A DNA stretch of 64,000 nt from Isoetes taiwanensis. Taxonomy: Eukaryota > Streptophyta > Lycopodiopsida > Isoetales > Isoetaceae. Below are positions 1-64,000 of the stretch, piece by piece. The stretch covers positions 62,001 to 126,000 of the forward strand of contig JAJEKV010000125.1 of assembly GCA_021234155.1 (NCBI GenBank), given 5' to 3'. The position numbers and the translations under genes are program-made. The notes beneath the pieces were generated by a model. It had not been told where the DNA came from and searched no databases. It saw only the letters and a program-made list of their open reading frames with translations. How positions within the stretch are numbered: position 1 is the first letter of the stretch; the number at the start of each line of letters is the position of its first letter.

Positions 1-1400
1 CGTTCCTTTTTCCCCAGTAACTTCCTTTGCACTCAAACTTCCACTATCAAGTGGTATTTGCACGTCTTTCTCCTTGTAATTGCCGAATCCCTTGACTGCT
101 AAAGGATCTTTTTAGGTTCCATGCGAAATTTTCCATCTTTGAGCTCAAGAAGATGGTGATCCTGCAAAAGAACTGTCGGAACATAATGCTTAAGCAAACT
201 AACTTGAGGAGACTTTATGGACACTTAAGTATGGAGGATGTTATAGCTCATATACTAAGTTCTCCTCTTTCCTCGCTATCTTGAATGGTCATGTCCATCG
301 GAGATATCCAGATGAGATAATATGTGTATGTCGGCCTACCTTACTCGACCTCTACTTTGGGCTACCTACCTCACATTACTTTGATAATGTCTATATATAG
401 TAGTGTATCAAAAATAGCTCAAAGATGGAGTATAGCCATGTAAAGGCTAAGATTGAGGGTCCAAGTCCCTTATTTTGCTAATGTATGCAGTCCATTATCT
501 CTAGGATACTCTCTCATTGCACGATCTAGATGGGGTGCTAGGAATTATGAAGAAGTAGGATTCAGAGCAATGGTTGCTATTGTGGTGCAATACCCCCCTC
601 CTTCCTTTCTTTCTTTCTCTGCGGGCCTCATAGCCTAGCTTGGCCTTCTCACACATTCCATTCATTCCCTCTCATTCTGGACTAGTTACAGGTAAGGGGA
701 CTTGAACATCCACTTTTGCCCATTTTGCCTCCCATAAAGAAGAGCGTGTGCGTAACACCGCCTATGATATTCATCGGAGCTCCTCGTGAACCCAGAATAG
801 ATAATGATGGATCTACTAGATGATAAGGATGTCGCACATTTGTAATTATTTGATGCTTCCCTTCTTCCTTCCCTGTCTAAATTCACTATATCTTTATCAA
901 GTTCGAAGGAAAGGTGGCTGAATGGCCAAAAGCACATCCCTACAAAAGATGCATATTTTGTGGGTACCACGAGTTTAAAACCTACCCTTTTCATTGCTCA
1001 TCGCATCGAGTGGATCTTGCTGCTTTTTATATTTGGTAAGGGACAGACACTTGCATGTGCATGCCCTATTGAATTGCTCTCACTCACATATTCGATTGGC
1101 ACCAAATCAGTAGATGAGAACCAAGAGATGCTAGTTACCATGCTTTGTCTTTGAGCCCGTTGAAGCTCATGGCTGTTATGCTTCAGATGCAAGTAAAGAA
1201 GAGAGGGGAACGATAATATGATTGAGCCCTTGCATTACGCCCCCGTTTAACAACCTCAGGGCACATAGTCTCTTTGCTATGGCTTGTCCAAGGTGATTTA
1301 GAGTCGAGGCGCTCATGTACACGTAGCAAGCAATAGACAAGTAAGGATATAGTTTAGGACCAGGCTTTTGAGGCTTTTCAAATGCACCCAACTGCGTGTT
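1..1400. other. Non-coding stretch, no gene recognised
   Basis: I find no long reading frame or recognisable protein. The stretch lies downstream, in minus-strand sense, of the gypsy integrase remnant at about 1410-1545, so it may hold further decayed element sequence such as integrase core or LTR. No pair of LTRs is visible. A tRNA-like stretch near 905-995 is discussed under the rejected items. Confidence 0.4.
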
Positions 1401-1404
1401 TTCG

Positions 1405-2115
1405 ACACAATGCAGTCATGTGCGTCCCATCTGCTCTTTCTTTACGTGTTGGCATGATATGCATTGTTGAACATACTCTGTAATGTACTTCTTTATGCCG
1501 GACCAAAAGTAGATTCTTCTTATGCATATGTCTGATCAAATCATGGGTCTCATTTTTTGGCGTTCTTCTTTGTCATTCCTGGGAGTGATACTACTATGCG
1601 CGAGTAATCCTTGAGAACTTGCAATAATACCATGTTAGGTCCTGAAGCTATGTTCTTTGTCGTCGATCATTTATCGACTGTCCCAATCTTAGCGTGATTC
1701 ATGAATAAGCCATTAGCATTGGCTATGCAACCTAAGTACTCCACACTTGATATTGCAAAGGAATACTTGCTCGTTTTGCATATAGCTTGTTCTTTTAAGA
1801 ACATCAAATGCTTGCCTCAACTCCGTCATATGTTGAGCTATGGTCTTCGATTATGCGAGAACATTATCAAAGAAATTTATCCAAGTAGTCGCAAGAGATG
1901 TCATTCATCACGCTCATGACCATTGTTGATGCATTACATAGGCCCAAAAGGCATGATCTTGAACTTCTAATGGCCATATCATGTCCTGAAAGCAGTTTTG
2001 TGCATGTCTTCCTCTTTGATCGATTGGGTGATAGTCTGACCGAAGGTCGATCTTTGAGAATACCTTAGCATACCTTGTAGTTAATCAAAAAGATCATCTG
2101 CTCTCGGAAGAGGAT
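1405..2115 (-). pseudogene. Decayed Ty3-gypsy pol (reverse transcriptase to integrase zinc finger)
   Basis: Read on the minus strand with several frame changes, 2115 down to about 1690 gives recognisable Ty3-gypsy reverse transcriptase. It starts with a DDLFDQLQG-like piece, then FSKIDLRSxYHPI, an MPFG-like loop, a region corresponding to FVIVFLDDILVYSKT that is degraded here, and an HMTELRQAFDVL block. Further on, 1545-1410 reads RIYFWSGIKKYITEY followed by CISCQHVKKE, which is the H2C2 zinc-finger end that precedes gypsy integrases. The order RT then integrase on the minus strand is the normal pol order. Stops and frameshifts are frequent and no intact catalytic core remains, so this is a dead fragment. 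No primer-binding site or LTRs were seen, so its ends are approximate. Confidence 0.8.
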
Positions 2116-2231
2116 ATTATTCTTTATGATAATTATTGGCAAATAGAGGATCGACATGTTGAATTGAATTAAAATTGATTGTTAATGGAACCTAATACAA
2201 TAGATGCAGTAAACACATTACTTGTCAGAGT

Positions 2232-2312
2232 CAAGGAAACCCTACCCGGAAGGGTTTCGAGGGAAAAAACTTAATAGTAATGAGCCTACTGAGGAATATG
2301 TACATGTCAAAC
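2232..2312 (-). repeat. Diverged SINE fragment (family B, minus)
   Basis: In reverse complement this stretch shares the word order TTTTTCCCTCGAAA, CCGGGTAGGGTTT with the longer copies at about 34745-35010 (plus) and 57722-57880 (minus). It covers only the central part of the repeat. The assignment rests on similarity by eye and the limits are approximate. Confidence 0.45.
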
Positions 2313-3167
2313 TCTCTGCTCTCAGTATCTTAGTTGAAGAATTTTGTACTTTCTCTAACACCTCTAATATATAAATTGCTAGTGCAACCACTTCATACAT
2401 TTGTAGAAGCATATGTAGGGATTGATGTAGGGCCAAAAGAACTACATATTGTACCCTGATAGTCGTAAATGATGAACAAATATGGAGTGTACATCGTGCG
2501 TCTTCTAGTGTTCTCACCTGACAACACTCACAATTCTAGACTCCCTTGGTTCATCGAGCCATCTACCTGTCTCAATTCTGAGTTGGTGCACGATTGTGCA
2601 AATAGTTGTGATGCCCATATGTTTTTTCATAGTCATGTATGCCAATTGATATGCTTGCAGACCACGATCATAGCAGGGTTAATTATGGGTTGTCTTTATC
2701 TTTTGTCCATCCATAGCTTGATCAAGAATGGATTGCATTGACCAATGTAATTGTCATGGGAGGGCATTGTATTCATGTTGTACTAGTGTGGCACATTGGA
2801 TGAAACCTCCAAAATCAAGACGCGAAGTTGGAGACTACTCTGCTAGTAAAAATCCTGTTTTTGTGTGCTAGTGATGGCATCTGTAACTCGTCAAATACTC
2901 TCTCAAAAAATAAACTGCAGATCCCAGTTCTTTTCTAAATATGTATGAAATATCTAGCCCCTATCGAGCCTCCATTTATATGCCCAATCAACTAGTTGTT
3001 TGTACCATCCGTTGATTCTTAGGGCGGTTTTGCACGGGCCTCAAACTTGAAGGTTTTCTTGAGGCCACTTCCCATGATTGTCTGACCTCGAGGAACTCAG
3101 TTTTGTACTTGGACAAAAACTACTCCATAGCTGTGCTGAGGTCTTGGACCTGGTTTTGTAAAAAACA

Positions 3168-3190
3168 TTCAATTCAATTCAATTCAATTA
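3168..3190 (+). repeat. (ATTCA)n microsatellite
   Basis: Four to five units of ATTCA follow an A-rich stretch. A similar ATTCAATTC tail ends the minus-strand SINE B copy near 57735, so this may be the tail of another degraded SINE B insertion. That link is inference. Confidence 0.6.
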
Positions 3191-3731
3191 TTTTTTCTAG
3201 CAGCTTAACTTTGTGCCACTTGGATAACAAGAAACGATCTTTGGATCTGCCTAAATCGTCATGCAAGTGTAAGGGTCTGGTCACATAAAGTGAGCTTCTT
3301 CCCTGTCAATTGTCTAAAATGAAAAGGTCACATGCACCCAAATCCTGCTGTCTGAAAGAAGGAAGAAGGCTTATGCTATCGCCGCTTCATGTGACCCCAG
3401 CACAGAAAAGGCTTTCACATCAACAGGAAATAACCGATGTTTGACAAGTTCATGTCAACATACCCTAATACATATAAACCCAGTTTCAACCAACCATGTT
3501 TACTTTACACTCTTTTGTATGTGCTCTATATTTTGCCTGTCGTGGCGGATATTGGGTCCTTGTAACATTCCCGGGGTTCTGGAAAGTTTCAAACTGACCT
3601 GGCTATGATAATCAAAGGAGGAATTCTGTGTGTCAGGTCTTTGCATATGCTAATCAAAGATCGAACTGCACTATAAACTCCGAATGCGTGGCTAAATTTC
3701 GGTTAATGAAGCAGCGTTTCGATTTGAGGAA
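3191..3731 (+). promoter_or_regulatory. Upstream region of the ORP gene
   Basis: This is the sequence before the ORP start codon. There is an in-frame TAA at 3693-3695 and the next in-frame ATG is 3732, which fixes the start unless a 5' UTR intron exists. I could not identify a convincing TATA box or transcription start. Nothing else coding is seen between the SINE debris and the gene. Confidence 0.3.
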
Positions 3732-6700
3732 ATGTCTCATTCCAATTCACCCATAACTTCATCTAAGGCATGTGCCAGAAGAGCGGCTCCACTCCCAAAT
3801 GCCTATGAACAAGATGGTTGTAAGTCTCCTACCACAAAATCTCCCATCTCAAGATCTCCTAAAAAAAGTATCCCTTCCGCAGATTACTATGATGCCCTGG
3901 ATTTGCCAAAGGTAGCAGGAATACTTTACAAGTGGGTAAATATTGGCAAAGGTTGGAAAGCTAGGTGGTTTTGTCTCGAGGATGGGGTGCTATCTTATTA
4001 TAAGATTCGTGGGCCAGATAGGATTTCTATCAGTTCGGAAAAACTGAAGAATTTGAGAATCATAGGAGAGGAAGCACAGAGGCTGTTGAGGAAGCAGAAG
4101 AATACAACTTCAGTATATGAAAAACGGCCTAAAAGGGTATTGGGAGAGTTGCATCTGAAGGTAATTTCCTGATCTGCTTATCTGTGTGCAATTTTTCATT
4201 AGCATAATAAGTAGATGTTCAACATGGTTCGATGCTGCTAATCTGAATCATGCCATGGGCTGTCTCTATATGTGCATTTTGATTGAATCGAGTCCCTCAA
4301 AAAACATTTAGCAAGATAATGAGCCACATGGATCTCTGGTTATGTCAAGAGATAATGTGAAGCACATTTGAAAATCTGAAACCTTGGAAGATGTGTCTGC
4401 AAGAAGTAGAAGTTGCAACCAGATATGGGTATGAAACAATATAAATAGACACGTGTAGATGGGTCTTTAGAAAGGACGGTCTTATTGTGTCTTTGCATAA
4501 TGTAACTCGAAGGGGTTGGTCTTTGCAGATATTTGGGAATCTGAGTTGAGAGGCAAGTAGCACTTGGTCACATCACTTGCTTGAGTTGCTATTGTGAAGC
4601 CAACACTTTGTATCTAATGCAAGGTACTGAACACTCTGTGGAGTCAATTGCAGAGGTCCCAAGGGGATTCTTTGTGTAAATTGCAGCATAGCAAGAGGGG
4701 TCTCATTTAGTTAGGCGTACGAATTATGCCAACAGTACCAACCATTACTTCATGTTTCTATTTGCTTATTAGTTGATACAAAAAACATGGTTTTTGACAA
4801 AACATAGCCAATCACAAACCTAGTCAACATGAGTTTTTTTGTTTATCGATCTTTGCCACACAAAGGAAGTATTCAGCTAATAAACTTACTTAAGTGTTTG
4901 TCTTATGTGAGTGGCATCTTATCAGTGATCTGATTCTTTCATTCGATAATGCTGTTTGAATTTGGCTGCAGGTATCATCTTTCCGGGAAAGCAAGTCTGA
5001 TGACAGGAAGTTTTATGTCTATACTGGAACAAAAACTCTTTACCTTCGTGCTGAGTGCAAAGAAGACAAGGCGAGCTGGTTGGAGGCCTTTCAATGGGCC
5101 AAGGAGCTTTTTCCTAGAAGTTATTCCTCAACTGACATTGTAGTGCCTTCAGAGGTTCCTATTATGCCCACAGGGAGGCTTTGCCAAAAGCTGCAAGAGT
5201 TAGGCGTAAGCTCTGATGGCATCAAGGAATGCGAGGACATTGTATTGTCAGAATTTCAGAAGCTACAGCAAAAATTGCAGGACATGCGACAAAAGCAGCT
5301 TTGCTTAATTGAAAAGCTGAGATATCTGGAGGTCTTGCCATTTATTTATTACTCTTAACATTCTCGTTTTATAATTGTTTACATCCAAAAACCCGCATAG
5401 GTTCAAGGTTTTCTCGGTAGGCCAATCCTTGTAGATATGATGATCAACCTTTAGGAAATATCTAATTCAAAGGAACATTCCAACATCAATGAGTAGAGGG
5501 CCTTGGTTCTGACTCTAATTTAAATCTGCATTGTAGATGGTGTAAAATAAATTCATGCCTTGTCCAGGCATATTATTATAGTAAGTGCTGGCTTAGTTCT
5601 ATGGGTATCCTTCTGATTGTGTTGTTCAAAAGGCTGGTAATTACCTTGTGCCTGATTCTATGAGGACGAAGGCTGATCTTTAGGATAATCACGGACCGAA
5701 AAATACGGGAAGCCATTATATGGATGCCCTATTGATATTCGTTAAGGTTATATGGCAATATATCAGCTAGAGAAACCTGTAATATTCTTTTCAGGCCTTG
5801 AGTTTTGGAAGTGGCAGTCATTTCATGTGTGGTGGCCAATGTGCTTGTAAATGAATAAACTGGTATTGTGATTTGTAGGTCGAAAAATTCGACCTAGAGA
5901 CCACTGTTGTGGATGAGATGCAAAGTCAAGTTCCAGGTGGATCTGCAGTTGGAAGTTTGAAAGATCATGGTAAAAATTTGAATCACTTTTTCATTGTCTG
6001 AAAAGCAGGCATGCAAGCATTGGAGTTGCAAATCACTCGAATAGTCTCTTATAGTATACTTTGTTGTTTTTGTCAGTGCTTAATCTCTTAGGTGCAAGTG
6101 AAACAGACTCTGATGATGAAAGTGTTCAGCCATATACTGGAGCAGATTCTGAGGATGAAGATAACACGTTTTTTGATACACAAGAAGTTTTTGTTGATAG
6201 CAGTCACAGTCCCTCTTTCCCGGATGATGCAGTGGCAACTGAGTTAGCTCTTAGCGTTGGTTTTGGCTATCCTGTTATAGAGAGAAGAAAAAAATTACCG
6301 GATCCAAAGGAGCAGGAGAAGGCTGTAAGCTTGTGGTCCATGATCAGAGATAACATTGGCAAGGATCTTAGCAAAGTGTGCCTGCCTGTTTATTTCAACG
6401 AGCCATTGTCAACACTGCAAAAATGCTTTGAGGATTTAGAGTACTCCCAGTTACTTGACCAGGCCCAAGAATGGGGAAAGAAGGTATATGTTTTTTTCCC
6501 TTACATTCAAATAACATGTTGCTCTAAAGTACAAGATACTGTTATCATTTGTTTGCTTTAATAATGGGAGAATTAAAAAGTATAGCGTGTTCAGGGAGAT
6601 GGCTTGATGAGGATGTTACATGTAGCTGCATTTGCAGTATCTAGTTATTCTTCAACAGAAGGCCGACTCCGCAAACCTTTCAATCCTTTATTAGGGGAGA

Positions 6701-8059
6701 CATATGAAGCCGACTACCCAGATAAGGGACTGCGTTTTGTTTCAGAAAAGGTGCTTGCCTATGGATGTGTCTTAAATTTATGTGTCCATTTCTTTGTTTC
6801 GTATACATAGAAAAGGTGCTTTACTGGAATCTGGCAGGTTAGTCATCATCCGATGGTCATTGCTTGCCACTGTGAAGGGAGGGGCTGGAAGTTCTGGGGT
6901 GATAGCATGCTGAAGAGCAAATTTTGGGGTCGTTCCATTGAGCTTAACCCTGTTGGAATTCTTACACTCGAATTTGATGATGGTGAAGTTTTCCAATGGA
7001 GCAAGGTACTATTCTGTCCTTATCACAGTAAAAACCCTACGGGCAGAAGGATAGGATGAATAATAGTGCTGACATTGACAGGTGACTTCTTCTATAAATA
7101 ACTTGATCCTAGGAAAACTTTATGTTGATCATTATGGAACAATGAAGATACAAGGGAATCGGCAATTCTCGTGTAAAATGAAGTTCAAAGAGCAGTCTCT
7201 CTTGGAGAAGAACCCCCATCAGGTGATCACCAATAATTCTGTTCCTATCATGGCTTAATTAGGATGGTTCTTGTTCTGCTGGCTTGTACCAGCTTAATAA
7301 TAGCAATGTCTTTGTTTATTCTTAGGTCCAGGGCTATGTTCAAAGGGCAGATGGTGAAAATGTGGCAACATTAATTGGAAAATGGGATGAAAGCATATGC
7401 TATGTTCTCGGAGACCCTAGCACGAAACCTAATAAAAATGAAGCGAGACTGCTCTGGAAGAAGAATAAACCACCGACATTTCCTACACGATACAACTTAA
7501 CATCATTTGCAATCACTCTGAATGAGATTACTCCCGGACTGAAGGTAGGATTCACATGGTTATGAAGAACACATAAAGTTAATAAAAGAGCCCCCCCCCT
7601 CCAAATCACTGAGTTATAAGAGACACGGCTTGCAGGAGAAATTGCCTAGAACAGATTCAAGATTACGACCTGATCAGCGCCACTTAGAAAATGGAGAATA
7701 TGACCAGGCTAATGTGGAAAAGCAGCGGTTAGAACATAAACAACGGCAGGTAGACTCTTGTTCTTTCTCCTTTTTTTTTTCTTTTTGTTATTCTTATTCT
7801 TATTCTTATTTCTTATTTCTTATTCTTATTCTTGGATAGTTTGCACTTCTCAACTGTTCTTATCTGTGCATTTTATACAACTGAATTGCAGGCCCGGAAG
7901 ATACAAGAGACAGGCTGGGTTCCTAAGTGGTTCTCCTTGGACAAAGGTACATTTTGTTACAAGGGAGGGTACTGGGAAGCTCGGGAATTTGGCCAGTGGC
8001 AGAACTGTCCAGATATTTTTGGTCCTGATCCAATAGACGAGGGCCTATATAAAGATTGA
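3732..8059 (+). CDS. PH-domain oxysterol-binding protein-related protein (ORP)
   Basis: Ten exons join in frame to 745 codons: 3732-4160, 4972-5331, 5879-5969, 6092-6483, 6595-6750, 6838-7005, 7082-7222, 7326-7544, 7636-7749 and 7892-8059. All use GT-AG borders. A PH domain spans residues about 60-190 ([18 protein letters not shown] to SWLEAF), split by intron 1. A coiled coil follows at about 235-263. An acidic stretch contains TFFDTQE, resembling the FFAT motif that binds ER VAP proteins. The OSBP lipid-transfer domain runs from about 355 to the end. The family signature reads EKVSHHPM here instead of EQVSHHPP. Known ORPs exchange sterols or phosphoinositides at membrane contact sites, and plant members of this layout are the PH-containing ORP1/ORP2 groups. 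No stops or frameshifts are seen, so the gene looks functional. The exact paralogue is not assigned. Confidence 0.93.
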
Positions 8060-8583
8060 GATTTTGGCCATCTGAAGAAATGCATTCTTTCTGCTTCTCC
8101 AGTTAGCCCTTCCAGTATTCTTTTGTACATCATTGTAATAACGCCACTTCAGTAGTGGCATCACTTCAAATTTCGATTAACAAGCTTACCCAGTTTTGTG
8201 ATCAGAAAATTTGTAAACTTGAATTTTCGTGGATTTCTGCCGGATTTGCAGCCACGACAAGTAACTTTATATGGGTACAGCTTGAGTGGTCAAGAAGAAT
8301 CACAAACACAATCAGATTTTACAATTGTATTTTTTTTCAATCAATAGAAGCATTGTTCATTGGAGTTTCTTATATTTTGGGTATGCTTCTGTACATGTAA
8401 TTCAGCAGCAAATGGAGTTTATTATATTTTGAAAGGCCAATCATGTTTTTCGTTCTCAGCCAAAATAAATAGGAAAAAACTATGTTTTAACTGATTAATC
8501 AAAATCCTGCCCACGTCATTGTCCACGTAGATGAACCATAAGATAAGGGACGACGGACATAACTCAGAAAGTGGTGGCTGGCT
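8060..8583 (+). promoter_or_regulatory. ORP 3' region and RPL24 promoter region
   Basis: About 520 bp separates the ORP stop from the RPL24 start. It must hold the ORP 3' UTR and poly(A) site (an AATAAA-like AAATAAATAG lies near 8463) and the promoter of the plastid ribosomal protein gene. No clear TATA box was recognised. Confidence 0.4.
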
Positions 8584-9792
8584 ATGGCTATGGCGATGGC
8601 CTCGTTAAGCAGCTCCATGTCGGGGCTCTCTTTAGGTTCCGGATTTTCATCGAGCAGTTTCGTGGGCTCCTCATTGCCGCAGCCACAATTTCCTTCGTTA
8701 AAGAGCACGGTATTGTCCGCTTGGTCCATTCAAAGGCCCGTTTTGAAGAAAATTTTCTGGATTTGCTGATAGTTTTTTGTTTCCCGTTGAATGCAGGGCG
8801 TGAATCCAATTGTCAGAATGCTGGTACGCAATTTTATCTGTTTACGAATGCCTCATTACATAGATTCCGGCAATGTGTTGAATTTTTTTGATGATCATCG
8901 TGCTAGTTAATCAGGAAAATACTGCAAAATTTATGCTTTAATAAGTATGTATGCGAGTGTAAAAATCATTCTCGATGTTATACCAGCTCAGTAATCAAGC
9001 GTCTTTCTATTTGAGAGGGAAACTCATGCAAATAGCTGCCTCATTAATAATAATCAAGGCCATATAGCATGTATTCTAGTACTAAAAACTTTTAGAACTG
9101 GCCACATGATATCGAACAATTTCCACAGAGGTAAGTTGTAGTAGATAGCTAAGGTCAGGTATTATGCTGATATAGTTAATGTTTCTTTTTCCAGCTTAGG
9201 AAGTGGGAGCTGAAGAAGTTTAAAGACCCTGTGAAGATGCATGTGAAGGTTGGAGACACAATTAAAGTTATAGCAGGATCTGACAAGGGAAAGATCAGCG
9301 AAGTACTGAGAATATATCATAAAAGAAGCAAAGTTCTGGTAAAGGATGTTAACATCAGGACAAAGCATGTGAAGGGGAAAGAAAAGGGAGAAAGTGGCCA
9401 GATTGTTCAGGTATCGAGTTGTATAATTCATACGCTTAGTTATATTTTATTTGAAGTCTTCTTTGAAGTTATGTTAATTGAGGTTTGCTCTGAAGTATAC
9501 AAGCATTACCAAATTGTGTTATTTGGGATTACCAAATTGTGTTATTTGGGTGTTTGTTGTCATCTTTTGATCTTCCATACTGATTTGCATAGTGGCGTTT
9601 CAGGTTGAATTACCTGTGCATAGCTCTAATGTTATGCTGTACTCAAAGACAGCAAAAGTGACAAGCAGAGTGGGCCATAAAACCTTAGAAGATGGAACCA
9701 AGGTACGATATCTAATTAAGACTGGAGAAGTGCTTGATAGTGCAGAACAATGGAAAAAGGTACACAAGGAAAAGGAGAAGAAAAAGGAGTAG
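8584..9792 (+). CDS. RPL24: Plastid 50S ribosomal protein L24 precursor, nuclear encoded
   Basis: Four exons join in phase to 186 codons including the stop: 8584-8709, 8797-8823, 9195-9410 and 9604-9792. The first 45-50 residues are rich in Ser, Gly and Ala with almost no acidic residues, as expected for a chloroplast transit peptide. The mature part starts near [12 protein letters not shown]. It has the KOW motif [20 protein letters not shown] at residues about 66-86, then [20 protein letters not shown] and [20 protein letters not shown], all typical of the bL24 family and close to the Arabidopsis plastid protein, which is about 198 aa. L24 binds 23S rRNA early in assembly of the large plastid subunit. 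Exon 2 is only 27 bp and the first intron about 87 bp, so the transit-peptide junction is the least certain part. Confidence 0.92.
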
Positions 9793-12700
9793 GATTAATT
9801 TGTCTAAGTTTTGGTGCAGTGCTCCGGTTTAATTGTACCTTTGTATCATAAGAGCCAATCTGAAATTCATTTTTTCTCTCTATATCTATACTATAATTAA
9901 CATGGATGCATGTACCTTGTGAGATGTAAAATGAGTCGATGCCTAATGATCTGGAATTAGCAAGAAGAAATGTTATTAATAAGTTGTATTCATTGACAAG
10001 AGTTATACATCTCCAGTCAGTGAAGTGAACTGTCTAGTTTAATGTTGGAACTCCTTTGTCATGATTATAATAATTGAGCTTCATTAGATTTGAATGAATG
10101 AGTCCGAAATATTTTTGGACCTGTAGGATTTTTGCCTTCTCATATACCGACAAATGACCAAAGGAAATCCCTTTTCTTCACAAATTATTCTTCAAAATGA
10201 TACTTGCCATGCCGGATTTTTTCAAACCTATGGGGAGGAACTTCCTTTTTTTGAAGCGTGGATGAAGGCTAAATCGTTTTACAAAATTGAAGTCATAATT
10301 TGTTAAAAACTATACAGTTTATATACATGGTCTCATACATATTTGTACATATGTGGCCTATACATTTGTGCAGTTGGCACCATGTATCTAATTATCTAAT
10401 TGTATACATTTTTGCAGTTGGCACCATGTGCCTATTTATCTAATTGTGTTCATTATTCAATGGAATAGTCCGTCTAGTTCTTCTCTTTCCCAGCGGCTTC
10501 TCGCACAATCCTAAACAATTCTAAACATATACTACTAGGAAAGGTGTCCAATGTTGCTGGGCATATGTTGGGAACCGCTAAATGAAACTAGCTCTGATCC
10601 TTGCAAATTATGTGTGAAAGGATATGTTAAAGTTTTTTGTGTCTTTGCTCATCCATAGGTCGTTTTTAAAGCTAGCCAAAGGTGAAAGGGCCATGGCCTT
10701 TTTCTAAGATGGTCACCCTTTAACCCCCAAAAAAAAAAAAAAAAAAAGGGGGAGAGAAAGAAAAACTAGGAAGGAGGAGACAAGAAGGATTTGGCAAAGT
10801 TGAATTTGTTAGCGAGTTAGAAAAGTGCAATTTTGTAAAACGGAGTTGGAAAAGTGCAATTGGTAAAACTATAAGACACTTTTATGGTATTGGTTTCAAT
10901 TCAAAACCCAATCTGTAAAATGGAAGAATAGCTTGTATATGCTTGTAGTTTAGAGGGTTGGGCTGAATTGTCGCTTTTGTTTTTTCTTCCTTGCAGCCAA
11001 CTTGTCTTTTGTGGAGATGATCCCCTTTTTGTTCGAATTGCGACATGCCTTTCAGATAAGGGCATGATAGCAGCGATGATAGCAGCTACAAACAAGTCGT
11101 TTCTTATGATCTATTGTATTATAATCTTGCTTGTTCATCACGGTTCCTTGGCAGCACCATGTTATGTAAAATAGTTTTTGTAAAGTTGCTTTCTTTCTTT
11201 CTTTGTGGCTATATGTTTAAGATCATTCTTCATTTTGGTTATTTGTTGCAAGTTGAGTTAACTTTGAATCTATGAAAGAGAAACCTTGTATCTCACCAAG
11301 CCATAATTGTATTTTATAGCAAGCTCAATATATGATGGAGGCAAGTATAAGGAAACAACATTGCTTGATTCTTAATCCTGGACATGCCTAGATAAAATAA
11401 GTGGCAGCCAAAGCTATTGGATGATCAAACTAATCTTTTGACATCATGGTTTTAACTTTAAAAGAAGAAAGTACTCTAAATGTCATGAGATTAGCATAGG
11501 TCCATATCATTTCTTGCTATAACATGGAAAACTAAAGTTAGAAGCATCTAAAATAAATGCATACTTTATGATAAACATTTACATAAGGTAGGTGATGCAT
11601 AGAAAAATTTTCATTTATGTTCATCATAAATAAGAAGACATCGTATGAAATCCTTCTGCATGAATCGATGTTGATTTTGCAGGAAATGATCTTGAGAATA
11701 GCAGTTCAACCACGTGACATGCTTTTAGATTAAGCAATAGTGTGCTTGCATGGGCTTCAAAAGCTAATGACTATTATTACTACCAAGGCTGAGTTTTGAT
11801 TATGCACCGGACTCAAAATAGATGAGTCTTTCTTCTAAGCTTAAGGGGTGAGGCTCCTGGTACCAAATGCATTTCACAATGGAGAATATATATTTTTCAG
11901 TCTTTAGAGAAGTCTTTACTTGTCTAAGACTGATGATGTTTAATAATTGAGAAATGATACTTGTGGAATGTCTCATTAGATTAATATCTGAAGGTGAACT
12001 AACCCATTGAACTTGATCGCAATACCCCTCCAAATGATGCACTTTATTACGAAGCAGCTCTTCATCTGCCTCTTCATCTGCAAAACAAACAAAGCTAGTA
12101 GCAAATACAACTTCACTTATAGCTAGACTTTTGGCTCAAATTCAAAGTCCCAGCACAAATTTACCACCCAACCGGGGCCATGCTTGAGAATATTACAAGC
12201 AGGCATCTTTTACTCATCTCAATTCTAAGAATATGATAGAGCAACCTCTCTATCTTCTCCACGTTTTTGTTGACAATTTAACAAGAAGAGATATGAATTT
12301 GGCTTCAGATTTGGGTAACAAACAAACAAGATCCATTTAGCGTTCATCTAAATTCGAATGGCCTATCAACTACAATAATGCTCTATAATAAAAGTCATGA
12401 GCTTCTTTTCATGGACTTTACCTTTTCTAAAAGCAATCTCGCCACATTTAATTACATTGGTTATTTCCAAAGTTCCATTAGTTATCACGAATCTAGCTAT
12501 TATATTTATGAGTATTCAACGGTCCAATATTTTCTTGCCATGCTTCACCTCTGTGTTCTTCCATCAAGTCCCCTGAACTGCTTCCCCGAACTTATGCCAT
12601 AACAATTCCATCCCTTCTCAAGACCGATCAATCCCAATCATCTCTCTTGCGAGAGTAACCTCTATAAAGACTGATCTAACTTCTAGCTCAATCATCTACC

Positions 12701-13330
12701 TTAAAGATTTCCATCCCATCTCAAGGACTGATCGAACTCGATCATCTGCCTTGAGAAGTAACAACCTTTTCCCAAAGCTAGTCAACTGACTATCTGCCCA
12801 CTTCATCTCCAAGGCTGGTAAACTTACCATCTATCCTTGAGAGGCATCTCTACAAACATACTTAAGATCTAGTTATTGCATGTTGCAGTCACAATAGCCT
12901 CCTTGTATCCTTGCTTAAGAGCAACATTTGATTAAAGGAAACTCTTTCATCAACTCAAATTAGATGAAAACCATGCTCAGTCAATCCAAGACTCATATGC
13001 ACACATAAACTGCTTGTTTTCAATACTCCTTTACCTTATAAATTTGCAACCACCTAACATCTTCTACATTATTTTCATTGTTGCAAATCCGACGCTTCCT
13101 CTACTACAAAATCTGGTGCTTGCTAAGGCATTGCTGTTGTTGATTAATACTGCTACTGTCCAGTGATTTTGGAATACTGGAGTGATGTTTCTTGTGATCT
13201 TTGTGCGTATTTAAGTTTTATGCCTATCAATCAATCTTTTTAATTTGGAAGTTTCCGGTTTGACTAAAAAGTTTTTGGAATTTTTTTTTTTAATCGATTT
13301 CCTATGATTTTAAGATTTATGGTCGCCGAA
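9793..13330. other. Non-coding stretch, no gene recognised
   Basis: AT-rich sequence without a convincing reading frame. A 19-base A run at about 10729-10747, followed by Gs, may be a retroposon tail. From about 12590 to 12780 there are diverged repeats containing variants of GACTGATCNAACTC and AATCATCT. Their period is irregular and no function is apparent. Confidence 0.4.
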
Positions 13331-16004
13331 AAACTTTACCGGTTTCCAGAAATCGTAGAAATTTCTCCTATGATTTTTTTCCCTTGATTTCCACTCTTAT
13401 CCGAGGGCATGCCACACAAGGGAGCCCGCATGCATTGCCATGGCATCATGAGGAGGTCCTCAAATGGATTTGCAATTCGTGAGGATGTTTTCAGATGGAT
13501 TTGCAACCTGGAGTGCTGCTTCTGACAACAAATTTGCTTCGTGGGCCGATTTTTGCATGTGGATTTCCCCTTTTGGTCTGTACAGCGGCCTTGGATGAAG
13601 AAACCTTTAATCATGATTCAGTGTGGAGCAGATTTATGGTAAGGGCCTCAATAAAATTATGATGCAAGCTGGTTTAGATGCATATCTGTTTAGGTTAATC
13701 TAGGTTCCTTATTGTAGAGTCTAAATCCATTTATGGCCGCTATTCAGAAGCTCAAATTGTAGGATAATCCAAGGATTGTGAAGATTATTCCTTGACGTTC
13801 ACTAGGCCAGGTTTGCTGAATGGAGCCACTAATCTAAAATAGCAATAAACGAGGTATGTATTTCTTAACCTCCGAGTGTGTGAAGCTGTTATTTGATAAT
13901 CAACCCCATAGATTCGTTGCATGCCAATTTTGAGGACTTCCTTTTTATACAGAGCATATACAAAGCCGACAATCTGTCAAACCTGATGGTTAATGGAGTA
14001 GCCTCTTGGGTGATTGTACAATAGAAGTAAGCTAATCTGTAAATAAGCAGTTTATGATATTGTTCTAGGGTTTATTATATATCTATCCACACCTATACTC
14101 CTAATTCTCTTACATCAGGTAACTACCTCAAAGATGCCAGCAGTGGATATACAAGAACGATATGTGTTAATATCTGCTATTTGTTTTTGTTATCATTTCT
14201 TTGAACTAGTTTCAGAGGGTTTAAGCAGGAACTCAAAAGCTCAAGCACAAGATTTGGGGTGCTTCTTCAATCCTTTTTTGATGAATTTAGACTCTATCAC
14301 CCGAGATAATATTAAGAATAGGAAGCTCTTCATAGAATAGGCCCTTTTCAATTCCAGAAATTAGTTTGCATCTGATGTGCTCTTTACGTAGCATGTTAGG
14401 TGCATATCTAGACACCCTAAATATATTGTGTTTATTCATCAGTTGAATAATGTGACTCCATAATGCATAAGAGCTGCTTTTAATTTGTTTCTTTGGTTGT
14501 TTATTGTTATGTGCAGGATGGCCAAAGTAGAGAGTGTCATGTGAGGGTAAGATTTTGTAAAGGCTTTGCTGCCATATTATGAACAACTGGCATATTGGAA
14601 GGTGTAGTCCTATAAGGTATGGGATCAATTGATGAAGACATACATGGTTTGCTTATTAGATAACTATCAAAAACATAATAATTGCATCTGTAAATGTTTA
14701 ATGGGACTGATCATGCGTAAAAGTTCTGTCGATATTCAATAGGCAGGTGATAATTTTATGTTATTATTCCAACTATACAATAAATGAAGATTTCCTGTTG
14801 CATGAATTAGAGACTTTAACATCTAGGATTGGTCTACGATAGTAATTGTTTGGGTAGAAACATCTATATCAGTCATTAAACAAGTAAATAAAACTTGGTT
14901 TCTGGTACATATGCACTCTTTTTAAATCAAGTTTTGCTACGTTGCGGGTTGAGCTTTAGCGTACAGACCTTGCAACTTTGAGCCCATTCTATCTCGGGTA
15001 TGGATGGGAAAATACACAGAGGCTTCTCGGTTATGAACTTATAGAGTTCTTCCTTTTATAAGGCCACACAACGTTGACGATATATTCTTTGCCTCTGCTT
15101 GGTGATTGTTCTTGGTACAATTTTGATGGAATTGGTGCAGTTGCTTTGCAACTTTGTGTCTTCACCATCAGTACTGAAGTATTACAATATCTTTTGTGTT
15201 AGAATTCAGAATAAAGACTATTATTAGGCATGAAATATGCAATGGGTTTTATGACAGGATAATAGGATTGACAAATATCAGAACCTGGATGGATATATTT
15301 CGTTGATATAGATGTCTCTCTACTGAAGTATTCTACTTTCATATGAATCGTAATGTGTAGGCGAAGGTGGAGTAGGAATGCTGGAAGTCTTGCTCATGGG
15401 CGAAACTGGCAGTGACATCACCACACTGATTTCTTTCGTGAGTTTCTTTTCCCGACACTGCTCTTTCTTCTTTTCCTCCGTCTTGGTGATCTATAGAGTT
15501 GTTTCCCTTTGGTTATGAGCATAAATCTGTATTCTAATCTATTTTATGCTTTCTCTTTATTTGCCAATGATGCAATAATCTATTGTGTTTGTAGTTTAGT
15601 AAATTATATGAGCAGTCATGGTAACAAGCATGTTGCTTTAGGTTTAAAAAAAAAAAAAGAGAACATTGAAAGTGGGGATCTACTTTAAATTGGATGTTGG
15701 TTGTTCAAACGCAAGGCATAGAGAAGACAAATTTTCTAGCTAGAGATGCTGGAAAGACAAATTAATAATTGAGAACAAGGACAATATTATTGTTGATCAT
15801 TAGGTTCTCTTTTCTTCAAAATCAGAAGGTCAAAGGTGGTTCTTGAGGCCATCATCTGTGCTCCTTGACAAACAAGACCGTAAAGAACTTTACTTTAGGC
15901 TAGCAGCAATTATTTTTCATCAGCATGTTTCAAATAAAAACATGTCATTTTCACTCATAGTGCCATCTTTTTATTGTTAAATTGTTTTGTTATTTTTGTG
16001 ACAG
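13331..16004. other. Non-coding stretch with possible decayed exons
   Basis: No intact gene. A stretch at 15361-15442 is bounded by TAG upstream and GTGAGT downstream and has an open frame beginning EGGVGMLEVLLMGETGSD. It could be an exon of the same decayed gene as 16005-16078, but I cannot name it. An A run lies near 15645-15658. Confidence 0.3.
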
Positions 16005-16078
16005 CCGCCTTAGAAATACCAAGGCCAAGTTCATATGCTTGGGATGACCTAAGCTTACCCCATACGCTACAATTGCAG
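16005..16078 (+). pseudogene. Possible VPS13-like exon remnant
   Basis: The 74-bp stretch is bounded by ACAG and by CAG|GTACCA and reads SSYAWDDLSLPHTLQLQ. A motif of the form YAWDEPxxPHxL is found in the SHR-binding region of VPS13 lipid-transfer proteins, so the resemblance is specific but short. VPS13 genes have dozens of exons, and no further clear VPS13 exons are seen nearby. If the resemblance is real, this is a relic or a mobilised fragment rather than a working gene. It could also be chance. Confidence 0.33.
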
Positions 16079-18205
16079 GTACCACGGGCAATATATCTTT
16101 ATGCCATTGCCTGCTTTAAAGTCTGTGCTTTGTTTTTCTACTTTTTGGCTTTTTTGTTCTAAGCAGCTGCTCTCTTCTGAAGCAGAAATAGGAACAGAGA
16201 TTGATATTGAAATAAATCTAGACAATATAAAGTCTAATTGTTCTCATAATGAAATGCTCCGAATAAATATTTTTTGCCCGTTTAGTTTAAATGTGCTATT
16301 GGAATTATATTTTTCAAGTCATTTGCATGTTTTGATAGGTCCATTTTTTGTATGTAAAATGCTTGACGTTCTTCCTTGCATCTCCTTGAACTGGTCCTTA
16401 TGTTTCTCTCCAATCCCATTCAACAAGCTGGTGTTTTGAATCTTGAAAGGTCCAGGTCAGTTGAGCAGGATAGGACAAAATAGAGCAGCAAGAATGGCAT
16501 TCCAGGGTTTCCTAAGGCACTTAAGATCTGACATTCAGGGTTCTTTAAGCTGCTTCTACAAGATTTGCAATCTAAGGTTTTTTGCCAGTCTAGATTTGCT
16601 TGGCTCCTCATAGTACTGAGTTTCCTGAGGAAAGGTTTTGGAGGAGCCCTCATATGTGTAAGCAGGTAAAAAGAATATTTATTAGCTTGATTTTGAGGTC
16701 TCACAACTTCTTTTAATATTTTCTCACCTCAAATAATAATGCTCAGATTTGGTTCTCTCAGATTTTGTGGGTTTTACTGCAGACAATTGCAAGAATGTTG
16801 TCGTTAGACCACCGATGAGTAACAGTGTTGGTGTTGCTGTACTTGGACAAAATGCTACTGGAGTTGCAATATCTCCTCTCCTATCCAACCCAAAACATCA
16901 AGTGACAACATGCTATATCAGGGCATGACAATTAACCAAGGAAATGAAGAAAGAAACAAAAACATAGATGTTAATATTTCATTGCCAGTGGCAGAAACCA
17001 CATATGCTTCATATTTGTGCACATATGCTTCATATTTGTGTGCTCTCTGCTTAGCAAATTCTCCGGCGATGCCATTGTAATGCTTTTGAGCTTACAGTCC
17101 CAAAAGCTTTTGGAAGTAAACTTACAAGCGAATGTGTTAGGTGATAAATGTGAAGCTCTAATTTGGATCTTGCTGATATATCCTTTACTCCACTGCTTAG
17201 TTTGTGTTTCGCTCAACACCCCTTCCTCCAGTGCTTAGTTTTTTTTTGGCTTAAGCATGCTTTAAACATACTCCAACACACGTGTGACTTGGCTCATGGG
17301 CCTAGAGAGTTGATCAGAATTGGGTCCTTCGTTATAGCCTATAAATAAGTGCATTGGCTTCACTACAAGTTGAGACCTTTGATGGTTATATTGCTCTGAG
17401 AGATTTTGTTTTTAGGCATAGGTGAATATGACAATGCAAGATGTAGTTTAATTTTGATTTATATTCATAGGTCTGACATGTGTACACTATAAATTATGAT
17501 ACATTTATAATTTTTCAAGCCTTTATATTTTGCATTTGTTGGCATGCATTTTTTTTTTTTTGTGTAAAGGAGCATTTCACTTAGGGTATGGTCACCCCCT
17601 TTCGCGCACTTAAGGGGCAACACTAGAAATTGCGTATAAATCCAGCACGAATTTTGGTAATTTCGAGTGTTCCTGAATCGTGGGAACCTTAGCTACAATT
17701 TGGGCAATTTTTTTGAACGAGATTTTGCCATTTCCATCTCCAATTACTGTCCCAAAGCCGGGGAGGCTAAGGCCCCCTGCGTGGCGGTCAAGACCCTGCA
17801 TTCGTGTCAAAACATCCCACGTACTGCGGCAGGTATAGCCTGTCGCAGTGGTTTAGGGCCCGTCGATGGGTGCGAGTAGACCCCGCTACCGCGGACTAGT
17901 TCACACGCATCAAGGTCACGAGATCCCCCTGTCGTGACACGCCCGAGGTTTTACACGCGCAGCCTTTTCCGTCTCGAGTACTCCTCATCGATATTAACCC
18001 TAACCCGCAGATAATTACCCTCGTCGCACCTAAAACTCGAAGCATGACTCACATAATAGGTTGATTAAGACCACAGATTAGAGAATTGCATCGCAGGCCT
18101 AAGCATTCAGAACATTGGGGCGCTGGGAATTGAGGTATGAGGCAATTAAATGCCCAGATTTGAAATGAATTGATGAATTGGGCAATTATATCGCCTTCGA
18201 AACTC
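16079..18205. other. Non-coding stretch; GC-richer island at about 17590-17960
   Basis: No gene recognised. From 17551 a T run leads into GTGTAAAGGAGCATTTCAC and then a segment clearly richer in G and C than its surroundings. On the minus strand that segment would end in an A run, as a retroposed sequence does. No Pol III boxes or protein were recognised in it. Confidence 0.35.
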
Positions 18206-18576
18206 TCTCTATATAAGGGAGGCAACCGATCCGTTGCATTATATAGGCGGGCATCCAACCTCATTGGAAATTGCTCCAGGTAAGGTTCAATTGTTCCTTT
18301 GTTTCCTTGATTTTCTGGGTTTGTGTTGGATTCGAGCTAACTGGCTGCGGGTTTCGCATGCAGCAAGGAGACAATGGATTGAATGGAACTCCTCACAATC
18401 GTGCAAGATTGAGCCTGCAAGGCCAGTTGGGGCACACCCCAACTTCTGCTACCCCAAAGCGTTCATGGGTCACGAGCTCATCCTCTAATACTTCCGACAC
18501 TGTCCCAATCGCAGAGCCGGCCATCATCTCCAAGAACCTGCTGGTGACACAGCAGGAGGTGGACGAGGAAATCTGA
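18206..18576 (+). CDS. Weak candidate: short unassigned reading frame with a TATA-like box
   Basis: TATATAAGG occurs at about 18210-18218, and an open frame runs from ATG 18271 to a stop at 18574-18576 (101 codons). A GTAAGG donor at 18281 and a GCATGCAG acceptor near 18358-18365 would allow a spliced version that starts upstream. The encoded sequence is Ser/Thr-rich and matches no family I recognise. It may be a decayed or chance frame. Confidence 0.2.
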
Positions 18577-20245
18577 TCCACTGTCTCATGCACCTGCTCA
18601 CAGGAGGTCGCGGATGAACAGCATCATGCCCAGAGTGGCGAGCAGATTCACTGCTATCCGCATCGACAACAATGGCAACATCCTCCTCAAAAAGGAGGAC
18701 TGAGGCCTTCTTTCCGCTGGCACTCCGGGCAGTTTTTTTTTTTTTAGCACACCAGCCCTACCGGGCCTACAGCCTTTCCTCAAATTCTAGCCTATCCACG
18801 TGTAATTTCTACCTCATCAAAATCTGAAGTGGCATCAATCTACACCATTGAATCTCTAGTTTCATAAATCAAGGGTCGAGAAAATTAGAAAATGGCCAAG
18901 AAAATAGAACGGAGATAGGATGAGTCGCAATCCCTCTCCCAATTCCCTACTTTCGTGCTAGCATAAACCTCTATTGCTCCCTCCAATCCGGCTGCAGATC
19001 CCTCCCGCCGTTAATTTTTTCTTTTTCAACAAGGTTGAGTTTTTTCAGCATCGCATTACAAGGCGCCCAGGCCGGCCATGGCGGAACTGGAAACTGAAGG
19101 GCAAATCTGTGGAGGATTTGAGAAACAGCCTCCGCCGTTTTATATTATCTGAGTTTTGCCTTCCAGCCTTTGTTTCCAAAGATCGAGTTTTGAATGTCCC
19201 AAAATCATTCTGTATTTGCTGCATTACAGAAGAATCTGCCTTTTGGGGTTAAATTTTCCAGACTCCGGTGCCCTTAACTCTGCAAAAATAAGCCATTCTG
19301 TGGCTACGAGCTTAAGGATTGTATGAAATCATCAGTTGAGCAAATCTGAAGAAGATAGTGCCGTTTTTATTGGACGTGGCAAAAAAACGGGAAAGAAAAT
19401 TTTGACAGGCAATGTTTTTAGAATTTTCTTATTTTCGTATGCCTGCATAGCCTATGGCTTCCTGGTCTGGCGCCATCAAAACTTTGTGCTCAGTTTCTGC
19501 TTGGGCTATTTTTCAGAAATGATTCGGCTTTCTGCTATTCCAGGTTTCGATCGATTCAGTTGGATCATTGCATTTTCTACGTACCGGCTGATTTTGATCT
19601 TTATCTTGTTTGGCGGTTTAAGATCAGTGTTTGCGTCAGAGTTCAATGATCCTTTCCCTTCCAGCTGCGATGGGTCTTGAAGCACGATGTTGATGTTAGA
19701 CCTGGCAACGAATAAGCTAAACAAAATTTTACAAGAAATGGTTTTGGCAAGTTCGTCATTAGTCATTCATATCGGGCTTTTATTGCGGCGCCAAAATGTT
19801 GCAAAGGACTCTATTCCCTGCTATTGCGGCCAGGGATTTGAGGAACCATAACATCCTTTTGCCCTTTCTTGCATGTTATGTCCTGTACGCTGGAGGTAGC
19901 CAGTGGTTTCGACCTTCCTTAAACAATCGATTCTATCTTATCTTTCATGCTTGTTCCGGTACTTTTATCTGCTTATTATTAACTCTGATTTGTCCTCTGT
20001 ATTTTTGACAGAGAATCAGGTCGTGGCTATGGCAACTGCAAACTCTTTAGCATGGATTGGGAACAGTCACCACAATGTTTGCTGTTTTGTTTAGGTAAAT
20101 TTCTCATTTCAGATTAACTGTCATAGTTTGTTCTCTCAAACAGGTTGTCTTATTTTATTGTTTTCTTTGTTCCTGGGGAATATAACGTAAAAGCATATAA
20201 AATCTCAAAATTTGAATGATTTACATGTTCGAATTTTTGTGGCAG
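18577..20245. other. Non-coding stretch upstream of the transporter pseudogene
   Basis: There is no clear gene. A short open frame at 19336-19680 is hydrophobic but unlike any family known to me. At about 20012-20095, after a TTTTGACAG acceptor, a frame reads MATANSLAWIG. It could be the preceding exon of the transporter pseudogene, because related transporters have a YSTIAW block there, but the resemblance is weak. Confidence 0.3.
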
Positions 20246-20386
20246 CTATACAACAATTACCTGCTCCGTTGTTCCATTCAATTGTCTTGATCCAACCACA
20301 TGCTCATTTTCTCCATCGTCTGCCCCCTCACCTGCTCTTGGACAAAGCACAGGCACAAATATATTTCAGTCTTTTGCTTCGGTAGG
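20246..20386 (+). pseudogene. LHT-like amino acid transporter exon, left part (split by MULE)
   Basis: After a GTGGCAG acceptor, the frame runs to NIFQSFASVG and is then cut by the MULE terminus. The reading continues on the far side of the element at 31089 with QIAFALAGHNVVLEIQ. The intact block ...VGQIAFAxAGHNVVLEIQ is characteristic of lysine/histidine transporter-like (LHT, amino acid/auxin permease) proteins, in which the same place reads ALGxVAFAYAGHNVVLEIQ. The last nine bases are one copy of the MULE target duplication. The insertion is within an exon, so this allele cannot make the protein in this form. Confidence 0.75.
20378..20386. repeat. 9-bp target site duplication, left (TTCGGTAGG)
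   Basis: TTCGGTAGG immediately precedes the left TIR, and the identical nine bases follow the right TIR at 31080-31088. A 9-bp duplication is the hallmark of the Mutator superfamily, and its identity suggests the insertion is not ancient. Confidence 0.95.
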
Positions 20387-20645
20387 GGAAGTCCGTATAT
20401 CTCAAGCGGGATCTGGTTAATGTGGCCAGATTTCCCGTTATCAGCCACTCATTCCCGACATCCCCATCGATGGGCATGGGCTTCAGCCGCCATACCCCAT
20501 TCATGGGGCAGGGGTTCCGGATGCCCATGCGAAGTCCGCGAAGGGGATATGTATATTCCATGCTGCTTGCCGTGCGATCCATCCATCCCCATTAAGAACT
20601 GCAACCTGCCTGCCCACCGTACCTGCCCAAGTCACTTGAATCATT
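20387..20645 (+). repeat. MULE left terminal inverted repeat
   Basis: The outer 57 bases are identical, or nearly so, to the reverse complement of 31023-31079. Similarity continues with small gaps through CATTCATGGGGCAGG, ATTCCATGCT and GCAACCTGCC to TCATT at about 20645. It contains GGTTAATGTGGCCA at 20415-20428. Related MULE TIRs carry the transposase-binding site in about this position (bases 25-56 in maize Mu). Confidence 0.93.
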
Positions 20646-20814
20646 AGCGTCCTCTTCCTGAAATGGATAGTTCAGAGCAAAATCTTTCAACCGCTTCCGC
20701 ATCAGACAGTGAAATGCCTTGCCGTGGAAGAAATTCGCTTTGGATGAGAATTTCAGAAATCCCCTTCTACCCATTCCCCTTCCGGGACTTGAATTCGTCG
20801 GGTTGTTGTAGGAG

Positions 20815-20850
20815 ATGGCGGCCGACGTGACCGATCCGGAGGTCGAGAAG
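20815..20850 (+). CDS. Possible first coding exon, gene unknown
   Basis: A GC-rich leader precedes ATG 20815, giving MAADVTDPEVEK and then GTAAGC, a good donor. The composition and start context look like the first exon of an ordinary host gene. Position between the TIR and the transposase suggests it may be a captured fragment, as in Pack-MULEs. No second exon was identified. Confidence 0.3.
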
Positions 20851-21179
20851 GTAAGCTTTGAATTGTTTGCTTTTCATTTCTTTCCGGAAAACGCTGTAAG
20901 CAGCAAATTATCTCGAATTACAGATCCTCCCCATTCAAGATCCTCCCCCAGGCCCGTTTTCAAGGAAGGATCTGACATGGGAAATGGAAACTCACCACAC
21001 AGTCCCAAAGAGTGGCTCTGTTCTTTGTTCCTTCTTTGCTATATTCCAAATAATGAGTTTGAGACTTCATCTTGGGGGGGCGAGAAATATCCGGGTTTAA
21101 TACTACATTTTATAAGCAATGGTCGGTCAAGAGAGAGCGGAGAGGCAAGCTGGCGTTAGCGAGCATGCCTATCGAAGAT

Positions 21180-21495
21180 CGTGAGGTCGGTTAATGGGGT
21201 TAATGTGGCCATACCCAAGCTCTTAAATTTGGCGTGGGTTGGTAGTGGTGGTAAGTTTAGGAAAGGGTGGTAGTGTTTGAACTGAGTGATGGTTAATGTG
21301 GCCATAGTCTGTTGCCTCAGGCATTAGCGGTGGTTTAATAAGTGGTTAATGTGGCTTTCGATTGTAGTGGTTAATGTGGCCTTTAGAAGTTGATAATGTG
21401 GCCATAGTTATTGTAGGGCCCTAAGTGGTGGTTAATGTGGTTAATGTGGACTTACTTAGTAATAGTGGTTAATGTGGCCCTATTATGGTAGTTAA
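21180..21495 (+). repeat. Sparse subterminal copies of the GGTTAATGTGG motif
   Basis: Seven or more irregularly spaced copies of GGTTAATGTGG(CC) or close variants lie here, all in the same orientation as in the left TIR, between the TIR and the transposase. They link the TIR word to the dense arrays further in. Confidence 0.85.
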
Positions 21496-21639
21496 TTAAT
21501 GGCTTGTTAGTGCATATATGTTTGAATGTTTCACACGAATTGAAGTGTGGCTTTTTGTTTTAGTTACCACTTTGTGCCTATGGGCCAAAAGATCTCTAAA
21601 CAACGTCGTGAAGTGAAGGAGAAAACAACCAAAGCTATG

Positions 21640-23270
21640 GTTCTTTGAAGCAAAGAGGATTGACCCATCATACTCAAAGAGACAGAGGGGAATACGAGCA
21701 TCAAGAGAGGGTGTAGGTGCCATTTTACGACGAAGCAATTGTATTTGAATCGAATGCACCAAAATAACCTTTCATGAGATGGAACACATTGACACGGAAG
21801 GCAAAGTATGTCATGGTGTTAATGATCACGAATGTGCGAAGACCGAGGCACGAACTAGCTCCTTGGTTATCAAAGGAGAAGAAAGATTGGGCCAGGAATC
21901 GGTTGATGAGAATCACAACCCACGGGAGGTATCTGAGGCGGCATGAAGAGCAATGGGCTCTAAAGAAGAAGATGGATCCGAATAATGTGAAGAATAGAGA
22001 TCAATTCCTTCACATGGATGATCTCTACAATTTGTCTAGGAAGATAGCATTGGACACTTGGATGTTACACGAGGGGCGTTGCTTTGAGTGTAAGGATGTG
22101 GGTAGGATTGCACCCGAGAATCGGTGTTCTTGTACCAAGAAGGTGTACCATTTACTCTAGGGATAATCACTCCCTTTCGGATGAAGATTCTCTTAGAACA
22201 TGGCAAGAATGATCTTTGTAGCAATGGACTCAACTTTCAAGACAAGCGACCATTGCTATAGCACGTACACCTTGCTAGTATCGATGGTCATGGAAATGGT
22301 GTACCCGTTGCTTGGGTTCTCCACGTCTAGCCCGGTGAGTAAGAGGACATCCGACCTTGGCTCTTTGCATTGAAGAATCACATCCATCTTTGTGGATCCC
22401 ACTTGGCAACCCTCTTGTTTTATTGTTGATGATGCCAAAGCGAGATTAATGCATTGGAAAAGGTTTGGCCTAATTCTAGAATACAATTGTGCATTTGGCA
22501 TGTGAGGAGAAATTGGATGAAAATGCTCTTGAAGCATGTGAAGAACAAGAAGGTTAGAGGGGAGATGTTTAAGGACCTTGGCCACATAATGTATAACACA
22601 CATGTGGAAGCGGATGGAAGATTTGGTAAGGATTATGTGGATGCTTGTGAGAGGGAAGCTTTGAGGCTATTGGATGAGTTCAAGGAGAAATACAAATCTT
22701 GGAAGAGGGTTGTTAAGTACATGAACAGGACTTGGACTAAGAACATCACCACTTGGATCATTGCTACAAGAATCTATCCTCATACCAACCAAGAGACAAA
22801 TGCGGCTATAGAGGCTTATCACAACCAAATGAAGAGAAAGCTAGGGGTTTCGAAGCACGCCTTGAGAGGTAGGAGGATTGATTGGTTGATCTACATGCTC
22901 ACTTGTAGATTGGAAACACACCTTCTTTATGACAGGTTCAAGAAGGATGAGGGTTTCAAAGTGAATAAGAGAGCAGGAGCACATAGTTGAGACAAAGCAA
23001 TTATAGGGGCACGTGTCATTTCGATGATGAATTTGTTAGATGGTTGAACTTCAAAGAAGGGAGGGCAGAAGTGTGGAGTCAAAATATGGATGCATGGGAT
23101 GCTAGCCAGAGAGGCTATCCCTACCTTGTGGATGTTGCCCATGAGCACTTTGGTCATCCTGCGGATCGCCCTTGGGGTGAAAAGGTAACATTTGCAAACA
23201 CCAGGTCAAAGTGATCCAAATGATGGCCAAGTATAGTGAGGAGGACATTTTAAGGGTTTGTGGAACATTG
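21640..23270 (+). pseudogene. MULE transposase (MuDR type) with SWIM remnant, frameshifted
   Basis: Reading across frames gives, in order: an N-terminal piece like plant MuDR proteins (GCRCHFTTKQLYLNRMHQN near 21710), RHELAPWLSKEKKDWARNRL, the first catalytic block AMDSTFKTSDHCYSTYTLLV (about 22225) with GHGNGVPVAWVLHV, the second block CFIVDDAKA (about 22420), RIQLCIWHVRRNW (the C-x2-H region, about 22475), TNAAIEAYHNQMKRKLG (about 22800), and CKHQVKVIQMMAKYSEEDIL near 23200, the distal part of a SWIM zinc finger. MULE transposases cut and paste DNA at the element's TIRs. At least three frame changes (near 21770, 22160-22450 and 23190) and internal stops break the protein, so it is inactive unless introns remove some of them, which I do not see. 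Confidence 0.9.
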
Positions 23271-23848
23271 CATGGTTCTCAAAGGTGGCGGTTTGGAGAA
23301 CTTGAGGGTATTTGGAGAGGCATACGATGATGGTTTTCTTGATAACCGGGCACCATCTAGTCGGAGGATACTTGCACATTGGTGACGAGTTGGAGCATGA
23401 CAATGGCGAGGAGAAGATTGTACCTGAGGATGGCATTGGTGAGGAGAAGATTTCCCCCACCACAAGAATTGAGAGTAGCATAAATGCGAGCATGGCACGC
23501 ATTAGGGAGACCATATCTAGTAGCCCACAAGTTGCTTTGGAGGCAGATTTCCTCCTACGGGAGCTTAGTTTGAAGTTGGAGAGATTGACCACTTGCAAGT
23601 TAGACATTTGTTCTTTGCACCCAGTCTACCCATCGTGGAGGACTTCAATGGAAAAACATTGGTGAGGCCAGTTCCATTCGTGGAGTGTCGGAAGAGGCAA
23701 AAGAAGCTTGTTGGTTCTAGTGTGTTTTCGCGAGAGTGTGAAGGGCATCTTCAAGAGTGAAGGTTGTGGCCAAACAAACTCATGTCTTTTATAAAGTTGT
23801 GTCTCTTTTATAAATGCAATGTAGAACCAACCTTGCCCCCAAAAAAAA
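23271..23848 (+). other. Transposase downstream region, ends in an A run
   Basis: Remnant frames (for example FLLRELSLKLERLTTC near 23550) may be the C-terminal part of the MULE protein. The stretch AACCAACCTTGCCCCCAAAAAAAAAAA at 23827-23848 resembles the sequence before the A run near 56845-56860, so a small retroposon 3' end may have landed here. The array starts directly afterwards. Confidence 0.4.
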
Positions 23849-25245
23849 AAATGTGGCCACATGAAGTGTTGGCAACATTAACCAAATTGGGTTAATGTGG
23901 GCACATGAAGTCTTGGCCACATTAACCAGATTGGGTTAATGAGGCCACGTGAAGTCTTGGCCACATTTACCAGATTGGGTTAATGTGTCCACATGAAGTC
24001 TTGGCCACATTAACCAGATTGGGTTAATGTGGCCACAAGAAGTCTTGTCCACATTAAGCAGTTGGGTTAATGTGGCCACGTGAGAAGTCTTGGCCACATT
24101 TACCAAATTGGGTTAATGTGGCCACATGAAGTCTTGGCCACATTAAACAGATTGGGTTAATGTGGCCACAAGAAGTCTTGTCCACATTAACCAGATTGGG
24201 TTAATGTGGCCACGTGAAGTCTTGGCCACATTTACCAAATTGGGTTAATGTGGCCACATGAAGTCTTGGCCACATTAAACAGATTGGGTTAATGTGGCCA
24301 CAAGAAGTCTTGTCCACATTAACCAGATTGGGTTAATGTGGCCATGGCCAGGTTTAGCCACATTCAACAAATTGGGTTAATGTGGCGACATGAAGTGTTG
24401 ACCACATTAACCCATTTTGGTTAATGTGGCCACGTGAAGTCTTGGCCACATTTACCAAATTGGGTTAATGTGGCCACATGAAGTCTTGGCCACATTAACC
24501 AGATTGGGTTAATGTGGCCACAAGAAGTCTTGTCCACATTAACCAGATTGGGTTAATGTGGCCATGGCCAGGTTTAGCCACATTCAACAAATTGGGTTAA
24601 TGTGGCGACATGAAGTGTTGACCACATTAACCCATTTTGGTTAATGTGGCCACGTGAAGTCTTGGCCACATTTACCAAATTGGGTTAATGTGGTCACGTG
24701 AAGTCTTGGCCACATTTACCAAATTGGGTTAATGTGGCCACATGAAGTCTTGGCCACATTAACCAGATTGGGTTAATATGGCCATGGCCAGGTTTAGCCA
24801 CATTCAACAAATTGGGTTAATGTGGCGACATGAAGTGTTGACCACATTAACCCATTTTGGTTAATGTGGCCAGATGAAGTCTTGGCCACATTAACCAGAT
24901 TGGGTTAATGTGGCCACAAGTAGTCTTGTCCACATTAACCAGATTGGGTTAATGTGGCCACGTGAAGTCTTGGCCACATTTACCAAATTGGGTTAATGTG
25001 GCCACATGAAGTCTTGGCCACATTAACCAGATTGGGTTAATGTGGCCATGGCCAGGTTTAGCCACATTCAACAAATTGGGTTAATGTGGCGACATGAAGT
25101 GTTGACCACATTAACCCATTTTGGTTAATGTGGCCACATGAAGTCTTGTCCACATTAACCAGATTGGGTTAATGTGGCCACGTGAAGTCTTGGCCACATT
25201 TACCAAATTGGGTTAATGTGGCCACATGAAGTCTTGGCCACATTT
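23849..25245. repeat. Left array: hairpin-type satellite, about 44-bp unit
   Basis: A typical unit reads GGGTTAATGTGGCCACATGA, then AGTCTTGGCCACATTAACC, then AGATT. Each unit thus contains the TIR word and its reverse complement separated by about 10 bases and can fold on itself. Units alternate in a higher-order pattern: the variant containing GGCCATGGCCAGGTTTAGCC recurs at about 24340, 24560, 24779 and 25046, giving a period of about 220 bp for the first three. The array borders the transposase remnant on the left and AT-rich sequence on the right. Confidence 0.95.
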
Positions 25246-25249
25246 AATA

Positions 25250-25340
25250 TTCAATGGTTGGTTAATGATTAATGTTCAATGGTTGATACTCAATGGTTGG
25301 TATTCAAATGATTTATGTTCAATGGTTGATATTCAATGGT
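25250..25340 (+). repeat. Short TTCAATGGTTGATA repeats
   Basis: Several copies of (A)TTCAATGGTTGATA follow the left array. The same word recurs at about 28065-28150, just after the right array, and near 29320 and 29745, so it is a second small repeat family inside the MULE. Confidence 0.75.
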
Positions 25341-25492
25341 TGATATTCAAAGGTTGTAAACGTTTACAACATTTTTAGTGAAGCAGCATTTATAGTACAA
25401 CATTTCTGTGTACCCCAAACCCTGTGAATCCTAAAAACCCTGTGAATTGCTTTACAGTTATAGACGTTCACAACATTTTTAGTGAAGCAGGA

Positions 25493-25845
25493 ACCAAATT
25501 GAGTCTGAATTCAAAAGTTTTCAGTCTGTATTTCAGAAAATTTGCCCAGAGGGCTTTACATCTAAATGCCGAACTCACAATTTACTTGAGCCCGGAGGCT
25601 TGAAATCAGAGCCCGAAGGCGAAGGCTTTACAAGAGAAAAAAAACGTTCGAAAAGGCCCGGAGGCCACCAAATTGAGTCTGAATTCAAAAGTTTTCAGTC
25701 TGTATTTCAGAAAATTTGCCGAGAGGGCTTTACATATAAACGCCGAACTCACAATTTACTTCAGCCCGGAGGCTTGAAATCAGAGGCCGAAGGCGAAGGC
25801 TTTACAAGAGAAAAAAAAAGTTCAAAAAAGCCCGGAGGCCTGCAT
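25493..25845 (+). repeat. Tandem duplication, about 176-bp unit
   Basis: Two copies of a unit containing CCAAATTGAGTCTGAATTCA, TTTCAGAAAATTTGCC and GCCCGGAGGCTTGAAATCAG lie head to tail, differing at scattered bases. An open frame (25600-25965) reads through with the repeated peptide EGEGFTREKK, but I have no evidence that it is translated. Confidence 0.85.
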
Positions 25846-25906
25846 GTACAAGAAAAAAACAGGGAGCCCAGCATGTACATTCCTAAACAAAAGGAGGCCC
25901 AAGCTT

Positions 25907-26340
25907 TCACTCTTCTTCTTCCTCTTCTGCATCATCTACAGGTCACGAAACGATTAGAAAATTGAAATGTAAATGAACAAAATTCAAACTTCAAAACTAC
26001 CTTTCAGCCAGAGGAGCCACTCCTCGAAATCCTCCTCTTCATCCTCTGCGGAATCTGCATCCTCTTCATCTTCCTCTGCTTCCTCCGACGAAGACCAGAC
26101 GTTGTCTTCAGGAGATATCCCGCCCTCAAGTTGGGCCGTGAAGAATTCCTGGCTACACAGAGACTCTTCTTCCTCCTCTGATTCGGAATCAGAGGAGGAA
26201 GAGGATGACCACGTATCCACGAGGCTCGCAAAAACCTCAGCCAGGGGTGGGAATTCCACCCGAGGCTCTGTCCGAGGTCTCTTAGAAGAGACCTCGGGTT
26301 CTTCTCCGAAGGCAACAGCGGCAGCGGCAGATCTCTTCAT
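25907..26340 (-). CDS. Acidic Ser/Glu-rich nuclear-type protein, two exons
   Basis: On the minus strand, exon 1 runs 26340-26001 and exon 2 runs 25935-25907. The donor AAAG|GTAGTT and the acceptor CCTGTAG keep the frame, and the protein ends DDAEEEEEE. The protein is about 123 aa. An N-terminal basic patch (SSKRPRTEPR) resembles a nuclear localisation signal. It is followed by PPLAEVFASLVDTW and by long Ser and Asp/Glu runs. A CATATATATG box lies just upstream, at about 26400-26409. I recognise no family. Because the gene sits between the two arrays inside the MULE, it may be an element-encoded accessory protein or a captured gene. The agreement of splice phase with an open frame argues for a real gene. 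Confidence 0.5.
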
Positions 26341-26397
26341 GTTCGGGCAGGGCAGAGGGCAGAGGAAAAAAAAATTGGGGAAGAATGAAACCTTCGC

Positions 26398-26412
26398 GGG
26401 CATATATATGCG
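26398..26412 (-). promoter_or_regulatory. TATA-like box upstream of the acidic gene
   Basis: CATATATATG lies about 60 bp before the ATG of the acidic-protein gene on the minus strand, at a plausible distance for a TATA box with a short leader. Confidence 0.35.
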
Positions 26413-26969
26413 AATTAATACGATAAATCAGAAATTATTTCGTACACCGAATTTAATTATTATTATCCCATAGATTCCTAAAAATCATTATTTCGTACGC
26501 CGAATTTATTAATTATTATCCCATATAATCCTATATATCATTACCAAGGTACACTCCATGCCCCGAAAAGTAGACAATTAGACTCGTAATTAAAAAGTAG
26601 ACCATGGTCCAATATTCTAATAGTGAGAGCGCGTTCGAATGTCATTCAATTATTCTTAGTCATGTTCATGAAAAATTGGAGGGGTGCACTTTGAAGAAAT
26701 AACCATTGGATTTAGAATATGACATTAACATTTGTTCCACTACAATGGCGGAGTTTGATAATGGTAGCATCATCATTTTGAAATGATAATTGTAATAATA
26801 AAATGATGTGCATCATTACTCATTGAAGAAAAGGTCACTACACTAGCAAATTAGTAATGTTTAAGGGTATGCTTAAGGGTATCCCTGATGCTTCGGGCTA
26901 TGCTGCAGGTTGTGTTTAAAGCATAAAAGTAAGTTCAAAACTTTAAATGCCATCATTACATATAAACCT
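26410..26969. other. AT-rich spacer in the MULE
   Basis: No gene is seen. It contains a short duplication: TTATTTCGTACNCCGAATTTA occurs at about 26433-26454 and again at 26489-26510, each followed by TTATTATCCCATA. Confidence 0.5.
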
Positions 26970-27965
26970 ATTGACCCTATGGCCACATTAACCCAAGCCC
27001 ACATTTACCCAAGACCACATTAACCCATGGCCACATTAACATTAAGGCCCATTAACCCAAGGCCACATTAACCCATGGCCACATTAACCCATGGCCACAT
27101 TAACCCAAGGCCACATTAACCCATGGCCACATTAACCCATGGCCACATTAACCCATGACCACATTGACCCTATGGCCACATTAACCCATGGGCCACATTA
27201 ACCCAAGGGCACATCAACCCTATGGCCACATCAACCCAAGACCTCATTAAGCCCATGGCCACATTAACCCATGACCACATTAACCCAAGGCCACATTAAC
27301 CCAAGGGCACATTAAGCCATGGCCACATTAACCCATGGCCACATTAACCCATGACCACATTAACCAGAAGGCCACATTAACCCTATGGCCACATTAACCC
27401 TATGGCCACATTAACCCATGGCCCATTAACCCATGGGCCACATTAACCCAAGGGCACATCAACCCTATGGCCACATCAACCCAAGACCTCATTAAGCACA
27501 TGGCCACATTAACCCATGACCACATTAACCCAAGGCCACATCAACCCAAGACCTCATTAAGCCCATGGCCACATTAACCCATGACCACATTAACCCAAGG
27601 CCACATTAACCCAAGGCCACATTAACCCATGGGCACATTAACCCTATGGCCACATTAACCCTATGGCCACATTAACCCTATGGCCACATTAACCCATGGC
27701 CAATGACCACATTAACCCAAGGCCACATTAACCCAAGTCCACATTGACCCATGGCCCATTGACCCATGACCACATTGACCCAAGGCCACATTAACCCATG
27801 ACCACATTAACCCAGGGCCACATTAACCCATGGGCATATCAACACTATGGCCACATCAACCCAAGACCTCATTAACCCATGGCCACATTAACCCAAGGGC
27901 CACATTAACCCAAGACCACATAAACCCATGGCCACATTAACCCATGGCCACATTAACCCATGACC
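26970..27965 (-). repeat. Right array: unidirectional TGGCCACATTAACCCA satellite
   Basis: Dozens of head-to-tail copies of (T/A)GGCCACATTAACCCA with a period of about 15-16 bp, with variants such as GACCTCATTAAGCCC and GGGCACATCAACCC. Essentially all copies have the orientation of the right TIR, which is the reverse complement of the left TIR word. Blocks such as GGGCACATCAACCCTATGG recur, showing local unequal duplication. Confidence 0.95.
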
Positions 27966-28283
27966 CATGGCTCACGTCTCAATTTCATCCACATTAGGGT
28001 AATTGAATGTTCCATGCTATTTTAAGATAGAATTGTGAAAATTTGCCAAGGCTTCCATTAATGGTTAATATTCAATGGTTAATTGGTTGATATTCAATGG
28101 TTGGTTAAATGGTTCGTTAATGTGGTTAATATTCAATGGTTGGTTAATGATTCAATCAACACGTGGTTAAAAACGTGCGTGGATTGCATACGAAACTTTC
28201 AGGGTAAAAAAGGAACAGTTTCCTGATCCTCCCGTTCGATCTAGTGTCAGGCGACAAGGTTCTTGCAGGCGCCTCTTCTTCCA

Positions 28284-28574
28284 ATGGCCATAACTCGAAG
28301 CCGATGTCCAATCCTTCGAATGTTGAAGGATCTGGCCTCTTCTGCAGGACCTAAGCCCGCCAGTTCTAGGCGCAGGTCTTCGGCGGTGAAATCAGCACCC
28401 CTTACGCCACTCAGGAGGAAGGCAAAGGTATGCAAGAGAAAGCACACGAAGCCAGCACCAGCACTAGCACATCCCAATGAGGAAGCCAGCACTAGCAGGG
28501 AGCCAGAAGCAAAGAAGATGAAGATCCTATGGCCCTATGGCCACATTAACCCCACGAGCCTTTGGCCACATTAA
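28284..28574 (+). CDS. Basic, nuclear-type short protein frame running into the array
   Basis: From ATG 28284 the frame encodes MAITRSRCPILRMLKDLASS, then Ser/Arg/Lys-rich sequence with RRKAKVCKRKHTKP, a likely nuclear localisation signal, and EASTSREPEAKKMKI. The last codons are made of the satellite (reading LWPYGHINPTSLWPH), so the original C-terminus has been replaced or the frame ends in the array. A GC-rich leader precedes it. No family is recognised. Together with the acidic minus-strand gene it may be a second element-encoded protein, but that is inference. Confidence 0.4.
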   Translation: MAITRSRCPILRMLKDLASSAGPKPASSRRRSSAVKSAPLTPLRRKAKVCKRKHTKPAPALAHPNEEASTSREPEAKKMKILWPYGHINPTSLWPH

Positions 28575-28952
28575 CCCTATGGCCCCTAGGGCCACATTAA
28601 CCCTATGGCCACATTAACCCTAGGGCCACATTAACCCTATGACCACATTAACCCATGACCCTATGATCTATGGCCACATTAACCATATGGCCACATTAAC
28701 CCTAGGGCCACATTAACCCATGACCCTATGACCCTATGGCCACATTAACCCCACGAGCCTTTGGCCACATTAACCCTATGGCCACATTAACCCAAGGCCA
28801 CATTAACCTATGGCCACATAAACCCATGGCCACATGGCCACATTAACACAGTGTCTACATTAACCCTATGGCCACATTAACCCTATGGCCACATTAACCC
28901 AAGGGTACATTAACCCATGGCCACATTAACCTATGGCCACATAAACCCATGG
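28520..28952 (-). repeat. Right array, second block
   Basis: Continues the TGGCCACATTAACCCTA satellite after the basic frame, again mainly in the right-TIR orientation. A segment with CCCACGAGCCTTTGGCC is duplicated at about 28552 and 28751. Confidence 0.93.
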
Positions 28953-29840
28953 CCACATGGCCACATTAACACAGTGTCCACATTAACCCATTGGCCACAT
29001 TAATCCATTGGCCACATTAACCCATTGCCCATATTAACCCATTGCCCACATTAACCCTTTGGCCACATTAACCACCATGGGTTAATGTGGCCATGGCTTA
29101 ATGTGGCCAGTTTAGGCCATGGCTACATTAAACCATGGCCACATTAACCCATGGCCACATTAAACCATAGTGGTTAATGTGGCCACCTTAAGTCATGGCT
29201 ACATTAACCATGGCCATATTAAACGATAATGGTTAATGTGACCACTTTAGCCCATGGCCACATTAACCCTAAGTGTTAGTGGCTTTTCCTTTAAAGTGTG
29301 CTACCATGGTATAAAGTGTGGTATTCAATGGTTGGCACATGACCACACTAACCTATTGCCACATGGCCACATTAACACAGTGTCCACATTAACCCATTGG
29401 CCACATTAATCCATTGGCCACATTAACCCATTGCCCACATTAACCCATTGCCCACATTAACCCTTTGGCCACATTAACCACCATGGGTTAATGTGGCCAT
29501 GGCTTAATGTGGCCAATGGTTAATGTGGCCAGTTTAGGCCATGGCTACATTAAACCATGGCCACATTAACCCATGGCCACATTAAACCATAGTGGTTAAT
29601 GTGGCCACCTTAAGTCATGGCTACATTAACCATGGCCACATTAAACGATAATGGTTAATGTGACCACTTTAGCCCATGGCCACATTAACCCTAAGTGTTA
29701 GTGGCTTTTCCTTTAAAGTGTGCTACCATGGTATAAAGTGTGGTATTCAATGGTTGGCACATGACCACACTAACCTATTGCCACATTAATCTATGGCCAC
29801 ATTAACCCATGGCCACCTTAACCCATTTTGGTTAATGTGG
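28953..29840. repeat. Two 406-bp repeats with the motif in both orientations
   Basis: A unit starting CCACATGGCCACATTAACAC at 28953 repeats at 29359 (period 406), with only small differences. The second copy has an extra AATGGTTAATGTGGCC and ends near 29784. Each unit carries the motif in both orientations (for example ACCACCATGGGTTAATGTGG) plus a non-motif tail, GTGTTAGTGGCTTTTCCTTT. It is the youngest-looking part of the arrays. Confidence 0.92.
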
Positions 29841-30114
29841 CCACTGTAGTTTAGTCAACATACAATTACAACAGTAATAGAGTTCAATAGTATGATATAA
29901 TATATTTCAAAGGTAATACAAGGCTAATGGTAATTCAATCCGAAACAAACCCGGATCCTGCATGGCCCCCTGCCCACGCTCTCGACGTTAACTTCAGGGC
30001 GGATATGGACTCCCACCACAACATGTGGTCGAGGACTTCGCAAAGACTTGCATCAAACCCAAGAAGACATCTTGATGAGGCGCTTCTTCTCCAACTTTGC
30101 GTGTCTCATACAGT
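29841..30114. other. Non-repetitive MULE interior
   Basis: Unique sequence between the arrays and the spliced minus-strand gene. It probably includes the 3' UTR of that gene. No further gene is seen. Confidence 0.4.
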
Positions 30115-30816
30115 TTAACAAAACAGGGCTTGAGTGTTGCCCTGCCACAGGAAGTCCAAAGCCAGCAATTTCTTCAATGCCTTGGCTTGGATAATGCGCA
30201 TTTTCAACTCAGCTATCATTGCTCCCTCTGTCGGCCTATCATTGTCATCTATGTAATGCCGGGGCTGGTTCAAGTTGATCTCACCTTTCTCCACTCTCTC
30301 TGTATAAATAAAACGTGTAGCTACAATCAAATCACAACCACAAATAAACAATTCATATGAAGGAAAAAAAGCAGATGCTCACTTGTAAATGTGTGGATAC
30401 TGTTATTCTCTGCAAGAATTGTTCCAACGTCCTCCTGAAGCCAATTCAAGTGAACCACGACATCTTCAATAGTGTGAACATTGGGGACACTGCACTCAGC
30501 AAGCTGTTGCTGGTCCTCACCATGTTTCTTCGATTGCTTGATCTCAACTGAATTGAAACCCAATGAATTGCCTTAAACCTTAACCCACGACATCCCATAT
30601 ATACCCTAAACCCATGACCGTTGTAGTGACCGTTGTGGTGGACATTTTGAAAATCTATGGCCACATTAATCCCCTCGATTGATGGCCACATTAACCATGG
30701 GTGACCATGTGACATTACCTGAAATGGAAGTGAAATAAAATCGTCTAGTTCGCTTGGTATGGCAACGTACGTGGCCGGGCCGTTGAAGTTGAAGGGACAG
30801 AAAGCGATGATATGAC
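30115..30816 (-). CDS. Spliced unknown gene or gene fragment inside the MULE
   Basis: On the minus strand, exons 30816-30719, 30536-30383 and 30299-30115 join in phase, with donors GTAATG and GTGAGC and acceptors CTGCAG, ATCAAG and ATACAG. The open frame includes GPATYVAIPSELDDFISLPF, then VPNVHTIEDVVVHLNWLQED, then RHYIDDNDRPTEGAMIAELK, and ends ALDFLWQGNTQALFC. The first exon opens in mid-codon, so an upstream exon is missing or lies in the TIR. I recognise no family. Lying next to the right TIR, it may be a captured host fragment (Pack-MULE style) or an element gene transcribed inward from the TIR. The 30536 acceptor is the weakest call. Confidence 0.42.
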
Positions 30817-30828
30817 TGCAGGACAGAA

Positions 30829-31079
30829 ATGATTCGGTTCAAGGGACTTCTGCAGGTACGGTTGGCAGGTTGCAGTTAATGCGGATTTGGCATGGCATGG
30901 CAAGTAGCATGGGATATCCCGCATGGCTGCTCTCGCATGGCATCCTGCCCCATGAATGGGTTAATGCGCCAAAACCCCATGGCCATCAATCGGATGGATG
31001 GCGGGCATGGCAATGTAGTGGTTGATAACGGGAAATCTGGCCACATTAACCAGATCCCGCTTGAGATATACGGACTTCC
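30829..31079 (-). repeat. MULE right terminal inverted repeat
   Basis: Reverse complement of the left TIR over about 250 bp. The outermost 57 bases are conserved, and the interior has diverged with extra copies of short CATGGC words. It contains TGGCCACATTAACC at 31038-31051, that is bases 29-42 from the end. Confidence 0.93.
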
Positions 31080-31088
31080 TTCGGTAGG
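31080..31088. repeat. 9-bp target site duplication, right (TTCGGTAGG)
   Basis: Identical to 20378-20386, directly after the right TIR. Confidence 0.95.
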
Positions 31089-31760
31089 CCAGATTGCATT
31101 TGCTTTAGCAGGGCATAACGTTGTTTTAGAGATCCAAGTCACAATGCCACTGAACAGAAACCTTCTAAGGTTGCCATGTGGAGGGGTGGCCTTGTTGCTC
31201 ATATAATTATTGCATCATGCTACTTGCTGACTGCCACTATATGTGATATTCTTAAGAAGCATGCCAACATGTTGCTCCTCCTCAGCTTTCCAACGCCACT
31301 TGTTACAACGGCAACTCTAATGCTAGTCTTCCACATGGTTGAGAGCTATCAGGTATGTTAAATAGTAAGTTTTGCACAATTTCATAGATAAGAAGGAAGA
31401 AAAGGGGTTCTGATGATCTCAATCAAAACATGCAGATACATGCAATGCCGCTTTTTAACAAGCTTGAAGAATTCATTGAGAAGAGTATACATGAGAAACC
31501 AAAACTTTCCCTATCAAGACTACGATCTGAGCAAATGTTCTTGACGATGCAATGAACGGGACAGTGACTGTTCGGTCCCTGCCCCTTGGCTGGGTTTGTC
31601 ATGACAAGGTAGTCTTTTATAAAAGTAATACATTGGCATTACTTTCTAGAATTACGTCATATCATAAATATAGGTTGAAAAGCAAGGCGCCCACTTCTAC
31701 AGAGTAACAATCTCACCAGCACAGGCGCTGGCTGGGGTAGTTGAAGGATTCTATTAAGCA
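31089..31760 (+). pseudogene. LHT-like amino acid transporter, right part, frameshifted
   Basis: QIAFALAGHNVVLEIQVTMP continues the exon cut by the MULE. A one-base frame change near 31150 is then needed to read EQKPSKVAMWRG, then LVAHIIIASCYLLTATI, and ATLMLVFHMVESYQ up to the donor at 31353. The next exon starts at 31436 (IHAMPLFNKLEEFIEKSIHE) and meets a stop at about 31553. All these blocks match LHT transporters (KPSKxxMWRGVVVAY, YAMPVFDMLE), plasma-membrane carriers of amino acids, but the middle helices are degraded. The locus was therefore probably decaying independently of the MULE. Two later open stretches (31552-31608, LPLGWVCHDK, and 31674-31757, FYRVTISPAQALAGVVEGFY) have splice-like borders but do not resemble the transporter. 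Confidence 0.8.
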
Positions 31761-33430
31761 TCATTTATTATACTGAAGTGAGTACTAGCTAAAAAATTTA
31801 ATTCTCTTCTCTCATACAGTATGTTGGAGCCAAACCTAAACCTTTGAGAATGACTCTACACACAAGCATATAAGCAAGGGACATATATTGTCAGGAACAA
31901 GGCAGGAACAAGGCATGCTGCCTGTTTGTCTCTTGTTCTCTTCATTCCTTTCTCTCCAGACTCCACCTAGGCCTAACCACCTTAGAAGGGATTTACAATT
32001 CTCTTTAGCTGCAGCTGATTACTGAGTTCTCAATTCTCAGAGTTGCAACTCGAATGTGCTAAGAAATTCACAAGCATTTGTATTCACAAAAGATACTCAC
32101 TTCCAAAAGACACCTTATTGTATCCAGCATGTAACACAGACATAAAGCTTCTTTGCCCTATTCTCTTCTTCGTATTCCGTCAGAAAGCGGAGACGATTTT
32201 AGGACCTTGGTTCCTATGTCATGACAGGGGTAAAGCTTACAGTAAGCAGAATTGTGAAGATGTCATTGCCAATGCTGGCATTGTTGGGTACATTGCATCA
32301 GTCTATTGATTTTCTGTCACATTTTTTTTTTCATGAAGCCTGCATTCAGTTAAATGCAAAGCTTACGTCAGTTTTTGAAGTTGGCATGTTCATTTGTTGT
32401 GTTATTTTCAAAGGACCGCTCATCTTTATAAGAAATATCCCAGGTTCTTAGGGCTTTTGGGGAGAAATATAATTTAACTGATTATGATTTATGAAGTCTC
32501 CAAAGCTTGGTGATGACGCACCTGCAAATTCCTGATGACGCATCTGCAAATTCCTGAAGGCAAAATAGGCAATCATAAAGAAATTGACTTTGATCAAACG
32601 CATTATTTAGACTAACGCCTACTGATTGTCCAGCCAGATCTTTATACTAGGATTGAAATGTCAATCATGTGATGTGCCTTTCCCATTCGTGCCTATTGTG
32701 CATCTCAATGGCTTATTCTGTCTTTCATTTGTTCTTTATGAAGGGCAAGGTCCGTTGAACCAACTAATTCTTTGGCATATCTATGTTGCATATTAATAAA
32801 AGATGTTTTATTTATGGTTTTGTAAATAGTAGTGAACATATTTGTTCAACTTGCATATCTATTTGCAAAGGGTTCTCTGAGAATTGCATTTGTACAAATA
32901 AGGTACTTCTCCACTGTTTAATCATTTATGGCAGTACATTAGTTGGAGCTTCTGATATGTTTGACATTGCTGCAAATGCATTAGGTGCGGTTTTCATTTT
33001 TCTACTAATCTGTCTGACCATTATGTAATGGATGTACTCTAAAGTATAGCATGTGACAAGCTTCGAAGCTTTGGGCTTTAACCATAAAATATTCAATGTT
33101 TGAGTTTCCTGCCATTTCAAGCAAAGAGAATCTTATGCAGTGTATTACAGAAAGATATATATACATTTGGCTGTTGTTTTCCATGCAAACTGGAAATTTA
33201 TGAAGGCACATAGATGAACCTTTTTTATATTATTACTATACATTTTATGGAAGAAGAAAAGAGAAAGTTCCATTCAAACGCAATAGACGTCTCTAATCAA
33301 GCATTGCCGCCTATCTATGCCTAATCATGCTTTTACAACTTGTAATAAGCTTTGTATTCAAAATAAAATAAGACACGTTGAGCAAAGCCAAGCTTCCTCA
33401 AATGAAATACAAAGGGAAAAAGAACACCAA
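31761..33430. other. Non-coding stretch, no gene recognised
   Basis: Only short frames occur. A 24-bp direct repeat, GATGACGCAYCTGCAAATTC, occurs at 32513 and 32533, and AGGAACAAGGC occurs twice near 31893. Confidence 0.4.
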
Positions 33431-33439
33431 ATACTATTG

Positions 33440-33610
33440 TCTAATGACACCATGCTTAGTATCTAACAAGCAAGTTTAACCTTGCCAAAGTCTTCTGTCG
33501 GATGCTACACTTCATATCTAAGAAGTTTAACCTTACCAGAGTCTTCTCTCTAATAACACTACGCTTAGATATCTAACAAGTTTAACCTTGCTAAAGCCTT
33601 CTAGTGTGCC
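33440..33610. repeat. Diverged tandem repeat, about 60-66-bp unit
   Basis: Three diverged copies of a unit with TATCTAACAAG and AAGTTTAACCTTGCCAAAGTC lie in tandem. No coding potential is seen. Confidence 0.6.
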
Positions 33611-33724
33611 TTTTGCTAGTTTTTTTTTTTTTTTTTCCCCTTATGTAATTATCTTTTTGCTGAAGTCTTGAAGCTCCATGAGCTGTTTTGGCAAGGCTTG
33701 GCCAGGCATATACTCTGTTATGAA

Positions 33725-34015
33725 TATTATTATGAACATAAGAAACTTACTGTCTAAGATTCTGTCATAGTCTTAGTGTTAATAATTCTTTAAGAATCTC
33801 GTTGTCTTATTCTGATATGAATATCATGAACTTAAGAATCTGATATGAACATTATGAACGTAAGAATCCTATTGTCTCGGGTTTTGTCACAGTCTTAGTG
33901 TTAATAATTTTTTAAGAATCCTATTGTTGTAGTCTGATATGAACATTATGAACTTATGAAGCTGATATGAAGATTATAAACTTAAGAATCTTATTGTTTC
34001 AGGTTTTGTCATAAT
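33725..34015. repeat. Diverged tandem repeat with TATGAACATTATGAACTTAA
   Basis: Two to three copies of a unit of roughly 120 bp contain GTCTTAGTGTTAATAATT, TTTAAGAATC and GATATGAACATTATGAAC. The third copy is partial. Confidence 0.65.
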
Positions 34016-34609
34016 TTATATGCCTCGGACTGTAATGAACAAGTTGCACTTTGGTTTATACATTCACAGACTAAAACATTCCAAGGAGTTGTGTCCAATG
34101 CACATCATATCACAATTTGAGTGATGCACTTACAATATTGTGAACTGAATGTGTTCACAACATGGTTCACTCAAATAACAACGTGTCTGAATTAACATGT
34201 CCAGTATATTTAATGTACAGACTTGATTAATAAATTAATTTGACACCAAATTAGAGTGCCCGCTCACACTCTTGTGGATGCTGAGAGCTGCTGATATGCA
34301 TGTGGCTTTCATCAATTGTCTCATCATTGTCGTATGCATCTTCAACATCTGTCCTTGCTTCAACTTCAACATCAAATGCTAGTGTGCAGCTAGATACCTA
34401 CATGAGCTAGGGTTGTTTAGTTCACAACAGAATGAATAAGGATGAACATGTGAATACCAATCCTTACCTCAGCAATTTCTTTCCTCCATGCAACCGCAAA
34501 TTCAACATCCATGCCTCAAAGACCTATAGATGCTCAAGACCTTAAAGATACTGCAAGTATTGCTACTATTCTATTCTATTCTACTAGATCGATTCAAGAT
34601 TCCAAACTG

Positions 34610-34726
34610 TTGCGATTATTCTGTTATAATTGAACAATGTATTAATTCTCACACTTTATTCACTGGATATTTCACTTCATATTATAAGACACACGGCAAA
34701 TTACAAAATCTAATAAAGATTTGAAA
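34610..34726. repeat. Diverged direct repeat, left copy
   Basis: Shares TTCACTGGATATTTCA, TATTATAA, ACAAATTAYA and AATAAAGATTTGAAATCATG with 35645-35770. Divergence is considerable. The SINE B copy starts just after this left copy, which may mean it inserted next to it. Confidence 0.6.
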
Positions 34727-34734
34727 TCATGTAT

Positions 34735-35010
34735 CCCAAGTGCTGGCCGGTCGGTTCGATCCCTTGGCTCCTACCTCCAGGAGATTTTGGATATGCGGAC
34801 TCACCTCTGCCCCCGGGTGCCTACCTGAGGTGCCGGAAATTCATGTGTATTGTACAGCTGCCAGCAAGCTTGTTGCTGCGACGGTTTTTCCCTCCTAAGA
34901 GGGGGTTTTTTAATCCGGGTAGCAACGACCTTGCTGCACCCGTGTAATTTGGGTCCCATAGGCCGATTGGCCTCCGCGGACGATAAAATAACCTTCCTTC
35001 CTTCCTCTCG
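34735..35010 (+). mobile_element. SINE (family B), plus strand
   Basis: A Pol III box B-like word, GGTTCGATCCC, lies near 34756. It is followed by a conserved body (CGGTTTTTCCCTCC, GGGTTTTTTAATCC, TTTGGGTCCCATAGGCC) and a simple tail, CCTTCCTTCCTTCC. The body is shared with reverse-complement copies at 2232-2312 and 57722-57880, so it is a dispersed family. A clear box A was not found, so the copy may be 5'-truncated, and target duplications were not identified. SINEs are non-coding and use LINE enzymes. Confidence 0.65.
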
Positions 35011-36509
35011 CCCCGCTCTGTCTTTTATGTTATCAACATCATTTGTGTCGTGTTTTGAAGGATCTACAAAGAAGTAATCTACATGATCTTGTGGATTATG
35101 TAGCTTTCTAGGTGGATATGTCATTTCTTCTAACTGATCTTAAAATTGCTTCAGGGTAATGAGATATAATATAACTTTAGTTTATGTTTCTTTGTAGGTT
35201 TGGCTGGTGTACAATATGGATTATAATGCATTTATGTTTTGCATGCGTTTTACATGCAAGCTTTTCAATGTTCAAGAGCATTTCGCTCATAAATAGTAAG
35301 CTTCTTACATAATCATTTCTTATGAAATTCTTAGATATGGTGTACTAGCGTAACTTTTCTGTATTTTTAGATAATGAATTGATGTTTTATCATTGTTTTT
35401 TTATGTTTAAGATGGATTGGTCTGAGAGACGTACACTATGGATGTTCAGGTTTTCAAAAATGTTATAAGTATAACTGCTGGAATGACTTAAGATCCCAAG
35501 GATGTTGCGACTATTACTGTTGGAATGAGTGCTAAATGAATCGTTTCAACATGAAGTTTTAATTTTCTATGCTAGATTAGTTTGCAATTGAACCTTTGGT
35601 GACAATGAAGTGTTTTTAAAGTGCCTTTGATGCTAGACTTTTGATATTTGTTAGTCAGTTGTATTTGAACATTGTATCGATCTTCACACTTCATGGTTCA
35701 CTAGACATTTCATTGTATATTATAACACATAACAAATTATAGGATTTAATAAAGATTTGTAATCATGCGAAATCCACTTCTCATTTCCTTTACATTTAAG
35801 TTTGAAGTTGTTGGAGTCTCACTTATGTAAGCTGATTGAGATGCTCCTAATGTCTTTATTGAATATGGTGGCACATTGCTGGCTCTTATATTTTTAAATT
35901 ATGTTACATCTAATATTCTTATTATTTTGTGATAATGGCCTGAACCCTTTAGATCATGTTGGGGTTTTAAGCTCTTAGATCTTTCTCAATTTCGTCAAAG
36001 ATAATGAAAAAATTTTATATGCTGTGAAATATATTATTTTGCCATTAATCAGCCGCAATATAATACGTTTACTAATACATTTGAAAGTTCATACCACGAT
36101 GATGATGACCTTGCATTCTTAACTATCTTCATATGCCTTCCTTTGGTATCAGTAGCAGCCTTAATGTAAGTGGATTCAAACTATTGTATATGTGAAGGGT
36201 CTCCAGGAAGGCTTCGTTAGGCAGAAGCATGTTAACTCTTCAGTGCTAAGAGGGAAAGCCTTTTGCAAAGCTTAACGATAAAGTTCATGACACTCCCATC
36301 GGCCATGCAAGCTGCCTGCACGATGGCGGCAGGTGATTGAAGGTGGTAGTGCTCAAAGGAAGGCCCTCTTAAGTTGCCGTATTTGTGCTGCTGCCTTGCT
36401 TTGATTTCTGTAAGGTATTCTTCTAGTATCTTTTATTGGGCTGTTGCCTTTATAGATTCTCATACACAATAGAAGACTTTGGCTGTCTTCTCATTGAATT
36501 TAACCATTC
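35011..36509. other. Non-coding stretch, no gene recognised
   Basis: AT-rich sequence without a convincing reading frame, apart from the direct repeat at 35645-35770. Confidence 0.4.
35645..35770. repeat. Diverged direct repeat, right copy
   Basis: Partner of 34610-34726, about 1.03 kb away. It could be the remains of a small duplicated segment or of two short LTRs. There is not enough evidence to decide. Confidence 0.55.
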
Positions 36510-37681
36510 TCATTTTGAATGTTGGTAATCTGTTTCCTGAGCAACCTTTGCAATTCTAAAAAAGAACTTCGAATTACAATTGTCCATATAATTTTGAAAT
36601 TTGATCTTACTCTTCACATCAGCTCCTTTTGCCTCATATTCTTCAATGATTGTGTGCTCCAAGTTGCCTTCTAGAAGATGCAGATTAATATTTAGGGGGT
36701 CATGCTGCAACTTTATTCTGACATCCCTTATCTCTTGCAGATGTTTCCTTTCCCCCCCTCCTTCCTCTGATCATAGAACTCTTTTGACCAATTTTTAATC
36801 CAGGATTTTGAGGCTTTAATATTGGAATAGAAATCCTTCATTGAGTTCTTATTCTAAACTCTAAGCAGATTACCATAGAATACTTTAAACTCAGCACAAA
36901 AATTCTCGTTATTAAGAATTGAGCAATTTAAATTGAAAGGGGTATTGCCCTGCTTTTTAATAGTCAGAGAATCCTAGGTCTCAAGAAACTGAGGCTGATG
37001 GTCAGAGATAGAGGTACTTTCATCACTCGAGACTAAACAATTATCCCAAAAGGGAAGATTAGAATTATTGATAGAAAATCTCTCTAAAGCACAAAAGACC
37101 CTAGAGTTTCCCTCTTGCTTGTTAGACCAGGAGTATTTAGCAGTCGAGGATGGAATGTAGGTAAACAAATGAGAGTCCAAGAGGATGTCCCAATTTTCCC
37201 TTTCCTTTGCTGACATGCTCAAATTTTTGCTAGATTTTAAATCATTGCTGGGAGTATTATTAAAGTCATCAGCCAAAATCCAAGTAATAGAGTTTTGACT
37301 CTGAAGCCAGTTGTTGATCTGAGGCCAAAAGGTTTCTCTTTCTTTGGAGATAGTTGAAGCATTAGCATTAATGACTCCAAAAGGGGAATTTAAGTGATTA
37401 AAAATAACTGCTTGCCATCTTTTGCAAGGGCTGTTGTAGAATAAGGAGTGATTGAGGTTTTTCCATATGATGCATAGACCAGTTGAGGTAGTATTAGCCT
37501 CTATCCAAATAGAAGAGAATCCAGGTCCAATCCAACCAGCAAGATTAGAACATTCAAAGCTAGGGAGCCTCAACTCTTGAAGAAGAATAATGCCTGCATT
37601 ATACTCTCTAATATGAGAGATAGCTCTTCTTCTTTTTTAAGGCCCCTTGATCCCTCTCAAATTCCAAGAAATAATCTTCAT
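36510..37681 (-). pseudogene. L1-like LINE ORF2: endonuclease domain, truncated before the RT core
   Basis: The minus-strand start at 37681 reads MKIISWNLRGIKGP, the standard beginning of plant L1 ORF2, followed directly by a stop. The frame then continues with LLQELRLPSFECSNLAGWIG, TSTGLCIIWKNLN, ILADDFNNTPSNDLK (the GDFN motif, here ADDFN) and SISDHQPQF (the SDH catalytic site). This is an AP-type endonuclease that nicks target DNA for target-primed reverse transcription. After it, a KFFFRIAK-like piece near 36560 marks the region before the reverse transcriptase, but no RT follows, so the 3' half has been lost. The 5' half of the same LINE lies beyond the Copia insertion at 47145-49470. 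Confidence 0.85.
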
Positions 37682-38061
37682 GCTAATGAAAGAGAGAATA
37701 GGGAAAAAGAGAAGGCAAGGTCAATTTTTTAAGCCCTCTTTAACTTATTTCTGGTATTGGTACCAGCAGCCCCTAATAAGTTAACAATTCTATTAGATTG
37801 CTTAACTTAGCTTTGGTTTTGGCTTTCCCCTTTTTAACCCTAGGACTGGGAAGTAAAGGATATGACAGAAACTTATCATCTCCCCAAGATCTATTGATTA
37901 TATGATCTTTGATCAGAGTTATCTTTGCCAGAGTTTACCTGATCTTGATGGTGAGGACAACTCCAGAATTTAGCTTGGCAACATAAGTTAAGACTTTGGA
38001 TCTAAATCATCATTATTTTCAACAGGTGGAATTATATTATTACAAGGAGGGGTTAGATCTT

Positions 38062-38066
38062 GCCAA
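38062..38066. repeat. Probable Copia target duplication, left (GCCAA)
   Basis: Five bases before the left LTR. The corresponding right flank at 47140-47144 is GCCTA, one mismatch away. Confidence 0.55.
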
Positions 38067-38852
38067 TGTTAGAAATTAAAGGTTCAGATGATATAAGAAA
38101 GATAAGACCATATAATGGTTAAGACCAGCTTTCAAGGTTTTTATTTAAATGCATGCGCAAAGCAGAGTTACTAGACAAACTGTGAGTGTATATAAGAGCA
38201 GTTGAGCAGGTTCTTGAAGAGTAAACATTGTTGAAGAATATTATCTCAAGGGTTGCAGCATTACAAGGTTGCAATAGGTATAATGGTTGCAACCTAGGTA
38301 TATTCAAAGGGGGAATATATTATCAATGGTCGAGATATTATTCAATGGTTTGAATATGGCTTTTAAACAGAAGCATTCCTGTGGGATAATTCGAAGCAGA
38401 TGAATTCCCAGCTTGGAATGCAAATCCTCTGCTGAAACCGTCGGAGGATAGAAGATAAATCAAGAAGAATGCATTTAACATTTTATCTGGTTTTGCAGAA
38501 GCGGTGGATTTGGCCAACTAGGGAAGCACGGCAGAGCTACAGTGATTGTTTCGATCCTATAGCTACAGTGTTTCGTTTAATATTTCTGCTACAGTATATT
38601 TTATGAATGACCATGGTTTAGCTCGTTTACTTTGTAAATAAATAAAGGGAAAAATTGTTAGATCTATCAAGAGATGAGTGACCACATCTTGGCTCTCTTG
38701 ATTAAACTTCAATCTTGTTGAGATTGTGAGTAGATCTATCAATACAAGTTGTACTTGAGTTGTGATTTGTCTTCTACTTGTGCTAGTAGAACTGAAGGAA
38801 ATTGTTAGTATAACTTGTTTATAATATCTAGTAGACTCAATAAATTCTATCA
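38067..38852 (+). repeat. Copia left LTR
   Basis: Begins TGTTAGAAATTAAAGG and ends AATTCTATCA. It is matched along its length by 46332-47139. Confidence 0.93.
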
Positions 38853-38866
38853 TTGGTATCAGAGCC
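38853..38866 (+). promoter_or_regulatory. Primer-binding site (initiator tRNA-Met)
   Basis: TGGTATCAGAGC at 38854-38865, one base after the LTR, is the classic plant Copia site complementary to the 3' end of initiator tRNA-Met. Confidence 0.95.
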
Positions 38867-38882
38867 AGGTTGCTTGGTTACT

Positions 38883-41800
38883 ATGTCTACTAGATTTGCA
38901 GCTAACCTGTTAAACCAGATCGAAGTATTCAAGGGTGACACAGGCTTTCAAGTCTGGAAGGAGGGTATTAAATCTGTTCTTGAGTTTGAGAACTTGTGGT
39001 ATTTAATAGATGGCAGTCAAGCCAGAGTCACAGCAGCGGCAAGTTCTGGAGGCTCCTGCCCTGGTGTTAGTACAAGTGGACCAAGTGGAGAGGCTGCAGG
39101 GTCTACTCAATCAGGGGGGTCTCCTACTTTAGCAAGAAGTGTACCAGATGAAGCAAAGGTAAAGGAGGCTCAAGCAATTATTCCGAGCAAGGTTGGTACT
39201 GCCTTAAAGTTGAGATTGAGAGGGATGAAACCACATGAGATGTGGCAATATTTGGTAAGCCAACATCTCGATCTAGCCAGCAAATTTTGCTTGCTATCTA
39301 TCTTGATGCTTGGCCCAAACTATGGAAACGAGCTTTTCATCTCGCATGTGGCTGGCTTTTATGGTCAATCTGGAAGAGAAGGAGGTTGTTTATCTTTAAG
39401 GGCGTAGATTGTTCTTCAGAAAGTGCAAAATAAAATTGTTATGGTTTACAATTGTTCTTCTCTTGATCAAGAGAAGAAAGTACTGATCTGGCATACTTAC
39501 CTTCAGATTCATTCTTTTGCATAGGCAGGTGGTTGTGCTCAGTTGGATCGGTTTGTCTACTGGGGTTATAATCCTGTCTTTGCATTTTATGTTGCTCTAG
39601 TTCTTACTTGGTGAATAAAGCTTGTCGTCCTTCAAAAAAAAAAAAGCCAATATGAAATTAAAAGTTCTTCTCAAATTGACTTGTTAGAACAACAATTGAG
39701 GAAATTAAAATTATTTGAGAAAGATAATCTGACAGATTTTCTAGAAAAGTTTGACTCAATTGTTGCAGATCTAGAAGGGGCTGGAAATGTTCTGAGTGAT
39801 CAATATCAAATTCTAGCATTGTCCAGAGCAGTTTCTCATAATACACACCTGGCAACATTGATTAGAAACATAGCAACTTCAAAAGAACATGCTGTGAGGA
39901 TTATTAGAACTGAGTTTGAGCAGACTAAAGGTGTGCAAGATGATGAAGAACATTCTGCTGAGTTGTTGTATGCAGGGAAGCAAAGGAGAAGGGGAAGCTC
40001 GAATTTTGGAAGAGGAGAAAGATTGGGACCATGTTTTACATGTAACCAATATGGACACTTGAAGTCTGAATGTCCAAATGAAGGTAAAATATTTAAATGT
40101 TTTAATTGTGATGGAAAAGGGCATCTAGCTGTGAACTGTCCAAACCCAAAAGGTATTGGAGAAAAAGAAAAAGGTCGAGGCAAAAGTTTTACAAGAGGTC
40201 GAGGAAGATTCAAAGGAGGCTCTAGTGTCAACATTGTTGAAGATACAAAGGTGGAGGAAGAGAATCCAGATGACACTATTGAGGTAACAAACCTGCTTAG
40301 TATTTCTCAAAATGTGGATAAATTTGACAGCAAGTTTCTTATTATAGATTCAGGAACAGAAAAGACAGTAGTACATGATGTTAAATTATTAAAAGAATGC
40401 AAAAGAAGAGGTGGTCAGGTTCAGCTTGGAGATGGTGGAGTATAGGAAATTAAAGACACAGGGGTGTTAGAAATTTTTGATTTACAAGGAAAAAGTGTGA
40501 TGCTTAAGGAAGTCTTGTGTGTTCCAAATTTAGTGAGGAATTTGATATCTGTTTGCCAGCTTGTTGATCTTGGTTTCAAAGTTGTATTTGAGAAACTTGA
40601 GTGCAAAGTATATTACAATAATATTTTGAGATTCATTGGAAGGAGGATTGGTAACTTATTTGGATTTAAAAAAGAAAAAGATCCATGTATCAATATTATT
40701 GAATTACCAACCAAGGAAACTTGACATACTAGATTATGCCATACAAATATGAAAAACATAGATTTGCTGGCCAAAAACAAGCTTATAACAGCCAAGGAAG
40801 ATGAAAGAAAAGGGTTATGTGTTGGTTGCCAACTTGGCAAGCAAACAAGATTGCCATTTAAGAAATTTGCTAAAAGGGAAAAAGGAGTGTTGGATTTAAT
40901 CCATACAGATTTGTGTGGACCAATTAATGTTATAAGTATGAGACAAAACAAATACTTTATAACATTTATAGATGATTTTAGCAGGAAAACAAAATGCTAT
41001 CTTCTGAAAAACAAAGACCAAGCTTTTGATGCTCTAAAATTGTTTATAGCAGATGTTGAACTAGAAACTGGAAGGAAAGTTAAATGTATAAGGTCTGACA
41101 GGGGAGGAGAATATTTGTCAGGTGAATTCAAATTGTTTTGTGCTAAACATGGAAAGACAGTTGACATGCAGGTATTGACCTCAACAAAATGGGGTGGCAG
41201 AAAGAAAGAATAGAACATTGTTAAAGGCTGTCAGATCAATGTTGAAATTTTCAGGGTTACCTAATTTCTTGTGGGATGAAGCTGTCAGAACTGCAGTCTA
41301 TATTCAAAACATGCTGCCCTCAATAAGCACAAAAGGAACAATACCACATATGCTGTGGTCAGGTAAAGTTCCAAACTATGAGCATTTAAGGTCGTATGGA
41401 TGTCTGGCTTTTGTTCATGTACCTGAAGAGATAAGGAAAAAACTTGATGACCGTGCTTGTATAGCTTACTTAGTAGGGTATGATGCCAACTCAAAAGGAT
41501 ATAGGCTATATGATCCTTTGCACAGAAAAATACTGATCAGTAGAGATGTAGTGTTTGATGAGGAAAAATATTACAAAGCAATTCCCAATGTAAATAAAAA
41601 CGTTGCTGACATAGATGTGAAAAGTGCTGACACTGTTGTTGCAGAAGATATTGGACAAACCTCTCATGTCTTACAGGATCAACAGTTACAGGATCAACAA
41701 ATGTTTGATGATAGTGATAATGAAGATAATTCAGGGGATGAACAACAAGAAGGCTCTGATCAAACTGAAGAAATTGAGCCTGAAGCTGAGCATGAAGAAT

Positions 41801-43514
41801 TGGTGGAACAAGCACAAGTAATAGCACCTGAAAGAAAACAAAGGAAGAAAAGAAGAACAGAAGCTCAAGTTTTAGCTGATGAAGCTAAATTGCAAACAGA
41901 GTTATATGGCAGAAGAGAAACTGGAAAAAGCAAAAGGCATGAAATCTTTGAAGTTAATTCTGTATTTGACATTTTGGTTCTAGAAACAGATAATGTTCCA
42001 GCCATATTTGATGAAGCTATGCAAGGAAAGAATTCTCATAATTGGATTCAAGCAATGAAAGATGAGATGCATGCTTTAAAAAAAACAGAAACCTACACAG
42101 TGGTAGAAGCTCCTCAAAACAAAAATGTTGTAGGCAATAAATGGATATTTAGAGTTAAACCAGGAGTGGATGGCAAATCAAGAAAATTTAAAGCAAGACT
42201 TGTAGCACAGGACTTTACTCAGAAAAAAGGATTGGATTTTGATGAGACATTTTCACCTCTGGTAAAAATTAATAGCTTGAGAATATTGTTATCGATTGCA
42301 AATGCTTATAATCTTGAAATTCGTCATATGGATGTGAGCACAGCATTTTTGAATGCAGAATTAGAGGAGGAGATTTATCTTAAACCTGAAGAAGAAGATG
42401 GTAAGGTCTGGAGGTTAAACAGAGTAGTTTATGGATTAAGACAAGCACCAAAGGAGTGGTATAAGTGTATGGACAATTATCTCTTGGAGCAGGGTTTTCA
42501 AAAATTGCTATGTGATGGAAATTTATACAGATATGTAGATTACGAACATTGGTGCATTATTGATTTGTATGTGGATAACAATATTATGGTTGCAAACAAT
42601 GCATCAATATTGATTCATCGCAAAGAATTGTTAAAGAAAAGGTTTCAAATGACAGATTTGGGAGAATTAAAAAGATTTTTGGGAATTGAAGTGATTCAAG
42701 ATCGAGTAAACAAACTGTTGACTTTGAACCGAGAAACACAAATTGTCAACATGCTTAAAAAATTTAACATGAGTGATTGCAACATTGCAAACACTCCACT
42801 GGTATCAGGCCATAAAATATCAGCCTTGATATGTCCACAATTGCAGAAAAGAAGCAAATGGAGAAGATTCCATACAGATCCTTAATTGGATGTTTGTCTT
42901 ACCTAGCAAACTGCACAAGGCCTGATATAGCATTTGGTGTCAATTTATTAAGCAGATACAACAACAATCCTGGTAAAGAACATTGGGTAGCTACTAAGAG
43001 AATTTTGAGATATCTTAAAGGAACATTAAAGATTGGAATTATGTATAATTCAAATGACCTAACTCTGAAAGCATATTGTGATTCTGATTGGGCTGGAGAT
43101 TTGGACCAAAGAAAATCAACCTCAAGTTATATTATACTTCTGGGAGGAGCTTTAGTGGCATGGAAGTGCAAAAAACAAAGCAGTATAGCTCTTTCTAGTG
43201 CTGAGGCTGAATATAATGCAGCTGCACTTCTTACAAAAGAGTTAATATGGGAGAGAAGACTGTTGGCGGAACTAAATTATGACAAACAGGTCCAACACAA
43301 ATCTTATGTGACAATACAAGTTGTATTGCTATGACAAAGAACCCAGTGCTTCATGAAAGATCTAAACAACATTGAGATGCAGGTTCATTTTATTCGAGAT
43401 ATGGTTGAGAAAAAGTTTGTGCAACTAACTTATGTTAGAACAGTGGATCAATTTGCAGACATTCTAACTAAAGCATTATCTGTTGGAAGATTTCAGGAAC
43501 TCAGGAATATGTAG
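38883..43514 (+). pseudogene. Copia gag-pol polyprotein, degenerate
   Basis: Gag starts at ATG 38883, is interrupted at 39264-39645 by a LINE, and resumes at 39648 (QYEIKSSSQIDLLEQQLRKL). It carries two CCHC zinc knuckles (CFTCNQYGHLKSEC and CFNCDGKGHLAVNC, about 40030-40140). Protease has IDSGTEKTVVHD (about 40350), where DSGA or DSGT is normal. Integrase has HTDLCGP, SDRGGEY and, after a frame change near 41180, GVAERKNR (its D, D and E). RT covers 42120-42820, with YVDN at about 42575 in place of the catalytic YVDD. RNase H contains YCDSDWAGD and SSAEAEYNA. Frame breaks lie near 41180, 42830, 43310 and 43372, with stops at 40443 and 40724. The last pol frame ends at TAG 43512-43514. The protein cannot be made in this form. 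Confidence 0.93.
39264..39645 (+). mobile_element. 5'-truncated LINE 3' end inserted in Copia gag
   Basis: The insertion is flanked by AAGCCAA on both sides (39257-39263 and 39644-39650, partly within the A run) and ends in a 12-base A run. Its only frame reads FHLACGWLLWSIWKRRRLFI, matching the W-S-I-W-x2-R terminus of L1 ORF2 proteins. Removing it restores the gag frame across the junction. It is therefore younger than the Copia insertion. Confidence 0.88.
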
Positions 43515-43518
43515 CATA

Positions 43519-43530
43519 ATAACAGGGGGT
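43519..43530 (+). promoter_or_regulatory. Possible polypurine tract
   Basis: AATAACAGGGGG lies five bases after the pol stop and is the best polypurine tract seen. The 3' LTR does not follow it but lies 2.8 kb further on, so its role is uncertain. Confidence 0.35.
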
Positions 43531-46331
43531 TTCTTTTGTATTTTTATACTATTTTTCATAAGGTTTTTATATGATTTCATGAATGTATTTGATGAGGCAT
43601 ACTAATTAGTATATCTAGAGTGCACATACGTTTGAACTAATTTTAATGCCCATATCCAATGGTTTAGACAAATATATCATATATTTCGTTATTATATTGT
43701 ATTTTTATTATTGTATCAGATTTTGCCCTACATGCAAGGCTCGAGATAACCCATTTTAGGGTTATCTTATTGATCTTCTTCAGCATCACGTAGGTAGACA
43801 GGCCGGCCTCAGGATCAACATTCGAGCATCCAGATTGTCTCCAGCATCCAGCATCCAGACTTAAGCAGTGGCAGCAGGACTGCACCAGCACAAGTGCCTG
43901 AATACAGGGATCTCCATCCCGCCCAATACACAAACCATGCCGGCTCCTTCTTGGCATCAGATCGAAATTTATCACAAGGGCTTTTCGGCCAGCAGCAGAT
44001 AGGAAATAATTTAGTTCAGGTCGGATTCACAGGCCCTTTTGGTTACTTTGATTCAAGCATGGAGTTCTTTGTTCATAGGGGGGTTTAGGGCATCGGATCT
44101 TTTTTCTTGGAACTTTTCCGTTGAACTTCTTTGAAAGGAAAGATCATGATCAGGGTGGATGTGGTATAAACGAGAGCACAACGCAGGTATGCTTTTGTTT
44201 TGCTAGCTTTGCAATTTTGAGTAGAAAGAAGAAGAAGCCGTGAATATAACACACCGGCACACACGGGGTCACAAATGGCGAAAAAATAGAATCAACAATT
44301 GCCGAATCAGATTAGGCCAACATTCTCGCGGGAGTCGACAAAGACAAAGAAAGGCCTAGGAATCTTTGCCTCTTGTTTTTAATTTGAGCCCCCAGATCGA
44401 TGGGCCAGAATCTTTGCCTCTTGTTTTTAATTTGAGCCCCCAGATCGATGGGCCAGGTCTAGGGCCACCGTTTTCTGGATCAGACACTACTATTGCAAAG
44501 AAAGAGCTCAGCCCTTTTTTACGATGGGGGCGATGGATTTTCCCATATTTTCAACTGAATTAGCCTGGTTTTATCCTGGAATTAGCTGGTTTTATCCTTG
44601 CCAAAGACACAGAGTAGTTTTTGAGCGATGGATTTCCTCACGGGAATTGAAAGGAAAGGTTAGCGATGGATTTCCACCAGGAATTGAAAGGAAAGGTTAG
44701 CTATTTGGTTTTCTGTTCGCTTATTCCAAAGCAAATTGAGACTTGTGAAGCATGCATTTTCCAGGTGATTTTTAACTATAATGGGTAAACGAAGAGTACA
44801 TCTTATTGTGTCAATTTAAAGTGCCCAGTGTGAATTATTGTGTGAATTTATTGTGTGAATCGATTGCGTGACTGCATAGGTGAATCAACATGGCCCATTC
44901 TAAAGTAGGCTTCATTGGACTTGGTGCAATGGTGCCTAATCCACCTTTGTTATTGCAAACGTTTGTCTTCAATTCTTGGGAGCTTGTCTTCAATTCTTGG
45001 GAGCTTGAGAAAAGTTTGTTTGTTTAAGTAATGCTTGGGACTTGACTTCGGCTTCTTACGCTATCATCATCGTGTTGTAGCACGTGACCGGCTATGCTTC
45101 TTCTCGATCAAATGCACACCATGCTTCTCCTAATCAAATGCACAAGGCCGTAGATTCAAGCTCTTCAAGCGGCAAATCCTCTTCTGCAAATGGCAGTCGG
45201 CAACAAACCAGGTTAGGAAGCGGAAGCTTTTGCAGGTTGTGCAACACAAGAGCAAGCTCTGAAACATATTTGAAGAAATTTAGGTAGTCGAAGTAGTGGC
45301 GGCAAAGCAGGATGTTTTCATATGGCAAGCTATTGCACACAATTACTTTGCAAGTGCTTTGGTAAAACCTTAAGTTCTGATTCTTCATTTGCCCTTTGTT
45401 ACATATGGTGGTATGAAATTGTAGATCATTCAGGCACCTATGGTGGACCTATGGTGGACACCTAGACCGATGTTATTGTCATGCTGAAGGTAAGATTTGT
45501 GTGTTTCACCATTTTTGAGATCTCTTAATATTGTTATTCATTTCTTTTATTTCATTGTTCACACATTGTTTGGCAGGAATTCAACCAATATTTGCGTGGC
45601 TTATAATTTTTTTAACTCTATTAGAATGTGAAAGTCGAGAACCTGTTGTGTTGACAATCAGATAAAACATTGGCACATTTATTGCTTTGGAACAAGCTAC
45701 AAAAGTTTCTCATGAGGAAACAAGCTGGAGAGGTTATTGTACAGACAGTTGCTTTATTAGACACATTGAAATGGTGTATTCTCAAGTTTAATATAATTGT
45801 TCAAGTGCATAGTTTACAAATATGTTTAGTTTGGAGACTCCACTAGTATATTAAATTAATATGGATCTCCTCGGACGTGCTAACAAGCTAGAAGGAAATA
45901 ATTTCTCAAGTGCATATTATCAGTGTAGTAACCAATACACATAAAGTTTATCTATATTTGCTTTAGTTAGGGCCCGAAGGGCCCAAATTTTTTTTCAATA
46001 TAATAATCAACACACAACCATTAATATTATTGACACAAACCATTGCATCCAATGCATTTAAATTAAAATCCCCCTGAAACCCCCTTTGGTTTGGGTGCAT
46101 ATTCACACGGGGGGATTACGTAGGGCAGCGAGAGCCCCTAAAAATTTATAATACTTGTATAAAATTAACACCATTAAGTACATTCTCTCAAACCTTATAG
46201 TATTTTGTAAACCTTAATATACAGTATACAAAAATTTATACATTCATACCCCACAAACGAGGATCGCTATGTACGGTCCAGATCTTGGAATAAAGGGCAA
46301 ATATGCCCATCCGACAGCTCTCGTTGCCCCG
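43531..46331. other. Extra 2.8 kb between Copia pol and the 3' LTR
   Basis: Not typical Copia sequence. It includes short open stretches with normal-gene composition (43894-44088, with HPAQYTNHAGSFLASDRNLS; 45084-45287, with SGKSSSANGSRQQTRLGSGS), neither of which I can assign. It also includes three short tandem duplications at 44366-44456, 44632-44700 and 44961-45006. It could be a captured host segment, an env-position extension as in sireviruses, or a later nested insertion. No clear insertion borders were found. Confidence 0.45.
44366..44456. repeat. Tandem duplication, about 46-bp unit
   Basis: AATCTTTGCCTCTTGTTTTT followed by AATTTGAGCCCCCAGATCGA and TGGGCCAG occurs twice in direct succession, essentially identical. 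Close by, GATTTCC...GGAATTGAAAGGAAAGGTTAG (44639-44700) and CTTGTCTTCAATTCTTGGGAG (44963-45005) are also each doubled. Confidence 0.85.
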
Positions 46332-46337
46332 TGTGAA
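46102..46337. repeat. Possible MITE-like inverted-repeat segment
   Basis: TTCACACGGGG at 46102-46112 is inverted at 46327-46337 (CCCCGTGTGAA). Further in, GGCAGCGAGAGC matches the complement of AGCTCTCGTTGCC. The left arm carries about 10 extra bases. The right arm overlaps the start of the Copia right LTR by a few bases. No clear target duplication was found, so this is tentative. Confidence 0.4.
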
Positions 46338-47139
46338 ATTAAAGGTTCAAATGATATAAAGAAAGATAAGACCATATAATGGTTAAGACCAACTTTCAAG
46401 GTTTTTATTTAAATGCATGGGCAAAGCAGAGTTACTGGACAAACTATCAGTGTATATAAGAGCAGTTGAGCAGGTTCTTGAAGGGTAAACATTGTTGAAG
46501 AATATTATCTCAAGGGTTGCAGCATTACAAGGTTGCAATAGGTTATAATGGTTGCAACCTAGGTATATTCAAAGGGGGAATATATTATCAATGGTCGAGA
46601 TATTATTCAATGGTTTGAATATGGCTTTTAAACAGAAGCATTCCTGTGGGATAATTCGAAGCAGATGAATTCCCAGCTTGGAATGCATGTCCTCGTCGGA
46701 GGATAGAAGATAAATCAAGAAGAATGCATTTAACATTTTATCTGGTTTTGCAGAAGCGGTGGATTTGGCCAACTAGGGAAGCACGATAGAGCTACAGTGA
46801 TTGTTTCGATCCGATAGCTACAGTGTTTCGTTTAATATTTCTGCTACAGTATATTTTATGAATGACCATGGTTTGCTACATTATATTTTATGAATGACTA
46901 TGGTTTAGCTCATTTACTTTGTAAATAAATAAAGGGAAAAATTGTTAGATCTATCAAGAGATGAGTGACCACATCTTGGCTCTCTTGATTAAACTTCAAT
47001 CTTGTTGAGATTGTGAGTAGATCTATCAATACAAGTTGTACTTGAGTTGTGATTTGTCTTCTACTTGTGCTAGTAGAACTGAAGGAAATTGTTAGTATAA
47101 CTTATTTATAATATCTAGTAGACTCAATAAATTCTATCA
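46332..47139 (+). repeat. Copia right LTR
   Basis: Begins TGTGAAATTAAAGG, two bases shorter than the left LTR at that point, and ends AATTCTATCA. It carries a short tandem duplication near 46853-46900 that is absent from the left LTR. Confidence 0.92.
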
Positions 47140-47144
47140 GCCTA

Positions 47145-49470
47145 GAATTTGCCAACTCCTTATTTGTAATGTTTGGAGGTCTCCCTTGGTCTGAGTTGTC
47201 ACTTTGATTTGTCAAAGACATTTTTTCGGATCCTATGCAATTAGAATTCTCCATGTCTGATCTTTCCTTCTTATCTGTAGTTTTTGCCTCATTATATTCT
47301 TGTGTTAAGACCACCATACCTTCCCCATTATTAGAGCTAGCTATATTTGTTATTTCTTCCCTTGTATTTCCTTCAGCAAATATAACATTTTCACTGTCAT
47401 CTTATCTTATCTTATCTTTTAATATGCTCTTTCTGTCCACTATGGCCACTCTGTCCAACCGTATCCACATGCAATTCAACAAGTTGAAGAGCAATTTGAC
47501 TTGAGATGGATCCATTAGGCAAAGAATTATCAATTTGTATATCAGGGTTATCAGATAAGTCAAATAGAGGTAATAAAGGAGGAATATAAGAGTTCAATAT
47601 AGGAGTGCTGGTAGTTATAGGTTTGGATATGGGAATAGGTACAGAAAGATCTGATGAAGGGGGGGAGGCCAGTGGCTCTTCAGTGTCTGCACAGAAATCA
47701 ACATTCATATTAGCAAGAACCCCAAAACTATTTGAGCATCTGACCTTGTTTGTATTGCTTGTAGAGCTTGCAATATCAATATCAGTCTTTTCCTTATTGT
47801 TTTCCATAATTAATAATTCTTCATTCTCTCTTGAATCTCCTTCGTTTTTTGTTGCAAAAGATCCTTATTCCCATAGCTGCTTTGTTTTTTGAGTAAGGAT
47901 TATGAAGTTCCCTTACATCCCCTTCTTTTCCTACTGCAGCTTTTCTAGATTCTTGCATAATGTTATGCAATGTCTTGTGTAGATCACGTTGCTGATGCTG
48001 CATAGGAGCCTTACCCTTGAGCATTCTTTTATTATGCTCAATATTGGCTTTATTAGCAGTCAGAAGTTGACTGTTTAAATTTTTGTTTTCTGCAACCAAG
48101 TCTTCCTTGTTATTTTCCTTTGATGGTAACATTCCCTTTGGACATAGCTCCCTTATTGAGAATTTTAATTGGAAGGAGCTAGATTGTAGATGGTCGAGTC
48201 TTGAGATGTCAATTTGTTATCCACCTCTTTCACTAAATGCTGCTGCTTTTTCCTGAATTCTCTTTTTTTAAGAATTCTTTTCTGACTGCCATTAACTCTA
48301 GCATAAGGAATCCATTGTTGGAGGTTTAATTGGGTCGAACTATAAGTCTGCCTTTTGTGTTGATTGTGCATGTAATCAGTTTGATCCTTCTGATAATGAT
48401 TATTTTGCACATTTTCTGAGAACTTTGCCAATCTGAGATTATCTGCAGTATCCCCTTGTTTTCCCTTATGGATCTGACTTTCTGATCCTCCTTTATCCAT
48501 TGTCTTGTTGCAAATAAAGACAGAGAAATGTCTGGCATTGCAATTCTGGCAAAAGTATGGCAATCCTACCCATCTCAATTGCAGGTTCATAGGTTTGCCA
48601 AATAAGTCAATCGGAGGAATGGAGGTGGGAATAGGTTTTGAAATATCAAGTTGAATATAACATTGAGGGGGCTTGTAAGGAGAAAATTCAGTGAAAAGTA
48701 GGTGCCAATGGAGTTAAAAATGTTAGAAAACAATCCTCACTCCAGTATATAGGGAAAAGATCACTCATACTGACTGAAGCAATGAAAATTCTACCAAAAT
48801 CATTGATAGGCAAAGAAGGGCTCCATTTTAAAAAGGATATTTGAGAGGTATTAGAGGTTGAATGACCCAATTTAAGCATGAAGTTTGCTGTTCTAATGTT
48901 ACTACATTCCATAAAAAAATAGGGCTAATTAAGCCAATATATGGGGTTTATAATAATTCCTTTGTGAAGTCTAAGTAGGTGATCCCATAATTTTTCAATA
49001 CTAATCCCAACTCTATCCACACAAATGATGACATCAGTAGAGGAGAGGGATTCAATCTTTGAGGCAATGGGAGAATTGTTCAAATGAATATCTTTGAAGA
49101 GCTGGAGATTAGGCCGAGTCGTATATTGCAAATTGTAGAATTCTTGAGCAAGATCTCAGTCAGAAAGAACTTGCTGAGCTGGCCTGGGATCACCATATGG
49201 GATGGGAACTCCATTTACATCTAGAATGGGGGTGACATTATCGATCTCACGATCCTTGGAGAGATTGTCCCATTGTGGAACATCTGTAGAGAAATGTTGC
49301 ATTTCTTTGAAAAGGAAGTTCAAATCAGCAAAATCCCCAATTTAAAATACTTTAGAGGGATCAAAGTGGAAGGAACTTAACTGTTTTAAGAGGTTGCCTC
49401 TCTGATTTGGAGGAAGAAGCATGAACTTCTGAAGAAGAATGAGCGAAGTGGCATTTAGATTTTTTGAAAT
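47145..49470 (-). pseudogene. L1-like LINE ORF1, degenerate
   Basis: On the minus strand, from about 49450 downward: MLLPPNQRGNLLKQLSSFHF, then a nucleic-acid-binding N-terminal domain of the kind found in plant L1 ORF1 (VIICVDRVGISIEKLWDHLL), then PMNLQLRWVGLPYFCQNCNA leading into a zinc-knuckle-like C-x2-C-x3-H-x5-C. A hydrophilic C-terminal part follows, with CSNSFGVLANMNVDF near 47730. The frame is broken in several places. ORF1 proteins bind the LINE RNA. The reading direction and position match the ORF2 endonuclease at 36510-37681, so both are halves of one LINE split by the Copia element. Confidence 0.82.
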
Positions 49471-49496
49471 ATTTGATTTTTTTTTTTTTTTTTTTT

Positions 49497-49859
49497 GCAT
49501 GCTATATGTTGGAGTTTCTACATGTGGGCTTTTCCTACACGTTTGCTACATGATGCCTTAGTAGCTGCCTAGTGGCAATGACTGAAAGATAGACTGAAGC
49601 AGACTTTTGATGGGTGTTGCCCAAGGTCTTCTGGCAGCTCAAAATTTAGTCTGGGCGTTTAGTCTAGTGGTAATACACTAGGTCTAGCAACTATAGGTCT
49701 CGAGTTCGAGACCGCCCAGAATCGCACTCTGAACTGTTGGGTGTCAAAACCCACAGACGCAATGTAAAGTGGTTGGGGGCAGGGCCCAACAAAGCAATGT
49801 AGTGTGGTGTGTGGTCACATGTCCAGTTGGATGCTGCCTAGTGGCGTGACGTTAAAATA

Positions 49860-49898
<39 letters not shown>

Positions 49899-52513
49899 AA
49901 ATTAATGTAAAGAGGCTGCCATAACTATTTCTCCAGGGCAAACAGAGCACGGGCTTTCCTTTAGGGGAATAAATCCAGGGGGCCGACCCTCTCTCAAGAG
50001 TTCTTTTATTAGAGCAATGAGAGATTGGACCATAGGTTTGCAAAGATACAGACTGATGAATCTTTAACTAGGTAAATACCTCATTGTTACCATTTCTACG
50101 CTTATTGCTTGTTATTTTGCCTTAGCCGAAATTGGAAAAACATTTTTTCCTTTGTCATAGCTTGGTGTGGAAAAACGTTTTCTTCTCAGCCAACATGCGG
50201 CTCTCCTCTCCATCTTTATGAATGGAGGCCGATGGTATCTATTAGGCCGAGATTTGCTGGATGCTTTACTGGGTACTACCGAAGGTCTTCTGGTAGAACA
50301 TATTCATGTAAGGAAGCTGCTATGACTATTTTTCCCGGGCAAACAGAGCATTGAATTTTGAGCTGTATATCACAATCAAAACATACATTTTGGAAGCGGA
50401 TATGGCTTTTTGTATGCATTCTGCTTTGGAAGGCTTGTTTTGCAGCATGGATAGCAGTCTTGGGTAGTTTGGAGTGGCAACCATCTGCCAAATAAGAGGG
50501 TTTGTGAAGCATAGCCAAGGAGATTCGTCTCAAGCTAGGACAGCATAGTGCAAGGTTATGGGAAAGATTCCCATGTTCCGGATCCAAATTGTGATGGGAG
50601 GTAATTTGCCTTTGATACAGCTTCGACCATGATTATAGCTTGAGCGCAGGCTAGAGATAAGCAAAGTGATCTATATTTGCAAGAAATTTATCCACAGTCT
50701 AGTCCTTGAACAGTTTTTCCAGCGTGAAATTTAGTCTATATACTTGTGGCATAAGTGTACATCAGTTACGAATACTTTGTTGCAACTTATTAAGCATGCT
50801 TCAAGAAAATATGGAGATCCCTTAGGCAAGGATATGCTAAATGTTCCAATTCTGTTCATGATACTCAAGATGAGGATGGGCTTATATTTTTCATCGAACC
50901 AATACCAGGTATTACAGTGATAGTTTGTGATGCGTATACTTTAGGGAACAATTAAGAGCAATATCTATAGAAATTTGCTGTACAGATTAAGTTTGCTAAG
51001 TGATGCTTATCTCCATTATGGTTTATCCATTTTATTATGGTTAATTTATGAATGCACATGAAAGCTAATTGTTGTAGTCTTGGGATGACCTCAACATATT
51101 CATCTTAGAATGGTCATTTTTAAGAAGTCATTTCTGATATGAACAGTTATGATTGATACTTTGGTATCGAATAAATTTATCTTGATTATTTAGTTTATTC
51201 TCACATAGCTCACTGTGTCTATGGGCAAAAGGTTTACATTAGGTGATCGGTTGACAACCGATAGCCTAAGGTACCCACAACCCTTGCATCTTTACCCTTA
51301 TCAGGCTAATGATGTATTGGTTGGCTGCAGGTACGGGCTTCTTTTCCTAATGTTTGCCTTTTGTCAAAGTAGGTTATGTTTGAGCTTGGAGACTGGAAAT
51401 TGAAGTGCAACTTGAAGATAGCACTACTGAAATTTGAGAATTGCTACAAATGGTGGCATTAGTACAAGCTATTTTTGTACTTGATCCAGGTTCTCATATC
51501 TGCATCTCTAATCCTTTATTCTCGGATAAGGTAATTTGTCTCTTGCTTTTGGTCAAGATATAAACACATGTTTCTGGCAGCATATGCTACTACTGTTTGC
51601 TGATCTATCAAGTACAGGACCCAATGTCTTGTTTTAGGTGGTTGTATGCTTGTAGCTTGGCGTTTGAACCAAAGCATCTATTATTGTGCTAGTTGTATGC
51701 TGACCTTAATATACAACATGAATATGTTGCTTTTACGAAATCTTATGTTGATTCTAGGATTGCACGGAAGTGCCAGGGCTGTCATATCTCTTGTAAGCTA
51801 AAGTCATTACGAATAAAATGCATTCTCTTACAATGTATTATAAGAACAAGTACGTGGATTTTCACTCCGTGGTCATTTGATGGTAAATAGCTGATATTTG
51901 GCATTTTGTATCTAAAAAGCTCTCAGAAACTTAAATGGAAAAACAGTGATCTTCCTTTGAGCAAAGTTTAATTTGTTATGCATAGTGCAAGCTGCAATGT
52001 GTGCATAGATAGATGTGAACAGGGATAAACCGTTTAAAAGCAATTGAAGTAAAGATGCTTTGGATTCCATTGGCTTTAAATATACATTCATCTATGAATT
52101 TAGACTTCAAATGTTTTATCTGTTCATGAAATGGCATCCAGTTGCTAGCCATGGTTGCAGCTGACAAATTCCTCTTGTATAATCTTAAGGAATCAATATA
52201 AAGTAATGAATGAATCCTTGGGCCTTATTTGTTATGCCTAGCATTCAATGAACATAGAAATTTTGACCTTGATTTCTTTTTACCATGGAAATGTTAAGAC
52301 ACGAGATCCTGGAACATTGGCTATTGGATTCCATCCTTAGGGATAAAATTAGGAATCTAGAACTATAGATTGTGGTTATATGATAACATTGAAACTGTAT
52401 ACCAAGAAATGATGGTACCATCCTGGACTTAATTGTTCTCGTATGGCCAGATAAGACAGCAAAGGGATTGACCAATGCTGATGTTTGTGCTAGTTTAGAC
52501 TAGTTCAAGCCGG
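49497..52513. repeat. About 2.9-kb duplicated segment, copy A (with SINE)
   Basis: Starts GCATGCTATATGTTGGAGTT after a T run and ends AGTTCAAGCCGG before another T run. It aligns throughout with 53151-56087. It differs by single-base changes, by the SINE (49647-49897), and by lacking segments of about 131 bp and 56 bp that are present in copy B. Short frames are conserved between the copies (for example 50109-50354 plus and 50276-50587 minus), but I recognise no protein in them. An internal word, AAGGTCTTCTGG...CAGGGCAAACAGAGCA, occurs twice within each copy. Confidence 0.93.
49647..49897 (+). mobile_element. tRNA-derived SINE (family A) with (TATC)n tail
   Basis: It has box A TAGTCTAGTGG (49660-49670) and box B GAGTTCGAGACC (49702-49713). 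The head folds like a tRNA: GGGCG pairs with CGCCC, and GTCTC pairs with GAGAC around the T loop. A unique body and an imperfect (TATC)n tail follow. AAAATT flanks it on both sides (49641-49646 and 49898-49903). The homologous position in copy B (53295-53300) has a single AAAATT and no insert, which proves the boundaries. Transcription would be by RNA polymerase III from the internal boxes. Confidence 0.95.
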
Positions 52514-53150
52514 TTTTTTTCATGACACTTCTGTGCATTGGTCTTATCAGTGCTGCCAAACTTTCTTGGTAAGAGTTTTTTTTGCATTTGCTAAAGTTTG
52601 ATGTACGATGCATTCTGGATACTTAATAAGCAGGATCTAATATATTAACATCTCATGATTGGATATGTTAGTGCAGGCTGAATTTAGAAACTAAGAACAG
52701 ATAGGTCCTGATGTGCAATACTGACACTATGGGATTGCTGCAAAATTGAAAGGAACACTTGTCATAGTTTGCCATTTGGTCTGACACACATACATGGACT
52801 ATTGTCCAAAACATTGCCACTTGGCTTGATATATGAAAATATGGATGATCCTTGGCTTGATATATGAAAATATGGATGATCCTTGGAACAAGGAATTTCC
52901 TGACTCAGAACTGGACTCATTTTTTGAATTAAGTTTTATTCCTGAGAGCTTTTGCAAGTGATCAACAACTACTTCTGAATTTGAGGTAATCAACTATGTT
53001 GATTTTTAAGTTAATTTCTAACTGGCATTGAATTCACATAGGGTGTGGCATGGCTCCTGCTTTGAGTAGGGGCCTGCCACCCCTATATCTAAGGATAAGC
53101 AGGATAAATAATATGCCTCACTCTACGGTTGGAGGTAGGGTTTTTTTTAT
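52514..53150. other. Spacer between the two duplicated copies
   Basis: Unique sequence with no gene. A perfect 31-bp tandem duplication, containing CTTGATATATGAAAATATGG and ATGATCCTTGG, lies at about 52824-52886. Confidence 0.6.
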
Positions 53151-56087
53151 GCATGCCATATGTTGGAGTTTCTACATGTGGGCTTTTCCTACACGTTTGC
53201 TACATGATGCCTTAGTAGCTGCCTAGTGGCAATGACTGAAAGATAGACTGAAGCAGACTTTTGATGGGTGTTGCCCAAGGTCTTCTGGCAGCTCAAAATT
53301 AATGTAAAGAGGCTGCCATAACTATTTCTCCAGGGCAAACAGAGCACGGGCTTTTGTGCTATATACCTTGATCACGCCATTATGGTTTTTAAAGAGTATA
53401 TGCAATGGTTTTTTTGTGTATATGCAAGCTGCTTGCATTTGCTTCTCTTACTCAGATCTACATGAGAGTAACGTAATAGTTTTCCTTTAGGGAATAAATC
53501 CAGGGGGCCGACCCTCTCTCAAGAGTTCTTTTATTAGAGCAATGAGAGATTGGACCATAGGTTTGCAAAGATACAGACTGATGAATCTTTAACTAGGTAA
53601 ATACCTCATTGTTACCATTTCTACACTTATTGCTTGTTATTTTGCCTTAGCCGAAATTGGAAAAACATTTTTTCCTTTGTCATAGCTTGGTGTGGAAAAA
53701 CATTTTCTTCTCAGCCAACATGCGGCTCTCCTCTCCATCTTTATGAATGGAGGCCGATGGTATCTATTAGGCTGAGATTTGCTGGATGCTTTACTGGGTA
53801 CTACCGAAGGTCTTCTGGTAGAACATATTCATGTAAGGAAGCTGCTATGACTATTTTTCCCGGGCAAACAGAGCATTGAATTTTGAGCTGTATATCACAA
53901 TCAAAACATACACTTTGGAAGCGGATATGGCTTTTTGTATGCATTCTGCTTTGGAAGGCTTGTTTTGCAGCATGGATAGCAGTATTGGGTAGTTTGGAGT
54001 GGCAACCATCTGCCAAATAAGAGGGTTTGTGAAGCATAGCCAAGGAGATTCGTCTCAAGCTAGGACAGCATAGTGCAAGGTTATGGGAAAGATTCCCATG
54101 TTCCGGATCCAAATTGTGATGGGTATGTGTTTTCATAGGTAATTTGCCTTTGATACAGCTTCGACCATGATTATAGCTTGAGCGCAGGCTAGAGATAAGC
54201 AAAGTGATCTATATTTGCAAGAAATTTATCCACAGTCTAGTCCTTGAACAGCTTTTTCCAGTGAAATTTAGTCTATATACTTGTGGCATAAGTGTACATC
54301 GATTCATTTAATACTTTGTTGCAACTTATTAAGCATGCTTCAAGAAAATATGGAGATCCCTTAGGCAAGGATATGCTAAATGTTCCAATTACATTCCTCG
54401 ATACTCAAGATGAGGATGGGCTTATATTTTCATCGAACCAATACCGTGTATTACGTTGATAGTTTGTGATCGTATACTTTAGGGAACAATTAAGAGCAAT
54501 ATCTATAGAAATTTGCTGTACAGATTAAGTTTGCTAAGTGATGCTTATCTCCATTACGGTTTATCCATTTTATTATGGTTAATTTATGAATGCACATGAA
54601 AGCTAATTGTTGTAGTCTTGGGATGACCTCAACATAAAGATAATGATCAGGAAAATGCATTTGAGTTTTTACTAGGGCATACGACAGCTTATTCATCTTA
54701 GAATGGTCATTTTTAAGAAGTCATTTCTGATATGAACAGTTATGATTGATACTTTGGTATCGAATAAATTTATCTTGATTATTTAGTTTATTCTCACATA
54801 GCTCACTGTGTCTATGGGCAAAAGGTTTACATTAGGTGATCGGTTGACAACCGAGAAGCCTAAGGTACCTTTTGGCCCTTGCATCTTTACTCTTATCAGG
54901 CTAATGATGTATTGGTTGGCTGCAGGTACGGGCTTCTCTTCCTAATGTTTGCCTTTTGTCAAAGTAGGTTATGTTTGAGCTTGGAGACTGGAAATTGAAG
55001 TGCAACTTGAAGATAGCACTACTGAAATTTGAGAATTGCTACAAATGGTGGCATTAGTACAAGTTATTTTTATACTTGATCCAGGTTTTCATATCTGCAT
55101 CTCTAATCCTTTATTCTCGGATAAGGTAATTTGTCTCTTGCTTTTGGTCAAGATATAAACACATGTTTCTGGCAGCATATGCTACTACTGTTTGCTGATC
55201 TATCAAGTACAGGACCCAATGTCTTGTTTTAGGTGGTTGTATGCTTGTAGCTTGGCTTTTGAACCAAAGCACTTATTATTGTGCTAGCTATATGCTGACC
55301 TTAATATACAACATGAATATGTTGCTTTTACGAAATCTTATGCTGATTCTAGGATTGCACGGAAGTGCCAGGGCTGTCATATCTCTTGTAAGCTAAAGTC
55401 ATTACGAATAAAATGCATTCTCTTACAATGTATTATAAGAACAAGGACGTGGATTTCACTCCGTGGTCATTTGATGGTAAATAGCTGATATTTGGCATTT
55501 TGTATCTAAAAAGCTCTCAGAAACTTAAATAGAAAAACAGTGATCTTCCTTTGAGCAAAGTTTAATTTGTTATGCATAGTGCAAGCTGCAATGTGTGCAT
55601 AGATAGATGTGAACAGGGATAAACCGTTTAAAAGCAATTGAAGTAAAGATGCTTTGGATTCCATTGGCTTTAAATATACATTCATCTATGAATTTAGACT
55701 TCAAATGTTTTATCTGTTCATGAAATGGCATCCAGTTGCTAGCCATGGTTGCAGCTAACAAATTCCTCTTGTATAATCTTAAGGAATCAATATAAAGTAA
55801 TGAATGAATCCTTGGGCCTTATTTGTTATGCCTAGCATTCAATGAACATAGAAATTTTGACCTTGATTTCTTTTTACCATGGAAATGTTAAGACACGAGA
55901 TCCTGGAACATTGGCTATTGGATTCCATCCTTAGGGATAAAATTAGGGGTTATATGATAACATTGAAACTGTATACCAAGAAATGATGGTACCATCCTGG
56001 ACTTAATTGTTCTCGTATGGCCAGATAAGACAGCAAAGGGATTGACCAATGATGATGTTTGTGCTAGTTTAGACTAGTTCAAGCCGG
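53151..56087. repeat. About 2.9-kb duplicated segment, copy B (empty SINE site)
   Basis: Partner of 49497-52513, offset about 3.65 kb, in direct orientation. It has the uninterrupted CAGCTCAAAATTAATGTAAA at 53290-53309 where copy A has the SINE. It also carries an extra stretch of about 131 bp near 53352-53482 and one of about 56 bp near 54635-54690. Downstream, its terminal T run is much longer than in copy A because another sequence joins there. Confidence 0.93.
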
Positions 56088-56520
56088 TTTTTTTTTTTTT
56101 TTTAATTTCGGGCATTTTAGCCATTAAAGGGGGAAAACAGAGGACAGAAGGGGAGAACAAGAAAAGGGGCGTGGATCAAGCAAGGATCAGACAAGGAAAT
56201 GAGATCAAAAGGGACTGAAGGAAAAATTAAGAGAGAGACAAATTGATTAGGTAGAATGACCATATAATTGCCAAGAAATGCAAGACCAGTAGAGAGATAA
56301 GACCTGTTATCATTCTGAGAAAACTTTGACAGAGATTTTTTTATCCATCCAATCACAAAATACCTGAAAGATTGTTGTTGTTGAGATGTTTTTCTTCCCT
56401 ATGAATTCAAGAAGCCAAGAATCAACAATTTCACTCTCGAATTCTTCTAAGCAGGGAACAAATGTGTATTCAGGTATGAAAAGATGATCTGAGAATGTCT
56501 GCTTGAACATCAATTGCTCC
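56088..56520 (-). mobile_element. Probable retroposon 3' end with poly(A), minus strand
   Basis: On the minus strand the sequence ends in an A run (T run at 56088-56103) directly at the border of copy B. This is what an insertion by target-primed reverse transcription looks like. Open stretches read TTTIFQVFCDWMDKK and SYLSTGLAFLGNYMVI. These are compatible with a LINE ORF1 nucleic-acid-binding domain, but I cannot confirm it. The right limit is unknown. Confidence 0.45.
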
Positions 56521-57206
56521 TAAAGTCCTAAAGATGATCCTTGAGGGAAACCACAGGTTATTCTCTGATCCTGCGTCAGAATTACAAAGAAATTCCTATC
56601 CATATATAGCTTAAACGAGGGGAATTTAAGCCTTACCAAACAGTTATGTGACCAATTCTCTTAATGGGCCTGCAGTTTTGGCTTAAGACTGATCATTATA
56701 AGATCAGCAGACTTGTTTTCTTATGTTATTATACTAGTACTCTAGGTACAAGTGACAGCTTGATCCAGGGAGATGCCCATGGATCAAGGCAGTCTACCTT
56801 CTTTTTTTTTATGTATCTTCATTAAATGAAATATAAAAACAACCTTGCCCTAAAAAAAAAAGGGGGGGGGGGATTTGTTCTTTGGGTCTCTACAAGAATA
56901 GAATAGAATAGAATAGTTTTTTTATCGTCCAGCAATGAAATTGGCCAAAGATCCGATTCAAAAGCTTGAATTCTTATGAGAATTCATCAAGAAACTGTTT
57001 GAATCGAATGAGACAAAGTATTCAAGAAAAATGGCGCTTTTTTGTTGACGTGTACCATTTTCGATTGCGTAAATTTGATTTCTAGGAGCATACAGATTTA
57101 GCAAGGCAGTCTTTTTCAAAAATCTCACAAGGACAATGTTCTAGAGTTCCTAAATACCCACCGGTAAGCATCTCAAGACCAGTTCATGAACTTTTTCAAA
57201 ACTCCC
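56521..57206. other. Non-coding stretch with simple runs
   Basis: It includes an A-then-G run at 56853-56873, preceded by AAAACAACCTTGCCCT. That resembles the sequence before the A run at 23838, so it may be another retroposon tail. A short (AATAG)n run lies near 56898-56914. No gene is seen. Confidence 0.45.
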
Positions 57207-57545
57207 TTTTTTTTTTTTTTTTGAAGAACTGTGTCATCAATATATTAAAAGAATGGTAATGTTACAAAGCAAGTGAGGAGGAAGGAGAACTGCCCCAAAG
57301 AGACAGCGATACCTCGACACTCCACAACGAACTCACAGAAAAACTGCAACTCTATTGCTGTACAAACCGACCATCACCATCTACAACACCCAAGAAGTCT
57401 CGCCAAATGGCAAACTTCCGCTCGGGAACACCAGAAAGCTTTGAAATAGCTTGTACCTGAGTCGAGGAATCAGAGAGGCTGCAGGCTGCTGAATCCCCTG
57501 AAAGATCCACAACCGCCGCCGGTTCCAAATCAGCCAACTCTTTTA
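57207..57545 (-). mobile_element. LINE 3' end with poly(A), minus strand
   Basis: The T run at 57207-57223 is followed by sequence whose complement ends TTTAATATATTGATGACACA then GTTCTTC and A(n), the usual form of an L1 tail. The frame upstream (57352-57537, minus) reads PERKFAIWRDFLGVVDGDGR and is not assignable. Confidence 0.45.
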
Positions 57546-57721
57546 AAGAGAATGTTTTAGAGATGCCGACACAGAATGTTCTTTTAAAAAATATAAAGAG
57601 ATTATTCTAGACCATGCGCTAGCCCGGACTTGCGCCATAGGAACATGCAAAAATTGGAACATGCACCGTAGGACATGCTGAAGTTCTTGTATATATGGAA
57701 AAAGATAGAGGTGAGTAGAGC

Positions 57722-57880
57722 ATATAAATTGAATTGAATTCAATTGATTTGGCCGTCTGCAAAGACCATTTGGCCTATGGGACCCAAATGAGTACAACAG
57801 ATGTATTACTGCTAGGATTAAAAAACCCCACCTCCAAAGTGTTTTCGAGGAAAAACCTTCGCAGTAATAAGTATGGTAAG
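57722..57880 (-). mobile_element. SINE (family B), minus strand
   Basis: In reverse complement: GAAGGTTTTTCCTCGAAAAC, GGGGTTTTTTAATCC and TTTGGGTCCCATAGGCC, then a tail built from AATTCAATTC. It matches the plus-strand copy at 34735-35010, with a different simple tail. It lies just downstream, in minus sense, of the LINE C-terminal remnant. Confidence 0.65.
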
Positions 57881-57949
57881 AGACCATACAATAATACATT
57901 ATGATACATTGTTTGAGGACATAACTGAGTAGGTGCATCCATGATATCA

Positions 57950-59015
57950 TGAAGAAAAGATCCTAACGAACCCACTAAGTCGTGTCCAGCGCATGAATCG
58001 ACTGGTTAGGCAAAATCAACTCAGCATAGCGGGCTCGGATGTGACTGCATGTCAGACATTGCTGTAGTGTGTGACATTTTTCTTCAATGGCATCCTACTG
58101 GCAACACTGGCAGAGCCTATCCTGGCGCACCTCCAAAGCTCATCTGCTGTCTCAATTAGGAGGCAATGTGCATATCTCTGCAAAATTTGTTCGAGACTGC
58201 AAGCAAATCCAACTGCAAAATCTGCTCCAGACTGTAAGCAAATCGAACCATGGGCAGGTAGACTCTCCTAACCTGGCCACAAATTTGTAGAACCTAGAGT
58301 TGTATATCTTGAGGCTTTGGAAGCACGAAGCCAAATAAGAAAAGAAAAGAAAAAACTCCTTTGCCTGATAGCGAAAGAAGAAGGAAAGGAGCTTTAGATT
58401 TGAAAATAGCAAAATCAAACGATTTAAAATGCATTTAAATGAGGTAGGAGAACAGATGGATAGGTTGTGTTGCCTTAAGGATGACACCAGAAGTGCCTTG
58501 GTTTTGGCCAAGTTGATACGCATTTTAGTTGCTTAGCAGAAAGTAGTCAATGCATCCAGACCTTGTTGCACACTCTCTGGGGTGTACACTAGGAGAACCG
58601 TGTCATCCACATATACTAGCTATCGGATGATATAGTGAGCAAGCTTGTCCCCCCACCTCCATGTCGTGTAAGCCAATCCTCAAGCTGATCAATGTACAAT
58701 CCAAACATCATAGGAGATAGTGGGCAGCCTTGTCAAACTCCAATAGTGTAAACTGCATTTTGCATTTCTTGAGGGACTTCCAACCTCACCAACCTTTCAC
58801 ATAGCTTCTCCCTAGGGATCGTGTCAAAAGCTTGGGCAAAGTCCATAAAGCAGTACAAATCTTGTCGTTTGGTTCTAATACCTTCAGTAACAAACAGATT
58901 CAACAAGTATAGTAGGATGGTAGGCAGTGGGAATGTCCATGATGTGGATTTAGATCTGACATGTTTTCCAACAAGCCTCCATGGGGAACAAGGTGCTGCG
59001 CACGGAGGGTTGCCC
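57950..59015 (-). pseudogene. Non-LTR retrotransposon reverse transcriptase and C-terminal domain, degenerate
   Basis: Minus strand, with frame changes: CFMDFAQAFDTIPREKLCER (RT motif A, about 58830), RLEVPQEMQNAVYTIG, QGCPLSPMMFGLYIDQLEDW (about 58700), YVDDTVLLVYTPESVQQGLD (catalytic YVDD intact, about 58605), and INLAKTKALLVSSL (about 58505). Further down, at about 58050-58130, there is a C-x2-C...H...C region (CQCCQ, EEKCHTLQQC) followed by RARYAELILP, the usual LINE ORF2 C-terminus. Stops are present. The sequence type differs from the L1-like LINE at 36.5-49.5 kb, so a second LINE lineage is present. Confidence 0.88.
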
Positions 59016-59019
59016 TCCA

Positions 59020-62000
59020 TGGCCGGAGGGTGAAGTGGCTTAAATCATAGTTCAAAGTCATATTTTGACAATCAATTCAAAACCATAACCCCGAACATTT
59101 AGAAACGAAATCCTCTGTAGCCAACGAACTACCTTTATCTTCCAAAATGCAGCTAAAGAGTTTCGCAACCTGTGAAATAAAGAACACACGAATTTCAGAA
59201 CTATAAAATATACGGGACTATTTGGGAAAATATTTAAAATTTAAGGGCATTTTGGGAATTTTAAAAATACGAAGGGCTTTTTGGGAATTAAGTCAAGGAA
59301 GGGAGCCCCTGAGAAATCGGTGCAACCTGCATAAGGCAACACTTGTTAAATACATTATACTTCCAAACAATCTTGTTTATTTCAAGAACCATGTGCATAA
59401 TGAGACTAGAGAATGCCAAACTTTTTAAAATGAGATATGGCGAGGAATGATAAGATTGGACGTTCCAAAACGTTTAAGCTAAGAATAAGAACAGTAGCCA
59501 ATATTGGCACACATTTAAGCAGCTATCAGTACTTTATGCTGGTAATGATAGAGGTCCAATGCATTTTGCTTAGCTTAGACATTCATGTTGTGAATACTAG
59601 CATATTCTTCAAGTACTATACTAGAATGTACACTTCCAAAATCTAAATCGGTTGTGATCACTCTAGAAGAGAAAAAGACATACCAAAATAAACTGCTACT
59701 ATAGGTCTAAAATACGACAGAGAATTCTCGCCACTGTAGGGAACAGTTTGACAATCATAGTACCAAGGCCCTACCAAGGACCACAACATATCAGAATATC
59801 CAGCATATGCTTAGAATATGCTGAAAACCCACATGAGCAAGGGTTTGGCCCCCTAGGGGCAACCCAAAAATTTTTGTAAGAAATCATTGAGCACATGAAT
59901 AGGTTTAGAATAGAATAGAATAGTGCTTTTAGCATATGATGATATATTTTCAATTATCCGAATAAAGATATTAATAACAAGATTTGGATGGACTTTTATA
60001 CAGAGCTATGTATGGATTACCAATGGGGCATAGAAAGGGATTCAATGTTGTTCAAAATAATTTGTCTGATCTAGATATATATGTAAATAAATATATATGT
60101 CAACAATGACAGAGACAGGGGTTGGACCAGGGACAGAGAAGGTGAAGGGTCTTGACATAAATAAAGTCAAAGAAATGCAAGAGTCTTTCTTCTGGCGGCA
60201 TGTATCTATGATGGCTTAGAAGATGCGGGGCAGTATTACATTGCTTCGAAGGCTTCAGTTTATGGCATTCATTGTTTTTGTAATTAAGGCAGCATGCTCT
60301 AATTTTGAATTGGCCATCATAAATCGCAGTCTAAACCACTTAAGCGTATACTAGAGCAAGGTCAATCAGAGACTTTCTGTTTACAATATATGGACTTATA
60401 ACTCTTGGCAGTTACTTTCTTAGAATTTATGTTGAGATAATTCCCAAGCTGTTGTAAATCTAAGTTGAAAGAACGTTGGAGATAAAGTCCCCAGTACAGA
60501 CCTTGATTTGAATGAATGGCTAAATGTGAGGGAAGCAATTGACATCTATGTTATAGGGTGAGTTTGATTTGACATTACATTGACGAGACTTTGGCGTTAA
60601 GCTCATAGCAATTTTGAACTTGGCCTTTCAGTTTTTTAAGATTTCACTCTTTTAAGTGCTGATAATGTCCTTGGTCTAGCAGATGAAGTCCCCCCAGCCA
60701 AATGAGAAGATTTGCATTTTAAACCCTAGATGGTGATTTTGTTTGGAGTAAAGTGCCTCAACATCACCTACAGTAAACTTGGCTGTGAAAGATGAAATTG
60801 ATCAACTTGAAGATAAAGTTGGCAAATGCATGCCACCTATAGAAGGGCACAACAAATATTGGTTGGTCAGGAAGGGCCATAGAAAGGCCTACAATATATC
60901 TAGTTTACAATTTTCCATTGGATAATCAGAGGGTGATGTACCTGAATGCGGTCACACATGCAACCCTACAAATCTGTTTGCTACCATGACTCCATTGTCT
61001 TTAGCTTCTCCTAATGGATGACCTCAATAGCAATAGGATTGAACACGATGTTATGTTCGGATATAAGAGCTGACCTGTAAAATAAAAGAGTATAATGAGC
61101 ATATCTTATGTGCATATGCATAGTAAGAATGTACTAGTCGTGACAGATGTATTTGAGTTCTTCGATTGAAGATTCTATTTTGCAGCTTTGTCGTTCGTGT
61201 ATAATTCCTTCAATTATTTAGCTTAAATCTGCAGGTCCAGCTAAATATAAAGCCGGGCGGGCCTTTGAACCCTTCGTAGCTCAAATTTTAGAATGGAACC
61301 CTTTTGTGGGCCTTCCTATGCATGGTATGTATAGCCATGTCTAGAATTTCAGTCTTTAATTATGAAATATTTGGTAAAACCCACTTTATGCAACCTCACT
61401 TATGTTTTGCAACTTCAGTTTGCAAAAATGCATATTTTTCTAGACTTAAATGATTAGAAATTGTAAGCATGTCCATGGCCTCTTAAAAAAAGAAAATAGG
61501 AAAGTAAATGCAAATAAGAAACTTATCATGTAGCAATGTTTGGCTTGGCATCGTTGGGCTTGGGTGAGATAGATTGAATAATAAACCCATGTGTATTAGA
61601 GATTTATAAGCAGGTTTTTGTGTAGAGGTATAAGAATTCACGTTTTGCTTCTTAACATTGTCCGTGCATATAACACCGACAAATTGCATAACACTGACAA
61701 ATTGCCAGTGAAGTATGATGTTGTAAGCTTATTTATTCTACCTATATCCTGCCAATGCAGGATCAACAGACACCACCTCTGTTGAATGAACCAAGAAGAT
61801 TTTGGACAATTATTGCGTTGCCCACTATTGTCAGTAATAAGTAGCAAGGTTTTGGTTTGTGGATGTTCCATTATCTCAATTTGGGATGGAGACATTTTGC
61901 AGGGTGATTGGCAAAACCACTGCATGATCTTTTAACTCCTTTCTCAATATACCCATGTCGCTTTTCTTGGCCTCTTTTCTTCTGTTCCAGACACAAATCA

Positions 62001-64000
62001 GTTACTTTTCTATTTCCAATCCGTGCCATGGTCCTACTGCACCGACTTACATTATTCAAATCGCCCACAGATAAATTTCTTTTCTCTGTCACCTGAGAAT
62101 AGACAATGCCATTTACTACAACAAAGTATGATGTTGTAAGTTTGTCTATTCTATCTCATAAATTATCCTGCTGTGCTGTGTCCTGAGAATAGAGAATGTA
62201 CCCAACATTTATTGCAACATAACGTTTATTAATACCAATGGAGATGATGTTGTGGCTGCACCTTGTGGTCAATAATATGGTAATAATATGTTATCATGCA
62301 GTTCTAGTGGCTATAGAGCTGCATACTACAGAAAAACAAATATGGCAGATCAGACATGAGGAAAAAGCATTGAGAACATGCAAGGGAAAAATACTGATAG
62401 CATTGTTAAACTCTTCACATCGTCTCATGTGCAGAACAATGATCTTGGCTTGACAGAACAAAAAAATATAGAAACTCTTAACAATTGTTCTTGTGTGGCT
62501 ACATGCAACCATTAAGAATGGAGATATCATTGGGCACACATTATCTTGTTGCATTGCTTGGGCACGCTTTCTCTCACCACAATTCAGATTCAAGCATAGT
62601 AGTCCTCCGTATTCAAACAATTTGTGAGGAGCAGTTCTGCATCAAGCTTAAAACAATTAAAATGTTTTATGATATTCTAGAGTTCATTATTAAAAATCAA
62701 ACTTCTTTTTACCTCTGTATAGCACCATGCACACTTTGTAGACAGTAGATTCCAGAAGAATGATTTCCTCCTCCAGACACTGAAAATGAATGGCTCTTGA
62801 ATGTTGTATAAAAAGGTCAAAGTGCAGTCAGCTTAGAATCCAACCATATCTTTCAAGTTTCTGAAAACAGTGACAAAGCTTTTATGGGCACTATAGTTCA
62901 TCTACATGATGGCAAAATTGAGTCATTCCTTGATGATTTATCTTGAATCGTATGCCTTTTGTAGTGGTTTCTAGTACTTATATTAGGAAGTCTTGTAGAA
63001 GAAGATAGGAGGATCTACAACAAATTTATGTTCCATTTTGAATCACTATCCTTTCCCTTCTGCAAACACCCTGTTTCCAATAGAAAAAAATTCTTCCAGG
63101 AGTAAAAGCAAATGAGTCAATTCAATCCAAACCTATTAGCATGTGCATCAAATATTGCCTCGATGGAGGATCATGAAAGGACCACTCTAAATCTTGGACT
63201 AGAAAACCTTTAATCCATCTACATATCCAGAACCTAAAGTTTTATTGAAATACAGCACCACCTCTTATTGCCTTTCTCATTATCCACACAAAGCTATGCT
63301 TAGCTTATGTTTTAGATCTTTGGATAAATTTCGGGGCCCTAAAACAGAATGATCAATCCAAAGTACCAGCAAATCCGACCAGATAAAATCAGGGTGCAGA
63401 TGGAGCTAGAGCAAATGGTTGAAGATTTGCCCCTTTACAAAATCTAGAGCAGAATAGGCGGTTTTTAGATGCGGTAGAAACCTTCAAAAGTCAGATTTGA
63501 CGCCCGATGGCTTCTTCGATTCATCACCGGTCAGTAAAAGGAAAAAAATGCCATCCAGCCTTTATGTAGAAGAAATGGACTTGAGTGCCACGACCGCAAC
63601 TGCCGTAGGTAGAGCACGGGAACGCCCAACTACAGAAAAGGGCTTAACCCGATGGGCTAGAGCCTGGCCATTCAATTGCGAGAACAAATCGACAACAACA
63701 AATAACAAAGACTTATGAAATTGTACAAAGTTGAAAAATTAGGGGATTTAGCTTTTGCAACATGACCGTCATATCTAAAAAATGAATAATCATCAAATAT
63801 AATATCTATAGATAGAAGAACACATTGAGAAGCTCTTAAGACCAAACAATAGTTCCCTATTTAAATTCAATCAACATTTCAACAAATTCTGCAGATCTTG
63901 AATTACCATGATCTATAAAAATGGTAACTTAGTTGCTTCAAGACCTAGAGCAAGTTGCTCAATTGTGTAGCAGGGATATAAAAAGTACAAAATTTAGAGT
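59020..64000. other. Non-coding stretch, no gene recognised
   Basis: Only short frames occur, none resembling a known protein. Imperfect repeats of TTTGGGAATTTTAAA occur at about 59220-59290, and AATGTATGATGTTGTAAG-like words occur near 61700 and 62130. The last 500 bp contain a somewhat GC-richer frame (63497-63718) of unknown meaning. Confidence 0.4.

Follow-up and report, generated by a model that had tools for sequence, protein, structure and literature searches.

Analysis of a 64,000-nucleotide stretch of Isoetes taiwanensis DNA (hereafter, the window) uncovered a Mutator-like element (MULE) of 10,693 bp, spanning positions 20387-31079 between perfect 9-bp target site duplications (TSDs), in which a 14-base word of the terminal inverted repeat (TIR), GGTTAATGTGGCCA, recurs in long internal arrays. 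The arrays are shared across the family, and several relatives with other TIR words carry arrays that match their own TIR instead. We consider it reasonably probable that these elements form a recently active MULE family in which the word is a putative transposase site, the arrays serve as a platform, and TIR and arrays change together.

The word begins at TIR base 29 at both ends of the element, while identity between the two TIRs stops at base 57 and the arrays sit internally, outside the TIRs. The original prediction had placed the word at bases 29-42 from both ends of an element with a perfect 9-bp target duplication, and this was confirmed by count and by end comparison. In order of window position, the features are:

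20378..20386, no strand: left 9-bp TSD, TTCGGTAGG
20387..20443, + strand: left TIR, 57 bases identical to the right TIR
20415..20428, + strand: word GGTTAATGTGGCCA in the left TIR, bases 29-42
21198..21480, + strand: A0, a small cluster of 8 words (<=2 mismatches) lying between TIR and transposase
21607..23751, + strand: broken transposase reading frame, located in pieces by tblastn of the C974 transposase
23850..25244, no strand: array A1, 31.7 copies of a 44-bp unit formed by an inverted pair of words
25984..26427, - strand: acidic open reading frame (ORF) without a Pfam match, present too in copies C413 and C921
26970..27962, - strand: array A2, the word in direct repeats of 16 bp
28245..28574, + strand: basic ORF without a Pfam match, to which pieces in C921 and C196 are related
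28533..29073, - strand: array A3, 16/17-bp direct repeats
29075..29850, no strand: array A4, words in both orientations
29986..30613, - strand: remains of a right-hand gene; the sister element C41 has a related 241-aa ORF, itself without a Pfam match
30658..30696, - strand: two words on the right side
31023..31079, - strand: right TIR, with the word at 31038-31051
31080..31088, no strand: right 9-bp TSD, TTCGGTAGG

The exact word occurs 78 times in the window (31 on the + strand, 47 on the - strand) and, in the two-strand count that had been proposed as a check, 3343 times (1741 + 1602) in the 1.66-Gb assembly, where the backward-read pattern gives 0 + 1. At <=1 mismatch the window contains 160 copies, all within the element (20415-31051), whereas 100 dinucleotide shuffles averaged 0.05; at 3 mismatches there are 214 matches, 207 within the element and 7 outside. 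The four array spans, whose limits were placed by hand from word matches and repeat units, sum to 3,992 bp, so that the predicted amount (about 4 kb and more than 100 copies inside the element) holds. The units differ between arrays, from the 44-bp inverted word pair through 16/17-bp direct repeats to mixed units.

The coding remains identify the class of the element. A piece of the MULE domain PF10551 lies at 22433-22987 of the window (E 8e-5, 23.4 bits, below the cut-off of 27.6), and the same domain exceeds the cut-off in C413, a copy of this family (6.9e-9, 36.5 bits), as well as in the relatives C974 (5.2e-19) and C1033 (1.2e-16); the domain that marks a MULE is thus present. A 185-aa transposase piece searched against a large protein set gave 42 candidates that all fell short of E 0.001, and the 731-aa C974 transposase had no relative among solved structures. 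The ends are also those of a MULE, with 57 identical TIR bases and a TSD within the 9-11-bp range in the window element, in C413 and in all 10 of the other long elements that were checked. These 12, each with a 9-bp TSD, belong to the 16 TIR pairs found, the TSD of C1052 being read after the element boundary was shifted by one base.

The TIR core GTATATCTCAAGCGGGAT occurs 119 times genome-wide (backward control, 0). The exact word then follows 71 of the 119 cores, and among the other 48, 11 of the 12 that were read carry it at 0-1 mismatch. In the long copies C413 and C921 the arrays lie at places matching those of the window element, and words are also present in the arrays of the sister element C41 and of the distant element C151. 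The number of words differs between copies, from 29 to 160 at <=1 mismatch, and eight short elements of about 0.36-0.45 kb contain 2-6 words each, at one end in most. The comparison of family members that had been suggested thus identified arrays of the element's own TIR word as a family feature rather than a chance pick-up. Fifteen word-bearing regions were drawn from the first 100 listed of the 3343 positions, and hence from low-numbered contigs. Among these 100 positions, 49 are within TIR-bearing elements, 30 are beside transposase pieces that are 90-94% identical at the DNA level, 2 are single words, and 19 belong to one array, C196:68669-69727, around which neither a TIR nor a transposase piece was found within the 84 kb read. 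Over the 100 listed positions the picture is not that of a genomic satellite, with its long arrays independent of transposons, and the proposed step in satellite birth was not borne out, since 79 of the 100 lie in TIR-bearing elements or beside transposase remains.

In order to compare TIR and array words across lineages, seven relatives were picked by hand from some 150 transposase matches for their spread of identity (83-53%) and, usually, an open frame; C930, at the top of the list and with an intact transposase frame, was left out. Relatives and window element were scored over equal 801-nt stretches, the score being the highest number of matches (<=3 mismatches) that any 14-mer of the TIR reached. 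For the window element this is 41, and four relatives contain clear arrays of their own TIR word directly 3′ of the transposase (C974, 8; C1033, 19; C1038, 24; C1045, 14). Arrays are weak in C1025 (4) and C1060 (2), and no array was found in the 801 nt read for C1106 (best count, 1). First-order Markov shuffles (60 each) gave TIR 14-mer counts of at most 3; C1060 does no better than its own shuffles, and at 2 mismatches the C1025 count is 1 (801 nt each). When TIRs were permuted over the stretches, the observed score was reached in 8 of 40,320 arrangements at 2 mismatches and in 4 of 40,320 at 3 mismatches. The TIR words of C974 and C1025 fit the C1045 array too (13 and 14 at 2 mismatches) and that of C1038 fits the C1033 array as well (13); given this likeness between words of some relatives, the number of independent word types is perhaps three or four.

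In 6 of 8 elements, the TIR 14-mer that is repeated most often begins at base 24-31; in C1038 it is instead the word's second copy, at base 46-47, and base 25 gives 21 matches. Such a second copy lies inward of the first in all seven relatives, 21-24 bp away in six and 28 bp away and inverted in C1033, a spacing reached by at most 7 of 2000 shuffles (word starts of C1033 and C1038 were here taken from the 14-mer scan). The TIR start of C1106 was set by manual alignment, the automatic best having 14 mismatches. In the window family a second copy is absent where the relatives have one (0 of 4 ends). The C974-type TIR forms five inverted pairs, three of which bracket a transposase match.

That the arrays of distant relatives repeat a different TIR word of their own suggests one changing DNA-binding protein that reads both. 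We propose a recently active family of plant MULEs whose inner TIR segment, bases 29-42, is a candidate protein-binding word, most likely read by the element's own transposase. The extra copies, tens to more than 100 in non-coding arrays chiefly directly 3′ of the transposase gene, would then form a multivalent platform raising the local concentration of transposase, or of a partner of the same specificity, on cognate copies, and a change in a lineage's word would be followed in TIR and arrays together. Protein binding, the transposase as the protein that binds, and a benefit of the arrays are each proposed from sequence comparison, and the idea of a transposase-binding word is strengthened by the relatives' own-word arrays and by the second copies in 7 of 7. 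In a bolder and rather unlikely version, the MULE transposase would cut at the TIR and, via the arrays, coat its own element and keep it open or unsilenced, a VANC-like self-recognition in which arrays and TIR co-evolve as a species-recognition code parting MULE lineages in one genome.

The strongest alternative, although still unlikely, is that the word, in TIR and arrays alike, is bound not by the transposase but by a second element-encoded protein of the VANC kind, which removes silencing marks from cognate copies. In its favour, VANDAL arrays consist of a short non-coding motif that is bound by VANC and co-evolves with it (PMC5735166, PMC10398659), and the window element holds up to three further ORFs related to ones in other copies. 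However, these ORFs lack a Pfam match (three were searched, with the C413 ORF left out), and gene-less, very short copies bear extra words too. DUF1985, the VANC domain, had 0 matches in this genome, which does not establish its absence, since the control search gave a signal in 0 of 14 genomes. VANDALs are moreover reported as non-TIR MULEs (PMC6446971), with their motif placed, in the accounts used here, in non-coding internal regions and not in a TIR.

Less probable is a neutral by-product, in which subterminal words expand into arrays by slippage and unequal crossing-over without any advantage, each lineage seeding its arrays anew from the current TIR. The variable word number would fit such a process, as would array turnover, the arrays as a whole diverging faster than the unique parts of copies, and the relatives' second word copy, near the first, could seed slippage. 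Against this, arrays recur at one spot 3′ of the transposase in lineages that are separate and differ in their words, and all four comparisons of aligned copies show lower divergence in words than in spacers (7.5-9.3% versus 10.8-17.2%), although the classing of sites favours the lower word figure. Conservation within arrays was rejected as proof of function, as none of its measures is decisive: besides this classing-favoured divergence, word columns of the 44-bp array are conserved at 0.937 versus 0.838 for spacers with the word frame only 6th of 44 rotations in a fixed-phase test, and information content around sites is biased because the sites were gathered by similarity to the word. Chance capture of a host satellite is very improbable, since the word's genome-wide abundance and the isolated C196 array would agree with it but most listed positions are in or beside elements and relatives carry arrays of their own words.

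Transposon motif arrays are already known, but it is difficult to establish what reads them and what drives their change. Each element described here has its array motif in two settings, once in the cleavage end and in many internal copies, and versions of the word differ among several lineages of one genome, which amounts to a natural experiment. Each transposase's DNA-binding part can be set against the word of its own TIR and arrays, and whether transposase recognition drives the arrays is open to direct test.

We found no precedent in the literature for an array word that equals the TIR word and co-diverges with it between lineages. CACTA elements, of another superfamily than MULEs, have many copies of a transposase-binding motif per element, subterminal and short. 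Galileo, of the P superfamily, is similar in that the transposase DNA-binding domain (THAP) was shown to bind repeated sites in the element's tandem repeats, but those sites are inside long TIRs (PMC3688188). Tetris foldback elements also have repeats that expand to arrays, but with 220-bp units and arrays that turn into genomic satellite, of which there is little sign here (PMC4079207). Plant MULEs with tandem long TIRs have extra TIR material, thought to raise transposase recognition; there, whole TIRs are duplicated once or twice (PMC3310237), whereas here a 14-bp word is amplified a hundredfold and the TIR28 core, sought at 9 mismatches or fewer, is present only at the window element's two ends. 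Among MULEs, the Aedes elements Muta1 and Muta5 have 8-9-bp TSDs and 9 copies of a 12- or 15-bp subterminal tandem repeat, and their derivative copies vary in repeat number, as do the short copies here (PMC5225508). The Aedes repeats are inside long TIRs (PMC5225508), unlike the kilobase arrays deep inside the window element, beyond its 57-base TIR; short tandem repeats within long TIRs at both ends, the foldback arrangement of the Muta1 kind, were not found in it. Together with VANDALs, whose short-motif tandem arrays are bound by VANC in vivo and in vitro (PMC5735166), these repeats make the original statement that nothing of the kind had been described for MULEs too strong. VANDALs of Arabidopsis are a close likeness: they too are plant MULEs, and they combine non-coding tandem arrays of a short motif, as in the window element, with lineage-specific motifs and fast array turnover (PMC5735166; PMC10398659). 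They differ in being non-TIR elements with a motif read by VANC, where the window element has a perfect 57-base TIR and the motif is its inner TIR word. The proposed transposase reading would link the anti-silencing arrays of VANDALs to ordinary transposase binding sites.

The window element is a Mutator-like element (MULE) of 10,693 bp, bordered by a perfect 9-bp target duplication (TTCGGTAGG) and carrying terminal inverted repeats (TIRs) identical over 57 bases. At both ends, TIR bases 29-42 consist of the 14-base word GGTTAATGTGGCCA. All 78 exact copies of this word in the window lie within the element, as do all 160 copies with at most one mismatch, against 0.05 expected. Arrays of the word, with hand-set limits, total 3,992 bp; their units vary, from a 44-bp inverted pair through 16/17-bp direct repeats to mixed units, and the word is what all of them have in common. 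These counts confirm the original prediction of a word present at both ends and massively repeated inside. The features of the window are as follows.

9180-9605, gene for plastid ribosomal protein uL24 (best match uL24c of the plastid ribosome, E 3e-22)
20300-20386 and 31080-31340, flanks of the element, joined read SFASVGQIAFALAGHNVVLEIQ; presumably an exon of an amino-acid-transporter-like gene with the element inside it
20387-31079, the MULE
~21607-23751, broken transposase
25247-25356 and 28058-28156, another short repeat, ATTCAATGGTTG-like, between word arrays
38844-43331, ORFs that we take to be a Ty1/copia-like retrotransposon (zinc-knuckle, integrase and reverse-transcriptase motifs)

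The uL24 gene identifies the window as plant nuclear DNA, and the transporter-like gene seems broken at other points also. The window transposase gives a weak match to the MULE domain, but C413, a copy of the same family, and two relatives give firm ones. Three additional ORFs of the element have related sequences in other copies and no match in a Pfam search.

Across the 1.66-Gb genome the exact word occurs 3343 times, compared with once for the backward pattern. For 100 listed positions, all covered by 15 regions read, 49 fall within elements, on 11 contigs, whose TIR can be recognised; 30 are on contig C196 at 10.8-16.4 kb, next to transposase fragments that share 90-94% identity with the window; 19 form one array at C196:68.7-69.7 kb with no TIR or transposase found within the 84 kb read; and two are single words, one of them (near 3060 of stretch L022) adjoined by a ATTCAATGGTTG-like repeat. 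C196 carries a family relic split by other DNA, with transposase pieces at 3.3-10.7 kb, word arrays at 10.8-16.4 kb and the additional array at 68.7-69.7 kb.

A genome search with the TIR recovered at least 16 inverted pairs, 8.6-28.4 kb long (40 of 289 candidates scored), with target duplications in 12 of 12 pairs checked, that of C1052 being counted after shifting the boundary one base. Array positions in copies C413 and C921 match those of the window element, and arrays are also borne by the sister copy C41 and the distant element C151. At up to one mismatch, the word is counted 160 times in the window, 93 in C413, 99 in C921 (leaving out its last part), 29 in C41 and 27 in C151; eight short copies (~0.36-0.45 kb) hold 2-6 words apiece. 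Arrays of the TIR word are a feature of the family rather than an accident. At G000:C1055:2264548-2287531, three same-orientation TIR cores (2264555, 2269624, 2274698) are followed by one inverted end (2287507); these are nested or tandem ends.

Copies sharing the TIR but not the word would, by the original prediction's own test, have counted against it. Genome-wide there are 119 occurrences of the 18-base TIR core (control, 0), and in 71 of them the exact word stands where it should. Of the remaining 48, 12 were read: 11 had the word at 0-1 mismatch, four of these displaced by one base, and one (C1031) was without it.

A search with a transposase piece, in which 150 of 1433 candidates were scored, gave at least 151 matches, ranging in identity from 100% down to 52%. 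Seven relatives were read: two along 4.9 kb, the other five in shorter stretches, 0.9 kb on the upstream side and 0.8 kb on the downstream side.

TIR words and array words of four relatives, with transposase identity
C974, 75%: TIR word GGTGTTTCTGGACA; array word GGTGTTTCTGGCCA
C1033, 58%: TIR word GTCATGTTTAAACCA; array word GTCATGTTTGAACCA, 22-bp units, ~47 copies
C1038, 56%: TIR word TGACATGTTTTAACC; array word TGACATGTTATAGCC
C1045, 53%: TIR word GGTTTATCCGGACA; array word GGTTTATCTGGACA

The window word is absent from the 4.9 kb of C974 at 3 mismatches. C1025 (83%) and C1060 (69%) hold only a few poor copies of their own TIR words, and C1106 (67%) shows none within the sequence read. When stretches of 801 nt each were compared at 3 mismatches, the best TIR 14-mer was counted 41 times in the window element, 24 in C1038, 19 in C1033, 14 in C1045, 8 in C974, 4 in C1025, 2 in C1060 and once in C1106, with shuffles giving at most 3. 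When the eight TIRs were permuted over the eight stretches, 8 of the 40,320 arrangements reached the observed score with 2 mismatches allowed, and 4 did so with 3. Because some words are alike (C1045, C1025 and C974 as one set, C1033 and C1038 as another), the eight elements perhaps represent only three or four independent word types. Identity of array word and TIR word is shown for the window family, and also for several relatives whose word is a different one. The C1045 array (L051, C1045:7730994-7731794) also contains a second, palindromic motif, GTATAAATAC, counted 13 times in 801 nt and absent from the TIR stretch read.

Six of the seven relatives carry the TIR word a second time 21-24 bp farther in, and C1033 does so in inverted orientation at 28 bp; shuffles matched this placement in at most 7 of 2000 trials. 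No second word stands at that place at the four window-family ends tested, but some short copies of the family (L012, L016 and L019) do carry one 24 bases past the first. These second copies are a further pointer to a candidate binding site. The TIR of the C974 type is genuine: it forms at least five inverted pairs (40 of 223 candidates scored), three of which flank a transposase match; the other six relatives are known from the left end alone.

A protein probably reads the word, and the transposase is the most economical candidate because the word has a fixed place in the TIR, like the MURA site of maize Mu, a conserved 32-bp TIR motif (PMC3310237). The arrays would then help by gathering this protein on cognate copies. 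The main rival is that the arrays may serve an anti-silencing, VANC-like role; gene-less short copies with extra words favour a role in cis for mobility. The proposed binding-word interpretation is supported in part and extended, through own-word arrays in the family and several relatives. The original prediction, which was aware of no such case among MULEs, did not mention the VANDAL/VANC precedent.

Our literature search, covering titles and abstract openings with few subscription journals, returned no MULE with internal arrays of its own TIR word. The nearest precedent is the VANDAL arrays with VANC (PMC5735166; PMC10398659), and Aedes Muta1/Muta5 (PMC5225508), MULEs with tandem TIRs (PMC3310237), Galileo (PMC3688188), Tetris (PMC4079207) and Tm1 (PMC3169594) have some of these features in common (for reviews, see also PMC6446971; PMC13317346).
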